Positions 1 to 64,000 of a DNA stretch of 64,000 bases are shown here, piece after piece. The stretch is from Paeniglutamicibacter terrestris (lineage in GTDB: Bacteria; Actinomycetota; Actinomycetes; Actinomycetales; Micrococcaceae). The stretch lies in contig NZ_JAAWVT010000006.1 in assembly GCF_012271785.1 (NCBI RefSeq), positions 124,001-188,000 on the forward strand, written 5' to 3'. The notes under the pieces were generated by a model that worked only from the letters and a program-made list of their open reading frames with translations, was not told the DNA's origin and made no database searches. Within the stretch, counting starts at the first letter, position 1. Each line of letters begins with the position of its first letter. The position numbers and the translations under genes are program-made.

Positions 1-303
1 ACCCCCACCACCGCGTTGATCACCGGAACCGAAGCAACACTGCACATCGATGGGCCCTTCAACATGCCGGGCGGCTTCACCCTGCGTCATCATGACGGGC
101 GTGAACTACGCTACGACCAGGCGGCAGGGGCCCATCTCGAAGGACTGCACTTTGAGGCCGCGGCCGTTGCCCGATGCATCGCTCAGGGATTGACCCAAGC
201 CCCGCAACGTCCCTTGGCTGACACGCTCATGACGCTAGAACTGGCCGATGAAATTCGCCGTCAGATCGGCGTCACACTCCCCGAAACCACCACACGGAAG
301 TAA
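1..303 (+). CDS. Gfo/Idh/MocA family oxidoreductase, C-terminal part
   Basis: The reading frame is open from the first base, so the start lies before the window and only the last 100 residues are visible. They resemble the C-terminal alpha/beta domain of Gfo/Idh/MocA NAD(P)-dependent sugar or inositol dehydrogenases: a beta-strand stretch (TLHIDGPFNMPGGFTLRHHD), then EAAAVARCIAQG and a helical end with a LADTLMTLELADEIRRQIG pattern. The catalytic N-terminal half is absent, so the substrate cannot be judged. The next gene starts 5 bases later and belongs to the same family, which suggests one sugar or inositol operon. Confidence 0.75.
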   Translation, partial: TPTTALITGTEATLHIDGPFNMPGGFTLRHHDGRELRYDQAAGAHLEGLHFEAAAVARCIAQGLTQAPQRPLADTLMTLELADEIRRQIGVTLPETTTRK

Positions 304-308
304 ACACC

Positions 309-1343
309 ATGAAGACCCTGAATCTTGGACTTATCGGCGTCGGTCGCATCGGCACGATGCACGCCAACAACCTCAATGCGCTCCGGCCGCAGCTGGCCGA
401 TCGAGGCCTGGAGGTGAATCTGTGGATCACAGATGTCGCCGCTGACTATGCGCGCATCGTGGCCGCCGGGCTGGGCGCCACCTTCTTTGACTCCGTAAAC
501 GCCATGATCGAGGCCGGGGTTGACGCCCTGCTGATCGCCACCGGAACCATGACGCACCCCGATTTGATCCGGGCCGGGATCGCAGCAAACCTGCCGGTCT
601 TCTGTGAAAAGCCCGTGGCCGGAGACGTGGAATCCGCGCTCCCGTTGCTCGAAGAAATTGCCGCCAGTAACGGACGGGTGCAAATTGGGCACCAGCGCCG
701 CTTTGATGCCGGGTATCTTGAAGCCAAACGTCGGTTGGATGCCGGAGACCTGGGCTGGATCCACACCATGCGAGCTGTAACGGGTGACATGGTCCCGCCT
801 TCGCTGGAATTCATCGCCACCTCCGGAGGGCTGTTCCGTGACTGCTCGGTCCACGACTTCGACATCCTGCGTTGGCTCACCGGCAAGGAAATTGTTGAGG
901 TCTACGCCAAGGGGTCGAACAACGGAGACCCGGGAATTGGCGCAGCAGGCGATGTAGATACCGCCTTGGCGGTCCTGACCTTTGACGACGGCACCGTGGC
1001 CACGGCAAGTGCCACCCGCTATAACGGGGCTGGCCACGATGTGCGTCTAGAAATTCAGGGCTCCAAGTCCACCGTGGTGGTCGGGCTAGACGAACAATCA
1101 GCCATGCATTCGGCAGAGCTGGGAGTCGAATTTCCGACAGGTACCTCGCACCAAACATTCATTGAGCGCTTTGACGGTGCCTACCGCGCGGAAATGGTGG
1201 CATTCATTGAGTACGTGCTGGGGGAGCGGGAAAATCCCTGTTCCGCCTGGGACGCCGTGGCAGCCTCGCGGGTTGCTGATGCTGCCCAAGAATCGTTGCT
1301 CACCGGGGCCCCTGTGGCCATCAATCCCGTCCCAGTGGCCTAA
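309..1343 (+). CDS. Inositol 2-dehydrogenase-like Gfo/Idh/MocA oxidoreductase
   Basis: This 344-residue protein is full length for the family. It has an N-terminal Rossmann dinucleotide motif (GVGRIG, residues 10-15), the EKP motif (E100-K101-P102), and a D178/H182 pair in the DCSVHDFDILRW segment. These fit the Lys-Asp-His catalytic set of inositol 2-dehydrogenases (IolG type). The expected reaction is NAD-dependent oxidation of myo-inositol or a related cyclitol or sugar in the cytoplasm. It lies between a second Gfo/Idh gene and an IolE-like isomerase, which supports a polyol catabolic operon. The exact substrate is inferred, because the family is broad. Confidence 0.75.
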   Translation: MKTLNLGLIGVGRIGTMHANNLNALRPQLADRGLEVNLWITDVAADYARIVAAGLGATFFDSVNAMIEAGVDALLIATGTMTHPDLIRAGIAANLPVFCEKPVAGDVESALPLLEEIAASNGRVQIGHQRRFDAGYLEAKRRLDAGDLGWIHTMRAVTGDMVPPSLEFIATSGGLFRDCSVHDFDILRWLTGKEIVEVYAKGSNNGDPGIGAAGDVDTALAVLTFDDGTVATASATRYNGAGHDVRLEIQGSKSTVVVGLDEQSAMHSAELGVEFPTGTSHQTFIERFDGAYRAEMVAFIEYVLGERENPCSAWDAVAASRVADAAQESLLTGAPVAINPVPVA

Positions 1344-1400
1344 CCCTTCTCAATAAGTACCGCACGCCTTCACCAATTCATGACGCAAAGGAAATCCACC

Positions 1401-2273
1401 ATGAGCACTAGCATTGCCGATCAGCTTGCCGCTGCCCCGATCTCTTGGGGCGTGTGCGAGGCCGCAGACTGGGGCATCCAGTTGAGTCCGGACCAGGTCC
1501 TGAGCGACATGCGGGAACTGGGCATTAAAGCCACGGAATTTGGTCCATTGGGTTTTTTGCCCACCGACCCAGCTTCTCGTGCGGCACACCTGGAGGATTA
1601 TGGGTTGAAGGCAGTTGGCGGTTTCCTCCCGGTGGTGTTGCATGATCCCGACGTGGATCCGTTGGTGCTGGTCAGCACCGAATTGATGGCATTCATCGCA
1701 GCCGGGGCATCGGTGATGGTACTGGCCGCCGACTCCGGAACCGGAGACTACGAAGAACACCATGAAATGGATGAGGCACAGTGGGAGGTCTTCGGGAACA
1801 ACCTACAGGCAGTGGTTGACCTTGCGGCCGAATCCGGCATCCTCGCCGTGCTCCACCCACATGTGGGCACCATGATCGAATCCGCTTCCTCAGTCCAGCG
1901 TTTGCTGGAATCAACCACCGTGCAAATCTGCCTAGACACCGGCCACCTACTGGTCGGCGGAACCAATCCACTGCAGCTAGTGCAACGGCACGCTGCACGG
2001 GTTGGCATTGCTCACCTGAAGGATGTGCGAGCCGAGATCGCCGCCACCGTCGAACGTGGAGAGCTCGGCTTTGTTCAGGCAGTAAAAGACGGCATGTTTG
2101 TCCCGTTGGGTCAGGGCGATTGCGAGATCGGCCAAATCGTTTCTTTGCTCCAAGAATCGGGTTATCAGGGCTGGTATGTCATGGAACAAGATGCAGTGCT
2201 CGATACGACATCCGACGCGGCCACTGCCAAAACCGATGTCGGCGCATCCATCGATTTCCTCATGAGCTTGTAA
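1401..2273 (+). CDS. Sugar phosphate isomerase/epimerase, IolE/IolH-like TIM barrel
   Basis: This 290-residue AP-endonuclease-2-like TIM-barrel protein carries the metal-binding landmarks of the family: LHPHVGT near the middle, CLDTGHLLVGG, and IAHLKDV toward the C-terminus. Such proteins act as inosose dehydratases or as ketose and inosose isomerases. The ATG at 1401 is preferred over the ATG at 1380 because an AAGGAAA ribosome-binding site sits about 7 bases before it and family homology begins there. The position after two Gfo/Idh dehydrogenases suggests a cyclitol pathway step. The specific reaction is not provable from sequence. Confidence 0.7.
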   Translation: MSTSIADQLAAAPISWGVCEAADWGIQLSPDQVLSDMRELGIKATEFGPLGFLPTDPASRAAHLEDYGLKAVGGFLPVVLHDPDVDPLVLVSTELMAFIAAGASVMVLAADSGTGDYEEHHEMDEAQWEVFGNNLQAVVDLAAESGILAVLHPHVGTMIESASSVQRLLESTTVQICLDTGHLLVGGTNPLQLVQRHAARVGIAHLKDVRAEIAATVERGELGFVQAVKDGMFVPLGQGDCEIGQIVSLLQESGYQGWYVMEQDAVLDTTSDAATAKTDVGASIDFLMSL

Positions 2274-2302
2274 ACACCGCTCACCTTCGTCCAACTCACA
2301 AA

Positions 2303-2343
2303 AATGGTGTAGTCACTTTCCCTGCGGGAGTGACTACACCATT
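2303..2343. terminator. Bidirectional hairpin between convergent genes
   Basis: A perfect 15-bp stem (2303-2317 with 2329-2343) closes an 11-base loop. It lies between the 3' ends of the IolE-like gene and the VIT1 gene, so it can serve both. There is no long T tract. Confidence 0.7.
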
Positions 2344-2375
2344 GCTGATTGGAGGTGGGGAAATGCGGCGCGCTC

Positions 2376-3479
2376 CTAGGCTACCGAGGTGCCGAAGAAC
2401 AGACCCAAAACGTAGGTGACGGCCGCGGCACCCAAACCGATGGCCAGCTGACGCAGCCCGCGCTTGGTCGGCGAGGCTCCGGAGAGCAGACCGACGACCC
2501 CTCCGGTAACCAACAGGGCGATACCAACCAAGGCGGCGGACAGCAGAATGGCGGGCGTGCCGCTCATGCCGAAGATGAACGGAAGGATCGGGATGACGGC
2601 TCCGGAGGCAAAGAAGCAGAACGACGCGGAAGCCGCGCCCATGGCGGAACCGATTTCCTCGTGCTCTTCGGTATCGGCAATTTCCGCCAGCTCTGAGCGT
2701 AGCGAGGTGGAGGGATTGCAGTCGCAGGAGTACATGCCCATGCGTTCGGCGGCGCGGTGCGCAGCATCTTCGTCACTCATCCCTCGAGCCTTGTAGACCA
2801 GCACCAGTTCATTGGCATCCAGATCTAAATCCGGTGCCGCAGCGAGGGTTACCTCGGTGGGTTTGGAAGCGTCGAGTAATTCGCGTTGGGAGCGCACGGA
2901 GACGTATTCGCCGGCTGCCATCGACAGCGCACCGGCTAAGAGCCCGGCGATACCGGAGAAAAGCACCATGGAGGTAGCCACGCCGGTGGCACCAATGCCC
3001 ATGACGAGGGCCAAGTTCGAGACCAATCCGTCGTTGGCCCCGAACACGGCTGCCCGGAAGTTGCCCGAGAGCCGGTTGCGGCCACGAGTGGCCAAACCCC
3101 TGACGACTTCTTCGTGGACGAGTTCGTCCGCGGCCATTTGCCGCGTCGCGTCGGTGTCCGCGGCATAGGGCGAGTTGCCCTCGGCGCGCTGGGCCAGGGC
3201 CAGCACAAATACCGAGCCAAAGTGCCGCGCCAGGAAGCGGAGCATGGTGCGGCGCAGCGAGGGGGCGGTGGTTTTGGCGGCGTTCTCGCCCAGAAGGCCC
3301 CGCCAGTGTTCTTCGTGTCGGGTTTCGGCTTCAGCCAGGCCGAGCAGGATCAGGCGTTCCTCGCCGGTGCGGTTGTTGGCCAGTTCGCGGTAGACGGCGC
3401 CTTCGGCGATTTCGTCGGCCAGGTACTGGCGCCAGCGTTTGATTTGAGCAGGGGTTGGGGTTGGTGCCAGCTGCGGCAT
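2376..3479 (-). CDS. Ferritin-like/VIT1 fusion, membrane iron or manganese transporter
   Basis: This 367-residue protein fuses an N-terminal ferritin-like four-helix domain (about residues 10-135) to a VIT1/CCC1 membrane domain (about 140-367). The ferritin part has two ExxH motifs (E52-H55 and E119-H122) suited to a di-iron site. The VIT part has the FGANDGLVSN signature and several hydrophobic helices near the C-terminus. MbfA-type proteins of this architecture export iron and resist oxidative stress; that role is inferred here. The ATG at 3479 follows a GAGGATGAG ribosome-binding site. The open frame extends further upstream, but the extra residues do not resemble the family. Confidence 0.85.
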   Translation of the reverse strand: MPQLAPTPTPAQIKRWRQYLADEIAEGAVYRELANNRTGEERLILLGLAEAETRHEEHWRGLLGENAAKTTAPSLRRTMLRFLARHFGSVFVLALAQRAEGNSPYAADTDATRQMAADELVHEEVVRGLATRGRNRLSGNFRAAVFGANDGLVSNLALVMGIGATGVATSMVLFSGIAGLLAGALSMAAGEYVSVRSQRELLDASKPTEVTLAAAPDLDLDANELVLVYKARGMSDEDAAHRAAERMGMYSCDCNPSTSLRSELAEIADTEEHEEIGSAMGAASASFCFFASGAVIPILPFIFGMSGTPAILLSAALVGIALLVTGGVVGLLSGASPTKRGLRQLAIGLGAAAVTYVLGLFFGTSVA

Positions 3480-3717
3480 ACTCTCATCCTCGTTAGGCGT
3501 TCGTGGCCATGGCTGGCCACGTGATGGGGAGGCCCAATGAGAATAAATTTGGGTACGTTGAGCCTCGGGCCACCAAAATGTGGACCGAAGGTCTCGTTCG
3601 CCCAGAGTCGGAAAAATTGCCCGTGCCCTTAGGTGGATTGCCGGGTTACTACGCTGTAACCAGTATGTCGACGCACCGCTTCCCCGCAAGTTCTGCGGGT
3701 ATGGGAACTACTCCCCT

Positions 3718-4065
3718 TCAACCCACGAGTCTAGCGGTCGGAAGCGGAAGGGAAAATTTGATGAGACTAAAAAACAAGGTCCTTCCGGAGGCGTTTCCGC
3801 GCAACGGCACCCTGACCATCAATTGGCTGGTGGCGGTATCCCAACGGGGTCTGCCCACCGCGTCGGCAAGAGCTGCGGCTAGGGCGGCTCCATCCGGGAC
3901 GTGAAAGGACTGCCAGGTGCCCGAGAGTCGGAGTTCAAGCACCGAACGGTGCACATCAAGCAGGGGGAGTACGGGGATCGAGGGTGCCATGATGCAGGCA
4001 AAACCTTTCACTAGCTCTTGCCCCAGCCTCATGGCGGGGGCCGCTTCCTCATCCGAACCACCCAT
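3718..4065 (-). CDS. Hypothetical protein of unknown family
   Basis: This 115-residue frame is not recognised. Its N-terminal region contains a GGSDEEA segment that, together with about 20 codons upstream of the first ATG, matches a stretch encoded at 56270-56380. No ATG, GTG or TTG exists in that upstream stretch before a stop at about 4126, so the annotated start falls inside the conserved block. An alternative start is the ATG at 3990, giving 90 residues. The body (LRLSGTWQSFHVPDGAALAA onward) looks like a compact alpha/beta protein without membrane segments. Either a real small gene or the remnant of one is possible. Confidence 0.4.
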   Translation of the reverse strand: MGGSDEEAAPAMRLGQELVKGFACIMAPSIPVLPLLDVHRSVLELRLSGTWQSFHVPDGAALAAALADAVGRPRWDTATSQLMVRVPLRGNASGRTLFFSLIKFSLPLPTARLVG

Positions 4066-4122
4066 GAACTGCGGGTTGGTGTGCGGCCAGTCGGAGCTTG
4101 GCGCCGCATCTCGTGAAGCTGA
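4035..4122. repeat. Dispersed sequence block, copy 1
   Basis: This stretch matches 56285-56382, including the shared words CCGCTTC, CATCCGAACCACCC, GGGTTGGTGTG, GTCGGAG and GCATCTCGTGAAGCTG in the same order and orientation. The two differ by 9-10 bases of insertion. On the minus strand both read in frame as SRDA...SD...T.P.F.GGSD.EA. Confidence 0.7.
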
Positions 4123-4130
4123 AAATCACT

Positions 4131-4709
4131 CTACCGTGACTGCGAAGCGGAGAGGATTTTTTGCTGTAGTTCCTTCCATTCTGTTGCGTCATATGGCGGA
4201 ATATTCGTGTTTTCCTTCAGTAGCCCGGTGGACCCATCGATGAGTTCGCGCACGATGTCCAGGTGTCCGGCATGGCGCGAATTTTCCACATTCATGTGCA
4301 GCAAGAGCCGACCCAGGGTGGTCTGTCGGGTCTCGGGACGCCACCATGGCACCGTGGCCGGAGCTTCAAGCGGGAGCGCGGCGATGTTGGCGTCCGCTGC
4401 GGTGATGGCGCGCTGGTAGAAGTCCATGATCTCTTGGCGCGAGATCTCGGCCGGAACCCACATGTCGGCACTCGGCTCGGGATCGGCTTCTAGCGCCGCA
4501 TAACGCTCGTCAGTGATCGTGAAGCCGAGGCATTGAACAAAGTAGCCGTACTCGACCGACGCCAGATGCTGGATCACACCCAAAATGTTGGTGCCGGAAC
4601 CAACCATCGGTCGGGTGACCTCTGCATCGCTGAGTCCCTCGGCCTTCCACAACACCGCCTGACGTGAACGGCTGAGATAGGTGATCAGGTGGTCTTTGAA
4701 ATCGTCCAT
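4131..4709 (-). CDS. DinB/DUF664 family protein
   Basis: This 192-residue four-helix protein is of the DinB/YfiT superfamily, which in actinobacteria includes mycothiol-dependent metalloenzymes. Three spaced histidines fit the usual metal triad: one in GVIQHLASVEYGYF and two in LLLHMNVENSRHAGHLDIVRE. It could be a mycothiol S-transferase or an isomerase, and the substrate is unknown. The start at 4709 is chosen because homology begins at MDDFKDHL. The longer upstream frame crosses the terminator of the neighbouring symporter gene and has no family features. Confidence 0.8.
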   Translation of the reverse strand: MDDFKDHLITYLSRSRQAVLWKAEGLSDAEVTRPMVGSGTNILGVIQHLASVEYGYFVQCLGFTITDERYAALEADPEPSADMWVPAEISRQEIMDFYQRAITAADANIAALPLEAPATVPWWRPETRQTTLGRLLLHMNVENSRHAGHLDIVRELIDGSTGLLKENTNIPPYDATEWKELQQKILSASQSR

Positions 4710-4762
4710 GCCCTTCAGCCTAAGCGGGCAGGGGGGATGCTGGGAATAGCTGCCACACAGCA

Positions 4763-4810
4763 GAGAGGACCCGCTGGTTGCTCGATGATGAGCAAACGGC
4801 GGGTCCTCTC
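4763..4810 (-). terminator. Terminator of the sodium:solute symporter gene
   Basis: A perfect 12-bp GC-rich outer stem (4763-4774 with 4799-4810) and an inner TTGCTC/GAGCAA stem form a long hairpin just downstream of the symporter stop codon on the minus strand. Confidence 0.75.
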
Positions 4811-4830
4811 GGTGGCAGGGCCGCGGTGGA

Positions 4831-6357
4831 CTATCGGGTCGCTGCCTCGTTGAGGTCGGCACCTTCTGCATCGCTCTGCCCAGCGACCCGTGCTTCCCAG
4901 CGGGTGATGACCGAGGTTGCGGTGGGCCGGGTGAGTAGTGAAACCAGCACAAATGTCAGTGCCGAGGCGATGAGTCCGAAGTAGATCGGCTCATTGGCGT
5001 ACACGCCATCAAATTGGTTCTCCGCCTGAATCTCCAAAATGATCATGGTGCCTAGGGTGACCACGGATCCTGCGGCCATCGAGGCTGCGGCGCCGATTCC
5101 GTTGCCACGCTTCCAGATGAGTCCGCCAATAATGGCGACCAGCAGCCCGCCAACCAGGATGTCGTAGGCAATGGTCAGGGCCGCGACAACGTCGGAAACC
5201 ATGATGGCCAAGACGATGCTCACCAGGCCCAAGAGCAGTACCCAGATGCGGTTGGCACGCACATCGTGCTCGGGATTCTGATTGGTATTGACCTGCACGT
5301 TCTTACCGAACCAGCTGGCCACAAACGGGGTGACATCGGTGCGCGCTACGGTTGCCGCGGCAATCAGCGCACCGGATGCGGTGGACATCATCGCGGCAAC
5401 GGCGGCCGCCAAAACCAGACCGCCGATCGCGACGGGGAGCAGCTGAGTAGCAACCTCCGCGTAGACGACGTCCTTGTTGCTGTCGGCCCCAATGATCTCC
5501 GGGAGAACGACCTTGGCGGCCATGCCGATGATGGCACCCGCGGCTCCGTAGAGAACGCAGTAGATGCCCGCGGTGGTGCCGCCCCAGCGGGCCACCTTCG
5601 GAGTTTTAGCGGTGAAGACGCGCTGCCAGATGTCTTGACCGATGAGCAGGCCCAGGGTGTAGACCACGAAGTAGGTGATGATGGACTGCACACCGATACC
5701 GGTGAAGCTGAAGAATTCATCCCCGATGCGTTCGCGGATCCCATTCATACCACCGGCGGCGTTCAAAGCGAAGGGCAACATCAAGAAGAAGATGCCGATG
5801 GTCTTGATGACAAATTGCACCTGGTCGGCCAGGGTGATTGACCACATTCCACCGATGGTGGAGTAGATGACCACGATGACTCCGCCGATGGCGATCGCCA
5901 TCCAGCGTTCCCAGCCGAAGAGCACCACAAAAATGGTTGCATAGGCGCTGGTGGAGGTGGCGCAGAGCATCAGCGTGTAGGCCAGCATGACGATGCCCGA
6001 GGTATTGGTCGCGGCCTTGCTGCCGTAACGCAGGGTGAGCATCTGCGAGACAGTGAAGATCTTCAGGCGTTGGAGTGTGGGAGCGAAGAGCAGCGAGAGT
6101 AGGATGACGCCGGCGCCGATCGCCACCACCAGCCACATGCCCGAAATGCCCCACTTGTAACCCAAGCCCACGCCGCCCACGGTGGAAGCTCCACCCAGAA
6201 CGACGGCCGCCATGGTTCCGGTGTAGAGGAAGGGGCCCAGCCTGCGGCCAGCGACGAGGTAGTCGCTGCTGTTCTTGGTGCGCGATTTCCCCCACCATCC
6301 GAAGATGAGCATGGCCGCCAGATAGACGGCGACGATAATGCCATTGATATGTTCCAT
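4831..6357 (-). CDS. Sodium:solute symporter (SSS family)
   Basis: This 508-residue integral membrane protein has about 13 hydrophobic segments. It shows the SSS pattern, with SDYLVAGRRLGPFLYTGTMA after the first helix and GGMWSITLADQVQFVIK in the middle. It should import a small organic solute with sodium. The ATG at 6357 is preceded by AAAGG, and the upstream extension lacks membrane character. A divergent XRE-cupin regulator at 6519 is the likely local controller. No catabolic gene sits beside it, so the substrate cannot be inferred. Confidence 0.88.
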   Translation of the reverse strand: MEHINGIIVAVYLAAMLIFGWWGKSRTKNSSDYLVAGRRLGPFLYTGTMAAVVLGGASTVGGVGLGYKWGISGMWLVVAIGAGVILLSLLFAPTLQRLKIFTVSQMLTLRYGSKAATNTSGIVMLAYTLMLCATSTSAYATIFVVLFGWERWMAIAIGGVIVVIYSTIGGMWSITLADQVQFVIKTIGIFFLMLPFALNAAGGMNGIRERIGDEFFSFTGIGVQSIITYFVVYTLGLLIGQDIWQRVFTAKTPKVARWGGTTAGIYCVLYGAAGAIIGMAAKVVLPEIIGADSNKDVVYAEVATQLLPVAIGGLVLAAAVAAMMSTASGALIAAATVARTDVTPFVASWFGKNVQVNTNQNPEHDVRANRIWVLLLGLVSIVLAIMVSDVVAALTIAYDILVGGLLVAIIGGLIWKRGNGIGAAASMAAGSVVTLGTMIILEIQAENQFDGVYANEPIYFGLIASALTFVLVSLLTRPTATSVITRWEARVAGQSDAEGADLNEAATR

Positions 6358-6432
6358 GAGCGTTCGCCTTTGCAGTGGAGCGAGTGAACAAGCACAACGG
6401 GGATGCCTGCCAGTAAACATTTGTTGCACTAC

Positions 6433-6461
6433 AGGCTATTGTGAGTTGGCTTACAGGTCAA
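6433..6461 (-). promoter_or_regulatory. Promoter of the symporter gene
   Basis: On the minus strand TTGACC (6461-6456), a 17-bp spacer and TAGCCT (6438-6433) form a sigma-70-type promoter in the divergent intergenic region. The match to consensus is moderate. Confidence 0.5.
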
Positions 6462-6518
6462 TTGGCCTAAGCTAGATGAACCAAATATTTCTTTGAGTCC
6501 CTACGGAGATCTGCGCCG

Positions 6519-7094
6519 ATGAAAGCCCTGCCCGTTGAACCCAGCAGTGCCGCGTTAGCCATCGGCTCACGCATTCGGGCCGCGCGCCAATCGCAACGAC
6601 TGACCATCGATCAGGTCGCCGAATCCACGGGGTTGACCAAGGGGTTTCTCTCGCGGGTGGAGCGGGACCTCACCAGCCCGTCGGTAGCTTCACTGGTCAC
6701 GCTATGCCAAGTCCTATCCCTGGAAGTTGGAGCGCTGTTCACCCAGCCAGACACTCACGTGGTGAGGCTGGCCGAGGCGCCGAAGATTTCGCTCGGTGGC
6801 AAGGGGATCGTGGAGCAGCTGCTGACGGCTCGCTCGGAACGCCGCCTGCAGGTCATTCGCGCCGTCATTGCCCCACACGGTGAGGGCGAGTCCGAGCTGT
6901 ACGCGGTGGACTGTGAGGTTGAGGTGCTCCATGTGATCTCCGGGCGCTTTGTGCTGGTCTTTGCCAATGAGCGCTTTGAACTTGATGCGGGGGACACCGT
7001 AACCTTCCCGGGGCGCGAGCCGCACAGCTGGGTGAACCCCACCGACACCGAAGCGGTGGTCACCTGGACGCTGGTGCTCGCCTCCGCGCGTTAG
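6519..7094 (+). CDS. XRE-family regulator with C-terminal cupin domain
   Basis: This 191-residue protein has an N-terminal helix-turn-helix (about residues 12-70, with [24 protein letters not shown]) and a C-terminal cupin barrel (about 115-185, containing [21 protein letters not shown]). Such XRE-cupin proteins sense a small ligand in the cupin and often regulate a neighbouring transporter. It is divergent from the sodium symporter, the likely target. Its 3' end overlaps the convergent permease gene by 4 bases. Confidence 0.88.
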
Positions 7095-9058
7095 CCCACA
7101 TGTACCCACGGTCGACGGGAGATCTCCGGCTCGGCCTCACGCAGCACCTCACGGGTGAGCGGTGCAATTTCGCCCTGGCCGAGGAACATAAAACGCAGCA
7201 TGTTCCGCATCGGGTCCCCTTCCGTCCAACGGAAGTAGATGTGCGGCATGATCCCGGTTGAGTCGCGGATTTCCAAGCAGATCGCAGCGATCGCGGTGGA
7301 TACCGAGGGCGCTGCGGCCTGCAGGATCTTAAAACCGTGGCGGGTGGTTCCGGTGACTTCAATATCTTGGGCGAAGTCAGAGAAGTCGGAGACGGTGATT
7401 TCGATGAACACCACCTGCGAGACGTCGGGCAGGTGGCTGGCCATTTGAGCGTGCATCAGCTTATGCCGGTAGCGTGCGGCCGTGACCCTCACGGGCTCAT
7501 GAGCGATGAGCTGAAGAATTGAATTCTGGCTGGCGGAGGTGATGATCTCCTTCGCCGCATCATCGAGCGTGACGGAGGTGGCGCGCAGCTCGGTGGAGCG
7601 ACGAAGCCGTGAAATTAGTGAAATGACAATGATGCCGGTGATGAAGAACGCGGCAATCTTGATGCCGTCCGGACGTTCAACCACGTTCGCGCCGGTGGTG
7701 TACAAGAAGACAACGGAGATGACTCCGAAGCCGATGGCCCGCCAATGCTGCTTCTTTCGTCTGGCGGAAATGGTCACTGCCACGCCGGCCGAGGACATCA
7801 GTACCAGCACGCCGGTGGCATAGGCGGCTCCCTGGGCATCCACATCCGCTTCGAAGAGCACCGTGATGGTCAGTGCAACAACGATGAGCACCAGTACCAG
7901 CGGCCGCACCGCGCTGGCCCATTCCGGGGCCATGCCAAAGCGTGGCAGATAGCGCGGAATGAGGTTAAGCATCCCTGCCAGGGCAGAGGCTCCGGCGAAC
8001 CACAGAATCAGAATGGTGGAGATGTCGTATACGCTGCCGAATCCGTCACCGAGCATGTCATGGGCGAGGAATGAGAGGGCGCGTCCATTGGCCGCGCCAC
8101 CGGGCTGGAACTCCGGGGCCGGAATCAGCAGTGTCGTCACGATCGAGGAGAACACGAGGAAAATACTCATGGTCAGTGCTGCGGTGAGCAACATCTTCTT
8201 GGCTCCGGCGATGCGGGCCCGCGGATTGGCCTCGGTATCGCCGGCTCCCGCCTTGATTTGCGGCATCACTGCCACGCCGGTTTCGAAGCCGGAAAGACCC
8301 AGTGCCAGTTTCGGGAAGACTAGGAGGGCCACGGCAACCATGAGCCAGGGGTTGGCATGGGAGGCGGTTAGGTTGAGCCACCAGTGGTCAACGGGAGCCG
8401 GGTTCTTGATCAGCGAGGCCACCGAAACGGCGATGACCACGGCGTTGAGCAGCAAATAAGCTGCCACTAGGCCAACGGCCAGCGAGATGACCTCCTGGAA
8501 TCCGCGCATGAATAGCACACCGAGCAACAAGATCAGGATGACGGTGATGGCGATCTGCTGCCCGTGGAACCAATCGGGCGTGAAGGGGTTTTCGATAATG
8601 TGCGCCGAGGCATCTGCGGAAGAAAGGGTAATGGTGATCATGAAATCTGTTGCGGCAAAGCCGAGCAAAACCAGAACAAAAACCTTGCCTTTCCAATGCG
8701 GGAGCAAGCGCTCAAGCATGGCGATGGAGCCCTGACCGTGAGGCGATTCCTCAGCTACGCGACGGTAGACCGGCAGCGCGGCGCAGAGGGTCACAATCAC
8801 GAGCAAGAGCGTGGCCATCGGAGCTAGCGCTCCGGCCGCCAGTGCCGCGATCGCCGGCTGGTAGCCCAGGGTCGAAAAGTAGTCCAAGCCTGAAAGGCAC
8901 ATGACCTGCCACCAGCGATGCCCCGTGGGTTTAGCATCGGGGTTCTCTGCGTGTTCATTTCCGGCGTCTGTGTCCCTGAGCCACGTGGAAAAGCGTGCCG
9001 TGCGGCCCTTGGGCTGTGCGGGCGAAACACGTTTGGGAAAGCCCGATACTTTATTCAC
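7091..9058 (-). CDS. APC-family amino acid permease with long cytoplasmic tail
   Basis: This predicted 655-residue permease has about 12 hydrophobic helices ([20 protein letters not shown] marks the first) followed by a soluble tail of roughly 150 residues. The tail begins near [17 protein letters not shown] and ends at RRPWVHVG. The tail may be regulatory. Substrate is unknown. The GTG at 9058 is chosen because the sequence before it lacks membrane or family character. An ATG at 9199 would add 47 residues but has a poorly spaced ribosome-binding site. The start is therefore uncertain, though the family call is firm. Confidence 0.8.
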
Positions 9059-9235
9059 GAGAGGGAACGCTACTCCTGCACTGGCCAGTCTGGATAGACC
9101 AAGAGCAAAACGCCCATGGTGATCTGCGATACACCTCCTACTTTGACATTTCACCTGCGAAAAGCAACCATTTTGTAGCGGCATTCGCAGGGAAGCCATT
9201 CCCTCGGCCGCGCCGCCTGCTTAAGGACACCGCTT

Positions 9236-9673
9236 GTGAGCTCCCTGCCCGAAGAAACCGCCACAGCTCCTTGGCGACCCAAACGGCTGTGGGTGCCTTG
9301 GTGGGCGGCACTGCTGTTGGGCGGTGCTATCGGGGCAACCATGACATTGCTTCGGGCCTACAAGGCCTTCGTCATCCCCGGAGCGATAGCCTTAGGGCTC
9401 ATCATCGTCGTGATCAGCGTCGCCACGATCCTGCGTCGACAGACTCACTCCGAAGCTCTCCAGCCTCCACTGTCCTTCTCCTATCTAGTGTGGATAATGC
9501 TGCTGATATTCCTGGTGGGCCCCGCCCAAGTGGTGTTGCTACCGTCGAATCCACAGGAGATCGTCATCAAGGCACTGGTATTGACCGTCGGGATCTCGAT
9601 CTGCATCTACGGGGCCGATCGATCGCTGTTTTCCTCTTTCGTTAAGCCGAAAGTCCGCCTCGACGAGGCCTAA
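9236..9673 (+). CDS. Small membrane protein, unknown function
   Basis: This 145-residue protein starts at GTG and has four hydrophobic segments: WWAALLLGGAIGA, AIALGLIIVVISVAT, YLVWIMLLIFLVGP and ALVLTVGISICIYGA. It has charged ends and no enzymatic motifs. It lies 58 bases upstream of another small membrane protein and a winged-helix regulator. The two tandem palindromes between them suggest the downstream pair is separately regulated. I do not recognise the family. Confidence 0.65.
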   Translation: MSSLPEETATAPWRPKRLWVPWWAALLLGGAIGATMTLLRAYKAFVIPGAIALGLIIVVISVATILRRQTHSEALQPPLSFSYLVWIMLLIFLVGPAQVVLLPSNPQEIVIKALVLTVGISICIYGADRSLFSSFVKPKVRLDEA

Positions 9674-9680
9674 TGCTTGA

Positions 9681-9720
9681 CTTTCCATCATGGAAAGACA
9701 AGACTTTCCGTAACGGATAG
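9681..9720 (+). promoter_or_regulatory. Two tandem 17-bp palindromic operators
   Basis: CTTTCCATCATGGAAAG (9681-9697) is a perfect dyad and CTTTCCGTAACGGATAG (9704-9720) is a near-perfect one. Both are 17 bp and start 23 bp apart, about two helical turns. The second ends 11 bases before the ATG at 9732, so binding would block transcription or initiation. The regulator encoded at 10180 is the obvious candidate ligand, by proximity only. Confidence 0.65.
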
Positions 9721-9731
9721 TAGGATTCAAT

Positions 9732-10196
9732 ATGTCGGACCAGCACCCTTCGCTTCATCCGTCCGAAGCACTCAAGGCCCTTGCTGAAGTTGAACGTGCC
9801 TCAATTTCCATGGCCGAAAAAGCTGAACCCTCGCGCCTTTTTATGATCTCCTTGGTGGCGATCATCTCCACCGTGATGGCTCTGATTCACGCTGTTCCGT
9901 GGGGTGTTTCACTGTCGATACTCGGTCTGGGTATCCCGCTGAGCATCTGGTACTTCATGACCATGCGCAAGCGGCCTAAACCTCGAACTATTCTCAGCCA
10001 CTCCGGGCCCTATATGCGTTACGCGCTGCTGATGGTACTGGTGACGCAGGCAGGAAGGTTCTGGGAGGCGCATCTTTGGTGGGAAATCGGGGCAAAGTGG
10101 ATAGCCGTGTTCGTCCTGCTGCACTTCTGCATCTCTCGCATGCGGATTGCTGCCATCAAGAGTCGAGTCAAGGACGCCAATGAGCACTCCGTCTAA
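9732..10196 (+). CDS. Small membrane protein co-transcribed with winged-helix regulator
   Basis: This 154-residue protein has a hydrophilic N-terminus (residues 1-33) and about four membrane segments: LFMISLVAIISTVMALIHAV, VSLSILGLGIPLSIWYF, YALLMVLVTQAG and WIAVFVLLHFCIS. It has no recognised catalytic motif. Its last 17 bases overlap the next gene, a winged-helix regulator, which implies translational coupling. Such membrane-protein/regulator pairs occur in actinobacteria, but their role is unknown to me. Confidence 0.7.
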   Translation: MSDQHPSLHPSEALKALAEVERASISMAEKAEPSRLFMISLVAIISTVMALIHAVPWGVSLSILGLGIPLSIWYFMTMRKRPKPRTILSHSGPYMRYALLMVLVTQAGRFWEAHLWWEIGAKWIAVFVLLHFCISRMRIAAIKSRVKDANEHSV

Positions 10197-10485
10197 TGCT
10201 CCGAAATTTGATGACCTGATTCATGCTCCGGCGCGGCTGCGTATTTGCGCCAGCCTGGCACCGGTGCAGTGGGCGGAATTTGCCCAGCTGCGCGCCGCGT
10301 TGGCGGTGGCCGACTCAGTACTCAGTAAGCACATGAAGCAGCTGGCCGATGCCGGCTATGTCGAGATCGAGCGATTCTCCAAGGCGGGGCGCAGTCATGT
10401 TCGCGCCTCACTGACACTCGCCGGACGAAGCGCCTATGTGGGGCATGTTGCTGCGTTACGCGACATGCTCGAAAATCAGGGGTAA
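10180..10485 (+). CDS. Winged-helix transcriptional regulator
   Basis: This compact 101-residue DNA-binding protein contains a winged helix typical of ArsR/MarR-like single-domain regulators: LRICASLAPVQWAEFAQLRAALAVADSVLSKHMKQL for helices 2-4, and YVEIERFSKAGRSHVRASLT for the wing. No metal-binding cysteines are present. The ATG at 10180 is preceded by AAGGA and overlaps the membrane-protein gene. It probably autoregulates through the tandem palindromes at 9681-9720. Confidence 0.8.
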   Translation: MSTPSNAPKFDDLIHAPARLRICASLAPVQWAEFAQLRAALAVADSVLSKHMKQLADAGYVEIERFSKAGRSHVRASLTLAGRSAYVGHVAALRDMLENQG

Positions 10486-10499
10486 AAAGACAAGCGATC

Positions 10500-10558
10500 T
10501 TGACTGTAAGCGACACCACAAATAGCATGTAGGGCAACAGTTGTTTCATGTGAAGCAA
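10500..10558 (+). promoter_or_regulatory. Promoter and palindrome upstream of the ureohydrolase gene
   Basis: TTGACT (10500-10505), 17 bp and TAGCAT (10523-10528) make a good sigma-70-type promoter. Just after the expected transcription start lies an 18-bp palindrome (10541-10558; TTGTTTCA facing TGAAGCAA, one mismatch). Its central 16 bases differ from the parS consensus at two positions. Placement near +1 fits a repressor operator. Confidence 0.6.
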
Positions 10559-10608
10559 CAATCACTGTTCGGTTCACTCCGAAGCCGGAAACCCCTAGGG
10601 AGCAAAAC

Positions 10609-11613
10609 GTGCAAGAAATCCGTGTTGAAGAAAACGGAAACATCGGCCCGATTGATGCCTCGCAGATCCCGCGCTACGCAGGGCTGGGAACCTACGCGCG
10701 GCTTCCGCGCCTTGACCAGGTAACTGCGGCCGACATTAAACTTGTGGGTGTTCCTTTTGACTCCGGTGTTTCCTACCGCCCCGGGGCGCGCTTCGGATCC
10801 ACCCACATCCGCGAATCATCCAGGTTGCTGCGCCCCTACAACCCGGCGCTGAATGTCTCGCCCTTCGCCGTGGCCCAGGTGGCCGACGCCGGAGACATGG
10901 CAGTGAACCCGTTTAACATCAACGAAGCCATCGAAACCATCCAGCAAAACGCGCTGGATCTCACCGCCGACGGCGCCAGCTTGGTGACCCTGGGTGGAGA
11001 CCACACCATCGCCCTGCCACTGCTCCGCGCGGCCAGCGAACGCGCCGGAGCGCCGGTGGCCATGCTGCACTTCGATGCGCACCTGGACACCTGGGATACC
11101 TACTTCGGAGCCGAATACACCCACGGCACCCCCTTCCGTCGCGCGGTGGAAGAGGGCATCCTCGATACCGAAGCGATTTCCCACGTAGGAACCCGTGGCC
11201 CGCTCTACGGCAAGAAAGACCTCGAAGATGACAAGCGCTTCGGCTTCGGCATCGTCACCAGCTCGGATGTCTACTACCAAGGCGTGCGAGAAATCGTTGA
11301 CAAGCTGCGCGACCGGATCGGTAACCGTCCGCTGTACATCTCGGTAGATATCGATGTGCTCGACCCCGCCCACGCTCCGGGCACCGGAACTCCCGAAGCT
11401 GGAGGCATCACCAGCCGCGAACTGCTCGAAATTATCCGCGGACTGCGCGGACTGAACATTGTCGGCGCAGACATCGTTGAGGTTTCACCGGCCTACGACC
11501 ACGCCGAGATGACCGGCGTTGCCGCATCGCACGTCGCCTACGACCTTGTCTCCTTGATTGCCGATAAGCGCGCCAACGACCAGCGCGCCAAAGACCTAGC
11601 GAACGAGGCATGA
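10609..11613 (+). CDS. Agmatinase / guanidinobutyrase family ureohydrolase
   Basis: This 334-residue manganese ureohydrolase has all family metal motifs: GGDHT, DAHLD (in [11 protein letters not shown]) and [20 protein letters not shown]. It hydrolyses a guanidino compound to an amine plus urea. Candidates are agmatine, 4-guanidinobutyrate or related acids, and sequence alone does not separate them. The start is GTG with AGGGA before it. The last 4 bases overlap a thiamine-diphosphate enzyme. This pairing resembles the 2-ketoarginine decarboxylase/guanidinobutyrase branch of arginine catabolism, which would make the product 4-aminobutyrate. That assignment is inferred. Confidence 0.85.
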
Positions 11614-13295
11614 GCCAGGTGAATCAGCCCGAAGCTGCGCAACGCAATGGCGGGGATCTGGTCATCGAGACGCTTGAGGCACTGGGATCCACCACGGTTT
11701 TTGGCATCCCCGGGCAGCACGCACTGGGTCTTTTTGACGCGCTTTCCCGCTCAAAGCTGCACTTCGTCTCCTCGCGAGTGGAGAACAACTCGGCCTTCGC
11801 CGCAGACGGCTATGCTCGTGCCACCGGTGAGGTCGGAGTGCTCTTCCTTTCCACAGGCCCCGGTGCGCTGACCTCTCTGGCCGGGCTTCAGGAAGCCTAT
11901 GCCACGAGTGTGCCCATGGTGGTGGTGGCCAGTCAGATCCCGCTGGACGGACTTGGCGCCAGGCGCAAGGGCATGCTGCATCAGCTTGATGATCAGAAGG
12001 CCTCGGCCGCCAACGTCACCAAGTCCCAACGCACCGTGCACCACGCCTCGGGAATTCCATCGGCCATCCAGGATGCCTGGGCCGACGCGATCACCGTCCC
12101 GCAAGGTCCGGTCTGGGTTGAAGTTCCGCAGGACGTGCTGCTGGCCCCGGTTTTGGTGCCGCCGGTTGTTGATGCCCTGGCCGAGGCCTATGAACACCCG
12201 CCACGACTTGAGCTTATTAACGAAGCCGTGCGTTGGCTGGCCGAGGCCAGCCGCCCGGTGATCGTGGCCGGCGGAGGAGTGCGCCGGGCCGGGGCCAAGG
12301 ACGCATTACTTGCCGTGGCCGAGGCCCTAGGCGCACCGGTGGTGTGCTCGCCCGGAGGCAACGGCGCCTTCCCCTGGAATCATCCGCTGTCCCTGCAATC
12401 ATGGGTTGAGGACCGGCATGTGACCGAGGTTCTCGAAGACGCCGACGTACTGATCGTTGTGGGTTCGGCACTCGGCGAGGTCACTAGCAACTACTTCACC
12501 CTTGAACCACGTGGGCACCTGATCCAGATTGATGCCGAACCGCGGGTCCTCGAATCAAACCGTCCCGCCTTGGGCATTCGAGCCGATGCTAAGGCTGCCC
12601 TGGAATACCTGGGCGAAGCCCTGGGAACCTTCGACGGCGCCGTCGCGGCGGACTGGCACGGACACACTCCGGAAAACGTTGTTGCCGAGACCTTGACCAA
12701 GGTCATGGCACGGCTTGACGCCCAGGACCTGGCCAAGGAACGCACCTTCATGGCCGACATTCGTGCCGCTGTGCCCGATGACATGCAGACGTTCTGGGAT
12801 ATGACCATTTCGGCCTACTGGGGTTGGAGCTGCTGGGATGCCCGGCAGGGTGAATTCCATTCCGCGCAGGGTGCCGGTGGGCTCGGCTTCGGCTTCCCCT
12901 CAGCCATCGGTGGCGCCTTGGGCCTTCAGGTCGCCGGCAAGACCCCGGCGCAGGCTCGTGTGCTGGCGGTATCCGGTGACGGATCGGCCATGTACTCGAT
13001 TGCCGAACTGGCCACCGCCAAGCAACACAATGCACCTGTCACTTGGCTGATCGTTGATGACGGTGGCTACGGGATTCTGCGCGAATACATGGTCGGTGCC
13101 TTCGGCAAGGCCACTGCTACGGAGCTGGCACGGCCCGATTTCGTGGCCCTGGCACAGTCCTTCGGGATTCCCGCCCGGTACGTGGAGCCAGAAAACGTGG
13201 GGGCTGCGCTGAGCGAATCATTCAGCGCGCAAGGCCCCAACGTGGTGGTGGTCCAGACGCTGCTGAAAATGTTTGCCCCCACGCACTTGGAGTAA
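11610..13295 (+). CDS. Thiamine-diphosphate enzyme, possible 2-ketoarginine decarboxylase
   Basis: This 561-residue protein has the three-domain layout of acetolactate synthase-like enzymes. The N-terminal Pyr domain has the cofactor-activating glutamate in [19 protein letters not shown] central domain has [11 protein letters not shown]. The C-terminal PP domain has GDGS, followed some 27 residues later by VDDGGYG in place of the usual NN. It is translationally coupled to a ureohydrolase. AruI-type 2-ketoarginine decarboxylase fits that context better than acetolactate synthase, since no small subunit or other branched-chain gene is nearby. The substrate is inferred. Confidence 0.75.
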
Positions 13296-13310
13296 CCGCA
13301 ACCTCCAATG

Positions 13311-13361
13311 AAGCCTCGGGCCCCGATGACGATTGCCATCGTCATCGGAGCCCGAGGCTTT
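13311..13361. terminator. Bidirectional terminator
   Basis: An 11-bp outer stem AAGCCTCGGGC/GCCCGAGGCTT (13311-13321 with 13350-13360) and an inner CGATGACGAT/ATCGTCATCG stem lie between the convergent thiamine-enzyme and MerR genes. Confidence 0.85.
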
Positions 13362-13392
13362 CACGCTTAACGTTGCGAACGGCGCTATGGCG

Positions 13393-14151
13393 CTACCGCA
13401 TCGTCGTGATGTGGGCCTTCAAGGCATCGCGTACAAAGGATGCGCCCTCACTCCCGCCGTAGTTCACGGCGAAGCGCTCGTCGGCAACATACATCTCTGC
13501 CAGACCGAGGACATAAGCCTTGGTGCCGTCCGCAGAGCCCGCGGGGGTTCCCGGGATGCTAGTTAACCACTGAACATGGCGTACTGCCAGATCCTGGGCC
13601 TGCGGTGAATCCGGGGTAATCGCCGGATCCTTGGACGCGGCCATCCAGTCATTATTCAGTTCCTGGAGTTGGCGCTTCCATTGAGCCTGTCCGTCCTTGC
13701 CCAAACCGCGCCACCAGGAGTCTGAACGCGCGTAGGCGTCCTTGCCCCAGCGCTGTTCAACTTCCTCCTGGTGGACCGTGTGGTCAAAACCGTCAAACAT
13801 GTCCTCGGCCATGAGCTTTCCTTTTCCTTGCAGTGAGTTGATGGTGTGCTGAACGGCGGTAATCTGCCGCGCCAAACGCTGCTGTTCGGCACGCAACAGG
13901 GACAGATGAGTTGTTAATGCCGAAGCCGCACCCGTTTGTGCCTCGATGATCTGGGATATCTGCGGCAAGCCGAGCCCCAAATCACGCAGCAGCAGGACGC
14001 GCTGGAGTCGGATGAGGCTGGATTCGTCGTAGTACCTGTAACCGTTGTGCCCGATCCTGCTGGGTGACAACAAGCCGATGTCGTCGTAGTGGCGCAGCGT
14101 GCGGCTGGTGGTGCCTGCGAGCTTGGCAACCTGTTGAATCGAACGTTCCAT
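13393..14151 (-). CDS. MerR-family regulator with TipAS-like domain
   Basis: This 252-residue protein has an N-terminal MerR winged helix (residues 1-70, SIQQVAKLAGTTSRTLRHYDD), a coiled-coil dimer helix (about 75-112) and a C-terminal TipAS-type ligand domain (about 120-252). The domain includes EEVEQRWGKDAYARSDSWWRGL and YVLGLAEMYVADERFAVNYGG. TipA relatives bind thiopeptides or other hydrophobic compounds and activate their own promoter. The upstream region has a 19-bp-spaced MerR promoter, so autoregulation is very likely. The transcript appears leaderless. Confidence 0.9.
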   Translation of the reverse strand: MERSIQQVAKLAGTTSRTLRHYDDIGLLSPSRIGHNGYRYYDESSLIRLQRVLLLRDLGLGLPQISQIIEAQTGAASALTTHLSLLRAEQQRLARQITAVQHTINSLQGKGKLMAEDMFDGFDHTVHQEEVEQRWGKDAYARSDSWWRGLGKDGQAQWKRQLQELNNDWMAASKDPAITPDSPQAQDLAVRHVQWLTSIPGTPAGSADGTKAYVLGLAEMYVADERFAVNYGGSEGASFVRDALKAHITTMR

Positions 14152-14158
14152 GGGACCA

Positions 14159-14189
14159 ACGATAAAGCTTGACGTTGCGTCAATGTCAA
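14159..14189 (-). promoter_or_regulatory. MerR-type autoregulated promoter with 19-bp spacer
   Basis: On the minus strand TTGACA (14189-14184) and TATCGT (14164-14159) flank a 19-bp spacer. The spacer contains the perfect dyad TTGACG-CAA-CGTCAA (14183-14169). An overlong spacer with a central dyad is the hallmark of MerR activation by DNA distortion. The -10 box lies 7 bases before the ATG, so the mRNA is probably leaderless. Confidence 0.85.
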
Positions 14190-14277
14190 CGAATGCAGAC
14201 TCCTGCTTTGCCGGGTGCCGAGGCCAGAGAGTATTCCATCATCGGTCCGGCGCGGAACGGGTACAGCGCCGTAAAAC

Positions 14278-15111
14278 TCAGCGGGCCGCTTCCGGATCCG
14301 CGGGTGCCTTTTCCCGGCGTTCGCGAATCAGATCCTTATTGCGCACCAACCGCAAGACCGTGACCAGCAGCAATCCTCCGAGAATGTTGAAAAGTAGCGC
14401 ATAGCCAAACCAGCCCAGCCAATCCAGGTAGTCCAGCTCCACCCCGGCATGGATCGCGCCAAAAATAAAGAACGAATCAAGGACCGAATGGAACAGTTGC
14501 AGCCCCACGAGCAGGAACCCGTCGGCCACGGCTACGGCCATCTTCGCTACATCCGAGTCGGTTCCCAACTGCATGCGCGTCATTAGTGTGATGGTACTTC
14601 CTGCCAATATGGCTAAACACACCGACTGCAGCGTGAATCCAGCCTCCACAAAGTGCAATGCGGATGATTCCAGCTCGGGCTTCCACTGGGGAAAAGCCTG
14701 CACCACAATCCACATGAACACCCATCCGCCCACGAGGTTCATCACCAGTGTGCCGCCCCAGAGCTTGACCAGCTGGCTCACACTGGCTTCCTTGGCGACC
14801 ACCGCGGTGATCGGCACCAGAAAACCTTCGGTGAACAGCTCGCTCTTGGCCAACAGCAAGGCGATCATCCCGATGCCGAAAGCCAGCCCCGCCAGCAGGT
14901 AGTTGTGGGTTTCGTGCATGACCGCCAAATAGGCCATGATACCGACGCCGACTTCCAGTCCGCCGAAGGTTCCAGTCACCAGAACCGTGGTCCAGGAACG
15001 GGACAGACGTTGGGCTCCCTCTTCGATGATACGGTCGAAGGCTTCCTCAATCTCCTCCTCCACCGGGGCACTGTTATCTCCTAGCTGTCGCCGACGTGCA
15101 TCATCAGTCAT
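14278..15111 (-). CDS. Formate/nitrite transporter (FNT) family channel
   Basis: This 277-residue protein has a charged N-terminus (VEEEIEEAFDRIIEEGAQRL) and about six membrane segments with the FNT layout: GLAFGIGMIALLLAKSELFTE, then LWGGTLVMNLVGGWVF. Family members pass monovalent anions such as formate, nitrite or hydrosulfide across the cytoplasmic membrane. Formate is attractive because PurU, encoded next on the same strand, releases formate. The two genes are 390 bases apart and separated by a terminator, so that link is weak. Confidence 0.8.
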   Translation of the reverse strand: MTDDARRRQLGDNSAPVEEEIEEAFDRIIEEGAQRLSRSWTTVLVTGTFGGLEVGVGIMAYLAVMHETHNYLLAGLAFGIGMIALLLAKSELFTEGFLVPITAVVAKEASVSQLVKLWGGTLVMNLVGGWVFMWIVVQAFPQWKPELESSALHFVEAGFTLQSVCLAILAGSTITLMTRMQLGTDSDVAKMAVAVADGFLLVGLQLFHSVLDSFFIFGAIHAGVELDYLDWLGWFGYALLFNILGGLLLVTVLRLVRNKDLIRERREKAPADPEAAR

Positions 15112-15428
15112 CGTTCCAACCTTCCACAGCGTCGAGTGATCGAGGTTTCAGACAGGCCTTGAGGCGCCGGACCTTGGTGATCATAGGATGGCATTACCCC
15201 GGGGGTTCCGTCTATAGCTGCCCACTGAGTTGGTATTCGGCGCTATTTACTCGTCGCCCGCCTGCGGTATGCCGGGTCCTGGGTCGCGCAACGGCGGCAC
15301 GTGTTGCTGCCACCGCAAGACGATGCCGCGACACTAGGTCCTTGCAACGTCGGTGCGGCCGACATGGTGGTTCTGGAGCCCGAGGCTCAGGTCGGTAGCG
15401 ACGCGGCAACGGAGCCACGGAACAAAAA
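15112..15428. other. Intergenic stretch without recognisable gene
   Basis: About 320 bases between the FNT gene start and the PurU terminator. Open frames on both strands are arginine- and proline-rich and resemble no family. I see no RNA gene here. The FNT gene has a GGAAGG ribosome-binding site just upstream of its ATG. Confidence 0.5.
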
Positions 15429-15474
15429 GCTTCGGGCCGGCGGGAACCCCAGCGGGTTCTCGCCGGCCCGAAGC
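15429..15474 (-). terminator. Terminator downstream of purU
   Basis: A 21-bp stem with one wobble pair (15429-15449 with 15454-15474) and a 4-base loop follows the purU stop on the minus strand. Confidence 0.85.
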
Positions 15475-15503
15475 CGATCAAAGTGGTTCTGGTCCGTAGG
15501 ACC

Positions 15504-16370
15504 CTAGCGCAGGACGACGGTGCGGTTCTCGTAAAGGAACACGCGTCCCTCGGCGTGCCACTTCACCGCGTTGGACAGTGCCTTGCACTCGGTGTCGCGC
15601 CCGGCCGCAACCAAGTCAGCGGGGGAGTAAGTGTGGTCAACATCCTGAACCTGCTGGGAGATGATTGGTCCCTCGTCGAGCTCGGCGTTGACGTAGTGCG
15701 CGGTGGCGCCCACGGTCTTGACCCCGCGGTCCCAGGCCTGGTGGTACGGCTTGGCTCCCTTGAAGGAGGGCAGGAAGGAGTGGTGGATGTTGATGGTTTT
15801 GCCGGTGAGCTTGCGGCTGAGCTCGTCGCTGAGTACCTGCATGTAGCGCGCCAGCACCACCAGCTCCACGTCGAACTGGTCGATGAGCTCAAGCAGCTTG
15901 GCCTCGGCGACCGGCTTGGTCTCGGCGGTGACCGGGACGTGGAAGAAGGGCACATTGTGCCATTCGGCAAGGCTCTGGTGGTCGGTGTGGTTGGAAACCA
16001 CGGCGACCACGTCGATGGGCAGCTCGCCCAAACGTGCCCGGTGGAGCAGGTCATTGAGGCAGTGATCAAACTTGGAGACCATGATCAGTACGCGTTTCTT
16101 GGTGCCCTTGGGCTCCAGCGTCCAGGTGATCCCGTATTCGTCGGCCAGGGGTGCGAAGTCGGCGCGCATGCGCTCGGTCAGTTCGGGGTCATCGCTCCCG
16201 GCAACATCGACGCGCATGAAAAACTGCCCGGCGCGACGGTCACCAAAATGCTTAAGCTCAACGATGTCGCGGCCCTGAGCGAGGAGGAACCCGGTAACAG
16301 CGTGGACGATGCCCGGGCGTTCGGGGCAGGCGACGGTAAGGACATGTTCGACTTCATTGTGGATTTCCAT
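15504..16370 (-). CDS. purU: Formyltetrahydrofolate deformylase
   Basis: This 288-residue PurU has an N-terminal ACT domain (about residues 1-85, VEHVLTVACPERPGIVHAVTGF) and a formyl-transferase-like hydrolase domain. The active-site Asn-His pair is in GKTINIHHSFLPSFKGAKPY and the Asp in AHYVNAELDEGPII. It hydrolyses 10-formyltetrahydrofolate to formate plus tetrahydrofolate. The ATG at 16370 is chosen because GGAG sits 8 bases upstream and the length is then typical. As the last gene of the glyA-sox-purU block it would recycle folate when demethylation of sarcosine overloads the C1 pool. Confidence 0.92.
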   Translation of the reverse strand: MEIHNEVEHVLTVACPERPGIVHAVTGFLLAQGRDIVELKHFGDRRAGQFFMRVDVAGSDDPELTERMRADFAPLADEYGITWTLEPKGTKKRVLIMVSKFDHCLNDLLHRARLGELPIDVVAVVSNHTDHQSLAEWHNVPFFHVPVTAETKPVAEAKLLELIDQFDVELVVLARYMQVLSDELSRKLTGKTINIHHSFLPSFKGAKPYHQAWDRGVKTVGATAHYVNAELDEGPIISQQVQDVDHTYSPADLVAAGRDTECKALSNAVKWHAEGRVFLYENRTVVLR

Positions 16371-16528
16371 GTGTGGCACTCCGTTAGATCCGTGAAGGTG
16401 CGAGCCACGGTGGGCCGCGATAAAAGTGGACATCCATCTATCCGCAACATCATTTTAGGTGCAGGGGGCTTCAGCCCACCGGATTTGGTGAGACGTTTTC
16501 GTTCAGATGGTGCCGAGTCCCATATCAG

Positions 16529-16566
16529 TGGGCGGCCCTACCCGAAGATCGGGAAAGGCCGCCCAC
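16529..16566 (-). terminator. Terminator downstream of soxG
   Basis: The stem GTGGGCGGCC/GGCCGCCCAC (16529-16538 with 16557-16566) lies between soxG and purU on the minus strand, so purU may have its own promoter. TTGCGG-N17-TTTATC upstream of purU is a candidate. Confidence 0.75.
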
Positions 16567-16590
16567 CTTCTTGGTGCGGTGCTGCTGTCT

Positions 16591-17208
16591 CTAGTCGATC
16601 GGAGCGGAAGCGAATTCCGCCATCGCGTCGAGTAGCCAGCGCGCCGTGTAGTCGGCGAAGGACGCCCGCGGCAACAGTCGGAAAGTGTCTTCCGCACTCT
16701 TCCACAACAACACCGGCACCGGGCCGAGCACCGTGGTGATCGCGGTTCCCTTTGTGAAGCTCCGTGGGTGCAGATCCGCCGGGCAACCCTTCTCCAGCAC
16801 CGCTCGGGCGCTGGGTCCCGAGAGCTCGATGACAGTGCGGTTCGCCGAGAGGTCAACCACCTGACCTGGCTCCTGCCCTAGGGCACTGAGCAGGTCATCG
16901 AGAAACTCGGTGCCATCCGGTGCCACTAACAAGAACTCATCCGGACCGCTCCACAGCACTGCTGTGCCATTGGCGTCCCCGGCGACCTGGCCCACCGCTG
17001 CGGGCAGGCCCACACCGGTTGCCGCGGCCAAGGCCACGTGGGCAGCGGTTCCCGGCTCGGCGCGCAGGCCGATCTGGGTCATGAAGGCGATCTCGCTCAC
17101 GCTCACACCCCGATCTCCCTGTACCGCACCCTGCTCAAGTGCGGATTGAAGATGCGCCAACGGACTGGTGCGCAATACGGAAATTTCAGTCAAAACCTGC
17201 TCAGCCAT
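16591..17208 (-). CDS. soxG: Sarcosine oxidase gamma subunit
   Basis: This 205-residue protein matches the gamma subunit of heterotetrameric sarcosine oxidase, a GcvT-like fold. It contains [47 protein letters not shown] and a C-terminal [14 protein letters not shown]. It supports assembly of the folate-dependent demethylase. The start at 17208 overlaps the soxA stop by 8 bases, which indicates translational coupling. The longer upstream frame lies inside soxA and is rejected. Confidence 0.92.
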
Positions 17209-20113
17209 CTCGACGGCTCCCTTCGGAATCAAAAAGTACGGTTTCGGAAACGACGACGTCAACCAGCTTGCCATCAACATAGGCCTGCAGTTCCTCGCCG
17301 ATGCGGTTTCGGCCATTGGTAATCAGTGCCATGGCGAAGCTACGGCCCAGCGCCGGGGAATGGTAACTGGAGGTGACGTAACCCTGCATCTTCACCGGAG
17401 CAACCTCCGGGGTGATCGCGGTTCCGGCATTCACCAGCTGGGTGCCCTCCGGCAGGCGGAATGATTTGTCCACCGGAAGCACCGTGACCAGCTGCTTGCG
17501 ATCCTCGCGCTGGTTGTCCACTCGGTCGAAGGAACGCTTGCCCACAAAGTCCTTGACCTTGGAGACAACCCAGCCCATCGAGGCATCCTGCGGGGTGACC
17601 GTGCCATCGGTGTCCTGGCCGACGATGATGAAGCCCTTTTCGGCGCGCAGCACGTGCATGGTTTCGGTGCCATAGGGGGTGATGTTGAATTCCTCCCCGG
17701 CCGCGGCCACATCTTCCCAGACCTTCTGCCCGTACCAGGACGGCACGTTGATCTCGTAGGCGAGCTCGCCGGAGAAGGAGATCCGGCAGATCCGCGCCTG
17801 AATCCCGGAAGCCAGGGTGGTTTCCTTGAAGGCCATAAACGGGAAGGCTTCGACATCCAAATCAACGTCGGGGGCCAGCTTGGCCAGCACGGCGCGGGAT
17901 TTGGGCCCCACCACAGCGACGGTCGACACCTGCTCGGTGACCGAGGTGCAGGTAACGTCGAAGTCTGGCCATTCGGTCTGCAGCCATTCCTCCAACCAGT
18001 CCAGCACCTTGGCTGCGCCACCGGTGGTGGTGGTCATGAAGAAACGGTCCTCATCCAGGCGCAGCGTCACCCCGTCATCGAAGATCATGCCGTCCGCACT
18101 GCACATGAGCCCGTAGCGGGCCAGTCCGGGCTTAAGCTTCTTGAACGCGTTGGTGTACATGCGGTTCAGGAATTCGCCGGCATCCTTGCCGCGGATCTCG
18201 ATCTTGCCCAGCGTGGAAGCGTCCATGAAGCCCACCGAGTCACGTACGGCCTTAGACTCGCGGTAGACCGCGGTGTCCATGTCCTCGCCGGCCAGCGGGT
18301 AGTACCAGGGACGCTTCCATTGTCCGACGTCCTCGAAGAGCGCTCCTCGTTCAACGTGCCACGGGTGGAGGGAGGTCAGGCGTGCGGGGTCGAAGAGCTC
18401 CCCGCGCTCGCGTCCGGCCAGGGCCGCAAAGGCCACCGGGGTGTAGGGGGCGCGGAACGCGGTGGTGCCGATGCCCGCCACGTCGGTGGTGCCCAGGGCG
18501 GCGGCAATCACGCCGATGGCGTTGACCCCCGAGGTCTTGCCCTGGTCGTTCGCGGTGGAGATCGAGGTGTAGCGCTTCACGTGCTCCACCGAGCGCATTC
18601 CGGCGCCGACCGAACGCAGCACGTCGGCCACGGTCTGGTCGCGCTGGAAGTCCACGAAGTGGGACTTATAGTCGGCGCCGTCGCCTGCAAGCGAGGGCAC
18701 CAGCCACAGGGCCCGGGAAGCACCCGGGGTCTCCACCGGGGCGCTGGGCACCGAGGCGGTGGTGGAGAATCCGGCGGCGGTTGCTGCGTCGGCTCCGGCG
18801 CGGGCGCCCTCGGCCAATGCGGAGGCCAGCTCCAGGCGGCCGTTCATGGCGCCGGCGGTCTGCTGGTGGGCGACCGGGTGTGCCGGGACGAAAGCGGAAA
18901 GCGATTCGTCCCAGCCCAGCCGGCGTTCGCGCTGCGAGTGCAGGTGCACCACCGGGTTCCAGCCACCGGAGACGGCCAGTACATCGGCACCGATCGTCTC
19001 GACGCTGCCGCTCAGGGCGCCTTGTGCATCGATGCCGCTGACGGTGACCGAGGCCAGGGAGCCGTCGGTGCGCGCGGAAGTGTTGGCGACAACCGAACCG
19101 GTCAGGATCCGGACGCCGCGTGCGGAGAGTTCCGTCGCACGGATCGAGGGCTCCTCGCGGGCATCGACGACCGCGGCGACGGTGGTGCCTGCGGCCAGCA
19201 GGTCCTCGACCAGCGCGTAGGCCGAGTCGTTGGTGGTTGCCACGACGATGTTGTTGCCCACCAGCACGCCGTAGCGGTTCAGGTAGGAGCGTGCGGCGGA
19301 GGCAAGCATGATGCCCGGGCGGTCGTTGTTCTCAAAGACCAGCGGGCGCTCGTGCGCACCGGTGGCCAGCACGACCTGGGTGGCACGGATGTGCCAAATG
19401 CGCTCGCGGGACACCCCGGCACCCAGCTCTCCGGTCAGGTGGTCGGTGCGGCGCTGGACGGCGACGAAGTAGTTGGCGTCGTAGCTGCCGAACGCGGTAC
19501 TGCGCGAAAGGTAGGTGAACTCCTCGGCTTCCGCCATTGCCTGGCGGGTCTCGGTGACCCACTGCGCGGCGGGCTTGCCGTCGATTCTTTCCGAGGAGGC
19601 CGAAAGCAGCGAGCCGCCTGCCTCGGACTGCTCGTCGATGAGGATGACCCGGGCGCCGGACTTGGCCGCCTCGCGGGCAGCGGCGAGCCCTGCCGGTCCG
19701 GCACCGACGATGAGCAAGTCGGTGTGCACATGCTTGCGGTCGTAGACGGCCTCATCGGCGCGCGGATCCAACTGGCCCAGGCCCTGCAGCAGGGTGACGT
19801 CCATGCCGTCGGTGAGTTCCACCGTGGTGGCCGGGAGCATCGATTCGTTCACGTGTCCGGCCCAGCGGGAGCCGACCTTGATCAGCGCGTTGGATTCCTC
19901 GACGCCGGAAGAGACGATGCCGCGCGGGCGCTTGAGGTAGAGCGAGTCCCCGCAGGCCCGGAGGCCGGCGCCGAGCATGGCCGAGGCAACGGTGTCCCCG
20001 GCAAAACCGGTGAAGGACTTGCCGTCAACGGTGAAGGTGAGCTCGCGGGTGCGGTCGATGCGGGCGGAGACGGCTGCTTCTGCGCCGAGTCGGTGCGACG
20101 TGGTGGTGCTCAC
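17201..20113 (-). CDS. soxA: Sarcosine oxidase alpha subunit
   Basis: This 970-residue alpha subunit is full length. It has an N-terminal ferredoxin-like region (residues ~20-100), an FAD/NAD-binding part with [20 protein letters not shown], a second nucleotide-binding region ([20 protein letters not shown]), and a C-terminal GcvT-like tetrahydrofolate-binding domain (about 590-970). With SoxB, SoxD and SoxG it oxidises sarcosine to glycine, hydrogen peroxide and 5,10-methylenetetrahydrofolate. It overlaps soxD by 4 bases and soxG by 8. Creatinase at 33501 is the likely source of sarcosine. Confidence 0.95.
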
Positions 20114-20418
20114 TTGGTTCCTCCCTGTGCCGGGGCGTTGGTGGTCTTGATCGGTTGCGGCTCGTCTGGCTTGTAGACGGCCTTGAATTCATAGGTCACG
20201 GTGTCGCGGACCGCGTTGAACCAGCGGCGGCAGCCGGCCGAGTGGACCCAGCGTTCGGCGAAGAGCCCCTTGGGGTTCTTGCGGTAGAACAGGTACTTGG
20301 CCCACTCGTTGTCGTTCAGTGCCGAGGGGTCTGCGGGGTAGGCCACGTGGGCCTCGCCGCCGTAGCCGTATTCGGTCTCGTTTCGGGGCCCACACCAGGG
20401 GCATTCGATGAGCATCAT
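20110..20418 (-). CDS. soxD: Sarcosine oxidase delta subunit
   Basis: This 102-residue zinc-binding subunit has the CPWCG motif at residues 5-9 and a second ligand group in [10 protein letters not shown], matching the known zinc site of heterotetrameric sarcosine oxidase. It bridges the large subunits. It begins 18 bases after soxB and overlaps soxA by 4 bases (ATGA-type junction), so the three are co-translated. Confidence 0.95.
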
Positions 20419-20435
20419 TTTGTGTGGATCCCTTT

Positions 20436-21653
20436 CTAGTGGGCCACGGCTGCGGCGCCGTGTTCGTCGATGAGGTGGCCGGTCTCGAAGCGCTCGATGG
20501 AGAAGCCCGCGTTGAGCTCGTGCGCCTCATCGTTGGCGATGGTATGGGCGAAGGTGTAGCCAGCGCCCGGGGTGCCCTTGAAGCCGCCGGTTCCCCAGCC
20601 GCAGTTCACGTAGAGCTGGTCGATCGGGGTCTTGGAGACGATCGGGGAGGCATCCATGGTGGTGTCCACGATGCCGCCCCAGGTGCGCAGCACGTGTGCC
20701 CGGCCAAAGATCGGGAAAAGTTCGACGGCGGCCGCCATTTGCTCCTCGATGACGTGGAAGGCGCCGCGCTGGCCGTAGCCGTTGTAGCTGTCGATGCCCG
20801 CGCCCATGACCAGTTCGCCCTTGTGGGCCTGGGAGACGTAGACGTGGACGTGGTTGGACATGACGACCGTCGGGTGGACCGGTTCGTGCAGTTCGGAGAC
20901 CAGTGCCTGCAGCGGGTGGGACTGGATCGGCAGGTCGAAGCCGGCCTGTTCGGCGAGCACCGAGGAGTGCCCGGCGCCGCAGAGGGCGACCTTGCCGGCA
21001 TTGATGGTGCCGCGGGACGTCTTCACCCCGGTGACCCGGTTGCCGTCCTTGATGAAGCCGGTGACTTCGCAGTTCTGGATGATGTCCACGCCCATTTCGT
21101 CGCACTTGCGGGCGAAGGCCCAGGCGACGTGGTCGTGCTTGGCGATGCCTGCACGCGGCTGGTAGGTCGCGCCCATGACCGGGTAGCGGATGTCGTCCCC
21201 GATGTTGATGATCGGGCACAGTTCCTTGACCTGCTCGGGGGTGATCCATTCGGCGTCGACGCCGTTGAGCTGGTTGGCACCGACCCGGCGCATGGATTCG
21301 CGCACATCTCCCAGGGTGTGGGCGAGGTTCATGACCCCGCGCTGGGAGAAGAGGAAGTCGTATTCCAGTTCCTCGGGCAGCTGCTCCCAGAGCTTGAGAG
21401 ACTTCTCGTAGATGCCGGCGGATTCGTCCCAGAGGTAGTTGGAGCGAATGATGGTGGTGTTGCGGGCCATGTTGCCGCCGGCCAGCCAGCCGCGTTCCAG
21501 GACGGCAATGTTTGTCATGCCGTGGTTCTTGGCCAGGTAGTAGGCGGTGGCCAGGCCGTGTCCGCCACCTCCCACGATGACTGCGTCATAGGAGGACTTG
21601 GGCTCGGGGTTGCGCCAGAGGAATTCGGGGTGTTCGGGGAGAACGTCAGCCAT
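20436..21653 (-). CDS. soxB: Sarcosine oxidase beta subunit
   Basis: This 405-residue FAD-dependent subunit carries the DAO-type dinucleotide motif [21 protein letters not shown] and the C-terminal [22 protein letters not shown] region of SoxB proteins. It holds the sarcosine-binding flavin site of the tetramer. The ATG at 21653 is used because homologous beta subunits begin at [13 protein letters not shown]. It starts 5 bases after the glyA stop and thus belongs to the glyA operon. Confidence 0.95.
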
Positions 21654-21657
21654 GGTC

Positions 21658-22980
21658 TTAGGCTCCAATCGGGGCGAGGTTCGGGTATAGCGGGTGGGCG
21701 TTGGCCAGGGCGTGCACACGGTCCTTCAGAGCCGCGAGGGTAGCCTCGTTGTTCTCCTGCGTGCCAGCGATGAGCGTCTCGGCAATGATGTCCGCGACCT
21801 CCACAAACGCTGCCTCGGAGAAACCACGGGTCGCCAGTGCCGGGGTGCCAATACGCAACCCCGAGGTGACCATCGGCGGGCGTGGGTCAAAGGGAACCGC
21901 ATTACGGTTCACCGTGATTTCCACCTTCGCCAACAGATCTTCACCCTGCTGCCCATTGAGCTCCGAGTGACGCAAGTCCACCAGAACCAGGTGCACATCG
22001 GTGCCACCGGTGAGCACCGAAATGCCCACCGCAGCCACATCCGGAGCATTCAAACGTTCGGCCAGAATGTGGGCACCGGCCAGCGTACGAACCTGACGAT
22101 CCTTGAACTCCTGCGTCGCAGCGATCTTGAACGCGACGGCCTTACCGGCAATCACGTGCTCCAACGGGCCACCCTGCTGACCGGGGAAAACGGCAGAGTT
22201 AATCTTCTTGGCAATATCTGCATCGTTGGTCAGGATGATCCCGCCACGCGGACCGGCCAGGGTCTTGTGCGTGGTGGAGGAGACCACATGAGCGTGCGGC
22301 ACCGGTGAGGGGTGCAGCCCGGCGGCGACCAACCCGGCGAAGTGCGCCATGTCCACAAACAGGTACGCACCGACCTTGTCGGCAATCGCGCGGAAACGCT
22401 CGAAGTCCAACTGCCGCGGGTAGGCGGACCAGCCGGCAACAATCATCTTCGGGGAGTGTTCAATGGCCAGGGCTTCAACCTTGTCCATGTCCACCACCAG
22501 GGTGTCCTCTTCAACGCCGTACGGGACGATGTTGTAGAGGCGGCCGGAGAAGTTAATCTTCATCCCGTGGGTCAGGTGACCGCCGTGCGCCAGGTTCAGG
22601 CCCATGATGGTGTCACCCGGACGGATCAGCGCGTGCATCACCGAGGCGTTAGCCTGGGCACCGGAGTGCGGCTGCACGTTCGCGAATTCGGCACCAAAGA
22701 GGGCCTTGACCCGCTCGAGTGCCAGCGTTTCCACCACGTCGACCTCTTCGCAGCCACCGTAGTAGCGGCGTCCCGGGTAACCCTCGGCGTACTTGTTAGT
22801 CAGCACCGAACCCTGGGCCTGCATCACCGCGAGGGCCGTGTGGTTCTCCGAGGCGATCATTTCCAGGCCACGCTGCTGGCGAGCGAGCTCCGCGTCGATA
22901 CGCTCCGCGATCTCCGGATCGAGGGTGTTAATGCTCTCGGTCAGAGTTGACTCGACAAGCGAGGTGTTGGTGGCTGTCAT
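21658..22980 (-). CDS. glyA: Serine hydroxymethyltransferase
   Basis: This 440-residue PLP enzyme has the lysine motif [16 protein letters not shown], the [20 protein letters not shown] signature near residue 55-75, and [15 protein letters not shown]. It interconverts glycine plus 5,10-methylenetetrahydrofolate with serine. Leading the soxBDAG operon, it would consume both products of sarcosine demethylation in one step. The ribosome-binding site is AAGGAG. A GntR-type operator sits within its promoter spacer, so it is probably an inducible catabolic copy distinct from a housekeeping glyA elsewhere. Confidence 0.95.
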
Positions 22981-23011
22981 CCAGAATTCACTCCTTGAAG
23001 TACAAGTTGTT

Positions 23012-23049
23012 GATTATTGATATATCAGAACTAGGCTCAATGCTATGAT
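23012..23049. promoter_or_regulatory. Divergent glyA-sox / GntR promoters with TGATATATCA operator
   Basis: On the minus strand TTGAGC (23040-23035), 17 bp and ATAATC (23017-23012) form the glyA promoter. The spacer contains the palindrome TGATATATCA (23018-23027), a typical FCD-type GntR site. On the plus strand an extended -10, TGC-TATGAT (23041-23049), serves the gntR gene. One bound dimer could affect both. Confidence 0.65.
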
Positions 23050-23137
23050 GGGGATCACAGGGTGTCAACAGCCGACCTGAAAAAGTCGCCACGCCGGTCA
23101 CACTAAAGTTGATCGGCAACAACAAGGAGAAAAACAC

Positions 23138-23809
23138 ATGAGCGCTGTCTCCGCAGGCCCGGAGGTGCTGGCCGAGTCGATTTCGCTGGCCGAACAGTCC
23201 TACCGGGACATCCGCGACCGGTTGATCATGCTCGACATCCGCCCGGGAGAACCCATCAACGACGGGCAGCTCGCGCTTGAGCTTGGTGTCGGACGGACGC
23301 CGGTGCGAGAGGCTCTCAAGCGCCTGGAAATCGACCACTTGGTAATTTCCTATCCGCGTCGCGGCACCTTTGCCACGATCGTGGACATCACCGAGTTGGC
23401 CGACGTCTCGGAACTTCGCCGTTCCCTGGAGCCGCTGGCTGCCCGCAAGGCCGCGCTCAGCGCCTCGGATGCCGACCGCGAAGCCCTGCGTGCCCTGGCC
23501 CGTGACATCGAGCGGCTTGAGGAGAAGGAGGTGGACAAGCGCGGGCTGATGGAATACGACCTCAGCGTCCACCGGCTGATCTACCGGGCCGCGGGAAACC
23601 ACCACCTCGAGGAAACGCTAATCCGCCTGGACAACCTGGCCACGCGAATCTGGTGCCTAGTCCTGGACAAGGTGCCGTCGGTGGCCGGACACATCGAGGA
23701 ACACGTCGACCTGCTCGATGCCATCGTGGCGGGAAACGCCGCAACGGCAGAAACGCTGGCGCTGGCGCACATCACCAGTTTCGAGCAGACCATCCGGGCG
23801 GTGCTCTAG
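23138..23809 (+). CDS. GntR-family regulator (FCD type)
   Basis: This 223-residue regulator has an N-terminal winged helix (about residues 22-85, YRDIRDRLIMLDIRPGEPIND then LELGVGRTPVREALKRLE) and a C-terminal all-helical FCD effector domain. Metal-coordinating residues are likely in DLSVHRLIYRAAGNHHLEETL and in AHITSFEQ. It is divergent from the glyA-soxBDAG operon and its likely operator lies in their shared promoter region. The effector may be sarcosine or a C1-related metabolite, by inference. Confidence 0.9.
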   Translation: MSAVSAGPEVLAESISLAEQSYRDIRDRLIMLDIRPGEPINDGQLALELGVGRTPVREALKRLEIDHLVISYPRRGTFATIVDITELADVSELRRSLEPLAARKAALSASDADREALRALARDIERLEEKEVDKRGLMEYDLSVHRLIYRAAGNHHLEETLIRLDNLATRIWCLVLDKVPSVAGHIEEHVDLLDAIVAGNAATAETLALAHITSFEQTIRAVL

Positions 23810-23843
23810 AGCCCGACCCTGCTACGTTCCCGGGTGCCGTGCC

Positions 23844-25346
23844 TCATTTGCGCGTGCCCAGGTTCGCGAGGGCCAGCCGGGTCGCCAAGTGGACCGCAGC
23901 AAGGCGCGAGGTGCCGCGCGGGTCGCCGCCGAGCAGGTCGAAGATCTTGTTCAGTCGCTTGTGCAGGGTCTGGCGTTCCATGAAGAGCGCGGCTGCGGCG
24001 GCCGTGGAATTGCACCCGCTCGACAGCCAGGCGTCCAGTGTGGCGACCAGGTCGCCGGATCGCAGGCTGTCATGGACCAGCAGGTCCGAAAGGATTTCCT
24101 GGATGTAGCGCTCGATCTTTTTTGGCCCGACATCGCGCTCGCATAGGCGCTCCAGAGCGACGTCCTCGCAATCGCGCACCGCCCCCGAGTTCGGCATGGG
24201 CAACGCGAGCCGCTCGGTCACAAGGGCCTGCTGCAGGGACCATGGCCCGTGTGAGGCATCGGGCACCCACGGGCCCATGACGCCCTGGACCGACACCGCC
24301 TCGATTTCGGCGCGCAACCCCAGTAGGATCCGCCGGCGTTCCTGCCGAGGTGAGATCCCCTTCAGTGGAAGCACGCCGTAGAGGTATTCGGAATCGAGAT
24401 AGGTTTTGATGTCGGGGCAGTTGTGCCGCAGGATCCTCTCCACTGCGCTGCGGACCCGACCCAGTTCGACCCCGCGGAACACCATGACAGCCACCGGGAC
24501 GGTGGCGTCGAGCCCGATCTGCACGCAAAGGTCCTTGATTTCGCTGGAGCTGGAGTCGCGGATGATCGCCTGCATAAGGGCCGAATCGGCAATCTGTGAC
24601 CGGGTTGGCCGATGGTGCTGGGACAGTGCGAGCGCCAGGATGCTTCCCAGCCGCTCTGCCACCGTGGACAAGAACTCCTTTTCGGCTTCGTGGCGGCTCT
24701 CCAGCTGCAGCCGCGCCGCGACAACGTCGGAAAGGAAGATGTCGGAGAGGACCTTCATTTCGATCTGCGCATCGGGGATGTCTCGGCTGCTGGCCAGGGT
24801 ATTGCCGCCCATATCGACCAGCAGCGCGTTGACGTCCAGGTTCTGGGCGATCAATGCCACCAGCGGGGTCAGTCCCGGTCCCGAGGTGGCGATTCGGTGG
24901 GCCAAACTCTGGGAGACCTCGTCGGCGCGTTGCAGGGCCAATGCCTGGGCGGAGACGATGGCCCGGTTGATGGTCTCGGCCAGTTCAACGAATGGCACGG
25001 TGGCGCGCAGCTCGATCAGCGGCAGGCCCGCCATTTCGGCCGCCTCAATGAGGGCGGGGGACAGCGACCGGTTCAGGCCCACGGTGTCAATGGCTAGGGC
25101 GGCAACCTTTCGCTCGGCCAGGCTCTGGATGTACTGGACCTGGGCCTCGACCCGAAGTGCCACCAGGTTCTGGCCCCCGCTAAGCAGCAGCTCTTCACCA
25201 CGTAACAACGGCGCGATCTCGAGGACCTCGCTCGAGTGCACCCAACGAACCTGGGTGGTCGCCGCATTCGCGGCCCCCGCCATGATGCGGGGGCGAGCCT
25301 TCATGAAGAGTGGGGTGGCCAGAACATCGTTGAGGTTCAGCAGCAT
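23844..25346 (-). CDS. PucR-family transcriptional regulator
   Basis: This 500-residue regulator has an N-terminal PucR ligand domain (about residues 1-125, NDVLATPLFMKARPRIMAG), a central GGDEF-like CdaR region, and a C-terminal helix-turn-helix in AALFMERQTLHKRLNKIFDLLG. PucR proteins often control purine or amine catabolism. It is divergent from the NCS1 permease gene, its most likely target. A 13-bp palindrome (25453-25465) between them is a candidate site. Confidence 0.88.
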   Translation of the reverse strand: MLLNLNDVLATPLFMKARPRIMAGAANAATTQVRWVHSSEVLEIAPLLRGEELLLSGGQNLVALRVEAQVQYIQSLAERKVAALAIDTVGLNRSLSPALIEAAEMAGLPLIELRATVPFVELAETINRAIVSAQALALQRADEVSQSLAHRIATSGPGLTPLVALIAQNLDVNALLVDMGGNTLASSRDIPDAQIEMKVLSDIFLSDVVAARLQLESRHEAEKEFLSTVAERLGSILALALSQHHRPTRSQIADSALMQAIIRDSSSSEIKDLCVQIGLDATVPVAVMVFRGVELGRVRSAVERILRHNCPDIKTYLDSEYLYGVLPLKGISPRQERRRILLGLRAEIEAVSVQGVMGPWVPDASHGPWSLQQALVTERLALPMPNSGAVRDCEDVALERLCERDVGPKKIERYIQEILSDLLVHDSLRSGDLVATLDAWLSSGCNSTAAAAALFMERQTLHKRLNKIFDLLGGDPRGTSRLAAVHLATRLALANLGTRK

Positions 25347-25452
25347 GCGGGGTTCCTAGCTCTAGGCGTGGCGGCGATGGTAGTGCCCCCGGACGCACGG
25401 GTGGTGACACTTTGTCGACCAACGCCGATAAGAAACATACAGATTGAGTGTA

Positions 25453-25465
25453 CTGCGTGGCGCAG
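25453..25465. promoter_or_regulatory. Palindrome in the PucR/permease intergenic region
   Basis: CTGCG-TGG-CGCAG is a perfect 5-bp-arm dyad 63 bases before the permease start. It is a candidate regulator site, with no second copy nearby. Confidence 0.35.
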
Positions 25466-25528
25466 ATCACTTCTACGCTTATGCATACGTTCTTTTTGAA
25501 CCAACCTCGCAGTCGAGAAAGTGAACCA

Positions 25529-27124
25529 ATGAGTAGACAAGTCGCCAATTCATCTGAAAGCGTGACCCATGAGGTCGAGGATTCCCTTCAGCCGATTCCC
25601 GAATCAGCCAGGACCACCAAACTTTCTGGGCAGTTCTGGATCTGGGCAGGGGCCAACGTCGCCCCCATCAACTGGATCCTCGGTGCCCTAGGCATCCACC
25701 TGGGACTGGGCCTTGCCGACACCCTGACCGTGCTGATTGCCGGAAACGTCATCGGCATGCTCGGCTTCGGATTCTTCGTGATCTTGGGGCAGCGGACCGG
25801 CGCCACCGGGATGCTGCTTGCCCGCGGAGCCTTTGGCCGCCGCGGCGCCTACCTGCCGGCCGCCATCCAGGCGGTCATCGCCATTGGTTGGTCGGCAGTC
25901 AACACCTGGGTCATCCTCGACCTGATCATGGCCCTGTTCGGAATGATCGGCTGGGTCGACCCAACCGCAGCCAACCTGATGTGGAAGATCTCGACGGCGG
26001 CGGTCATCATGTCCATCCAGGTGGCCATTTGCTACCGCGGCTACAAGGCCATTGCCCGCTTCGAGCGCATCACCATGCCGCCGACCATCATCGTGCTGAT
26101 CGCCATGTCGATCCTGGCCTGGACGCAGCTGGACATCGACTGGACCTACCAGGGCCCGGTGGGCGAGGTGCTCACCGGCATGCCGCGTCTCGCGGCAATG
26201 TCTTCGATTATGACCGCCATCGGCATCGGCTGGGGCATCGGTTGGTTCACCTACGCGCCGGACTACTCCCGCTTCGTCTCTAAGCGCATCAAGCCGAGCA
26301 AGCTGTATATGGTCAGCGTCCTGGGCCAGTTCCTCCCGGTGGTATGGCTCGGCATCCTGGGTGCCAGCCTTGCCACCAAGAATGGCACGGCCGACCCCGG
26401 CCAGTTGATTGTTGAAAGCTTCGGTACTCTCTCGATCCCCGTCATCCTGCTGGTGATTCACGGGCCGATCGCCACAAACATCATCAACATGTACACCTTT
26501 GGCGTTGCCACGCAGGCTCTGGACATCAACGTCTCGCGCAAGAAGCTCTCGATCATGGTCGGCGTATTGGCCATGGGTGCCGTCATCGCCTTCCTCTTCG
26601 CCCATGACTTTGCCGAGGTTCTACACAACTGGATCATTGCCATCGCGGCGTGGGTGGCCACCTGGGGCGGCATCATGGTGGTGCACTACTTCGTCTTCGA
26701 ACGCAGACACAAGGATTTCTCTTACCTGTTCCTGGATCCGAAGTCGACCAAGCTCAAGGCCTTCAACCCCGCGGCATTCATTGCCTTCGCAGGCGGCATC
26801 TTCATGACCTGGATGTGCATGTACGGTTCGGTTCCGGCGCTCCAAGGCCCAATCGCCACGGCTGTGGGCGGCATCGACTTCTCCTGGCTGGCGGGAACCG
26901 CCACCAGTGCGGGGCTGTACTACGTACTGGGCTTGAGCCGCTTCAAGTCCCGCATCGAACAGGGCGTGCCGCTGGGACTGAAGCTTGACTGCTCCGACGC
27001 GGAGTTCATTCGCCAGCACGGTAGCGCGGAGTTCCTGCTCGCCGAGCAGCGGATCGACGACGTGGACCCGACTGCGGAGGCGTCCACCGAGGCCGCATCT
27101 GAAGTGCACACGAACGGCCAGTAA
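25529..27124 (+). CDS. NCS1-family permease (CodB-like), possible creatinine importer
   Basis: This 531-residue membrane protein of the nucleobase:cation symporter-1 family has about 12 helices. The family signature GQFWIWAGANVAPINWILGALG is in helix 1 and GWGIGWFTYAPDYSRFVS in the middle. Family substrates are cytosine, purines, hydantoins and allantoin. A creatininase gene follows about 200 bases later and a cytidine-deaminase-fold enzyme lies in the same island, so creatinine uptake is a reasonable inference. The ATG at 25529 is chosen because the upstream residues lack family features. Confidence 0.85.
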   Translation: MSRQVANSSESVTHEVEDSLQPIPESARTTKLSGQFWIWAGANVAPINWILGALGIHLGLGLADTLTVLIAGNVIGMLGFGFFVILGQRTGATGMLLARGAFGRRGAYLPAAIQAVIAIGWSAVNTWVILDLIMALFGMIGWVDPTAANLMWKISTAAVIMSIQVAICYRGYKAIARFERITMPPTIIVLIAMSILAWTQLDIDWTYQGPVGEVLTGMPRLAAMSSIMTAIGIGWGIGWFTYAPDYSRFVSKRIKPSKLYMVSVLGQFLPVVWLGILGASLATKNGTADPGQLIVESFGTLSIPVILLVIHGPIATNIINMYTFGVATQALDINVSRKKLSIMVGVLAMGAVIAFLFAHDFAEVLHNWIIAIAAWVATWGGIMVVHYFVFERRHKDFSYLFLDPKSTKLKAFNPAAFIAFAGGIFMTWMCMYGSVPALQGPIATAVGGIDFSWLAGTATSAGLYYVLGLSRFKSRIEQGVPLGLKLDCSDAEFIRQHGSAEFLLAEQRIDDVDPTAEASTEAASEVHTNGQ

Positions 27125-27138
27125 TACCTATGATGGCC

Positions 27139-27178
27139 AGCGGGTCCCGTGGCGGATTAATTCGCCACGGGACCCGCT
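27139..27178 (+). terminator. Terminator of the NCS1 permease gene
   Basis: A perfect 16-bp GC-rich stem (27139-27154 with 27163-27178) encloses an 8-base AT-rich loop, 15 bases after the permease stop. Confidence 0.85.
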
Positions 27179-27218
27179 CCCATGTGCCGCGGACACGTCC
27201 GGGCATCGCGGTGATCGA

Positions 27219-27244
27219 TGCAACCGGGGTGCGTTGATCGCAGT
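27219..27244 (+). promoter_or_regulatory. Degenerate three-half-site operator upstream of creatininase 1
   Basis: TGCAAC-N3-GGTGCG-N5-CGCAGT follows the architecture of the three strong operators at 28331, 30544 and 33377, with 15 of 18 half-site positions conserved. It lies 89 bases before the first creatininase start. No clear -35/-10 pair is seen next to it. Confidence 0.4.
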
Positions 27245-27332
27245 TCTTCTTTACCCTTTCCCATGAGTCTCCTGGTGCGCGAGGCGAACCAACGACGGGC
27301 ACCCGCGCACCAACACCACAAGGAGCCTCTCG

Positions 27333-28127
27333 ATGCAGTCGGTTTTTCTGGAAGATATCGATGCGGAAACCTACGCCGCCTATATAACCCAGCCCCATGC
27401 AACGCTCATCATCCCCGCCGGCGCCACCGAGCAACACGGTCCGCATATGCCGCTGGGCGTCGACGCGATGCTTTCGCGAGCCATTGCCGGGGTGGTGGCC
27501 ACTAAGCTTGGCTCCCTGGTCGCGCCAACATTGTCCTATGGATACAAGTCACAGCCACGCTCCGGCGGCGGCAATCACCGGGTGGGGACCACGAGCCTGA
27601 GCGGGGCAACGCTCTCCGGCCAGGTCGAGGACGTTGCCCGGTCCTTCATCGGGCAGGGGTTCACCAAGGTCGTTATCCTCAATGGCCACTTTGAAAACTA
27701 CCAATTCATTTACGAGGGCCTGGAAATCGCGGTGGGCCGTGCCCGGGAAATGGGACTCGATGCACGGGCCATGCTGCTTTCCTACTGGGATTTCGTCGAT
27801 GAGGAAACCCTGGAGAAGGTCTTCCCCGACGGTTTCCTGGGCTGGGACATCGAGCATGGCGGGGTGCTGGAAACCTCTCTCATGCTTCTGCTGCATCCGG
27901 AAAAGGTCGACATGTCCCGAGCCGTCAACCACCCGCCGGCGCAGTTGAAGCCCTACGACATCTTTCCCGAGGACCCGGAGCGCACCCCGGCCAGTGGATG
28001 CCTGTCCTCACCGTTCGGCGCTAGCGCCGAACGAGGGAAGTTGCTCCTGGATGCCGTGACCAACGGCGTGGCCCGGGCCATCGAGGACGAGTACTCGTTG
28101 TCACTGGAATCCCTGGCGGTCAGGTAG
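27333..28127 (+). CDS. Creatininase (creatinine amidohydrolase), copy 1
   Basis: This 264-residue protein of the creatininase/MftE superfamily keeps the whole creatininase active site: metal ligands E33, H35, D44, H119 and E121 (EQHGPHMPLGVDAM and LNGHFEN), H175 in DIEHGGVLE, and the two substrate-capping tryptophans W152 and W171. Two metal ions open the creatinine ring to creatine. It has an AAGGAG ribosome-binding site. It is roughly 70 percent identical to a second copy at 30652. Neighbours (NCS1 permease, creatinase, sarcosine oxidase) complete the pathway. Confidence 0.88.
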   Translation: MQSVFLEDIDAETYAAYITQPHATLIIPAGATEQHGPHMPLGVDAMLSRAIAGVVATKLGSLVAPTLSYGYKSQPRSGGGNHRVGTTSLSGATLSGQVEDVARSFIGQGFTKVVILNGHFENYQFIYEGLEIAVGRAREMGLDARAMLLSYWDFVDEETLEKVFPDGFLGWDIEHGGVLETSLMLLLHPEKVDMSRAVNHPPAQLKPYDIFPEDPERTPASGCLSSPFGASAERGKLLLDAVTNGVARAIEDEYSLSLESLAVR

Positions 28128-28223
28128 CGGCAATTGTGTCCGGTCGTAGCAGCATGTCGGATTCGCGGCGAGCGTGCGCCGGCATGTCGACGGTTCCGTA
28201 GGGCATGAATGTCATGCAGGTTT

Positions 28224-28256
28224 GGGCGCCCGGGAGACCGGGCGCCCACGCTTTTT
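28224..28256 (+). terminator. Terminator after creatininase 1
   Basis: A perfect 10-bp stem GGGCGCCCGG/CCGGGCGCCC with a GAGA tetraloop is followed by ACGCTTTTT, a classical intrinsic terminator. Confidence 0.9.
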
Positions 28257-28298
28257 GACGCCACGGGCAGCGGATGCGAAGCAGGCCAAACCTGACCC

Positions 28299-28356
28299 TT
28301 GACAGTGATGCGAGACACAAATAAAGTGAGCGCAACAGGGTTGCAATGGATGCAAC
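28299..28356 (+). promoter_or_regulatory. Promoter with three-half-site operator (MFS gene)
   Basis: TTGACA (28299-28304), 17 bp and TAAAGT (28322-28327) form a strong promoter. The 26-bp operator CGCAAC-N3-GTTGCA-N5-TGCAAC spans 28331-28356, overlapping the expected +1, which fits a repressor. Operator start is 32 bp from the -35 box, as at 33345. The IclR protein encoded at 35409 is the best candidate. Confidence 0.8.
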
Positions 28357-28381
28357 CAAAATAAACTCTGGTGGTTCCCAC

Positions 28382-29782
28382 ATGATTCAGCGCAACAACT
28401 CCGCGGACGGCAGCGATGCCCGCGAGCGTTCTGCAATGAGCACGCTCGCCAATACCCACGCCTCCGATCTCGGCCCAACGCTCAGCGGGCAGGACCGTGC
28501 GGACCCGGCCGGGATTGGCAAGAAAACCCGCACCAAGGTCGTTGCTGCCAGCTTCATCGGCAACTTTGTGGAATGGTTCGACTACGCCGTCTACGGCTAC
28601 CTTGCAGTGACCATCACGGCGGTCTTCTTCCCGGACTCCGACCCGGCAACCGGCTTGATGCTCACCTTCGCACTCTTCGCGATCTCGTTCCTGGTCCGTC
28701 CGCTGGGCGGATTCGTCTGGGGTCACCTGGGAGACAAGATCGGCCGGCGCGAGGCACTCTCGTGGTCCATCCTGATCATGTCCGCGGCAACCTTCTGCAT
28801 TGCCTTGATCCCGTCCTACAACACCATCGGCGTCTGGGCTCCAATCCTGCTGCTGATTATCCGCGTCGTCCAGGGGTTCTCTGCTTCCGGCGAATACGCG
28901 GGTGCCTCCGCCTTCCTGGTGGAATATGCGCCAGCCAACCGCCGCGGCCTCTACGCAGCCGTCGTTCCGGCCAGCACGGCCGCGGGCCTGTTGCTCGGCT
29001 CGCTGCTCGCTGCGCTGCTGACGGGCATGCTGGAACCTGAGCAAATGCAGTCCTGGGGCTGGCGACTGCCGTTCCTGCTGGCGGCACCCATGGGCCTGAT
29101 CGGACGTTACATCCGCACCAAGCTCGAGGACTCGCCGATATTCAAGGAGCTGGCCAAGGAAGACAATGCCGTGAAAGCCCCGGTCAGTGCGCTGTTCAAG
29201 AACCACTGGCGCCAACTCATCCAGGCCGTCGGTGCGGTGCTGCTGAACGCAGTGGGTTTCTACCTCATCCTCAGTTACATGCCCACGCACTTGTCCCAAA
29301 ACATCGGACTCAGTGAAACCGCATCTTATGTGGCCACCACCGTGGCGCTGACGACGTACATCGGTTTCATTTTCGTGGTCGGAATGCTCTCCGACCGCTT
29401 CGGGCGCAAGAAGGTCCTGATGAGCGCATCGATCACCTTCGTAGTGCTGACGGTGCCGGCGTTCATGCTGCTAGAAACCGGCAACTTCCTCATCGTCGTC
29501 CTGGTGCAGATCCTGCTCGGCGCGATGCTCAGCCTCAATGACGGGACACTTCCCAGCTACCTGGCCGAAATGTTCCCCACCCGGGTCCGTTACTCCGGAT
29601 TCGCCGTGAGCTTCAACCTGTCCAATGCACTCTTCGGCGGTACCGCACCGTTCGTGGCAACCGTCTTGATCGCTTCCTCCGGCACCGCCCTGGCCCCGGG
29701 CTGGTACCTCATGGGTGCGGCTGTCATCTCTCTGGTGGCCGTGGCCTTCTCGGTTGAAACCAGTAAGAAGGCGCTGGCATAG
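28382..29782 (+). CDS. MFS transporter, metabolite:H+ symporter (MHS/ProP-like) type
   Basis: This 466-residue transporter has 12 membrane segments and the MHS-family N-terminal pattern FIGNFVEWFDYAVYGYLAV. The loop 2-3 signature WGHLGDKIGRREALSWSI and SGEYAGASAFLVEYAP are also present. Relatives import dicarboxylates, betaines, proline or other small osmolyte-like acids. It stands alone between two creatininase genes and shares their operator type, so creatine, sarcosine or betaine are plausible substrates. The start at 28382 has GGTGG upstream; an ATG at 28436 is an alternative. Confidence 0.85.
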   Translation: MIQRNNSADGSDARERSAMSTLANTHASDLGPTLSGQDRADPAGIGKKTRTKVVAASFIGNFVEWFDYAVYGYLAVTITAVFFPDSDPATGLMLTFALFAISFLVRPLGGFVWGHLGDKIGRREALSWSILIMSAATFCIALIPSYNTIGVWAPILLLIIRVVQGFSASGEYAGASAFLVEYAPANRRGLYAAVVPASTAAGLLLGSLLAALLTGMLEPEQMQSWGWRLPFLLAAPMGLIGRYIRTKLEDSPIFKELAKEDNAVKAPVSALFKNHWRQLIQAVGAVLLNAVGFYLILSYMPTHLSQNIGLSETASYVATTVALTTYIGFIFVVGMLSDRFGRKKVLMSASITFVVLTVPAFMLLETGNFLIVVLVQILLGAMLSLNDGTLPSYLAEMFPTRVRYSGFAVSFNLSNALFGGTAPFVATVLIASSGTALAPGWYLMGAAVISLVAVAFSVETSKKALA

Positions 29783-29803
29783 CCGGCCGGGGGCCTTCTC
29801 CTT

Positions 29804-30163
29804 CCTAGAGAAGTTATGTCAGGGACTTGCCCCGGAACCGCCGAGGAACCGGTCTCCAAGGTGGAACGCTCCGCCGCTGCCGCGTCCAAGACCAGCACCC
29901 GGAAAACCGGTGACGGGACCACCGTCACCAGCTACCGGGACCTCCTGTCCCACCTGGCCACCAAGTCCGGAACGCCACCAGCGTTCCGGGCACCGAGACG
30001 TCCTTCGAACTGCTCTCCCTGCCCACGCCCCGCCAACAGCGGGCCATGGACCTCATTGACCAGCACACCCGAAACCACAGAATATAGCCAGACGGAGCCA
30101 AGAGCGCCAGGATCCCCGACAATCCGGGGATCCTGGCGCTCTGTCTCACGTAACTTCTCTAGG
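29804..30163. mobile_element. Decayed insertion-sequence remnant with terminal inverted repeats
   Basis: CCTAGAGAAGTTATGT (29804-29819) and its inverted partner (30148-30163) match at 15 of 16 positions and bracket a transposase fragment. Just inside the right end is a perfect 17-bp hairpin (30101-30117 with 30126-30142). No obvious target duplication is seen. The element is about 360 bp and non-functional. Confidence 0.6.
29816..30087 (+). pseudogene. IstA-like (IS21-type) transposase C-terminal fragment, frameshifted
   Basis: The first frame reads VTSYRDLLSHLATKS and then degenerates. Restoring one missing base near 29966-29970 continues it as RNATSVPGTETSFELLSLP and TPRQQRAMDLIDQ to a stop at 30087. 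The pattern of a leading DLL, an RN, then LL.LPTP.QQRAMDLI resembles the C-terminal end of IS21-family IstA transposases. The N-terminal catalytic part and IstB are absent. The family assignment is tentative; the frameshift is inferred from continuity of the pattern. Confidence 0.5.
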
Positions 30164-30510
30164 GTGCCAAACGGGGTCGGTCGGGCCTTGGTCGCAGTGG
30201 CCCGAGGAGGGTGCGTTACGCGGTCTTGCATTGGGTCGGGCAGATTGCGTGGCGTCCTTCCTGTTGAGGCCAGGGTAGGGGATTCTTTTCCTGGTGCCGA
30301 CTACTTGTGTCTGACGAGTATCCGCCTGGTCGGTGATGGCAGGGACCCCTCCCGTGGCCCAGCGGGTGTCGTCGCCGGGTTTTCACCGCGGTGGACCAGG
30401 ATCCGGGCGGATCGCTGTCAATGTGGTGATTCGACAGTGCCGGTGACAGCATTCCATGTAATTTTGTTGCGAATGTCGGAGGCTTGCGCCTTGCGCCTGA
30501 GTAACCAAGC
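30164..30510. other. Non-coding spacer between IS remnant and creatininase 2 promoter
   Basis: About 350 bases without a convincing gene. The frame open on the minus strand (30216-30530) is arginine- and histidine-rich and resembles no family. Near its right end TTGCGCCTTGCGC (30484-30496) duplicates the core of the operator at 30544-30569 but lacks the outer half-sites. Confidence 0.5.
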
Positions 30511-30569
30511 TTGACTGTGAGCTGAGCCACTGAGAGTATTCAACGCAACAGGGTTGCGCCTTGCGCAAC
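30511..30569 (+). promoter_or_regulatory. Promoter with three-half-site operator (creatininase 2 / BCCT)
   Basis: TTGACT (30511-30516) precedes a weak -10 (AGTATT at 18 bp spacing, or TATTCA at 20). The 26-bp operator CGCAAC-N3-GTTGCG-N5-CGCAAC covers 30544-30569, 33 bp from the -35 box. The -35 flank GTGAGCTG is shared with the creatinase promoter. Confidence 0.75.
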
Positions 30570-30651
30570 GAAAGTTCTTCTTCCACGGGACTCGTGACGT
30601 TCCGCCGAAGTCCCAATATTCCTCGTCCGCTGTCAATACTAGGAGACAACG

Positions 30652-31446
30652 ATGACCTCAGTATTTCTTGAAGACCTCGACGCAGAAACCTACTCTGCCA
30701 TTGTGGCGAAGGAAGGATCGACCGTAATCATCCCGACTGGTGCCACGGAGCAACACGGTCCGCATATGCCATTGGGTGTAGATGCCATGCTGTCGAAGGC
30801 GATCGCCGGGTTAGTCGCCGAAAAAATCGGCGCAGTGGTTGCCCCGGTATTCGCGTACGGCTACAAGTCCCAGCCGCGTTCGGGTGGCGGCAACCACCGC
30901 GTAGGTACCACCAGCCTCGGTGCCGCGGCGTTGACCGGGATGGTGGACGATGTGGTTTCCTCGTTCCTGGCCCAAGGCTTCAAGCATGTGGTGGTCCTCA
31001 ATGGCCACTTCGAGAATTACCAGTTCATCTATGAGGGTCTGGACAATGCGGTTGCCCGGGCGCGCACCAATGGCACCAGCTCGCGGGCACTGCTGCTTTC
31101 CTACTGGGACTTCGTTGACGAAGCCACCTTGGAAAAGGTCTTCCCCGATGGCTTCCTGGGTTGGGACATCGAACACGGCGGGGTGCTGGAAACCTCCCTG
31201 ATGCTGTTGCTACACCCGGAAAAGGTGGACATGTCACGCGTCGTGGACCACCCCCCGGCCAAGGTGACCCCCTACGACATCTTCCCCGAGGACCCGGCGC
31301 GGACACCGGCCAGCGGCTGCCTTTCCAGTGCAAAGGGTGCGAACGCAGAGCGCGGCCAGCTCTTGCTCGATGCGGTTGTCATCCAGGTTGCAGATGCCCT
31401 TAAGGGCGAACTCTTGCTCGGGGACATCACCCTGGAGGTGCCATAA
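30652..31446 (+). CDS. Creatininase (creatinine amidohydrolase), copy 2
   Basis: This second 264-residue creatininase is collinear with copy 1 without gaps, at roughly 70 percent identity. It retains the metal ligands (EQHGPHMPLGVDAM, LNGHFEN), the YWDFVD and GWDIEHGG tryptophans, and the GYKSQPRSGGGNHRVGTTSL segment. The ribosome-binding site is AGGAG. It is co-transcribed with a BCCT transporter that begins 1 base after its stop. Having two copies may reflect different induction, or specialisation toward a related cyclic guanidine or hydantoin. Sequence does not decide. Confidence 0.87.
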   Translation: MTSVFLEDLDAETYSAIVAKEGSTVIIPTGATEQHGPHMPLGVDAMLSKAIAGLVAEKIGAVVAPVFAYGYKSQPRSGGGNHRVGTTSLGAAALTGMVDDVVSSFLAQGFKHVVVLNGHFENYQFIYEGLDNAVARARTNGTSSRALLLSYWDFVDEATLEKVFPDGFLGWDIEHGGVLETSLMLLLHPEKVDMSRVVDHPPAKVTPYDIFPEDPARTPASGCLSSAKGANAERGQLLLDAVVIQVADALKGELLLGDITLEVP

Positions 31447-31447
31447 C

Positions 31448-33202
31448 ATGTCACTGGACAAGACGACCCCGCATCCGGCCGCGAGTGCCGAAGGCGACAA
31501 CGACCCCAAGTTCGCAGCGCCGGTGGAGCTTCCCCGCTTCATGGGGCGGCACATCCCGCCGCTTGACAGGTTGCTGATCCGCGTCATTCCACCGGTGCTC
31601 ATCGTTGGCGTGATCATCTGGGTGCTGGCAAACCCGGCGGAAGCTGCGGCAGCGATCTCCGAAATGCGTACATTCGTGACCGGCAAGTTCACCTGGCTGT
31701 TCATCCTGTATTCGGTCTTCACCGTGGTGGTGTGCATCTGGCTCGCCACGAGCAAGGTTGGCAAGGTTCGTCTCGGTGGACCCAACGCGAAGCCACAGCA
31801 CAGCAAGTTCGCCTGGTATTCGATGCTCTTCGCCTGCGGGCAGGGCATCGGGCTGATCTTCTGGTCGGTCGCCGAACCCATCATGCTGCGTGACGAAAAC
31901 CCGGTCATCCCGGCCGGACCCAGCGGCGGCGCCGAGGGCGCAATCGTATGGACCTACTTCCACTGGGGCCTGACCGCCTGGGCGATGTACTGCGTCGTCG
32001 CGGTCTGCCTCGCCTACTCGCACCACAACCTGGGCAAGACCCTGACGTTCCGCGAAGCCACCGTCGACATCCTGCCGCGCTGGTCGCGCCGCGGGGCAGG
32101 CGTCGTCATCGAACTGCTGGCCATCATAGCTACCGTGCTCGGCCTGGCCACGTCCTTCGGGTTCGCGGCCATGCAGTTCAGCTCCGGCATCACCTCCTTT
32201 ACCGGAATCGTGGCAAGCCCGATGATGTGGTTCATGGTCATTCTGGTCTTCGCAGGCATCACCTCGGTCTCGGCCATCGTGGGCATCAACAAGGGCATGG
32301 CCCGGATCAGCAGCGTGAACTCGATCCTGAGCATCGCGCTGGTGCTCGCCGTGCTGGTCTTCGGTCCGACGCTGTTCATCATTTCGAATATGTCCCAGAC
32401 CTTCGGCAGCTTCATGGCGAACTTCGTGGACATGAGCATGTGGACGGACTCGGGTTTGGCCGCCACGACGCTGGAGAGTTGGCAGGACAGCTGGAACGGC
32501 TGGTGGACGGTGTTCATCTGGTGCTGGGTCATTGCCTTCTCCCCGTTCGTCGCAGGCTTCATTGCCCGGATTTCCCGCGGGCGCACCATCCGTGAGTTTG
32601 TCCTGGGCGTGACCGTCATCCCGACCCTGATCGTCATGGTCTGGGTGGCGGTGATCGGCTCGGCCGCCATCTTCTACGACGACAAGTCCGACCGCGGCAT
32701 CAGCGCAGCAGTGGCAGTCGATACCTCCGCCGGCCTGTTCGCAATGCTCGACGCCGTCCCGGTGGTTGGCACCATCCTGCTGGTGGTGGCCACCATCCTG
32801 GTCGCCACCTACTACGTCACTTCCCTGGACTCGGGGATCTATGCGCTGAGCGAGTTTGTCTCGGCGCCGCACAAATCCGGACCCGTGTTCCGCGTGGTGC
32901 TGGTGCTTTCGGTGGGTACGGTCACCACGGTGTTGCTGACATTGGGCGGAACCGCGGTGGTCGACACGGTGCAGACCGGCACCATCATCGGGGCTTTCCC
33001 GTTCTCCTTCGTGATCATTCTGATGATCGTGAACCTGATCCGGAGGCTGCTCAAGCGCGACAAGGCGATTAGGCAGCTGGAAAAATTCATCAATGACCCT
33101 GACCCGACGCTGGTCTTTGTTCCCGATCCGAGGGAGGAGGGCGCGATCCGCAGGGTCGCCTTTGAAGGCGGCAAGGAAACTGGACTGCCAGAGAAGAACT
33201 AA
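31448..33202 (+). CDS. BCCT-family transporter
   Basis: This 584-residue protein of the betaine/carnitine/choline transporter family has 12 membrane segments. It has the aromatic motif WTYFHWGLTAWAMYCVVAV and GQGIGLIFWSVAEP, plus a charged C-terminal tail. Family members move quaternary ammonium or zwitterionic compounds with sodium or protons. Creatine and sarcosine are chemically similar to betaine, so one of these is the likely substrate given the neighbours. The ATG at 31448 has GGAGGTG upstream and lies 1 base after the creatininase stop. Confidence 0.88.
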   Translation: MSLDKTTPHPAASAEGDNDPKFAAPVELPRFMGRHIPPLDRLLIRVIPPVLIVGVIIWVLANPAEAAAAISEMRTFVTGKFTWLFILYSVFTVVVCIWLATSKVGKVRLGGPNAKPQHSKFAWYSMLFACGQGIGLIFWSVAEPIMLRDENPVIPAGPSGGAEGAIVWTYFHWGLTAWAMYCVVAVCLAYSHHNLGKTLTFREATVDILPRWSRRGAGVVIELLAIIATVLGLATSFGFAAMQFSSGITSFTGIVASPMMWFMVILVFAGITSVSAIVGINKGMARISSVNSILSIALVLAVLVFGPTLFIISNMSQTFGSFMANFVDMSMWTDSGLAATTLESWQDSWNGWWTVFIWCWVIAFSPFVAGFIARISRGRTIREFVLGVTVIPTLIVMVWVAVIGSAAIFYDDKSDRGISAAVAVDTSAGLFAMLDAVPVVGTILLVVATILVATYYVTSLDSGIYALSEFVSAPHKSGPVFRVVLVLSVGTVTTVLLTLGGTAVVDTVQTGTIIGAFPFSFVIILMIVNLIRRLLKRDKAIRQLEKFINDPDPTLVFVPDPREEGAIRRVAFEGGKETGLPEKN

Positions 33203-33206
33203 TCGC

Positions 33207-33250
33207 GCGAAGGCCGTGGTGTCCGCAATGGCGGAGACCACGGCCTTCGC
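33207..33250 (+). terminator. Terminator after the BCCT gene
   Basis: A 14-bp stem GCGAAGGCCGTGGT/ACCACGGCCTTCGC (33207-33220 with 33237-33250) is continued by an inner TCCGC/GCGGA stem. Confidence 0.85.
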
Positions 33251-33344
33251 CGTTGCCGCGAGGGAAAACCTCCTTGAAAGTACCGGCAAAAGGCCCGGTT
33301 GTGTGCCGCGAATCGGAAATCTTTCGACGCTCGCCGGAAACCAC

Positions 33345-33402
33345 TTGACAGTGAGCTGGGGCACACATATTCTGAATGCAACGGAGTTGCAATGAATGCA
33401 AC
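33345..33402 (+). promoter_or_regulatory. Promoter with three-half-site operator (creatinase)
   Basis: TTGACA (33345-33350), 17 bp and TATTCT (33368-33373) form a strong promoter. The 26-bp operator TGCAAC-N3-GTTGCA-N5-TGCAAC covers 33377-33402 over the expected +1. An untranslated leader of about 100 bases precedes the TTG start at 33501. Confidence 0.82.
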
Positions 33403-33500
33403 AAACCGAAACTTTCTCCGGCGGTTCCCAAGAATCCACGCAATCCTTTTGATTGGGCCGGTCTGCATTGCCACCTGATTACTTCTAAGGAGTCAATACC

Positions 33501-34757
33501 TTGACCACCACCGCGAACAGCGCCACCAACGTTTCCGAACTCGAGCGCCTGAAGACCCTGCACAACGGGACCAAGCAGCAGCTCACGTTCTCCGACGCAG
33601 AATTCGAGCGTCGTCTGACCGGCCTGCGCCAGATCATGGCCGCCAACGACCTGGACGCGGTCATCCTGACCAGCTACCACGGCATCAAGTACTACTCCGA
33701 TTTCTTGTACACCACCTTCGGTCGCAACTACGCGCTGGTTGTCACCGCCGACAGCTCGACCACCATCACCGCGAACATCGATGCCGGCATGCCATGGCGC
33801 ACCAGCTATGGCGACAACATTGTCTACACCGACTGGAAGCGTGACAACTTCTACTACGGACTCCAAGAAGCACTGAAGCGCAACGGCGTGAAGGCAGCGC
33901 GACTCGGTATCGAGGATGACGCCCTGCCGACCATGACTCGCCAGGCCATCGCCGACACGTTCCCGGGTGTCGCCCTGGTGGATGTCTCGCAGGCTGCCAT
34001 GCGCCAGCGCATGATCAAGTCCGCCGAGGAAATCGAGGTCATCAAGCACGGTGCACGCATCGGCGATATCGGCGGCGAAGCCATCAAGGCAGCCATCCGC
34101 GAGGGCATCACCGAGTACGAGGTCGCCCTGATCGGCACCGAGGCCATGGTCCACGAAATCGCCAAGACCTTCCCGCACCGCGAAGTGCGCGACACCTGGG
34201 TCTGGTTCCAGTCCGGCATCAACACCGACGGCGCACACAACTGGGCCACGACCCGCAAGCTGGAGCGCGGCGACATCCTCTCGCTGAACTGCTTCCCGAT
34301 GACTTCGGGCTACTACACCGCCCTGGAGCGCACCCTGTTCCTCGGAGAGCCGGACGAGCGCTCGCTGCAGGTATGGAACGCCAACGTCGAGGTGCACAAG
34401 CGCGGACTGGAACTCATCAAGCCCGGAGCTGTCTGCAAGGACATCGCCGCCGAGCTCAACGAGATCTTCATCGGCCACGGCCTGCTGCCAAACCGCACCT
34501 TCGGCTACGGCCACTCCTTCGGCGTCCTCTCGCACTACTACGGCCGCGAAGCGGGCCTGGAGCTGCGCGAGGACATCGACACGGTCCTGGAGCCGGGCAT
34601 GGTGGTCTCCATGGAACCGATGGTCACCATCGCCGACGGCGAGCCGGGTGCCGGAGGCTACCGCGAGCACGACATCCTGGTCATTGGCGAGGACGGCGGC
34701 GTGGAGAACATCACCAAGTTCGGCTTCGGTCCGGAAAACAACATCATCGACGCCTAG
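33501..34757 (+). CDS. Creatinase (creatine amidinohydrolase)
   Basis: This 418-residue pita-bread-fold enzyme hydrolyses creatine to sarcosine and urea. Every residue known from the Pseudomonas enzyme has a counterpart: F73/R75 (FGR), catalytic H246 in NTDGAHN, E276 (ALERTLF), R349 (YYGRE), E372 (SMEPM) and H390 (YREHD), with a constant offset of 14 after the N-terminal domain. The start is TTG with AAGGAGT upstream. It links the creatininases to sarcosine oxidase. Absence of the aminopeptidase metal ligands separates it from Xaa-Pro peptidases. Confidence 0.93.
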   Translation: MTTTANSATNVSELERLKTLHNGTKQQLTFSDAEFERRLTGLRQIMAANDLDAVILTSYHGIKYYSDFLYTTFGRNYALVVTADSSTTITANIDAGMPWRTSYGDNIVYTDWKRDNFYYGLQEALKRNGVKAARLGIEDDALPTMTRQAIADTFPGVALVDVSQAAMRQRMIKSAEEIEVIKHGARIGDIGGEAIKAAIREGITEYEVALIGTEAMVHEIAKTFPHREVRDTWVWFQSGINTDGAHNWATTRKLERGDILSLNCFPMTSGYYTALERTLFLGEPDERSLQVWNANVEVHKRGLELIKPGAVCKDIAAELNEIFIGHGLLPNRTFGYGHSFGVLSHYYGREAGLELREDIDTVLEPGMVVSMEPMVTIADGEPGAGGYREHDILVIGEDGGVENITKFGFGPENNIIDA

Positions 34758-34775
34758 TACCGAACTGGCATGATG

Positions 34776-34815
34776 GGGGCGGTGGAGTGCACTCGTGCGC
34801 ACCACCGCCCCTTTT
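34776..34815 (+). terminator. Terminator after creatinase
   Basis: The stem GGGGCGGTGG/CCACCGCCCC (34776-34785 with 34802-34811) is followed by TTTT. It separates creatinase from the deaminase gene 50 bases on. Confidence 0.85.
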
Positions 34816-34864
34816 CGATTAATGTAGCTATTCCCGCACCCGACGAAGAATCGAGCCCCACGCC

Positions 34865-35323
34865 ATGAACCTGGACGCACACGACCGCGCCGGCTATGCC
34901 ATCGCCCTTGAGCAGGCCCGCCTGGGTGCAGGAGAGGGCGGAGTGCCCATTGGCTCGAGCATCTTTCAGAACGGGAAGCTGCTGGGGGCCGGCCGCAACC
35001 GCCGAGTGCAAAACGGGGATCCGACGGCGCATGGGGAAATCGATGCGCTGCGCAAGGTCGGGCGCCGTGCCTCCTACGCCGGAACTACCCTGTACTCCAC
35101 GCTGGCTCCGTGCGCCATGTGCGCCGGATCGATCATCCTCTTCGGCATCCCGCGCGTGGTGGTGGGGGAGGACGAGAATTTCCCCGGGGAACTCGAACTG
35201 CTGCGGTCCCGCGGTGTGGATGTCGTGGTCATCGACGATCCGAAGGCCACCGCACTCATGGAAAGCTTTATCACCGAGTACCCCGCTCTTTGGAACGAAG
35301 ACATCGGCGTCGAAGAGAACTAA
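34865..35323 (+). CDS. Cytosine deaminase-like nucleoside deaminase, possible creatinine deaminase
   Basis: This 152-residue protein of the cytidine-deaminase fold has the zinc motif HGE (in PTAHGEIDALRK) and PCAMC (in STLAPCAMCAGS). Its length and the C-terminal FITEYPALWNEDIG resemble the yeast-type cytosine deaminase group. In this island a route from creatinine to N-methylhydantoin plus ammonia is conceivable, since cytosine deaminases are known to deaminate creatinine. Ordinary cytosine or guanine salvage remains equally possible. It lies between creatinase and the IclR gene. Confidence 0.75.
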   Translation: MNLDAHDRAGYAIALEQARLGAGEGGVPIGSSIFQNGKLLGAGRNRRVQNGDPTAHGEIDALRKVGRRASYAGTTLYSTLAPCAMCAGSIILFGIPRVVVGEDENFPGELELLRSRGVDVVVIDDPKATALMESFITEYPALWNEDIGVEEN

Positions 35324-35408
35324 ACGCGCCCGGCGAACGTCGCGGCGCGATACCGTACAACAGTAAACACGACTACCAGCACTCAACACCCAATGGAGAG
35401 ATGCCACC

Positions 35409-36206
35409 ATGGCTGCCACCACCACTATCCCCGCCCCCGCGACCGAGCAGCGTGGTGCCTCGGTGATTGTCAACGTCATTGATGTATTGCGTTGCTTTAC
35501 CGTGGAGAACCCGCTGTTGGGTGTCACTGAAATCGCCGCTCAGGTGGGGCTGCACAAGTCGAGTATTTCGCGCATCCTGGCGACCCTCGAGCAGGAACGC
35601 ATCGTGGCCCGCGACGAGGCGACCCGGAAGTACGCTTTGGGATTGGGACTGATCGCGATAGCCGGCCCATTGCTTGCCAATCTTGATGTTCGCCGTACCT
35701 CCTTCCCGTTCCTGGAACAGCTGGCCGCGCAGACCGGTGAAACCGCGGTGCTGACCATCTGGGATGGCGCCGAATCGGTATCGGTCGAGCAGATCCCCAG
35801 CATTCATTTGGTCAAACACACCTCGGTGATGGGCAGCCGGTACAACACCGCGCTCAGTGCTTCCGTGCAGGTCTTTTTGGCCCATGAACAGCCGGCACGT
35901 GCGGCGGCGTTATTGGAAGCCGGATCGGTGGTGCTGCCCACGGACACTGCTTCCGCACGTGCCGCCTACCTGAAACGACTAGAGATGGTGCGCCGAGACG
36001 GTTTCGCGGCAAACCACGGGGAAACCTCCAGTGAGGAAGTCGGGGTGGCAGCCCCAATCTTCGACCATCGCGGAGCGGTAGTTGCCTGCGCCATGATTGC
36101 CGCCCCGTATTACCGGGTCTCGAAAGAACAACTTGCCGAACTTGGCACTGCCTGTGTGAAGACAGCGCGGAAGATCAGCACGCGGTTGGGCGCATCGGCA
36201 GCTTAG
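35409..36206 (+). CDS. IclR-family regulator
   Basis: This 265-residue regulator has an N-terminal winged helix (about residues 17-78, LLGVTEIAAQVGLHKSSISRILATLEQE) and a C-terminal IclR effector domain (about 85-260, including VGVAAPIFDHRGAVVACAMI). It closes the creatinine island. The three 26-bp operators at 28331, 30544 and 33377 have alternating half-sites of a type often bound by IclR tetramers, so this protein is their best local candidate. The ribosome-binding site is GGAGAG. Confidence 0.88.
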   Translation: MAATTTIPAPATEQRGASVIVNVIDVLRCFTVENPLLGVTEIAAQVGLHKSSISRILATLEQERIVARDEATRKYALGLGLIAIAGPLLANLDVRRTSFPFLEQLAAQTGETAVLTIWDGAESVSVEQIPSIHLVKHTSVMGSRYNTALSASVQVFLAHEQPARAAALLEAGSVVLPTDTASARAAYLKRLEMVRRDGFAANHGETSSEEVGVAAPIFDHRGAVVACAMIAAPYYRVSKEQLAELGTACVKTARKISTRLGASAA

Positions 36207-36245
36207 GATCGTGAATCGTATCGACTGAAGATGAGGGACATTCTG

Positions 36246-36659
36246 ATGTTTGAACCGCGAGGCGCTTACACCTTTGGGCACCGGCTGCATGAGGGCAGCG
36301 GGACGAAGATGCAATTCCATTTTGTTGATGAGATGAAAATGCCCGTCGCGATCCAAACGTGGGAAATTGAACCCGGTGGGTACGAGGGGATGCACGCCCA
36401 CGAATCTCACGAGTTGGCACTTGAGGAGTTTTACCTCGTCCTTGCTGGAAGCGCCAGCATGCACGTGGGTGACACGGTGCACGAGCTGAGCATCGGTGAC
36501 AGTGTGCTGGCCCCTGCCGGGATCCAACACGATCTGCGTAACACGGGAGATGAGCTGTTGCGCGTTCTAGTGGTGTGGGGAGAAGCGGGCGAAAAGAACT
36601 TTTCCCGGTTCGGGTCCGTCGGCAAGGCGCGAGCAGCACGGGCCTCATCCGTCCTTTGA
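36246..36659 (+). CDS. Cupin-domain protein
   Basis: This 137-residue single-domain beta barrel has cupin motif 1 in GGYEGMHAHESHELALEEFYLVL and motif 2 in LSIGDSVLAPAGIQHDLRNTG. The histidines and glutamates H, H, E, H for one metal are present. The function is unknown; such proteins range from isomerases to ligand sensors. The ATG at 36246 is preferred because GAGGGAC is well spaced before it; an ATG at 36231 would add 5 residues. It lies 39 bases after the IclR gene. Confidence 0.78.
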   Translation: MFEPRGAYTFGHRLHEGSGTKMQFHFVDEMKMPVAIQTWEIEPGGYEGMHAHESHELALEEFYLVLAGSASMHVGDTVHELSIGDSVLAPAGIQHDLRNTGDELLRVLVVWGEAGEKNFSRFGSVGKARAARASSVL

Positions 36660-36678
36660 TTGCCGCTGCGCGAGGCGT

Positions 36679-37500
36679 TTATTGGCCCGAGGCGCTTCCC
36701 GGTGTGCGGTCTGAAACTGCTTGCCGAATACGGTTTAACCACTGCATTAGCTCCGCACCGGTGGCATCGGGCTGATCAAGGTGCGCGTTGTGGCCCGCTT
36801 CCTCAAGCACTCGCACGGTGGCGTCTGCATAGCAACTAGCCAGCCGCTGTTGGTCCTCGAAACCAACCACATGATCTTGGCGCCCGGTTATGATGAGCGT
36901 CGGGCCGGAGTAATTGCTGACTCGTTGCTCTGGCTCGCATGACAACGAATAATTTCCGGCAATCCGGCCGATGGCCGATCGATCAAATGCGCGCAATCCG
37001 GGAAGCGCACCGTCGCGGAATCTCGCCCAATTCTCCTGATTCTGGAGAACAGCCAACTCCGCGTAGGCGCTGGCATCATCCGGATCCAGAGATGCTAACA
37101 ACGCGGAATCCCGTTGCAAAACTGTTGCCGGTGGCAAGACTCGGCGAGCTTTATCGGCAACCACCACCGCGCAGAGCAGCGCCATTCCCATGATTTGATC
37201 GCCGAACTCAGCTACGAGATGCCTGGCGAGCATCCCGCCAAAAGAATGGCCGAGCACCGCAAATTTTTGGCTTCCGAACGTGGCCCGGACAAAGGCCACC
37301 AGCTCGGCTGCGACGTCATCGGTACTGCGGATTTCGGCTCCAGCCACCGATGCTCCCATGCCCGGCAGATCCACGTAGATCCGGCGCCATGACCCATGTG
37401 ATTCAAATACCGGGTCGAGTCCCAGCAACAGGCGATGATCCACGCAAAATCCATGAATCAGCAAGAGGGGAGTCCCTGTTCCGCGTTCGACTGTATGCAC
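36679..37500 (-). CDS. Alpha/beta-fold hydrolase
   Basis: This 273-residue hydrolase has the oxyanion segment HGF (residues 16-18), nucleophile elbow GHSFGG with S86, an acid in ITGRQDHVVG, and the catalytic histidine in EEAGHNAHLDQP. It is a serine esterase, lactonase or related enzyme of unknown substrate. It is convergent with the cupin gene and divergent from the FAD dehydrogenase gene. No membrane or export signal is seen. Confidence 0.85.
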   Translation of the reverse strand: MHTVERGTGTPLLLIHGFCVDHRLLLGLDPVFESHGSWRRIYVDLPGMGASVAGAEIRSTDDVAAELVAFVRATFGSQKFAVLGHSFGGMLARHLVAEFGDQIMGMALLCAVVVADKARRVLPPATVLQRDSALLASLDPDDASAYAELAVLQNQENWARFRDGALPGLRAFDRSAIGRIAGNYSLSCEPEQRVSNYSGPTLIITGRQDHVVGFEDQQRLASCYADATVRVLEEAGHNAHLDQPDATGAELMQWLNRIRQAVSDRTPGSASGQ

Positions 37501-37567
37501 CTTTGAACGTTAACACGGCCAGAGTCTTGACGCTGGCGGGGCATTTAGTCGGGGCGTTGCTGACGAT

Positions 37568-37581
37568 GTGTCCTGGGACAC
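37568..37581. promoter_or_regulatory. 14-bp palindrome upstream of the FAD dehydrogenase gene
   Basis: GTGTCC-TG-GGACAC is a perfect dyad 18 bases before the ATG at 37600, close enough to overlap the promoter or leader. It is a likely repressor site; no regulator gene is adjacent. Confidence 0.5.
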
Positions 37582-37599
37582 GTGGGTTAGTGTGGTTTT

Positions 37600-39276
37600 A
37601 TGTCGAAAACCCCGCACTCGCAGCTCTTCGATGTCATCGTTGTTGGCGCTGGCTTGGCCGGCCTCGTGGCGGCCACCGAAGCCACCGCGTCGGGGGCACG
37701 AGTGATCCTGATAGACCAAGAATCCGAGGCCAACCTGGGTGGCCAAGCCCATTGGTCCTTTGGCGGGATCTTCCTCGTTGATTCGCCAGAACAACGCCGC
37801 TTGGGTGTTAAGGATTCCCTAGAGCTTGCCCAACAGGACTGGGAGAACACCGCAGGATTTGATCGAAGCGAAGATGACTGGGCCCGGAAATGGGCGAGGG
37901 CGTATGTCACTTGGGCCGCCGGGGAAAAGCGCGAATGGCTGCATCAACGCGGCGTGAGGTTCTTCCCTGTGGTGGGCTGGGCCGAGCGCGGCGGCGCCGG
38001 GGCGCAAGGCCCGGGAAACTCGGTACCACGATTCCACATCACCTGGGGAACGGGGCCGGGTCTGCTTGAACCCTTTATCCGTGCCGCTAGGGTGGCCGAG
38101 GCCAAGGGGCAGCTCACCATGCTTTGGCGACACCAACTTGATGACCTGGTCCTAGCGGATGGGCACGTCAGCGGGGTGCGCGGAACAATACTCCAGGATG
38201 ACAACGCCGAACGTGGAAAGGCCAGTAACCGGATCAAAGTGGCGAACTTCGAGTTCTTTGCCCCGTCTGTCATCGTGGCCACCGGTGGTATCGGTGGAAA
38301 CCTCGAAAAGGTCCGCGCTGCATGGCCGGCACGGTTAGGAACCGCTCCCGAATCGATGGTTGCAGGGGTTCCCGCACACGTTGATGGGCGAGGCCTGGAC
38401 ATTGCCCAAAAAGCGGGTGCCCGGCTGATTAATGGAGACCGAATGTGGCACTACACCGAAGGGATCGCCAACTGGGATCCGGTGTGGGAACGACACGGCA
38501 TCAGGATCCTTCCGGGCCCTAGTTCACTGTGGCTCGATGCCACTGGCAAGCGCCTGCCTGACCCGCTCTGGCCGGGCTTTGATACCTTGGGCACCCTAGA
38601 ACACCTCCGCGGCACCGGATACGACTACAGCTGGTTCATTCTGAACCGACGCATTATTGGCAAGGAATTTGCGCTCTCCGGTTCCGAGCAGAATCCCGAT
38701 CTCACCGGCAAAGATATCCGTGCGGTGCTCGCGAGGGCGCGCGTGGATGTCCCCGGTCCGGTCCAGGCATTCCTCGATCGGGGCGAGGACTTCATCCAGA
38801 GTGACACGCTGGATGAACTTGTCACCAAAATGAACGAGCTCAGTGGAGAGAACCTGTTGGATCCGGCATCGGTAGCCTCCGTAGTCGCGGCCAGAGACGG
38901 GGCGGTGGAGAACGCCTTTGGCAAGGACGGCCAGCTTGCGGCGATCAACTCGGCCAGGCGTTACCTCGGAGACAAACTGGTGCGCAGCGTAAAACCACAT
39001 CGGCTCCTGGATCCCAAGGGTGGCGGGCTGATTGCCGTTCGACTACGGATCTTGACCCGCAAGTCGCTCGGCGGCATTCAGACCGATCTGGATTCGCGTG
39101 TGCTTGATTTCGCGGGTGAACCGATTCCGGGACTGTATGCAGCGGGTGAAGCGGCTGGGTTCGGTGGCGGCGGTTTCCACGGCTACCGCGCCCTCGAAGG
39201 AACGTTCCTCGGCGGCTGCCTCTTCAGTGGCAGGGCCGCTGGTAGGCACGCTGGCGGGGTCGATGCGCGGTCATAG
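37600..39276 (+). CDS. FAD-binding dehydrogenase (ketosteroid dehydrogenase/fumarate reductase type)
   Basis: This 558-residue flavoprotein has an N-terminal FAD motif VVGAGLAGLVAATEATASGA and a C-terminal second FAD contact in GLYAAGEAAGFGGGGFHGYR. Between them is the cap domain typical of the flavocytochrome c / 3-ketosteroid-1-dehydrogenase superfamily. It lacks heme-binding CxxCH motifs and an export signal, so it acts in the cytoplasm. No steroid genes lie nearby, so the substrate is unknown. Confidence 0.85.
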   Translation: MSKTPHSQLFDVIVVGAGLAGLVAATEATASGARVILIDQESEANLGGQAHWSFGGIFLVDSPEQRRLGVKDSLELAQQDWENTAGFDRSEDDWARKWARAYVTWAAGEKREWLHQRGVRFFPVVGWAERGGAGAQGPGNSVPRFHITWGTGPGLLEPFIRAARVAEAKGQLTMLWRHQLDDLVLADGHVSGVRGTILQDDNAERGKASNRIKVANFEFFAPSVIVATGGIGGNLEKVRAAWPARLGTAPESMVAGVPAHVDGRGLDIAQKAGARLINGDRMWHYTEGIANWDPVWERHGIRILPGPSSLWLDATGKRLPDPLWPGFDTLGTLEHLRGTGYDYSWFILNRRIIGKEFALSGSEQNPDLTGKDIRAVLARARVDVPGPVQAFLDRGEDFIQSDTLDELVTKMNELSGENLLDPASVASVVAARDGAVENAFGKDGQLAAINSARRYLGDKLVRSVKPHRLLDPKGGGLIAVRLRILTRKSLGGIQTDLDSRVLDFAGEPIPGLYAAGEAAGFGGGGFHGYRALEGTFLGGCLFSGRAAGRHAGGVDARS

Positions 39277-39343
39277 ATCGAGCCACCCATGTGCTCGCCA
39301 CACGTACTTGCGGGACATTTGTGGCTCGAGAAGCGGACGTTAT

Positions 39344-39556
39344 TTAGTGGGTGTAGTGATAGACCAACCCAAAAAGGACGGCCGAGATACTGAACGTGAA
39401 ACCGATAATCATCGGTTCCCATGTGCCTTGGGACGTCATGAGGAAAATAGCGAATGTTGCGAAGAGCAACGCAGCCAAGACGCCGCCAAGGATGATCGAA
39501 CCGCCTCCGTGGTGGTGCACGGTGGCCTGCGAATTTCGGTGAAATAGATTAGCCAT
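39344..39556 (-). CDS. Small two-helix membrane protein
   Basis: This 70-residue protein has two hydrophobic segments (GGVLAALLFATFAIFLM and IIGFTFSISAVLFGLVYHY) and a histidine cluster before the first helix (VHHHGGG). I do not recognise a family. The start at 39556 gives a compact, plausible membrane topology. It is divergent from the DUF2087 gene by 46 bases. Confidence 0.6.
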   Translation of the reverse strand: MANLFHRNSQATVHHHGGGSIILGGVLAALLFATFAIFLMTSQGTWEPMIIGFTFSISAVLFGLVYHYTH

Positions 39557-39602
39557 GTCCTCAGGGTAGGACGAAGAAACGGGAAATACGAGGGGAACGA
39601 CG

Positions 39603-40106
39603 ATGAACGATTCGGAAGAACAAGTCAGCGGCGACTGGCGCCAGATATTCGGGGCCTTGGCTAACGAGGAGACCCGGCGTTTTTATGCCCAGCAAGTTTT
39701 GGGTCTGGAAAGTGATTTGCGGCCGGAACGTGCGGCTAAGGCTGATGCCAATCTGCGCAAGGCTCGGCTCATTGATAGCGAAGGTGTCCTTGATCATGGC
39801 ATCTTCGCGCGGCTGTTGGCCCACGGCGCAAGGACGGAACCGCGAGTTGGCCAACAGCGCTTTTTTGATGCACAGGGACGGCTGGATCGCTACCCCAAAA
39901 ATCACGAAGAACGTGTTTCGTTGCTGCGCTTGATCTCAGGGCGCGTGATGGGCCACGGGGAGCATCTCACCGAGGCCGAACTGACGGTAAAACTCGGAGA
40001 AATTGCTGATGATCCGGTACTTCTCCGGCGCTATCTGGTGGACTACGGCGTAGTGCTGCGCCAGCCAGATGGGTCGTCCTATCGACTGGCTGACGGATCA
40101 GACTAA
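39603..40106 (+). CDS. DUF2087-containing protein
   Basis: This 167-residue protein has an N-terminal helical region resembling a small winged-helix or ArsR-like fold (IFGALANEETRRFYAQQVLG). A DUF2087-type C-terminus follows (FDAQGRLDRYPKNHEERVSLL, then LTEAELTVKLGEIADDPVLLRRYLVDYGVVLR). It may be a DNA-binding regulator. No target is evident. Confidence 0.75.
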   Translation: MNDSEEQVSGDWRQIFGALANEETRRFYAQQVLGLESDLRPERAAKADANLRKARLIDSEGVLDHGIFARLLAHGARTEPRVGQQRFFDAQGRLDRYPKNHEERVSLLRLISGRVMGHGEHLTEAELTVKLGEIADDPVLLRRYLVDYGVVLRQPDGSSYRLADGSD

Positions 40107-40202
40107 TCGAGGTAATTGCGCGCATCTTGTCCGAAGGGGTATTTTCATTGGTGAACGGTGGCTGGTTATTGTCGCGCCGTCCTCTGAGCCCCCAGGAGTT
40201 TC

Positions 40203-40997
40203 ATGTCTGACCCGTATACCCGCCCGGGTGGAGATCCGAACCAACAATCGTGGTCTGCACCAAGCGGATATCAAGGGCAGTACACTGCGGGTCAGCAGCA
40301 GTACCCGGGGCAATACTCCCCGGGGCAGCAGCCGTATCCGGGCTCCTATCCCGGCCAATATCCTGCGTATGGTTACTACCCCAATGGGGGTCAGCAGTCC
40401 CCGCCGCGCAGCCATGGGATGACAATTTTTGCCATGATTGTCGGTATAACTGCCGCAGCAATTTCGCTGGTTCCGTTCCTTGGCTTCGTTGCTTATGTGC
40501 TGGGTCCGGTGGCGATGGTGCTGGGCATCATCGGGATTGCGCAACGGTACCGGCGCCGGGGATACAGCATTACAGCTCTAGTCACAGGAACGTTCGGGTT
40601 GCTGGTCTCGGTGCTATACACCATCCTTTTTTCGACGCTGATCTCCGTTGCCCAGAACACGCAAACCTATGAATTTACCGCAGACGGAACCGCGGAGTAC
40701 AAGGTGAACATGCGAACGGGAGTCGACGGCGGCCCGGATGGAATAACCATGCAAAACGGGCCATTTAGCCAGATGGTTGAGGCATTAACACTCTTTGGCG
40801 GTATGTCGATCACTAATCCGACCGGTGAGATCGAAACAGTGAGTTGCCGCATCAATGACTCGGCCGGAAACCTGTTGATCCAAGACACCGCGACGGGCCC
40901 CTACCAAATGGCAACCTGCGAGCTCAGCGACGTTTTGGTGCACCAGATGGAAGACATTGATTTCCCCGAGGAACTCAGCGCCGGCAAAACGGACTGA
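40203..40997 (+). CDS. Membrane protein with Pro/Gly/Gln/Tyr-rich N-terminus (DUF4190-like)
   Basis: This 264-residue protein begins with a low-complexity cytoplasmic region (residues 1-70) of repeated YPGQYSPGQQ-like units. A DUF4190-type membrane hairpin follows (about 78-150, FAMIVGITAAAISLVPFLGF and IIGIAQRYRRRGYSI). A soluble C-terminal domain (about 155-264) probably lies outside the membrane. Such proteins are common in actinobacteria with no assigned role. Confidence 0.75.
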   Translation: MSDPYTRPGGDPNQQSWSAPSGYQGQYTAGQQQYPGQYSPGQQPYPGSYPGQYPAYGYYPNGGQQSPPRSHGMTIFAMIVGITAAAISLVPFLGFVAYVLGPVAMVLGIIGIAQRYRRRGYSITALVTGTFGLLVSVLYTILFSTLISVAQNTQTYEFTADGTAEYKVNMRTGVDGGPDGITMQNGPFSQMVEALTLFGGMSITNPTGEIETVSCRINDSAGNLLIQDTATGPYQMATCELSDVLVHQMEDIDFPEELSAGKTD

Positions 40998-41858
40998 CTA
41001 GATTCCGTAGCCTCGGGCACGGCGCGATGCCATGATCCGTGAGATCGAGTCCTCCAGCACCGGATAGTTCGCGCCAGGTCCCAGGGCCACAAAACATGGG
41101 GCCTCATGGTCGGGCCGGAGCAAATCGTCATAGCTGCGCCCCATATAACTTCCACCCGCACGGCGCACCAGCAGCGCGCCGGCCGACACATCCCACGGCT
41201 TAGTGTCGAAGCCGATGGTGGCATCACACCACCCCGCCGCGACATGGGCAAGAGCCAATGCCGCCGATACCTTCCGGCGAACCGTTGCAAATGCGGTCAC
41301 CCAGGTGCCGAATTCTTTCAACCCCGCATCGCCGTCGATCTCCAGTGCTTCCGCCGAGGGATAGTCGCTCATGATGTTTGCATGATGCTGATCGGGACGT
41401 GGGGCTGGGCTCAAAATACTGCCGTTCAGGTACGCATGCTGGGCGTCGGCAGAAAACTCCTCACCGGTGATCGGGTCCAGTACCACTGCCGCCAGCAATC
41501 GTCCATCGCGCGCGGCGGCAATGGAAATGCAGAAGAACGCGATCCCGTGTTTGAAATTGCTGGTGCCGTCGATGGGGTCAACGATCCATTGGATGGACCC
41601 TTCGCCGGTGCTTCCGCCTTCTTCGCCCAGCACCCACGAATCCGCTTCTGCCGTCAGGAGATGGCCACGGATGAGCTCTTCGCTGCGCCGGTCGAAGGCC
41701 GTCACCACGTCGTGGGGGTTGGTCTTATTTTCGAGGTCCATGTCTTGGCGAAATGCTTCGCGCAGGAGCGGTGCGGCTTCTCGGGCAGCGTCAACGGCGA
41801 TGGACATCAGCCGTGCGGCTAGGACGGTTTCCGGGGCGCTGAATTCATGGGTGCTCAC
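40998..41858 (-). CDS. Inositol monophosphatase family protein
   Basis: This 286-residue phosphatase of the IMPase/FBPase superfamily has the three metal motifs: GEEGGS, WIVDPIDGTSNF and WDVSAGALLVRRAGGS. It would hydrolyse a sugar or inositol phosphate with magnesium; 3'-phosphoadenosine phosphate or histidinol phosphate are alternatives. The GTG at 41858 with GGTGGA upstream is preferred; an ATG at 41912 would add 18 residues. It is divergent from the MarR gene. Confidence 0.85.
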   Translation of the reverse strand: MSTHEFSAPETVLAARLMSIAVDAAREAAPLLREAFRQDMDLENKTNPHDVVTAFDRRSEELIRGHLLTAEADSWVLGEEGGSTGEGSIQWIVDPIDGTSNFKHGIAFFCISIAAARDGRLLAAVVLDPITGEEFSADAQHAYLNGSILSPAPRPDQHHANIMSDYPSAEALEIDGDAGLKEFGTWVTAFATVRRKVSAALALAHVAAGWCDATIGFDTKPWDVSAGALLVRRAGGSYMGRSYDDLLRPDHEAPCFVALGPGANYPVLEDSISRIMASRRARGYGI

Positions 41859-41900
41859 GATCCACCAGCCTAGTCCGGGTGTGAGATACACGAAAATAGT

Positions 41901-41967
41901 TTGACGGGGCAACTAATTCACAAATATGGTTGCTTTAGGCAACATTAGCCTTGGTCAACTAAATTTT
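41901..41967 (+). promoter_or_regulatory. Promoter and operator region of the MarR gene
   Basis: TTGACG (41901-41906) and TATGGT (41925-41930, 18-bp spacing) form a promoter. Just downstream lies the dyad GTTGC-TTTAG-GCAAC (41929-41943), and CAACTAA occurs twice (41910-41916 and 41956-41962). This fits autorepression by the MarR protein. Confidence 0.5.
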
Positions 41968-41984
41968 CGAAGGAGCGCGATCCG

Positions 41985-42485
41985 TTGTCACGCGGTGAAA
42001 CACCAACATTGGAACTTGTCGAAAGCCTGATGGCGCTTAAGCGCACCCTGCGATGTGTGGAGCAAGCTGGCGAAGGCAAGCACTCGGTGGGGTTTGCCGC
42101 TTTGGGGGTGCTGGCCTATGTCCAACGCCATCAGCCAACCCGCGCCACCGACATTGCACAGTGGGTTGGCATTGGGCCCGCTGCCATGAGCCGGCAGGTG
42201 GCTGAGCTGGAAAACTCCGGACTTCTGGTGCGGGCTCCGAGTCCCACCGATGCTCGTGCCCAGCTGATCTCGCTGACTTCCAATGGCAGTGACGAAATTC
42301 AGCAGGCCTATGAGCGTCGTGTCCTTGTGCTCTCCGAATTGCTCAACGACTGGAACGAAGCAGAAATTTCGGATGCCGCGGAAACCGTCAACTCGATTCA
42401 AACCGTGCTCCGTGCCGGCTTGGAATCGATGGCGACCAAAAACACCAAGGCTGCAACCGGCCCAGAGGAGAACAGCAATGACTGA
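41985..42485 (+). CDS. MarR-family regulator
   Basis: This 166-residue winged-helix regulator has GVLAYVQRHQPTRATDIAQWVG, then AAMSRQVAELENSGLLVRAP as the recognition region and wing. The TTG start at 41985 has AGGAG upstream. It overlaps the downstream MFS gene by 8 bases, a standard MarR/efflux-pump pair where the pump substrate relieves repression. Confidence 0.88.
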   Translation: MSRGETPTLELVESLMALKRTLRCVEQAGEGKHSVGFAALGVLAYVQRHQPTRATDIAQWVGIGPAAMSRQVAELENSGLLVRAPSPTDARAQLISLTSNGSDEIQQAYERRVLVLSELLNDWNEAEISDAAETVNSIQTVLRAGLESMATKNTKAATGPEENSND

Positions 42486-44040
42486 ATCGAACCCGGAGTC
42501 CACAGAAGTGCGTGAACGCACCGCGGACAAGCCACAAATGAGCCAGAAGGAGGTCTTGCGTTCCATCACTGGCGTTCTGGCCTCGTTCTTCGCGGCCATG
42601 CTGGCTTCGACCATCGTTTCTATTGCCTTGCCGACGATCATGGATGCGCTCGATGGAACGCAGACCGATTTCAACTGGGTCATTACCGCCGCACTCTTGG
42701 CCAACGCCGCAACAACCCCGATCTGGGGCAAACTAGCTGACCTCTTCGACAAGAAGAAGTTGCTGCAGGTGGGCATCATCATCTTCATTTTCGGCTCATT
42801 GTTGGCAGGCTTTGCCATCAATATCCCCATGCTCATGAGCGCACGCGTCATTCAAGGCATCGGAATGGGCGGGCTCACCGCCATGGGCATGGCAGTGATC
42901 GGCACGGTCATCCCGCCGCGTGAACGTGGACGGTACTCCGGCTACTTCGGTGGGGTCATGGCGGCGGCCACCGCTGGTGGTCCGCTATTGGGTGGCTTGA
43001 TTGTCGACTCGCCCCTGGGCTGGCGCTGGACCTTCTTCATCGGGGTCCCGATCGCTATCATTTCCATGGTGATGATCCACAAGACTCTGCACATCGCCCA
43101 CATTGCCCGCAAGGTATACATCGACTGGGCGGGCGCGATCCTGGTGACGATTTCGGTGTCAACGCTACTGATCTGGGTCTCCTACGTCGGCAAGGAGGGC
43201 TACTTTGAAGGAAATTCTTGGCAGACATACCTGATGGTGGGTGGCTCACTGGCGCTGATCGCGCTGCTGATCTGGGTGGAGGGTAGGGTACCCGAGCCGG
43301 TCATCCCGCTGCGGATTATTGCGACCCGAACTACCGCACTGGCGATCATTGCCTCCATCTCCATCGGTGTTGCCATGTTCGGTACCGGGGCCTTCCTCGG
43401 CCAGTATTTCCAGGTCGCCCGCGAAGCCACTCCGACCATCGCCGGGGTCATGACCTTGCCAATGATTGCCGGCAACCTGTTTGGCTCGGTCTTCTCCGGT
43501 CAGCTCATTTCGCGACTGGGACGATGGAAAATCTTCTTGGTGATCGGGGCCATTCTCAACGTTGGAGCGTTGGTTCTGCTTGGCACCATGGCGCATGACA
43601 CCAACTACTGGATCCTCGCCACCGGCATGTTCTTTAACGGTGTGGGTATGGGCTTCATGATGCAAAACCTCGTCCTCGCGGTGCAGAACACCGTGAAGGT
43701 GACGGATATTGGCACGGCAAGTTCCTCTGTCGCCTTCTTCCGTTCGGTCGGTGGCGCTGCAGGTGTGGCTGTGCTTGGCGCGATGCTTTCGGACAAGGTG
43801 AGTCGGCTGCTCACCGACGCTTTGGTGGCCGCTCACCTGATCTCCCCCGATGGGTCCGCCGGGGCTGCCGGGGGAGCCTCACTCAACCTCAGCAGCATGC
43901 CACCGGCCGTGCGTTCCATGTACGAAACGGCCTTCGGCGATGCCACGGGCGTGGTCTTTATGACCTCCGCAGCGGTCGCCTTTGTGGCCCTGATCTGCAT
44001 CTTATTCATCAAGGAAGTTCCTTTGCGCCGAACCATTTAG
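42478..44040 (+). CDS. MFS drug-efflux transporter (DHA2, 14-helix type)
   Basis: This 520-residue MFS protein has about 14 membrane segments. It has motif A (GKLADLFDKKKLLQVG), the antiporter motif C (AAATAGGPLLGGLIVD) and the NWVITAALLANAATTPIWG entry of DHA2 exporters. It should export a hydrophobic compound using proton motive force. The ATG at 42478 overlaps the MarR stop; the longer upstream frame lies in that gene. A strong terminator follows. Confidence 0.9.
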   Translation: MTESNPESTEVRERTADKPQMSQKEVLRSITGVLASFFAAMLASTIVSIALPTIMDALDGTQTDFNWVITAALLANAATTPIWGKLADLFDKKKLLQVGIIIFIFGSLLAGFAINIPMLMSARVIQGIGMGGLTAMGMAVIGTVIPPRERGRYSGYFGGVMAAATAGGPLLGGLIVDSPLGWRWTFFIGVPIAIISMVMIHKTLHIAHIARKVYIDWAGAILVTISVSTLLIWVSYVGKEGYFEGNSWQTYLMVGGSLALIALLIWVEGRVPEPVIPLRIIATRTTALAIIASISIGVAMFGTGAFLGQYFQVAREATPTIAGVMTLPMIAGNLFGSVFSGQLISRLGRWKIFLVIGAILNVGALVLLGTMAHDTNYWILATGMFFNGVGMGFMMQNLVLAVQNTVKVTDIGTASSSVAFFRSVGGAAGVAVLGAMLSDKVSRLLTDALVAAHLISPDGSAGAAGGASLNLSSMPPAVRSMYETAFGDATGVVFMTSAAVAFVALICILFIKEVPLRRTI

Positions 44041-44062
44041 AAACGATCACGAAGCGCCGCTG

Positions 44063-44108
44063 AGGCCCTCGCTGGTAAGGGAAATCCTTGACAGCGAGGG
44101 CCTTTTTG
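44063..44108 (+). terminator. Terminator after the MFS efflux gene
   Basis: The stem AGGCCCTCGCTG/CAGCGAGGGCCT (44063-44074 with 44092-44103) is followed by TTTTTG, a classical intrinsic terminator. Confidence 0.9.
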
Positions 44109-44159
44109 TTCGGCCAAAAGGAGCCTTGCCTTAGGTCCCTCGATTACCGAATCGGATGT

Positions 44160-44189
44160 ATCATCCAACGCCTTAGACGAATCATCCGA
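44160..44189 (+). promoter_or_regulatory. Paired ATCATCC motifs upstream of the permease/CoA-transferase operon
   Basis: ATCATCCAA (44160-44168) and ATCATCCGA (44181-44189) repeat at 21 bp, two helical turns. The same motif occurs twice upstream of the aminotransferase gene (48515 and 48546), so both are probably bound by the PucR protein encoded between the two operons. Confidence 0.6.
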
Positions 44190-44248
44190 GATGTCAGTCA
44201 CCATTCTTCCGTAGTGTGAGCAACGTCGTTCATACGGAAGGAACCGCG

Positions 44249-45781
44249 ATGACCAGTAGCCAAGAGCACTCCGCCAGCGCAGCACCGAAACTCAAGAAGG
44301 TCCTAGGACGTTGGGATACCCTCGCCATCGGCGTCGGAGCCATGATCGGCTTCGGTTGGGTGGTGCTGACCGGCGACTGGATCACCACAGCCGGACCTCT
44401 GGGTGCGACCCTGGCCATGATCGTGGGCGGCGGGATCATGGCCGTTGTCGGTTTGACCTATGCCGAGCTGGTGGCGGCCATGCCCAAGGCCGGTGGTGAG
44501 CACAACTACCTGCTTCGAGCCATGGGAGCCCGATGGTCATTCGCCGGATCGTGGGCCATTGTTGGCGGCTACATCACCATCGTCGCGTTCGAAGCGGTGG
44601 CCTTGCCGAAATCCGTGCTGTACCTCTTCCCGAACCTGAACCACATTAAGTTGTGGGACGTTGCCGGATCCGAGGTGTATCTGACGTGGGCGCTGGTCGG
44701 GGTACTGGGTGGGGTCGTCATCACCGCGATCAATATCCGCGGCATCAAGACCGCAGGCGTTGTACAAACGTTTGTGGTGCTCTTCCTCTTCGCCATCGGT
44801 GCGGTCCTGCTGTTCGGTTCCTTCAGCGCAGGTAACACCGAGAACATGGAACCCTTCTTCACTAACGGCGTGGCCGGATTCTTTGGCGTGATGATCATCG
44901 TCCCGTTCATGTTTGTCGGCTTTGACGTCATCCCGCAATCCGCGGAGGAATGTGACATCGAGCCGCGGCGCATCGGCAAATACGTGGTGATCGCCGTACT
45001 CATCGCCACTGCCTGGTACGTCATGGTCATTCTGGCTACGGCTTCCGGCATGGGACAGGGTGCACTGGCCGGCTCCGAGCTGGCCACCGCCGACGCCATG
45101 GGCGCGCTCTTCAATTCCGATGTGATGGCCAAGGTACTTATCTGCGGTGGTATCGCCGGCATCCTCACCTCATGGAATTCTCTGCTCATGGGCGCCTCAC
45201 GACTGCTGTACGCCATGGCAGGATCTGGCATGCTCCCGGCATGGTTCGCCAAGTTGCACCCTAAATATGGAACCCCGGTGAACGCTTTGCTCTTCATCGG
45301 TGGGCTTTCGATAATCGCACCGTTCTTCGGTTCGGCGATGCTCGGTTGGCTGGTCGACTCCGGGTCGCCATCCATCGTGATCGCCTACCTGCTGGTCGGG
45401 GTGGCATTTGTAATCCTTCGTCGCCGCGAACCCATGATGGAACGCCCGCTGCGCATCGGTGGCAAGGGGAACTTCGGGCAAGTCATTGGGGTCGCCTCGG
45501 TGATCTTGTGCCTGGGATTGGTCAGCCTCTACCTACCGGGGATGCCGGCCGCCATCAACATTCAGCCATGGATCCTTTTTGCCGCGTGGTGGGGAATGGG
45601 CATGCTGTTCCTGATCCGAATCCCACGCGGTGTGGTCCCTGGCATTAATGCCGAAGAAGAACTGCTGAACCGACTGGCCCTGCGGGCCAAAGACAAGAAA
45701 GCAGCCAACGCCGGAAATCAACCGGTGGGACGCGAAAGTAACCTACAGGTCGAAAAGGCCACGGAGGAAACGACACGATGA
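44249..45781 (+). CDS. APC-family amino acid permease
   Basis: This 510-residue transporter has about 12 membrane segments. It has the APC N-terminal pattern WDTLAIGVGAMIGFGWVVLTG and the mid-protein FMFVGFDVIPQSAEE. It should import an amino acid; 5-aminovalerate or GABA fits the downstream catabolic genes. The ATG at 44249 has AAGGA upstream. It overlaps the CoA-transferase gene by 4 bases (ATGA), so the two are coupled. Confidence 0.85.
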   Translation: MTSSQEHSASAAPKLKKVLGRWDTLAIGVGAMIGFGWVVLTGDWITTAGPLGATLAMIVGGGIMAVVGLTYAELVAAMPKAGGEHNYLLRAMGARWSFAGSWAIVGGYITIVAFEAVALPKSVLYLFPNLNHIKLWDVAGSEVYLTWALVGVLGGVVITAINIRGIKTAGVVQTFVVLFLFAIGAVLLFGSFSAGNTENMEPFFTNGVAGFFGVMIIVPFMFVGFDVIPQSAEECDIEPRRIGKYVVIAVLIATAWYVMVILATASGMGQGALAGSELATADAMGALFNSDVMAKVLICGGIAGILTSWNSLLMGASRLLYAMAGSGMLPAWFAKLHPKYGTPVNALLFIGGLSIIAPFFGSAMLGWLVDSGSPSIVIAYLLVGVAFVILRRREPMMERPLRIGGKGNFGQVIGVASVILCLGLVSLYLPGMPAAINIQPWILFAAWWGMGMLFLIRIPRGVVPGINAEEELLNRLALRAKDKKAANAGNQPVGRESNLQVEKATEETTR

Positions 45782-46977
45782 GTACCACTGGCCCCCTCGC
45801 GGGAATTACCGTTGCTGATTTCTCCAGGGTTCTTGCTGGACCGTTGTGCACCATGACGCTAGCCGATTTAGGGGCCACCGTCATCAAGGTCGAACGTCCC
45901 GGCATCGGGGATGACACCCGCAGTTGGGGGCCTCCGTTCTCCGCCACCGGATCCACCTACTTCGAATCGGTGAATCGTAATAAGCAATCACTGACCCTGG
46001 ACCTGAGCGATCCAACCGACCGTCATGCTGCCCGTGAATTGGCGGTGCGTGCGGACATTGTGGTCGAGAACTTCCTCACTGGGGGAATGGACAAATTGGG
46101 TCTGGGTTACGGGGAAGTCAGCACACTGAACCCCGGGGTAATCTACGCATCCATCTCCGGGTTCGGCTCGGCTGAGGGGGCGCAGCTGCCCGGATATGAC
46201 TTCATCGTTCAGGCGCTGGGTGGATTGATGTCCATTACCGGGGATGCCGAGGGCGAAGCGATGAAGGCAGGGGTGGCCCTGGTGGATGTCCTCACAGCCA
46301 AGGATGCCACCATCGGAGTGCTTGCCGCATTACATGCCCGCAATGCCTCCGGCGCCGGAGCCCACGTGGAAGTCAACCTGCTCTCCAGCCTGCAAGGTGC
46401 CTTGGCCAACCAGGGTCAGGCCTATCTAGGCGCCGGAAAGGTCGCCCAACGAATGGGCAACGCGCACCCCTCGATCGTGCCCTACCAGCTGCTTGCCTGC
46501 GCTGACGGTTCGGTGGCGGTGGCCTGCGGCAATGATCGACAGTTTGCCAAGCTCTGCACCGAAATCGGACAGGACACGCTCGCCGAAGATCCACGATTCG
46601 CCACGAATACAGCACGAGTGAGTCACCGCGAGTTGCTGATTCCACTGCTCGAGCAGGCACTGCGCGAGGATACGGGTGCCAACTGGCAGACACGATTCAC
46701 CGCGGTGGGGGTGCCCGCTGGCAAAGTTGCGGGCATCGATGAGGGGTTGGAATACGCCAAAACGTTGGGGCTGAAACCCACGATCGAGGTGCACAACTCG
46801 GCGGGGGAGACGGTAGGAACCCAGGTGCGTCATCCGATCACGTGGACCCCGGAGTTTGCCGTTCGCAGCGAAGCGCCGCCGCAACTGGGGGAACATAGCG
46901 AACTTATCCGCGCCTGGCTGAGCAGCGATGTCGAGTCACTTGAAGAATTTGTGACTCTAGCGCTGCCTCGTTCCTAA
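45778..46977 (+). CDS. CaiB/BaiF (class III) CoA-transferase, probable glutarate CoA-transferase
   Basis: This 399-residue class III CoA-transferase has the N-terminal signature GITVADFSRVLAGPLCTMTLADLGATVIKVE and the catalytic aspartate in GVALVDVLTAKDATIGVLAAL. Homologues such as human SUGCT and bacterial partners of GcdH transfer CoA to glutarate. A glutaryl-CoA dehydrogenase is encoded 3 kb away in the same regulon, so glutarate is the likely acceptor. Its last 21 bases overlap the convergent PucR gene. Confidence 0.82.
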   Translation: MSTTGPLAGITVADFSRVLAGPLCTMTLADLGATVIKVERPGIGDDTRSWGPPFSATGSTYFESVNRNKQSLTLDLSDPTDRHAARELAVRADIVVENFLTGGMDKLGLGYGEVSTLNPGVIYASISGFGSAEGAQLPGYDFIVQALGGLMSITGDAEGEAMKAGVALVDVLTAKDATIGVLAALHARNASGAGAHVEVNLLSSLQGALANQGQAYLGAGKVAQRMGNAHPSIVPYQLLACADGSVAVACGNDRQFAKLCTEIGQDTLAEDPRFATNTARVSHRELLIPLLEQALREDTGANWQTRFTAVGVPAGKVAGIDEGLEYAKTLGLKPTIEVHNSAGETVGTQVRHPITWTPEFAVRSEAPPQLGEHSELIRAWLSSDVESLEEFVTLALPRS

Positions 46978-48507
46978 TTCGCCGTCGCGCATGGCCAGCC
47001 AAAGGTGCGCTGCGACATCCGGGTCATCTAAGTCCACTCCGATGAGCGTGGTAGCCACCGAGATCCGATGGCGCAGGGAATTGCGGTGGATGCCTAGGGC
47101 TCGCGCCGCATCTTCCCAGGTGCCGCGAGCCCCGAGGTAGGCCCGCACCGTGCCCAGCAGATCGGCACGCGGATAGCCTGCCAGCAATCGCACCCAGCCC
47201 GCGGCCTTGGCGTCATCGCTGGCGCCCACGGCAACCAGACGGCCGTCGGGGGCCTGGAGTACGGCACGGCGCAATACCGCAAGGTTGCCCGGGATTTCTC
47301 CCAGGCTCACCAGGTCGCCCAGGGCCGCTGCCAGCGACCCGGAGACTTCGTGGTCGCCGGGGGGCGAAATCCCCAGCAAGGCGTCTTGTTCCAGCGATTC
47401 ACCTCCTACCTTCGGCCTGTTGCCGATCCCGGAGGCTGGCAGCACGAGGTAGAGGATCGAATCCTGGACGTGTCGTAGTACGCAGGCATCAACCGTGGCG
47501 CCCAGATCCGGCAGGCCAGGATCTGCTGCCAACCGAACCGCAGCACGCGCCGCCATAACAGGGTCATCACCGGTGGACAGTCGGATGCCCAGCAGTCGAA
47601 CTCTGGTGGGAAGCTCGGGGAGTCCCACGTCTTCTGCCACCATGTGTGCGGCCTCGGTTTGCCCATGCAAGAGCAATTTGGTGGTGGCAGCACCCAAGGC
47701 ATTGGTGGTGCCAACAACTACCTCGCGTTGTCTGGCCCGCAGGGCTAACAGCGTGGAGACGGTCATGATGATTTGTCGATCGGCCTTGGTGAGCGTCCGC
47801 CCCGAACCAATACAGAGGAACCCGTGGATCCGAGCGCCGAGCAGGATCGGATAAAGCACTACCGGCTGCCCGTGCAGCTCGAACGTCGCGGCCGAGGGGA
47901 CACCTGCCTTGTTAAAGCGCATTGACTCGGCCCGCAGGTCAGCCACCAGAGATCCTGCGGAGGTGGGCCACACGGTTTCGGTTCCGGCATCAGCGGGAAG
48001 GTAGGCTGCCCAGCCGCCGAGCGCCTGAGCGAGGCCGCGCACCACGGCGCTGGTGGCATCTGGGCGCATAGCGGCCCTGGCCAGTGCCGTTTGTGTGCCC
48101 AATGAATCCATGAGATTCGTGGTGTCGTCCCGGGTGGACAGGCGCCAGTAGGCACGCGAGACGTGCTGAAATGGCACCCCGTCCGGGACGATCACCAGCT
48201 CGATTCCCGCCGCGCGGCTGGCGACCAGCACGTGCCCGGGTACCTGATTCAGCCACGGGCCCAGACCTAGACCCACGGCACGAATGTCCTTTTCCCCGAG
48301 CCGCTTCATATATGCCAGCGAGAGCGCAGCCGACTTGGTGAAGGGCATGCCAGTGGTCAGCAACAGCTCGCCGCCGTCTAAAAACGCGGTGGGATCCTCC
48401 AACTCGGAGATGTGAACACCGGTTACTGGTTTAGCGCTGAATTCGGCCCCGGGGCATGGCAAAAGCTCTTGGCCGAGCTCGGCGCCTAATTGCAACAAGG
48501 AGATCAT
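46957..48507 (-). CDS. PucR-family transcriptional regulator
   Basis: This 516-residue protein has an N-terminal PucR domain (residues ~1-120, HISELEDPTAFLDGGELLLTTG), a middle GAF/CdaR-like region and a C-terminal helix-turn-helix (RGTWEDAARALGIHRNSLRHRI). It sits between the permease/CoA-transferase operon and the aminotransferase operon and diverges from the latter. The repeated ATCATCCAA motif before both makes it their likely common regulator, with an amino acid or glutarate as inducer. Confidence 0.88.
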   Translation of the reverse strand: MISLLQLGAELGQELLPCPGAEFSAKPVTGVHISELEDPTAFLDGGELLLTTGMPFTKSAALSLAYMKRLGEKDIRAVGLGLGPWLNQVPGHVLVASRAAGIELVIVPDGVPFQHVSRAYWRLSTRDDTTNLMDSLGTQTALARAAMRPDATSAVVRGLAQALGGWAAYLPADAGTETVWPTSAGSLVADLRAESMRFNKAGVPSAATFELHGQPVVLYPILLGARIHGFLCIGSGRTLTKADRQIIMTVSTLLALRARQREVVVGTTNALGAATTKLLLHGQTEAAHMVAEDVGLPELPTRVRLLGIRLSTGDDPVMAARAAVRLAADPGLPDLGATVDACVLRHVQDSILYLVLPASGIGNRPKVGGESLEQDALLGISPPGDHEVSGSLAAALGDLVSLGEIPGNLAVLRRAVLQAPDGRLVAVGASDDAKAAGWVRLLAGYPRADLLGTVRAYLGARGTWEDAARALGIHRNSLRHRISVATTLIGVDLDDPDVAAHLWLAMRDGELGTRQR

Positions 48508-48514
48508 AGGTTGA

Positions 48515-48554
48515 ATTATCCAACATCAAGGGGCAACTTGGGCGGATCATCCAA
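48515..48554. promoter_or_regulatory. Paired ATCATCC motifs in the PucR/aminotransferase region
   Basis: ATTATCCAA (48515-48523) and ATCATCCAA (48546-48554) repeat at 31 bp, about three helical turns, between the divergent PucR and aminotransferase genes. They match the pair at 44160-44189. Confidence 0.6.
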
Positions 48555-48589
48555 TGACGCGTGTCACTCTCTCGCCTAACGTTTAGCCC

Positions 48590-49951
48590 ATGACCGAAAC
48601 ACTTCTGGCCGTCGACGCCGAGACGCTCCCGCAGACCCGCCACCTCGCCACCTCCATCCCCGGCCCGCGCTCCACCGCACTACACGCCGAACGCATCGCT
48701 CACGTGACCAACGGCTTCGGCATCACCCTGCCGGTCTTCGTGGCCCGTGCCGATGGTGGCATCATCGAGGATGTTGACGGCAACCGACTCATCGACTTCG
48801 CCTCCGGCATCGCCGTGACCTCACTCGGTGCCAGCAACAAGCGCGTCGCCGAACGCGTGTCGGCACAGCTCAACGCCTTCACCCACACCTGCTTCATGGT
48901 CACCGAATACGAATCCTTCACGCAGGTCTGTGCCTGGCTCAACGCCAACACCCCGGGCGACTTCGACAAGCGCACCGGGCTGTTCTCCACCGGCGCCGAA
49001 GCCGTGGAAAACGCCATCAAGATCGCCCGTGCCGCCACCGGCCGACCCAACGTGCTGGTCTTCGACGAGGCCTACCACGGCCGCTCACTGCTCACCATGG
49101 CGATGACCGCCAAGGTCAACCCGTACAAACTGAACTTCGGACCGCTTCCGGCAGAGATCATCCGTGCCGCCTCGGCCAACCCGCTGCGCCCCGCAGAGGG
49201 ACTTGAATCCGGAGCCGCCGCAGCGCTGGAATCCGTTGAAGCCACCATCCTGGAACACGGCGCAGATTCCTTCGCCGCCATGGTCATCGAGCCGATCCAG
49301 GGTGAGGGTGGCTTCATCGTCCCGGCCGCCGGCTTCATCCCCGGTCTGCGCAAACTGGCCGACAAGTACGGCATCGTGCTGGTCATCGACGAAATTCAGG
49401 CCGGCATGGGCCGCACCGGCGCCCTCTTTGCCTCCGAGCACGAGGGCGTTGCGGGGGACCTGATCCTTACCGCCAAGGCACTGGCCAACGGGGTTCCACT
49501 CTCCGCTGTCACCGGACGCACCGAGCTGATGAACGCGCCGCACGCCGGGGGACTGGGCGGCACCTACGCCGGAAACCCGCTGGCCTGCGAGGCAGCACTG
49601 GCGGTCTTCGAGCAGTTCCAGGACGGTTCCTTGCTGGCCAACGCCCGCCGTATCGAGGAGGTCGCACGCGAAATCCTTGAACCGCTGCTTTCCTCCACCG
49701 CCATTGTGGCCGAGGTTCGTGGCCGCGGCGCCATGCTCGCCATCGAACTGGCCGACGCCGGAACCCTGACCCCACGCGCGGATAAGGCCAAGGAAATCTC
49801 CGCCGCTTGCCACGCCGCAGGTGTACTGACCCTGACCTGCGGCACCCACGGCAACGTCGTGCGCCTGCTTCCTCCGCTGGTCATCGGCGAGGAACTACTG
49901 CGCGACGGGCTCGCGGTGCTGGCCCAGGCCATCACCGACGCCGCCAACTAG
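48590..49951 (+). CDS. gabT: 4-aminobutyrate / 5-aminovalerate aminotransferase
   Basis: This 453-residue class III PLP aminotransferase has VIDEIQAGMGRTGALFASEH and the PLP lysine in LTAKALANGVPLSAVTGR. SAEAVENAIKIARAATGR for phosphate binding appears in the form GAEAVENAIKIAR. It transfers the omega-amino group of GABA or 5-aminovalerate to 2-oxoglutarate. With glutaryl-CoA dehydrogenase next to it, the 5-aminovalerate reaction (DavT) giving glutarate semialdehyde is favoured. Real enzymes often use both substrates. Confidence 0.85.
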   Translation: MTETLLAVDAETLPQTRHLATSIPGPRSTALHAERIAHVTNGFGITLPVFVARADGGIIEDVDGNRLIDFASGIAVTSLGASNKRVAERVSAQLNAFTHTCFMVTEYESFTQVCAWLNANTPGDFDKRTGLFSTGAEAVENAIKIARAATGRPNVLVFDEAYHGRSLLTMAMTAKVNPYKLNFGPLPAEIIRAASANPLRPAEGLESGAAAALESVEATILEHGADSFAAMVIEPIQGEGGFIVPAAGFIPGLRKLADKYGIVLVIDEIQAGMGRTGALFASEHEGVAGDLILTAKALANGVPLSAVTGRTELMNAPHAGGLGGTYAGNPLACEAALAVFEQFQDGSLLANARRIEEVAREILEPLLSSTAIVAEVRGRGAMLAIELADAGTLTPRADKAKEISAACHAAGVLTLTCGTHGNVVRLLPPLVIGEELLRDGLAVLAQAITDAAN

Positions 49952-49999
49952 AACCCCTCCTTCGCCCATCACCCCCCCCGAACTTTTTTGGAGAACACC

Positions 50000-51193
50000 A
50001 TGACCCTCACCATCCATGACCACGAAACCCACCAGCTGGACCCGGCAGATTTGATCAACTTTGATGCGCTGCTCACCGAAAAGGAACTCGCGCTGCGCTC
50101 CAAGGTTCGTACCTTCGTGAACGAGGCCATCAAGCCGAACATCGCCGCCTGGTACGCCGACGCGGTCTTCCCGCTGGAAATCGTCCCGGAAATGGGCAAG
50201 CTGGGCCTGCTCGGCATGCATCTGAAGGGCTACGGCTGCGGCGGCGGAACCGCGGTGGAGTATGGATTGGCCGGCTCCGAACTTGAAGCCGGGGACTCGG
50301 GGTTGCGCACCTTCGTTTCCGTGCAGGGATCACTGGCCATGAGCGCGATCTACAAGCACGGTTCGGAGGAGCAGAAACAGGAATGGCTGCCGAAGATGGC
50401 GGCGGGCGAGGCCATTGGTTGCTTCGGTCTGACGGAGCCCACGGCTGGTTCGGATCCCTCCGCGATGAAGACCTTTGCCCGCAGGGACGGGGATGACTGG
50501 GTCATCAACGGCACCAAGCGCTGGATTGGGCTGGCTAACGTCGCTCAGGTCGCAGTGATCTGGGCACAGACCGACGAGGGGATTCGAGGCTTTGTGGTCC
50601 CCACCCAAACCGCAGGATTCAAGGCGACCCCGATCGAGCCCAAGCTCTCGATGCGCGCCTCCATCCAGTGCGAGATCGAGCTGACCGACGTGCGTCTTCC
50701 CTCCGACGCGGTGCTGCCAAACGTGGTGGGGCTTAAAGGCCCGTTCTCCTGCCTGAACGAGGCTCGTTATGGCATCATTTGGGGTGCCATGGGTGCCGCG
50801 CGTGATTCCTTTGAGGATGCTCTGGCTTATTCCAAGACCCGTATGCAGTTCGATAAGCCGTTGGCCGGCTACCAGATGACCCAGCAGAAGCTCGTGGACA
50901 TGGCGTTGGAGATCAACAAGGGCTACCTGCTGGCCCTGCACATCGGACGGATGAAGGATGCGGGCACCCTAGATTTGCACCAGATCTCGGTGGGTAAGCT
51001 GAACAACTGCCGCGAGGCCATCAAGATCGCCCGCGAGGCCCGGACCATCCTGGGCGGCAACGGCATCACCCTGGAGTACTCGCCGTTGCGCCACGCCAAC
51101 AACCTGGAATCGGTACGCACCTACGAGGGTACGGATGAGGTCCACACGCTGATCTTGGGCAATAAGCTCACCGGCGTCCCGGCCTTCCGCTAA
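50000..51193 (+). CDS. gcdH: Glutaryl-CoA dehydrogenase
   Basis: This 397-residue acyl-CoA dehydrogenase strongly resembles GcdH rather than generic family members. It shows KGYGCGGGTAVEYGLAGSEL, RTFVSVQGSLAM with the substrate-binding arginine, FGLTEPTAGSDPSAMKT, CLNEARYGIIWGAMGAA, and the catalytic glutamate in RTYEGTDEVHTLILG. It oxidises and decarboxylates glutaryl-CoA to crotonyl-CoA using FAD. The ATG at 50000 has GGAG upstream. It is the anchor for assigning this cluster to glutarate metabolism. Confidence 0.9.
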   Translation: MTLTIHDHETHQLDPADLINFDALLTEKELALRSKVRTFVNEAIKPNIAAWYADAVFPLEIVPEMGKLGLLGMHLKGYGCGGGTAVEYGLAGSELEAGDSGLRTFVSVQGSLAMSAIYKHGSEEQKQEWLPKMAAGEAIGCFGLTEPTAGSDPSAMKTFARRDGDDWVINGTKRWIGLANVAQVAVIWAQTDEGIRGFVVPTQTAGFKATPIEPKLSMRASIQCEIELTDVRLPSDAVLPNVVGLKGPFSCLNEARYGIIWGAMGAARDSFEDALAYSKTRMQFDKPLAGYQMTQQKLVDMALEINKGYLLALHIGRMKDAGTLDLHQISVGKLNNCREAIKIAREARTILGGNGITLEYSPLRHANNLESVRTYEGTDEVHTLILGNKLTGVPAFR

Positions 51194-51225
51194 ACACGCA
51201 CCCCCAACGTTTCGAGAGGCAAGAG

Positions 51226-52686
51226 ATGACCGAAACCATGACGCACATCGACACCGTTTCACTCCGTCTGCTCATTAACGGGCAATGGATCGAGGGCTCG
51301 GGCAAGGAACTGGAATCCAGTTCTCCTGCCAATCCCTCAACGGTGGTTGCCGCCGGCGGCACCGCCACCGAGGCGGACGTGCGCACCGCCATGGCTGCCG
51401 CACGCGCGGCAGCAGCGGATTGGGCTGCAACGCCGATGGCCGAACGTGGATCGTACCTAGCGCGCGCGGCGGGCATCATCATCAACAACGCAGATGCCTG
51501 GGGCCATGAACTGGCCCGTGAGGAAGGCAAGACCGCAGTGGAAGGCAAGGGTGAGGTGCTGCGCGCGGCCCAGATCCTTAACTACTATGCGGCCGAGGGT
51601 GACCGGCTGGCTGGGGAAGTGTTTTCCTCTCCGCGCCGCGGTGAAACGATCATGGTCACTCGCAAGCCATTGGGCGTCGTGGGTGTCATCACCCCGTTCA
51701 ACTTCCCCATCGCAATTCCGGCTTGGAAGATCGCCCCGGCGCTGGTCTTCGGCAATACCGTGGTGTGGAAGCCGGCATCCACCGTGCCGCTGCTGGCGAT
51801 GCGGCTGGCTCAGGCATTGGTCGAGGCAGGCCTGCCGCAGGGTGTGCTGAATCTGGTGATCGGCTCCGGAACGCTGGGCAATGAGATCGTGAACCACCCG
51901 GATTTGGACGGGCTCACTTTCACCGGCTCCACGGGTGTGGGCAGAAAGCTCGCGGCCACCGCAGCTGGCCTGGGTGTTCCGATCCAAGCGGAAATGGGCG
52001 GTAAGAATGCCTCGGTGGTGCTCGATGACGCGGACCTTGAGCTCGCCGTGGAACAGGTACTGTTCGGGGCCTTCCGCTCCACCGGGCAGAAGTGCACAGC
52101 CACCTCGCGGCTCATCGTGCAGGAGGGCATCGCCGATGCCTTCATGGCCCGGTTGCACGAACGCCTCACCGAGTGGAAGACCGGGGAACCGACCGATCCC
52201 TCAGTGCAGATGGGACCGGTGGTCTCGGTCTCGGCGGCGCAGGAAATTCGTGCCGGCATTGCCGCATCGATCGCTGCCGGCGCAACGGTTCGCTTTGAAG
52301 GTGATGTTGCTGGCCTCGGTGATGCCTTCGTGGCCCCGACGGTCTTGGAGTTGCCGAACGGAGAGAACAACGCCTGGCGTGAGGAGTTCTTCGGCCCGGT
52401 ATTAGCGGTGCGCAGGGTCACCACCACGCAGGACGCCTTCGCAGCGGCGAATGACTCCGAATACGGTCTGAGCTGTGCACTGTTCACACAGGATCTTTCC
52501 AAGGCACTGGCCGCGATGGAACGTATTGACGTGGGCATTTTGCATGTGAATTCCGAATCGGCCGGTGCAGATCCGCACGTTCCGTTTGGCGGGGCCAAAA
52601 AGAGTGGATACGGCCCGAAGGAACAGGGTGGCGCTGCCAAGGAATTCTTCACGCATACCACCACGGTTTACCTGCGCGGAGCATAA
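51226..52686 (+). CDS. Aldehyde dehydrogenase, probable glutarate/succinate semialdehyde dehydrogenase
   Basis: This 486-residue NAD(P)-dependent aldehyde dehydrogenase has the general base glutamate in AEMGGKNASVVL and the catalytic cysteine in RSTGQKCTATSR. HVPFGGAKKSGYGPKEQGGAAKEFF lies at the C-terminus. It resembles both GabD/DavD and 2,5-dioxovalerate dehydrogenases. Next to an omega-aminotransferase and GcdH, oxidation of glutarate semialdehyde to glutarate is the favoured role. It starts 32 bases after gcdH. Confidence 0.82.
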   Translation: MTETMTHIDTVSLRLLINGQWIEGSGKELESSSPANPSTVVAAGGTATEADVRTAMAAARAAAADWAATPMAERGSYLARAAGIIINNADAWGHELAREEGKTAVEGKGEVLRAAQILNYYAAEGDRLAGEVFSSPRRGETIMVTRKPLGVVGVITPFNFPIAIPAWKIAPALVFGNTVVWKPASTVPLLAMRLAQALVEAGLPQGVLNLVIGSGTLGNEIVNHPDLDGLTFTGSTGVGRKLAATAAGLGVPIQAEMGGKNASVVLDDADLELAVEQVLFGAFRSTGQKCTATSRLIVQEGIADAFMARLHERLTEWKTGEPTDPSVQMGPVVSVSAAQEIRAGIAASIAAGATVRFEGDVAGLGDAFVAPTVLELPNGENNAWREEFFGPVLAVRRVTTTQDAFAAANDSEYGLSCALFTQDLSKALAAMERIDVGILHVNSESAGADPHVPFGGAKKSGYGPKEQGGAAKEFFTHTTTVYLRGA

Positions 52687-52699
52687 GGAACTTTGTTGT

Positions 52700-52745
52700 G
52701 GGGCACCCGCCGTCATCCGGTTTGAGAGGATGCGGCAGGTGCCCC
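52700..52745 (+). terminator. Terminator after the aldehyde dehydrogenase gene
   Basis: The stem GGGGCACC/GGTGCCCC (52700-52707 with 52738-52745) and an inner GCCG..CATCC/GGATG.CGGC stem form a long hairpin. Confidence 0.75.
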
Positions 52746-52823
52746 GCATCGTGTCTAGGATAAGCATCGGGCCTGGCCGGAAACGTGAGACAGCGAACAA
52801 TCGACGATAGTACGGAGCCAAGA

Positions 52824-53702
52824 ATGAGCGTAGAAAACAGCATCGAGAACATTTCCACCATCCTGGTCATTGGTGCCGGGACCATGGGACGGCAGATCGC
52901 CATGAGTGCCGCCTTGGCCGGGTTCAGCACGATCATTCAGGACATTTCCCAAGAGGGCCTGACCGCGGCGCGTACCGAACTTGAGGGCTGGGCCGCTTCC
53001 CGGGTCGCTAAGGGCAAGCTGGAACAAGGCGCCGCCACCGCCGCCCTGGATGCTCTGTCCTACAGCACCGACTTGGACTCCGCCGCGGCCAACGCGGACT
53101 TCGTGATCGAGGCAGCCACCGAGCGCCTTGACATCAAAACGGCGATCTTCGAGAAGCTCGGCGTCCTAGCTCCCGCTCACGCCATTCTGGCCACCAATTC
53201 TTCGACGCTGGGCTCATCTAAGGTGGCTGCGGCCACCGGCCGGCCCACGCAGGTCTGCAATATGCACTTCTTCAACCCCGCCCTGGTGATGAAGTGTGTG
53301 GAGGTGGTGCGCCACGAGGAAACGAGTGATGAGACGGTGGCCACCACCATGGAATTGGCACGGCGACTGGGCAAGGAACCGGTGCTGATCAACCGCGAGA
53401 TTCCCGGATTTATTGCCAACCGACTAGTGGGTGCCATCCAGCGTGAGGCGCTTTTCTTGGCCGATTCGGGGATCGCTAGCATCGAAGACATCGACACGAC
53501 TGCCCGCACCGCGTTGGGTCACCCGATGGGACCCTTTGCGTTGATGGACATGGTGGGCCTCGATGTCATCGACTTCATTGCTCAGGCCACCCATGCGGAG
53601 ACTGGAGCGGACACCGATGCCCCCAACCAGCGTGTTGCTGCTTTGGTTGCCGAGGGCAAGCTGGGACGCAAATCGGGCGCAGGGTTCTACGACTACAAAT
53701 AA
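52824..53702 (+). CDS. 3-hydroxyacyl-CoA (3-hydroxybutyryl-CoA) dehydrogenase
   Basis: This 292-residue enzyme has the NAD motif VIGAGTMGRQIAMSAALAGF, catalytic serine/histidine region NSSTLGSSKVAAATGRP and CNMHFFNPALVMKCVEVV, and the C-terminal helical dimer domain (GFIANRLVGAIQREALFL). It oxidises (S)-3-hydroxybutyryl-CoA to acetoacetyl-CoA. This would take crotonyl-CoA from GcdH onward after hydration by an enoyl-CoA hydratase not encoded in this window. The ATG at 52824 has GGAG upstream; the GTG at 52785 is rejected. Confidence 0.88.
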   Translation: MSVENSIENISTILVIGAGTMGRQIAMSAALAGFSTIIQDISQEGLTAARTELEGWAASRVAKGKLEQGAATAALDALSYSTDLDSAAANADFVIEAATERLDIKTAIFEKLGVLAPAHAILATNSSTLGSSKVAAATGRPTQVCNMHFFNPALVMKCVEVVRHEETSDETVATTMELARRLGKEPVLINREIPGFIANRLVGAIQREALFLADSGIASIEDIDTTARTALGHPMGPFALMDMVGLDVIDFIAQATHAETGADTDAPNQRVAALVAEGKLGRKSGAGFYDYK

Positions 53703-53713
53703 GAAAGCGGCGC

Positions 53714-54145
53714 TCAGAAGCTTTCGGGCTGTGCGCCGAAAATGAAGTGCCGCCCGGAGATGTTGGTGGCCTCGATCTTTACCCAGCTCTCCTTCTGCGT
53801 AGGCGTCCAGGGGGACACTCCGGTGGCCCGCGCGATCTCAATTTCGGCTTCGGTTTGAAGTTGGCGCGCGGTGCCATGGACAACCACCGACCAGGCTTCG
53901 TCCGAAAGTATGCCGTCGGCTTCGAAAGCCACCGTATCGTGCACCGTCAACGCCGCGAGCTTTTCGCCCGGGGCTGTGCGAATGTAGATGGTCCGTTCGG
54001 AAACACCGAAATTCAACGGGAAGATATCGACCGCGCCACCCACTGCCGTGGCAAGCCGTCCGTGGCTGGTGTGCTCCAGCAGATTCCACGACTGTTCGGG
54101 GGTTAAATCCAGGACGGGCTTATCTGCATCATGGTCAAACATCAT
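53714..54145 (-). CDS. Pyridoxamine 5'-phosphate oxidase-related flavin-binding protein
   Basis: This 143-residue split-barrel protein contains SHGRLATAVGGAVDIFPLNFGV followed by TIYIRTAPGEKLAAL and VVVHGTARQL, the usual PPOX strands. It probably binds FMN, F420 or heme. The substrate is unknown. It is divergent from the App1-type gene, with a palindrome between them. Confidence 0.82.
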   Translation of the reverse strand: MMFDHDADKPVLDLTPEQSWNLLEHTSHGRLATAVGGAVDIFPLNFGVSERTIYIRTAPGEKLAALTVHDTVAFEADGILSDEAWSVVVHGTARQLQTEAEIEIARATGVSPWTPTQKESWVKIEATNISGRHFIFGAQPESF

Positions 54146-54155
54146 GTGAACAGTA

Positions 54156-54172
54156 TTCTACGCATTGTAGAA
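54156..54172. promoter_or_regulatory. 17-bp palindrome between divergent genes
   Basis: TTCTAC-GCATT-GTAGAA is a perfect 6-bp-arm dyad, 11 bases from the flavin-protein start and 21 bases from the App1-type start. It can control both genes. Confidence 0.55.
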
Positions 54173-54192
54173 AAATACTAGAGGTGGGGCGG

Positions 54193-55350
54193 ATGCATCT
54201 CAATACGCCCCGGCGAGTCATCCTTCCGATCCACCGCCTGCCCGCGCATCGTGAAAGACTGGGCATCATGGTCAAGGATTCAGGAGTTGAGCGTGCCCGG
54301 CACATCGCCGCACGTTTCGAGGACCGCGCCCACGAGTTGCGGGCAGCGCGGGCACGTCAACGCGGATGGGTCGCCACCGTGCTGCCCTATACCGGATACG
54401 GCCTTTCCGCCACCGACGGCGGATGGGTGCGGATCTTGGCCCGGGTGGTTTTGGCCAAGCCGGGCGCCTTCGAGGATGGCCCGCATCGGGCCAAAGCGAT
54501 TGCCGACGGCGTGCGAGGCTGGCGCAACTTTACCTCACCGATCGTTCCTAACGGCCGGGTTGAAGTGCAGATCAACGGCGAGCGCTTCGAGGTGCAGGCC
54601 GACCGCGGGGGAGTACTTGATGTCCGAGTAGCGGCAACGCTTTCTCCGGGGTGGAACACCGTTACGCTTTTGGCTGAGGGACGCTCGGCGGTCAGTGCCC
54701 CGGTCTTGATGGTTGATGCTGCCCAAGAATTCGCCGTGCTCTCCGATGTGGATGACACGGTCGTGGTCACCGCGTTGCCCAGGCCGCTGCTGGCCGCCTG
54801 GAATTCATTTGTACTCTCCGAGCATGCCCGGCTGGCCACCCCCGGGATGCCGGTGATGATGGACCGGCTGATCCATGACAAGGACGGCGCCCCCACCTTC
54901 TACCTTTCCACCGGTGCCTGGAACGTGGCACAGACGCTCACCCGCTTCCTTTCGCGGAACCTGTACCCGCAGGGTCCGCTACTGCTGACCGATTGGGGAC
55001 CGACCGAGCGCGGCTGGTTCCGTTCGGGTATGCAACACAAGGCGGATCAACTGCGCCGTTTGGCCTCCGAATTCCCGAAGCTGAAGTGGCTCCTGATTGG
55101 CGACGATGGCCAACACGATCCATATCTCTACGCGGAGTTTGCCAGGCGTTATCCGGAGCACGTCGCTGCCATCGTGATTCGGCAGTTGAGCCCCTCCGAG
55201 GCGGTGCTGGCCGGTGGACGTAGCCAAGGAATTCTCAACTCGACTCCCGGGGTTCCCTGGGTTTATGAGCCGGACGGCTCACGTATTGCTGCGCGACTTG
55301 AAGCGTTGGGCATCATGGGCCCCATCGACACTCCGGGAAATGCTGCGTGA
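54193..55350 (+). CDS. App1-like (DUF2183) HAD-fold phosphatase
   Basis: This 385-residue protein has a beta-rich N-terminal region (about residues 55-170) and a C-terminal DUF2183/App1 domain. The HAD nucleophile motif VLSDVDDTVVVTALP opens that domain, followed by FYLSTGAWNVAQTLTRFL and KWLLIGDDGQHDPYLYAEFA. App1 of yeast is a phosphatidate phosphatase; bacterial roles are unknown. The ATG at 54193 has GAGGTG upstream; the ATG at 54268 lacks a ribosome-binding site. It overlaps the thioesterase gene by 4 bases. Confidence 0.82.
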   Translation: MHLNTPRRVILPIHRLPAHRERLGIMVKDSGVERARHIAARFEDRAHELRAARARQRGWVATVLPYTGYGLSATDGGWVRILARVVLAKPGAFEDGPHRAKAIADGVRGWRNFTSPIVPNGRVEVQINGERFEVQADRGGVLDVRVAATLSPGWNTVTLLAEGRSAVSAPVLMVDAAQEFAVLSDVDDTVVVTALPRPLLAAWNSFVLSEHARLATPGMPVMMDRLIHDKDGAPTFYLSTGAWNVAQTLTRFLSRNLYPQGPLLLTDWGPTERGWFRSGMQHKADQLRRLASEFPKLKWLLIGDDGQHDPYLYAEFARRYPEHVAAIVIRQLSPSEAVLAGGRSQGILNSTPGVPWVYEPDGSRIAARLEALGIMGPIDTPGNAA

Positions 55351-55808
55351 ATCGGAAGAGTCTGCGCGTTGAGGTCCCCATGCGCTGGGGTGACATGGAT
55401 GCGTACGGGCATATCAACAACGTGAATCTGGTCCGCATGATGGAAGAGGCGCGTATCGCCGGGTTTGGTGTACCCGGAGGCACCGGCAAGCCGGGTATGG
55501 CACCCCAAACGGATTTGTTTTCCAGCGTCCCGGAGAACACCCAAATCTTGGTGGTGGAACACCGCGTTCGCTACCTCAAGCCTCTTGATTACCGCAATGT
55601 GCCGGCGCACGTAGATTTGTGGATCAGCACCATCAAGGGCGCCAGCTTTGACATCTGTTATGAATTCCATGACCCCGTGGACGGCGGGGTGTGCGTCCGC
55701 GCCACCACAACGCTGGCGTTCTTTTCCGTGGATGAGAAGCGGCTGCTCCGGTTGAGCCCCGAGAATAAGGACGCGCTGGCGCGTTTTTCTGCCGATCCGA
55801 TTTTCTAG
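55347..55808 (+). CDS. Acyl-CoA thioesterase (4HBT hot-dog fold)
   Basis: This 153-residue YbgC/FadM-like thioesterase has the catalytic aspartate and helix in RWGDMDAYGHINNVNLVRMM and EHRVRYLKPLDYRNVP in the sheet. It hydrolyses an acyl-CoA of unknown chain. The GTG start overlaps the App1-type stop, so the pair is translationally coupled and may act together in lipid turnover. Confidence 0.88.
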   Translation: MNRKSLRVEVPMRWGDMDAYGHINNVNLVRMMEEARIAGFGVPGGTGKPGMAPQTDLFSSVPENTQILVVEHRVRYLKPLDYRNVPAHVDLWISTIKGASFDICYEFHDPVDGGVCVRATTTLAFFSVDEKRLLRLSPENKDALARFSADPIF

Positions 55809-56392
55809 GACAGCTGCAAGTCTGCGGTCAACGATTCGAAGTCCCGGGCGAGCTCCGGATCTCTGTCGAAAATGCAGGCCGTCAGCGGTTCGGTGCTGAA
55901 GGAAAAGTAGCGAAGCCCGGCGCTGTGCCGCGGATCGGCCGGCAACGCGATGGCGCCATTATGGAAGTTAACCCGCCCGAGTGAGACCCCTGGTGTGCGG
56001 AACGGGGCAATCCGCAGCAACTGGTTGATGGCGGCAATGTCGTGGCTGAAAACCTGGTGCTGAGTCCCGCCCGCAAAGATGTGCAGGATCAATCCCTGAG
56101 TCAAAGTCATAACAACCTCAATATCTGCCGGCGCCCACAATGTGGGGCGTGCCATGAGGCTACGGACCGCGCGCGGATTACCGCGGTGGCCCGGGTGAAA
56201 AGAGGTGCAGGAGTCGGAGTGGATTCCGTGAGTGCGCAAGTGCTGGCGCCTTTCGTGTGCTCTTGTCCCCAAGGCAGCGGCTGCTGCCAGGACCGCTTCG
56301 TCATCCGAACCACCCGTGAAGCATGGGGTTGGTGTGTACGCCGGGTCGGAGCCCAAAATCTGGCGTGCATCTCGTGAAGCTGGTTTTAGCAT
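55805..56392 (-). CDS. Hypothetical protein of unknown family
   Basis: This 195-residue frame is unrecognised. Its N-terminal 30 residues (ASRDA...GSD...TPTPCFTGGSDDEA) match the conserved block upstream of the hypothetical gene at 3718-4065. The middle (about residues 40-90) is arginine/histidine-rich and unlike a folded domain. The last 101 residues, from the ATG at 56110 with GAGG before it, look like a compact alpha/beta domain (LILHIFAGGTQHQVFSHDIA). The real gene may be only 55805-56110. Its stop overlaps the convergent thioesterase stop by 4 bases. Confidence 0.45.
   Translation of the reverse strand: MLKPASRDARQILGSDPAYTPTPCFTGGSDDEAVLAAAAALGTRAHERRQHLRTHGIHSDSCTSFHPGHRGNPRAVRSLMARPTLWAPADIEVVMTLTQGLILHIFAGGTQHQVFSHDIAAINQLLRIAPFRTPGVSLGRVNFHNGAIALPADPRHSAGLRYFSFSTEPLTACIFDRDPELARDFESLTADLQLS
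56285..56382. repeat. Dispersed sequence block, copy 2
   Basis: Same-orientation counterpart of 4035-4122, sharing CATCCGAACCACCC, GGGTTGGTGTG and GCATCTCGTGAAGCTG with a 9-10 base length difference. In the minus-strand frame the difference is in multiples of three, suggesting conservation as protein. Confidence 0.7.
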
Positions 56393-56425
56393 ACCAAAAG
56401 CTCTCCGACACTTTAGAGTGATGAA

Positions 56426-57037
56426 ATGAAACTCATCTTGATTCGTCACGGGCAGACGGCCTCGAACGTGGCTCAAGCCTTGGATACTTCTGCGCCGGGA
56501 GCACCGTTGGATGAGACGGGGCTGGCCCAAGCCCAGCGTCTGGTGGCACGCTTGGAAACCGAGCTTGGTGAGATTGATGCGGTGTATTCCTCTAGTTTGT
56601 TGCGCGCGAAGATGACGGCTGCGCCTTTGGCTGCGGCGCGCGGGCTGATGGTGGCCGAGCACGCGGGTCTGACGGAAATCTCCGCTGGCGAACTGGAAAT
56701 GCGCAATGACCGTGATGCTCAATTGGCCTATCGCGAGGTCTTCTTCCGCTGGTTATCGGGGGACCTGGCGGCAAAGGTGCCCGGCGGCGAGGACGCTCGC
56801 AACGCCCTGGATCGCTTCGACGCGGTCATTGAGCAGGCCAAGGCGGCCGGCACCGGGAAGCTGGTGGTGGTCAGCCATGCTGCCATGCTGATGACCTGGC
56901 TTTCGGCGCGGAGCGCCAACTTCGACTTCGGACTGCTTTCTCCGATTCCGCTGGCAAACACCGGAGTAGTAACCCTTGAAAGCGCACCGGGGGCGAGCTG
57001 GAGACTGCGCAGCTGGCAGGATCGAGTGCTTGACTAG
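56426..57037 (+). CDS. Histidine phosphatase family protein
   Basis: This 203-residue phosphoglycerate-mutase-like phosphatase has the RHG motif (R7-H8-G9), a second catalytic histidine in VVVSHAAMLMTWL, and the acidic residue in TEISAGELEMRND. The substrate could be a sugar phosphate or a nucleotide derivative. It is divergent from the hypothetical gene at 55805-56392. Confidence 0.88.
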   Translation: MKLILIRHGQTASNVAQALDTSAPGAPLDETGLAQAQRLVARLETELGEIDAVYSSSLLRAKMTAAPLAAARGLMVAEHAGLTEISAGELEMRNDRDAQLAYREVFFRWLSGDLAAKVPGGEDARNALDRFDAVIEQAKAAGTGKLVVVSHAAMLMTWLSARSANFDFGLLSPIPLANTGVVTLESAPGASWRLRSWQDRVLD

Positions 57038-57132
57038 CGGCATGCTTGAATCGCCTCGATCAGCTGAATGACGGTGGTGTGGGTCGGGTGCATGACCTCG
57101 GTATTGGCTTGGTCGATGGTCAGTCGATTAGA

Positions 57133-57151
57133 GTAGGTTTACCTTCCCTAA
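57133..57151 (+). promoter_or_regulatory. Putative DtxR/IdeR iron box
   Basis: GTAGGTTTACCTTCCCTAA matches the 19-bp DtxR/IdeR consensus at 14 of 19 positions and lies 20 bases before the GTG of the siderophore-interacting protein. Iron-dependent repression is expected. Confidence 0.6.
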
Positions 57152-57170
57152 TCCAAGAAAGCGGTCATTA

Positions 57171-58019
57171 GTGAGTACGCAACGTTCGACACGTCCGGTT
57201 CGGCCCCAGGTAGTTCTCGAGGTTTTGGCCAGCGAGCAGTTGTCCGAGCACATGGTGCGACTGACTTTCGGCGGGCCGGGTTTCACGAATTTCCAGGACA
57301 AAGTCGTCTCGGACCGTTACGTAAAGATCCTCTTCGCCAAGCCAGCACTTGGTCTGGTGCCCCCGTATGACCTCGATGCCTTGCGTGAGCAGTTGGCACC
57401 GGAAGACTTCCCGGTCCGCCGCACCTACACCCTGCGCCGTGTGGATCTTGAAGCGCAGACGGTGCAGATCGACTTTGTCATCCACGGCGATCAGGGACTT
57501 GCGGGTCCATGGGCGCAGAATGCCAAGCTTGGCGATCAGATCTGCTTCACCAGCCCCGGCGGTCTCTACGCACCCGACCCAGCATTCGACCGTCACCTGC
57601 TCATTGGCGACGAGACGGCCCTTCCAGCGATTTCCGCAGCCGTCGAGGATATGACCCCGGAGATGATCGGGGACATCTATCTTGAGGTCTCCGGACCCGA
57701 GGACGAAGTCCACCTGGATGTGCCGAACGGCGTTACCTTGCATTGGCTGCACCGCGGCGGCTATTACACCCCGGAAAGCACCAAGCTCGAGGAAACGGTG
57801 CGCAACGCCGAATGGCACGAAGGGACCGTCCAAGTCTTTGCCCATGGTGAGCGTGAAACCATGAAATCGCTTCGGGCTTACCTCAACGGCGAGCGCGGAG
57901 TAGACCGCAAGGCCATGTCGCTATCCGCTTACTGGGCCTACGGTCGCGCCGAGGATGAGTTCCAAGCCGAAAAGAAGTCGCCCATCGGACAGATCTTCCC
58001 CGAGGCACTCACCGCCTAA
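57171..58019 (+). CDS. Siderophore-interacting protein (ferric-siderophore reductase)
   Basis: This 282-residue SIP-family flavoprotein has an N-terminal FAD-binding barrel (RRTYTLRRVDLEAQTVQIDF) and a C-terminal NAD(P)H domain (RHLLIGDETALPAISAAVED and MSLSAYWAYGRAEDEFQAEK). It reduces ferric siderophores in the cytoplasm to release iron. The start is GTG. The iron box immediately upstream supports the assignment. No siderophore biosynthesis or uptake genes are in the window. Confidence 0.92.
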   Translation: MSTQRSTRPVRPQVVLEVLASEQLSEHMVRLTFGGPGFTNFQDKVVSDRYVKILFAKPALGLVPPYDLDALREQLAPEDFPVRRTYTLRRVDLEAQTVQIDFVIHGDQGLAGPWAQNAKLGDQICFTSPGGLYAPDPAFDRHLLIGDETALPAISAAVEDMTPEMIGDIYLEVSGPEDEVHLDVPNGVTLHWLHRGGYYTPESTKLEETVRNAEWHEGTVQVFAHGERETMKSLRAYLNGERGVDRKAMSLSAYWAYGRAEDEFQAEKKSPIGQIFPEALTA

Positions 58020-58319
58020 GTCGAGCAGGGGTCAGCCGGCTTTGAAGGACGTTCAGGCCGTAGCCCCTGCCGTCGTGATGTACGAATGCAGGTACCCAAG
58101 AAGGCAAAGTTGTTACACGGGCTTGGTGCGCTGGATAGCTGACTGTTGTCCGTTCCCTGCCTTGTGCGGCCGGGTTCTTGGTGTAGTTTGCCCGCGGATC
58201 GATCACCGCGCTACGTGCTTGACCTGATCACGATCAAAAGTTGACATTACTTGCTGTGATGCACTTCACTTGGGATGAATGGGCTTGAATTTCCGTGAAC
58301 CGACATCTGGAGGCTAATC
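58020..58319. other. Intergenic region upstream of the xanthine dehydrogenase genes
   Basis: About 300 bases with no gene. It contains TTGACC (58219) and TTGACA (58241) as -35-like hexamers 22 bp apart, and the dyad TGATC-AC-GATCA (58225-58236) between them. No convincing -10 box follows either. Confidence 0.45.
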
Positions 58320-58370
58320 ATGGCTGGATGTGTCGCCTGGTCTAAGGGACAGATCGCGCACGGAGATTAA
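58320..58370 (+). CDS. Possible 16-residue leader ORF or start of a decayed gene
   Basis: An ATG at 58320 has an excellent GGAGG site 7 bases upstream and is followed by 16 codons and TAA. The next 90 bases encode IAAALGSIALRALFTERFHG and then MYPDGN in another frame, ending at TAG. After that stop the frame continues as ATIRIVHIEPEPSVAGG into the xdhA start. This could be a leader peptide or the wreck of a small gene. I do not recognise the protein. Confidence 0.3.
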   Translation: MAGCVAWSKGQIAHGD

Positions 58371-58510
58371 TCGCTGCCGCACTCGGAAGCATCGCCCTCC
58401 GCGCGTTGTTCACCGAGCGTTTCCACGGGATGTACCCCGACGGAAACTAGGCCACCATCCGAATCGTTCACATTGAGCCCGAGCCCTCAGTCGCAGGAGG
58501 TGTCAGCGGC

Positions 58511-60016
58511 ATGACCGCCGAGACAACGGAAAGATCGAGCTGTCGAATAACCGTCAACGGAACCGTCCATGAATTCGATGGCCCACCGCATACCAACGCG
58601 CTAGATTTCCTGCGTGGCGAAGGGCTTATCGGTTGCAAGGAGGGATGCGCCGAGGGTGAATGCGGCGCCTGCTCGATCCTCGTGGCTCGCAGCGACGGGC
58701 AGGGGACCCGCTGGACGGCGTTGAACGCCTGCCTGATGCCCGCCGCGTCGCTCGATGGCCAGGAAGTGATCACTTCAGAAGGCCTCGGTAGCGTGGAAAA
58801 CCTGCATCCGGTGCAGGAAGAAATGGCCAATCGCGGTGGATCCCAGTGCGGTTATTGCACCCCCGGATTCGTCTGCTCCATGGCCGCGGAATACTACCGC
58901 CCGGAGCGAAACTCCAACACCGCAGACAGCGCGGATCACGGCGAGGCGCACCGGTGGGGTCCCAATGGATTCGATCTGCACTCACTTTCCGGGAACTTGT
59001 GCCGCTGCACCGGGTATCGGCCCATCCGTGATGCGGCTTATGCTTTGGGCGCACCGGATGCACAGGACGTGCTGGCTGCCCGGCGTGAACTAGCTGCACC
59101 GGCGGCGGTGTCCACCGATATCAAGCGTGCTGACACGCCCACCGGAACGATTGGCCGCTTCAGGCGTCCCGCCAGCTTGGACGAGGCGCTCAGTATTCTG
59201 GCCGCAGAACCCGAAACTCTGCTCGTGGCCGGGGGCACCGACTGGGGCGTTGAAGTAAATATCAAGGGCGCACGTGCCCGATCGATACTGGCCATCGACA
59301 GGCTTACCGACTTGCGCCAGATTCACTTCACCGCAGATTATATCGAGCTCGGAGCAACGTGCACGCTCAGTGAGATCGAACGTCTTTTGGCCGGAAAGAT
59401 CCCTCTATTGGGCAAACTCTTCCCGCAGTTCGCCTCCAGATTGATCCGAAATGGAGCCACCATTGGTGGCAATTTGGGTACCGCTTCGCCTATTGGAGAT
59501 ACCCCTCCGGCGCTGCTAGCGCTGGAGGCAGAGCTCGTGTTGGGCAGCGCCGCGGGGAATCGCATTGTGCCGCTAGCGCAGTACTTCACCGGTTATCGGC
59601 AGACCGTGCGCGCCGCTGGGGAACTGATCACCGCAGTTCGCATCCCACTGCCGCTGGCACCACTAACCAGTTTCCAGAAGATTTCCAAACGACGCTTTGA
59701 CGATATCTCCAGTGTGGCCATCGGCTATGCGGTGACCATCGAAAACAATCACATCACCAAGGCGCGCATTGGCTTGGGGGGAGTGGCAGCCACCCCGTTA
59801 AGGGCTATGGCAACTGAAGCTGCCTTGGAGGGCCAAGAATGGTGTTTGGACACCATCAATGCTGCCGCCGAAGTGATGGCGCTGGAGGGGACTCCGATGG
59901 ATGACCTTCGCGCCAGCTCAAGCTACCGAAAAGCCATGCTGAAGTCATCGCTCGAACGTTTTTTCGCCGAACAGTTGCTGCATTCCGCCAAAGCCAACGG
60001 GGAGCGGAGCTCATGA
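58511..60016 (+). CDS. xdhA: Xanthine dehydrogenase small subunit (2Fe-2S and FAD)
   Basis: This 501-residue subunit has an N-terminal plant-type 2Fe-2S site (CKEGCAEGECGACS), a second 2Fe-2S site (CGYCTPGF and CRCTGYR), and a C-terminal FAD domain (AGGTDWGVEV, then RNGATIGGNLGTASPIGDTPPAL). It carries electrons from the molybdenum site to NAD. The ATG follows AGGAGGTG. It overlaps the large-subunit gene by 4 bases. Confidence 0.93.
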   Translation: MTAETTERSSCRITVNGTVHEFDGPPHTNALDFLRGEGLIGCKEGCAEGECGACSILVARSDGQGTRWTALNACLMPAASLDGQEVITSEGLGSVENLHPVQEEMANRGGSQCGYCTPGFVCSMAAEYYRPERNSNTADSADHGEAHRWGPNGFDLHSLSGNLCRCTGYRPIRDAAYALGAPDAQDVLAARRELAAPAAVSTDIKRADTPTGTIGRFRRPASLDEALSILAAEPETLLVAGGTDWGVEVNIKGARARSILAIDRLTDLRQIHFTADYIELGATCTLSEIERLLAGKIPLLGKLFPQFASRLIRNGATIGGNLGTASPIGDTPPALLALEAELVLGSAAGNRIVPLAQYFTGYRQTVRAAGELITAVRIPLPLAPLTSFQKISKRRFDDISSVAIGYAVTIENNHITKARIGLGGVAATPLRAMATEAALEGQEWCLDTINAAAEVMALEGTPMDDLRASSSYRKAMLKSSLERFFAEQLLHSAKANGERSS

Positions 60017-62367
60017 GTCACCTATCTCATCGCCCTGCCTCGGCCATTGTTGGTCAGAGTCAGCGACACGAGTCAGCGACCGAACATGTCACCGGCACCG
60101 CGCTCTACACCGATGATCTGGATCAAAGATTCACTGGGGTGCTCCACGCCTACCCGGTACAGTCCACGCACGCGCACGCGAAAATACTCAACCTCGACAC
60201 CACCGGGGCCAGTGCCATCCCGGGGGTCGTGCGTGTCATTACGGCCGCAGATATTCCGGGTGTTAATGACCAAGGCGCCAAACACGATGAGCCCATGCTT
60301 CCCACCGATGAGGTGATGTTCTACGGCCAACCGGTGGCCTGGGTGCTCGGTGAAGACCTGGAAGCCGCCAAGGCTGGAGCCAACACAATCAACGTGGAGT
60401 ATGAACCACGCCAATCCTTAATCACCATCCAGGAGGCCATTGCCGCACAGAGCTTCCACGGTATGAGTCCAAAAATTGAAAAAGGAGATCTCGATGGAGC
60501 GTTTGCCGACGCGGCTCACATTTTTGAGGGGGACTTTGAATTCTCCGGCCAAGAGCATTTTTATCTAGAGACACAGAACTCGCTCGCGCTCATTGATGAG
60601 TCTGGCCAAATAATGATTCATTGCTCCACCCAGCACCCCACCGAGACCCAGGGAATTGTCTCTCATGTGCTCGGCATCCCGGCCCATCAAGTGACAGTGC
60701 AAGTGTTGCGGATGGGTGGCGGGTTCGGTGGCAAAGAAATGCAGCCGCATGGCTACGCCGCCGTGGCCGCGCTGGGCGCGGTACTCACCGGGCGTCCGGT
60801 TCGGGTTCGCTTGAACCGCACCTTGGATATGACTATGACCGGCAAACGTCATGGGTTCTACGCGACGTGGAGGATCGGCTTCGACGCAGAAGGCAAGATT
60901 TTGGCTTTAGATGCCAGCCTCACCGCGGATGGTGGCTGGAGCCTTGATCTGTCCGAGCCGGTACTCACCCGTGCTATGTGCCATATCGACAACGGCTACT
61001 GGATCCCAAATATCCGTGTGCTCGGACGCGTTGCCAAATGCCATAAGACGTCGCAAACTGCATTCCGTGGCTTTGGAGGGCCGCAGGGGATGCTAGTGAT
61101 GGAGGACATTTTGGGGCGGGTCGCACCGCAGCTAGGAATCGATGCGCGTGAGCTGAGGCGGCGCAATTTCTACACACAGGCTCAAGACACCCCGTACTAC
61201 CAACCGGTGCGACATCCCGAACGACTCGCAGTGGCTTGGCAACAGGTGCTTGAATCGGCCGAGATTGCGCAACGAGAGGCTGAAATTAGCGAATTTAACG
61301 CGCGCAGTGAATACGCCAAACGGGCACTGGCCCTCACCCCGGTAAAGTTCGGGATCTCCTTCAACCTCACCGCCTTTAACCAAGCTGGTGCCCTGGTGCT
61401 GGTTTACAAGGACGGATCGGTGTTGCTGAACCATGGTGGCACCGAGATGGGGCAGGGACTGCACACCAAGATGCTGCAGGTCGCCGCCACAGCCTTGGGA
61501 GTGCCCATAGAAAAGGTGCGCAATGTTCCCACTCGGACGGACAAGGTGCCCAATACCTCGGCGACCGCCGCCAGCTCCAGTAGCGATCTCAACGGCGGTG
61601 CCGTGAAGGACGCCTGCGAGCAGATCCGGAATCGGCTTGCGCCGATTGCCGCTGGCTTACTCGGAGTCTCATCCCATGACGTTCGATTCGGCAACGGACG
61701 GATCAGCGCACTGGGCAAGAGCCAGGAACTGAGCTGGGAAAAGATTGTACAAGAGGCCTACTTCCAGCGCGTCCAGCTCTCGGCCGCCGGGTTCTACCGT
61801 ACCGAGGGACTGCATTGGGACTTGAGTCAGATGTCGGGCTGCCCGTTCAAATACTTCGTTTACGGGGTGGCTGCCAGCGAGGTCGAAGTCAGCCGCTTTG
61901 ACGGCTCCTACACGCTTCGCCGGGTCGACATCGTCCACGACGTCGGGGACTCTTTGTCGCCGCTGGTGGATCTGGGGCAAATTGAAGGCGGATTTGTGCA
62001 GGGCACCGGATGGCTGACCCTTGAAGATCTGCGGTGGGATACCTCCGACGGTCCGGGACGCGGACGAGTGGCAACTCAGGCGGCGAGTACCTATAAGATT
62101 CCCAGCTTTTCCGAGATGCCCGAGATCTTCAACGTTTCACTGTTGGACAAAGCCCATGAAGATGGTGCGGTGTACGGTTCCAAAGCGGTTGGCGAACCAC
62201 CACTGATGTTGGCACTTTCGGTCCGTGAAGCACTCCGGCAGGCCGTCGCGGCGTTTGGTCCCGATGGCTGCTCGGTGGAGCTCGCCTCCCCGGCCACTCC
62301 GGAATCGGTGTTCTGGGCCATCGAATCAGTTCGTGAACACGGTGGGGCCAAGGACAAGAGGCAATAG
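60013..62367 (+). CDS. xdhB: Xanthine dehydrogenase molybdopterin-binding subunit
   Basis: This 784-residue subunit has the molybdenum-cofactor motifs GGGFGGKEMQPH, QTAFRGFGGPQGM and NTSATAASSSSDLNGGAV, plus the catalytic glutamate in KAVGEPPLMLALSV. It hydroxylates hypoxanthine and xanthine to urate. The order small subunit, large subunit, XdhC is standard. No purine permease or uricase is in the window, so the purine role rests on family similarity; related purine or nicotinate hydroxylases are alternatives. Confidence 0.92.
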   Translation: MSHLSHRPASAIVGQSQRHESATEHVTGTALYTDDLDQRFTGVLHAYPVQSTHAHAKILNLDTTGASAIPGVVRVITAADIPGVNDQGAKHDEPMLPTDEVMFYGQPVAWVLGEDLEAAKAGANTINVEYEPRQSLITIQEAIAAQSFHGMSPKIEKGDLDGAFADAAHIFEGDFEFSGQEHFYLETQNSLALIDESGQIMIHCSTQHPTETQGIVSHVLGIPAHQVTVQVLRMGGGFGGKEMQPHGYAAVAALGAVLTGRPVRVRLNRTLDMTMTGKRHGFYATWRIGFDAEGKILALDASLTADGGWSLDLSEPVLTRAMCHIDNGYWIPNIRVLGRVAKCHKTSQTAFRGFGGPQGMLVMEDILGRVAPQLGIDARELRRRNFYTQAQDTPYYQPVRHPERLAVAWQQVLESAEIAQREAEISEFNARSEYAKRALALTPVKFGISFNLTAFNQAGALVLVYKDGSVLLNHGGTEMGQGLHTKMLQVAATALGVPIEKVRNVPTRTDKVPNTSATAASSSSDLNGGAVKDACEQIRNRLAPIAAGLLGVSSHDVRFGNGRISALGKSQELSWEKIVQEAYFQRVQLSAAGFYRTEGLHWDLSQMSGCPFKYFVYGVAASEVEVSRFDGSYTLRRVDIVHDVGDSLSPLVDLGQIEGGFVQGTGWLTLEDLRWDTSDGPGRGRVATQAASTYKIPSFSEMPEIFNVSLLDKAHEDGAVYGSKAVGEPPLMLALSVREALRQAVAAFGPDGCSVELASPATPESVFWAIESVREHGGAKDKRQ

Positions 62368-62369
62368 CC

Positions 62370-63200
62370 ATGTCATGGATTGAGGCGGTAACGGCGCTGC
62401 GTCTCCAACGGCGCCCGGCGGTGATGCTTACCATCGTCGCCGTGCGTGGCCACGCGCCACGTGCAGCCGGGACAAAGATGGTGATCGCCGACGACGAAAT
62501 TTTCGGCACCATTGGCGGCGGCAACCTGGAGATGACGGCCATGAGACGGGCCCGCGAAATGATTGGCTGCGGCGAGCAGGAGCCGCAGAGTTTGACCCTG
62601 CGGCTGAATGACAAGACCCCCGCAACCTATGGTCGGCAATGTTGTGGAGGAGAAGTGAGTCTCTTGCTCGAGCCCTTGCCGGTACCGCAATCGGTGGCGA
62701 TCTTTGGTGTCGGAAACGTCGGAATGGAGCTGGCCCGAATACTTTCCCGGCACGATCTTGACCTGTACTTGACCGATTCCCGTCCCGAATTCCTCGACGA
62801 ACTAGTTGTTCTAAAACCCAGCGTGGCTCGGGTTCATGCGCAGGCCGCGGTGCTGGGGGAACAGATCTTGAGTTCCCTGCCAGCAGGCACCCACGTGCTG
62901 ATCATGACCCATGATCACGCCGAGGACTTCCATCTGTGTGATGCATCCTTGCGCCATCTGGAGCTTGGCTCCATCGGCTTGATCGGATCGCGCGCCAAGT
63001 GGGTGCGTTTTCAGAAGAACCTTGGCCAAAGCGGCCACGCGCCGGAACTGATTGACCGGATCGATTGCCCCATCGGGCTGCCCGAGATTGTCGGAAAGGA
63101 TCCGGCCGTCATCGCCGTAAGCGTTGCCGCGCACCTGCTGCAACGGATGAACCCTGAACCGCTAACTCATCACAGACGCCCCATCACGGCAGCCATATAG
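62370..63200 (+). CDS. xdhC: Xanthine dehydrogenase accessory protein XdhC
   Basis: This 276-residue protein has an N-terminal XdhC/CoxI domain (ALRLQRRPAVMLTIVAVRGHAPRAAGTKM and GTIGGGNLE) and a C-terminal Rossmann domain (VAIFGVGNVGMELARIL, then HDHAEDFHL). XdhC binds and sulfurates the molybdenum cofactor and inserts it into the large subunit. It starts 2 bases after the large-subunit stop. Confidence 0.93.
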   Translation: MSWIEAVTALRLQRRPAVMLTIVAVRGHAPRAAGTKMVIADDEIFGTIGGGNLEMTAMRRAREMIGCGEQEPQSLTLRLNDKTPATYGRQCCGGEVSLLLEPLPVPQSVAIFGVGNVGMELARILSRHDLDLYLTDSRPEFLDELVVLKPSVARVHAQAAVLGEQILSSLPAGTHVLIMTHDHAEDFHLCDASLRHLELGSIGLIGSRAKWVRFQKNLGQSGHAPELIDRIDCPIGLPEIVGKDPAVIAVSVAAHLLQRMNPEPLTHHRRPITAAI

Positions 63201-63351
63201 CCAGCAGGGGACATAGCAGCATGCGCTCCAGGCGGTTCATTTGGCGCATCCCACCGCCGCCATCCACGCCACCGTGTATTCGGCTTTTGCGAGGGGCGGC
63301 GCTGACCGGCAGCCACGCATGCGTGGCCGCCGGCTCCGGATCCAGAAGCGT

Positions 63352-64000
63352 CTATTGATCTACCAAGGCAACATGGACCAGCGCGCGCTGGCCGTTTTGG
63401 ACCATGAAGCCGCGGCCCGGCGGGAATTCATGGCGCTTGACGCGGGGGAAAGGCACCTTGAAGATCGATTCGCCGTCGTAGCCATCGGGCTTGAGCACCA
63501 GGCCATGCCGGTTGGACTTCAGCTCGCCGAGCAGCCCGAAACTGGAGGAGAACTGATTAACATCCCCGTCGGCCACCAGGAAGTGGTCGCTGAGATTGAT
63601 GGCCTTGATCAGTTCCTTCAGCGGACGTTCGGCATCCGAATCGGCAAACTCGCTGATATTCTCCACCACAAACACGATCTTGCCCGGCATGGATTCGTCC
63701 GTGACGATTTCCAGCATGTCCTTGGCGAAGCGCCGCGTTTCCTCGGGCCCGGAGACAGCGCCGTTCCAGGTCCGCCAGCTGCGCAGCTCGGCACGACGCC
63801 CGCCGAGGTGGAAGAACTGGGTCGCCGGATTCGCCCGTGCCAGGGCCGTGACCATGGCGCGCAGGGCATTGGTCTTGCCGCTTTGCGGCGGGCCGACGAC
63901 GAGGAACGTGCCAACCGACTCGAATCCGCACGGGCCCAGCGTCATATCGGACAGGCCGATCACCGGCTGCCCATTGGCGGAGTCCGGCAATTCGGAGGCC
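63352..64000 (-). CDS. FtsK/SpoIIIE-domain ATPase, C-terminal part
   Basis: The frame is open to the window end, so the start is not seen and 215 residues are visible. They form a P-loop ATPase domain: VGPPQSGKTNALRAM (Walker A) near the N-terminal side and IVFVVENISEF (Walker B region). PPGRGFMVQNGQRALVHVAL marks the last strand. It resembles the terminal ATPase module of EssC/EccC-like multi-ATPase proteins with FHA or FtsK domains. A role in type VII-like secretion or DNA translocation cannot be settled from this fragment. Confidence 0.75.
   Translation of the reverse strand, partial: ASELPDSANGQPVIGLSDMTLGPCGFESVGTFLVVGPPQSGKTNALRAMVTALARANPATQFFHLGGRRAELRSWRTWNGAVSGPEETRRFAKDMLEIVTDESMPGKIVFVVENISEFADSDAERPLKELIKAINLSDHFLVADGDVNQFSSSFGLLGELKSNRHGLVLKPDGYDGESIFKVPFPRVKRHEFPPGRGFMVQNGQRALVHVALVDQ

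Follow-up and report, generated by a model that had tools for sequence, protein, structure and literature searches.

In the DNA of Paeniglutamicibacter terrestris analysed here, a stretch of 64,000 nucleotides that we call the window, three promoters of genes for creatine and creatinine use share the same three-box operator, and we think it very probable that the IclR-family protein encoded at 35409-36206 represses the genes of creatine uptake and degradation through these sites and that a compound of the pathway releases it. The exactness of the sites, their uniqueness in the genome, their position over the predicted +1, the spacing of the boxes, the one-sidedness of the third box and the co-occurrence across genomes were all computed.

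From left to right, the locus begins with minus-strand genes that we take, by family resemblance, to be sarcosine oxidase (sox) and glyA, followed by genes for a GntR/FCD regulator, a PucR-type regulator, an NCS1 permease, creatininase 1, an MHS-type transporter, creatininase 2, a BCCT transporter, creatinase, a deaminase-fold protein and the IclR regulator (Table 1). A terminator-like hairpin sits between the creatinase and deaminase genes. An earlier note on this DNA had named the units served as an MHS transporter, creatininase 2 plus BCCT, and creatinase, and profile and structure matches bear this out. The same note had regarded the IclR gene as the only regulator next to these units, which is wrong, as the PucR-type and GntR/FCD genes also lie in the locus, upstream. 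The MHS/MFS-type transporter probably takes up creatine or creatinine. We set its start at 28382 because the ATG at 28346 falls inside operator 1, and in most relatives of the genus the alignment begins at residue 1 of the protein that starts there.

Table 1. Features of the creatine locus, in window coordinates.
Feature	Position	Strand	Details
GntR/FCD regulator	23138-23809	+	~4.5 kb from first operator
PucR-type regulator	23844-25346	-	~3 kb from first operator
Sigma-70-type promoter, MHS unit (predicted)	28299-28327	+	TTGACA-17-TAAAGT, predicted +1 ~28334
CRP/GlxR-like dyad, MHS-unit promoter	28305-28318	+	GTGATGCGAGACAC, centre -22.5 from predicted +1
Three-box operator 1	28331-28356	+	CGCAAC-N3-GTTGCA-N5-TGCAAC, pattern search of window
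MHS/MFS-type transporter	28382-29782	+	TIGR00883 412 bits, below cut-off 443; Pfam MFS
Promoter, creatininase 2-BCCT unit (predicted)	30511-30539	+	TTGACT-17-GAGTAT, predicted +1 ~30546
CRP/GlxR-like dyad, creatininase 2-BCCT promoter	30517-30530	+	GTGAGCTGAGCCAC
Three-box operator 2	30544-30569	+	CGCAAC-N3-GTTGCG-N5-CGCAAC, pattern search of window
Creatininase 2	30652-31446	+	TIGR04448 348 bits, cut-off 235
BCCT transporter	31451-33202	+	PF02028 458 bits
Creatinase promoter (predicted)	33345-33373	+	TTGACA-17-TATTCT, predicted +1 ~33380
CRP/GlxR-like dyad, creatinase promoter	33351-33364	+	GTGAGCTGGGGCAC
Three-box operator 3	33377-33402	+	TGCAAC-N3-GTTGCA-N5-TGCAAC, pattern search of window
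Creatinase	33501-34757	+	552 bits to PDB 1chm, creatine amidinohydrolase
Deaminase-fold protein, between creatinase and IclR	34865-35323	+	PF00383 68.7 bits
IclR-family regulator, proposed repressor of the three operators	35409-36206	+	PF09339 48.1 bits, PF01614 100.5 bits

The pattern YGCAAC-N3-GTTGCR-N5-YGCAAC, which the earlier note had read as exact at three sites, is indeed exact at all of them, each time on the forward strand, and the three sites behave as operators of one regulon. The whole genome of 4,340,083 bases holds three exact matches, none with one or two mismatches and 29 with three, and since the reversed-pattern control gave 18 plus 22 matches at up to three mismatches in the same genome, the 3-mismatch matches are background. 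None of 100 shuffled windows reached four pattern matches, the number found in the window itself (three exact and one with three mismatches). The last of these, at 27219 upstream of creatininase 1, was considered as a fourth operator and rejected, as its three mismatches put it in the genome background, no -35 box could be seen by eye and it sits within a terminator-like hairpin. The pattern search found no operator-like site on the sox-glyA side of the window and, within the window, no operator belonging to the IclR gene itself.

Each operator is placed in the same way on its promoter. The -35 boxes start 32, 33 and 32 nt upstream of operators 1 to 3, in agreement with the 32 to 33 bp given earlier, and when the -10 boxes are assigned with a 17-nt spacer and the +1 is derived from them, all three predicted starts fall within box 1, as expected from the proposal that the operator covers the +1. 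Among relatives in the family and order, 56 of 75 matches with at most two mismatches have TTG[AT]C 28 to 38 nt upstream and make up 53 distinct promoters. In these 56 promoter-type matches, window included, the primary operator starts 31 to 34 nt after the start of TTGAC, with 28 to 38 nt allowed. The -35/-10 pattern also recurs at the operator promoters of relatives, the -35 being a selection criterion there. One promoter list contains the MHS-unit and creatinase promoters and misses that of creatininase 2-BCCT.

When spacings of 0 to 14 were tested in the cluster loci, only AAC-N3-GTT (108) and GTT-N5-AAC (111) recurred and all others were found at most twice, each palindrome being counted on both strands. 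Among 44 N3 dyads with TTGAC 22 to 36 nt upstream, the third box lies downstream in 38 and an extra box lies upstream in none. A conserved fourth half-site was therefore rejected as a general feature, the corresponding columns being without information; outside the boxes there is little information at all, the exceptions being the promoter columns and an A at position +18, counted from 0 at the first base of the operator. Among 50 N5 dyads, two resemble reversed three-box sites, but both (L070, L086) turned out to be ordinary sites on the other strand that by chance have a TTGAC at 5 or 13 nt.

The operator tracks the IclR gene and creatinase across the family Micrococcaceae. A first survey of 99 genomes (this one and 98 relatives), allowing up to two mismatches, returned many exact or near-exact sites at creatine loci plus scattered chance-like ones; the accompanying homologue survey of the relatives' loci left out part of L079-L080. 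The exact operator is present in 135 of 395 family genomes, this one included, and its reversed control in 0 of 395. With a close IclR defined by E<=1e-67 (175 of 395 genomes) and creatinase by E<=1e-150 (177 of 395), the 135 motif genomes have the former in 131 cases, the latter in 129 and both in 128; three have the motif with IclR only, one has it with creatinase only and three have it alone. The motif-less genomes comprise 42 with IclR and creatinase, 2 with IclR alone, 6 with creatinase alone and 210 with none. Fisher's exact test for motif versus IclR gives p=8e-60, and p=0.0017 within the 177 creatinase genomes, both of which are overstated since genomes within a genus are not independent. 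The earlier note had left to a scan of the whole genome and of related genomes the question of whether hits track creatinase loci, and with 128 of 135 motif genomes carrying both IclR and creatinase the answer is strongly positive. Its choice of the gene at 35409 as the operator's regulator likewise stands as the best candidate, supported by the 131 of 135.

Inspection of 18 of the 42 genomes with IclR and creatinase but without the exact motif found a site with one or two mismatches before a cluster gene in 15; the clusters of G005 and G339 are cut upstream by the contig end, and G019 has no site at its promoter, its sole match with up to two mismatches being in reverse orientation ~310 bp upstream of MHS, with no TTGAC. 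In the two genomes with IclR alone, the contig begins at the IclR gene (G416) or ends ~220 nt upstream of creatininase with no site seen (G311). Among those with creatinase alone, G394 has a contig that starts a short way upstream of the creatininase gene, and in G254, whose IclR is more distant (46%), a 1-mismatch site that lacks TTGAC lies ~65 nt before the conserved part of MHS. The four exact matches without a close IclR are a chance-like one with no homologue of a window gene in a 19-kb stretch (G032), one at a contig end with no homologue (G127), a probably real one at a contig end, before an MHS start and beside sox genes (G391), and one whose IclR gene is cut by the contig end (G035).

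A scan across GTDB for the operator together with TTGAC, made without regard to genes, found at least 117 stretches and at least 126 distinct sites. Among the matches listed, 121 of 126 promoter-linked sites precede creatine-pathway genes (MHS 88, creatinase 27, creatininase 5, NCS1 1), and the other five lie near the end of the fetched DNA, four being cut off and one, in a Mesorhizobium MAG, lying before an ABC-transporter gene. The 80 named records among these matches are nearly all Micrococcales, and the genera include Arthrobacter, Pseudarthrobacter, Paenarthrobacter, Glutamicibacter, Citricoccus, Nesterenkonia, Sinomonas, Brevibacterium and Georgenia. The site of the Mesorhizobium MAG is flanked on one side by an IclR gene (31% identity), beyond which lie sarcosine oxidase homologues, and on the other by a divergent gene that is presumably an ABC-transporter ATPase, so that its target is likely a transporter other than MHS. 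The 123 promoter-linked sites used for the counts below, also from the matches listed, contain 81 distinct 26-mers. The regulon is real and very specific, and its sites are the predicted binding sites of the IclR protein.

The least expected part of the regulon is a CRP-like companion site. The GTGA flank reported earlier follows each of the three -35 boxes, and it is half of a putative second regulatory element, a conserved GTGA-N6-NCAC dyad between the -35 and the -10. At each of the three window sites, 7 of 8 core bases (GTGA, TCAC) are present. For 123 of the 126 distinct sites among the GTDB matches listed, the dyad with N6 and at least 7 of 8 core bases occurs in 89% of promoters versus 1.1% in shuffles, and other spacings from 2 to 11 reach 1 to 20% (highest N8 with 20%, then N4 with 9%). 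The dyad is likewise found in 44 of the 53 distinct cluster-locus promoters, a set in which conservation of the -35 is selected and that of the GTGA dyad is not; other spacings there give N5 0, N7 0, N4 1 and N8 9, the last partly a by-product of CACAC runs. It starts 6, 5 or 7 nt from TTGAC in 38, 4 and 2 cases. In this genome, TTGACNGTGAN7CAC occurs at five places versus none for the control. Three of these are the creatine promoters, and the remaining two precede what we take to be a TetR/acyl-CoA carboxylase unit and a hydroxypyruvate isomerase-type unit. On the other side, full WGTGA-N6-TCACW palindromes are only weakly enriched in this genome (14 versus 6 for the control).

The genome also encodes a Crp homologue with cNMP-binding and HTH_Crp_2 domains, which matches the GlxR structures 3r6s/4cyd (247 bits) and 3d0s (267 bits), the latter presumably being the CRP of M. 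tuberculosis. It is plausible that a global catabolic regulator acts at the predicted dyad, and a second input to the three promoters through a CRP/GlxR-type protein bound there is likely. The GlxR/CRP consensus of Actinobacteria is TGTGANNTANNTCACA in the text available from PMC4254451. Compared with the sites described there, the window dyad is alike in its GTGA-N6-TCAC type with a fixed N6, but it has NCAC rather than TCAC as its right half and is placed between the -35 and the -10, centred at -22.5.

The position of the PucR-type and GntR-type genes, within 5 kb of operator 1, and their frequency in creatinase clusters could suggest that the operator belongs to one of them, but we consider this quite improbable. 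Four creatinase clusters that lack this IclR and keep both PucR and GntR (G031, G043, G411, G417) have no site with up to three mismatches in 19 to 20 kb, so that the site tracks IclR, separated from its rivals; G411/G417 and G031 share genera (g10 and g18) with genomes that have IclR and the site. In addition, six site-bearing loci (L073, L077, L091, L100, L101, L102) lack a PucR homologue (E<=1e-15) within the stretch fetched, two of which (L077 and L101) lack a GntR homologue there as well, and the box layout is that of IclR sites. It is also unlikely, if less strikingly so, that IclR binds the sites as an activator or dual regulator. Such members of the family exist, according to the parts of PMC8222616 available, and in some relatives another operator-like site lies further upstream, in most cases 62 to 64 or 133 to 168 bp away, but in the 56 promoter-type matches the operator lies over the predicted +1, a blocking position that argues against activation.

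We give hardly any credence to the idea that the element acts as RNA, its boxes pairing in the 5' leader into one of two hairpins, 1-2 or 2-3. As inverted repeats that lie partly in the transcript the boxes would allow this, but the predicted +1 is inside box 1, and the variable ends of boxes 1 and 2 show no stem covariation, C in box 1 (12 of the 123 GTDB sites listed) being paired with A in 10 and G in 2, in a test limited to these end positions because the search pattern dictates the remaining bases of the boxes. That the similarity reflects nothing but promoter DNA recently duplicated with paralogous genes is equally hard to believe. The two creatininases are paralogues and TTGAC-GTGA is common to all three promoters, yet creatininase 1 has no operator in the window, only the 3-mismatch match inside the hairpin. 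Across the 53 distinct promoters, moreover, the boxes are kept (with up to two mismatches allowed by the search) while spacers and flanks drift, and where the dyad is retained its phase to the -35 shifts by one base while N6 stays.

We return to repression by IclR, which is favoured because the operator lies over the predicted +1. The physical binding, the repression rather than activation and the ligand are what we infer from sequence. The protein passes the PF09339 (cut-off 22) and PF01614 (cut-off 24) profiles and hence has an HTH and an effector domain. Without inducer it would occupy about -3 to +23 of each promoter and keep the transporter unit, the creatininase 2-BCCT unit and creatinase from being transcribed, until a compound of the pathway, most likely creatine, releases it. 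Creatine is the likely inducer because the targets that recur are creatinase and the MHS transporter, and because six operator loci (L066, L073, L091, L100, L101, L102) have no creatininase homologue in the fetched stretch. The recognition-helix region, GLHKSS/T..SRIL, is nearly invariant among operator-linked orthologues, but it is not discriminating, as the HKSTVSR core is also present in IclR paralogues that have no site nearby (L103-L105). For this IclR clade, no NCBIfam equivalog reaches its cut-off. PDB 3OBF, an IclR-family sensor domain described as a putative transcriptional regulator, is 52% identical to the window protein, of which it corresponds to the sensor domain alone, and 88% identical to the IclR protein from the creatinase cluster L133, whose operator has one mismatch. 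This places 3OBF in this regulator clade.

Some related genomes carry a second operator-like site, usually 133 to 168 bp upstream of the MHS operator (53 site pairs at 62 to 186 bp, with 44 at 133 to 168 and 6 at 62 to 64). In six loci (L148, L173, L177, L184, L254, L266) the second site is exact and lies beside a divergent glyA or soxB start, and the sarcosine branch probably joins the regulon there. The second sites were examined for a helical phasing that would prove looping, but the periodicity was not significant (R=0.34, p ~0.08, 22 unique same-strand distances). A more speculative arrangement, which we regard as doubtful, is an asymmetric docking in which three of the four DNA-binding domains of a single IclR tetramer are used, the extra box being downstream, in concert with a CRP-type protein on the spacer of the same promoter, so that carbon or energy state and creatine would be read on one 60-bp stretch; the second upstream operator at the divergent glyA-sox promoter in related genera may add DNA looping. 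If true, this would be a compact creatine-to-serine switch.

Our findings assign a predicted function to an IclR clade that has no NCBIfam equivalog and, via the 88% identical orthologue, to the solved domain 3OBF, so that the structure of this regulator's ligand domain is already available. A predicted creatine-responsive repressor could be useful as a part for creatine or creatinine biosensors. The natural three-box sites at promoters, of which there are more than 120, have their third box on one side and conserve no fourth, and they are material for testing two dimerisation modes versus tetramer binding of IclR proteins.

The operator layout is already known, and judged by the arrangement of its boxes the site is of the three-box IclR operator kind. 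In the parts of Suvorova and Gelfand 2021 (PMC8222616) available, three-box sites are predicted for 32 of 181 IclR groups, PcaU, PobR and HmgR are cited as cases, and the third box is cited as required for PcaU binding. The earlier note took the three half-sites to suggest a tetrameric or cooperative repressor; that paper explains such a layout by alternative dimerisation and reserves tetramer binding for tandem sites. The window operators share with these the alternating boxes and the combination of group 1 spacing (GTT-11-AAC) with group 2 spacing (AAC-3-GTT here, AAC-3/4-GTT in the definition), and the locus shares the IclR-family regulator and the catabolic targets. The boxes YGCAAC/GTTGCR fit the published YGRAAC/GTTYCR in 5 of 6 positions, with C/G for R/Y, and several members of Table 1 in that paper likewise depart from the consensus. 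The targets here are creatine and creatinine genes, and neither "creatin" nor "Arthrobacter" occurs in its main text; an assignment of a three-box IclR operator to creatine catabolism was not found in the open-licence PMC papers searched.

Creatine genes are controlled by AmtR in Corynebacterium glutamicum ATCC 14067, as described in the text available from PMC8864220. Unlike IclR, AmtR is a nitrogen regulator of the TetR family, and the main text of that paper does not mention IclR. The two systems are alike in placing a repressor, a predicted one in our case, over creatininase and creatine transport in an actinobacterium.

Each of the three creatine promoters carries a CRP/GlxR-like dyad, GTGA-N6-NCAC, between the -35 and -10 boxes, and sequence comparison showed this dyad to be strongly conserved among relatives. 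The only other match to WGTGA-N6-NCACW in the 64-kb window was a CRP-like site, TGTGATGCACTTCACT, about 240 nt upstream of the gene at 58511, which we take to be xanthine-dehydrogenase-like. Elsewhere in the same genome (contig C1, loci L261 and L262), two more promoters have the TTGAC-GTGA-N6-NCAC core; no three-box site was seen at either, and catabolic-type units lie downstream.

Window coordinates of promoter dyads, repeats and hairpins
Feature	Position
Dyad, MHS-type transporter promoter	28305-28318
Dyad, creatininase 2-BCCT promoter	30517-30530
Dyad, creatinase promoter	33351-33364
CRP-like site	58255-58270
Inverted-repeat segment, MHS gene/creatininase 2 gap	29804-30163
Perfect 18-bp hairpin	30101-30142
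Terminator-like hairpin	34776-34811

The inverted-repeat segment, 322 bp bounded by 19-nt repeats that are 89% complementary, looks like the remnant of a small mobile element; the 18-bp hairpin is distinct from these repeats. The hairpin between creatinase and the deaminase gene is strong and resembles a terminator, having a run of T residues (z-score of -2.85 for the 126-nt stretch containing it), and transcription of the IclR gene may therefore be separate from that of creatinase in this genome.

In six compared loci (L148, L173, L177, L184, L254 and L266), a second exact operator adjoins the start of a divergent glyA or soxB gene, 141 to 155 bp from the MHS operator, for which a wider regulon and looping are both possible readings. 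An exact three-box operator was also found in a Mesorhizobium MAG (L185/L267/L270), between a distant IclR gene (31% identity) and a divergent gene, presumably encoding an ABC-transporter ATPase, with sarcosine oxidase homologues nearby. One of the six loci, L266, is an Arthrobacter sp. U41 plasmid (NZ_CP015734.1) typed as conjugative, and its MHS-creatinase-IclR cassette includes two exact operators, indicating that the switch and its genes can move together.
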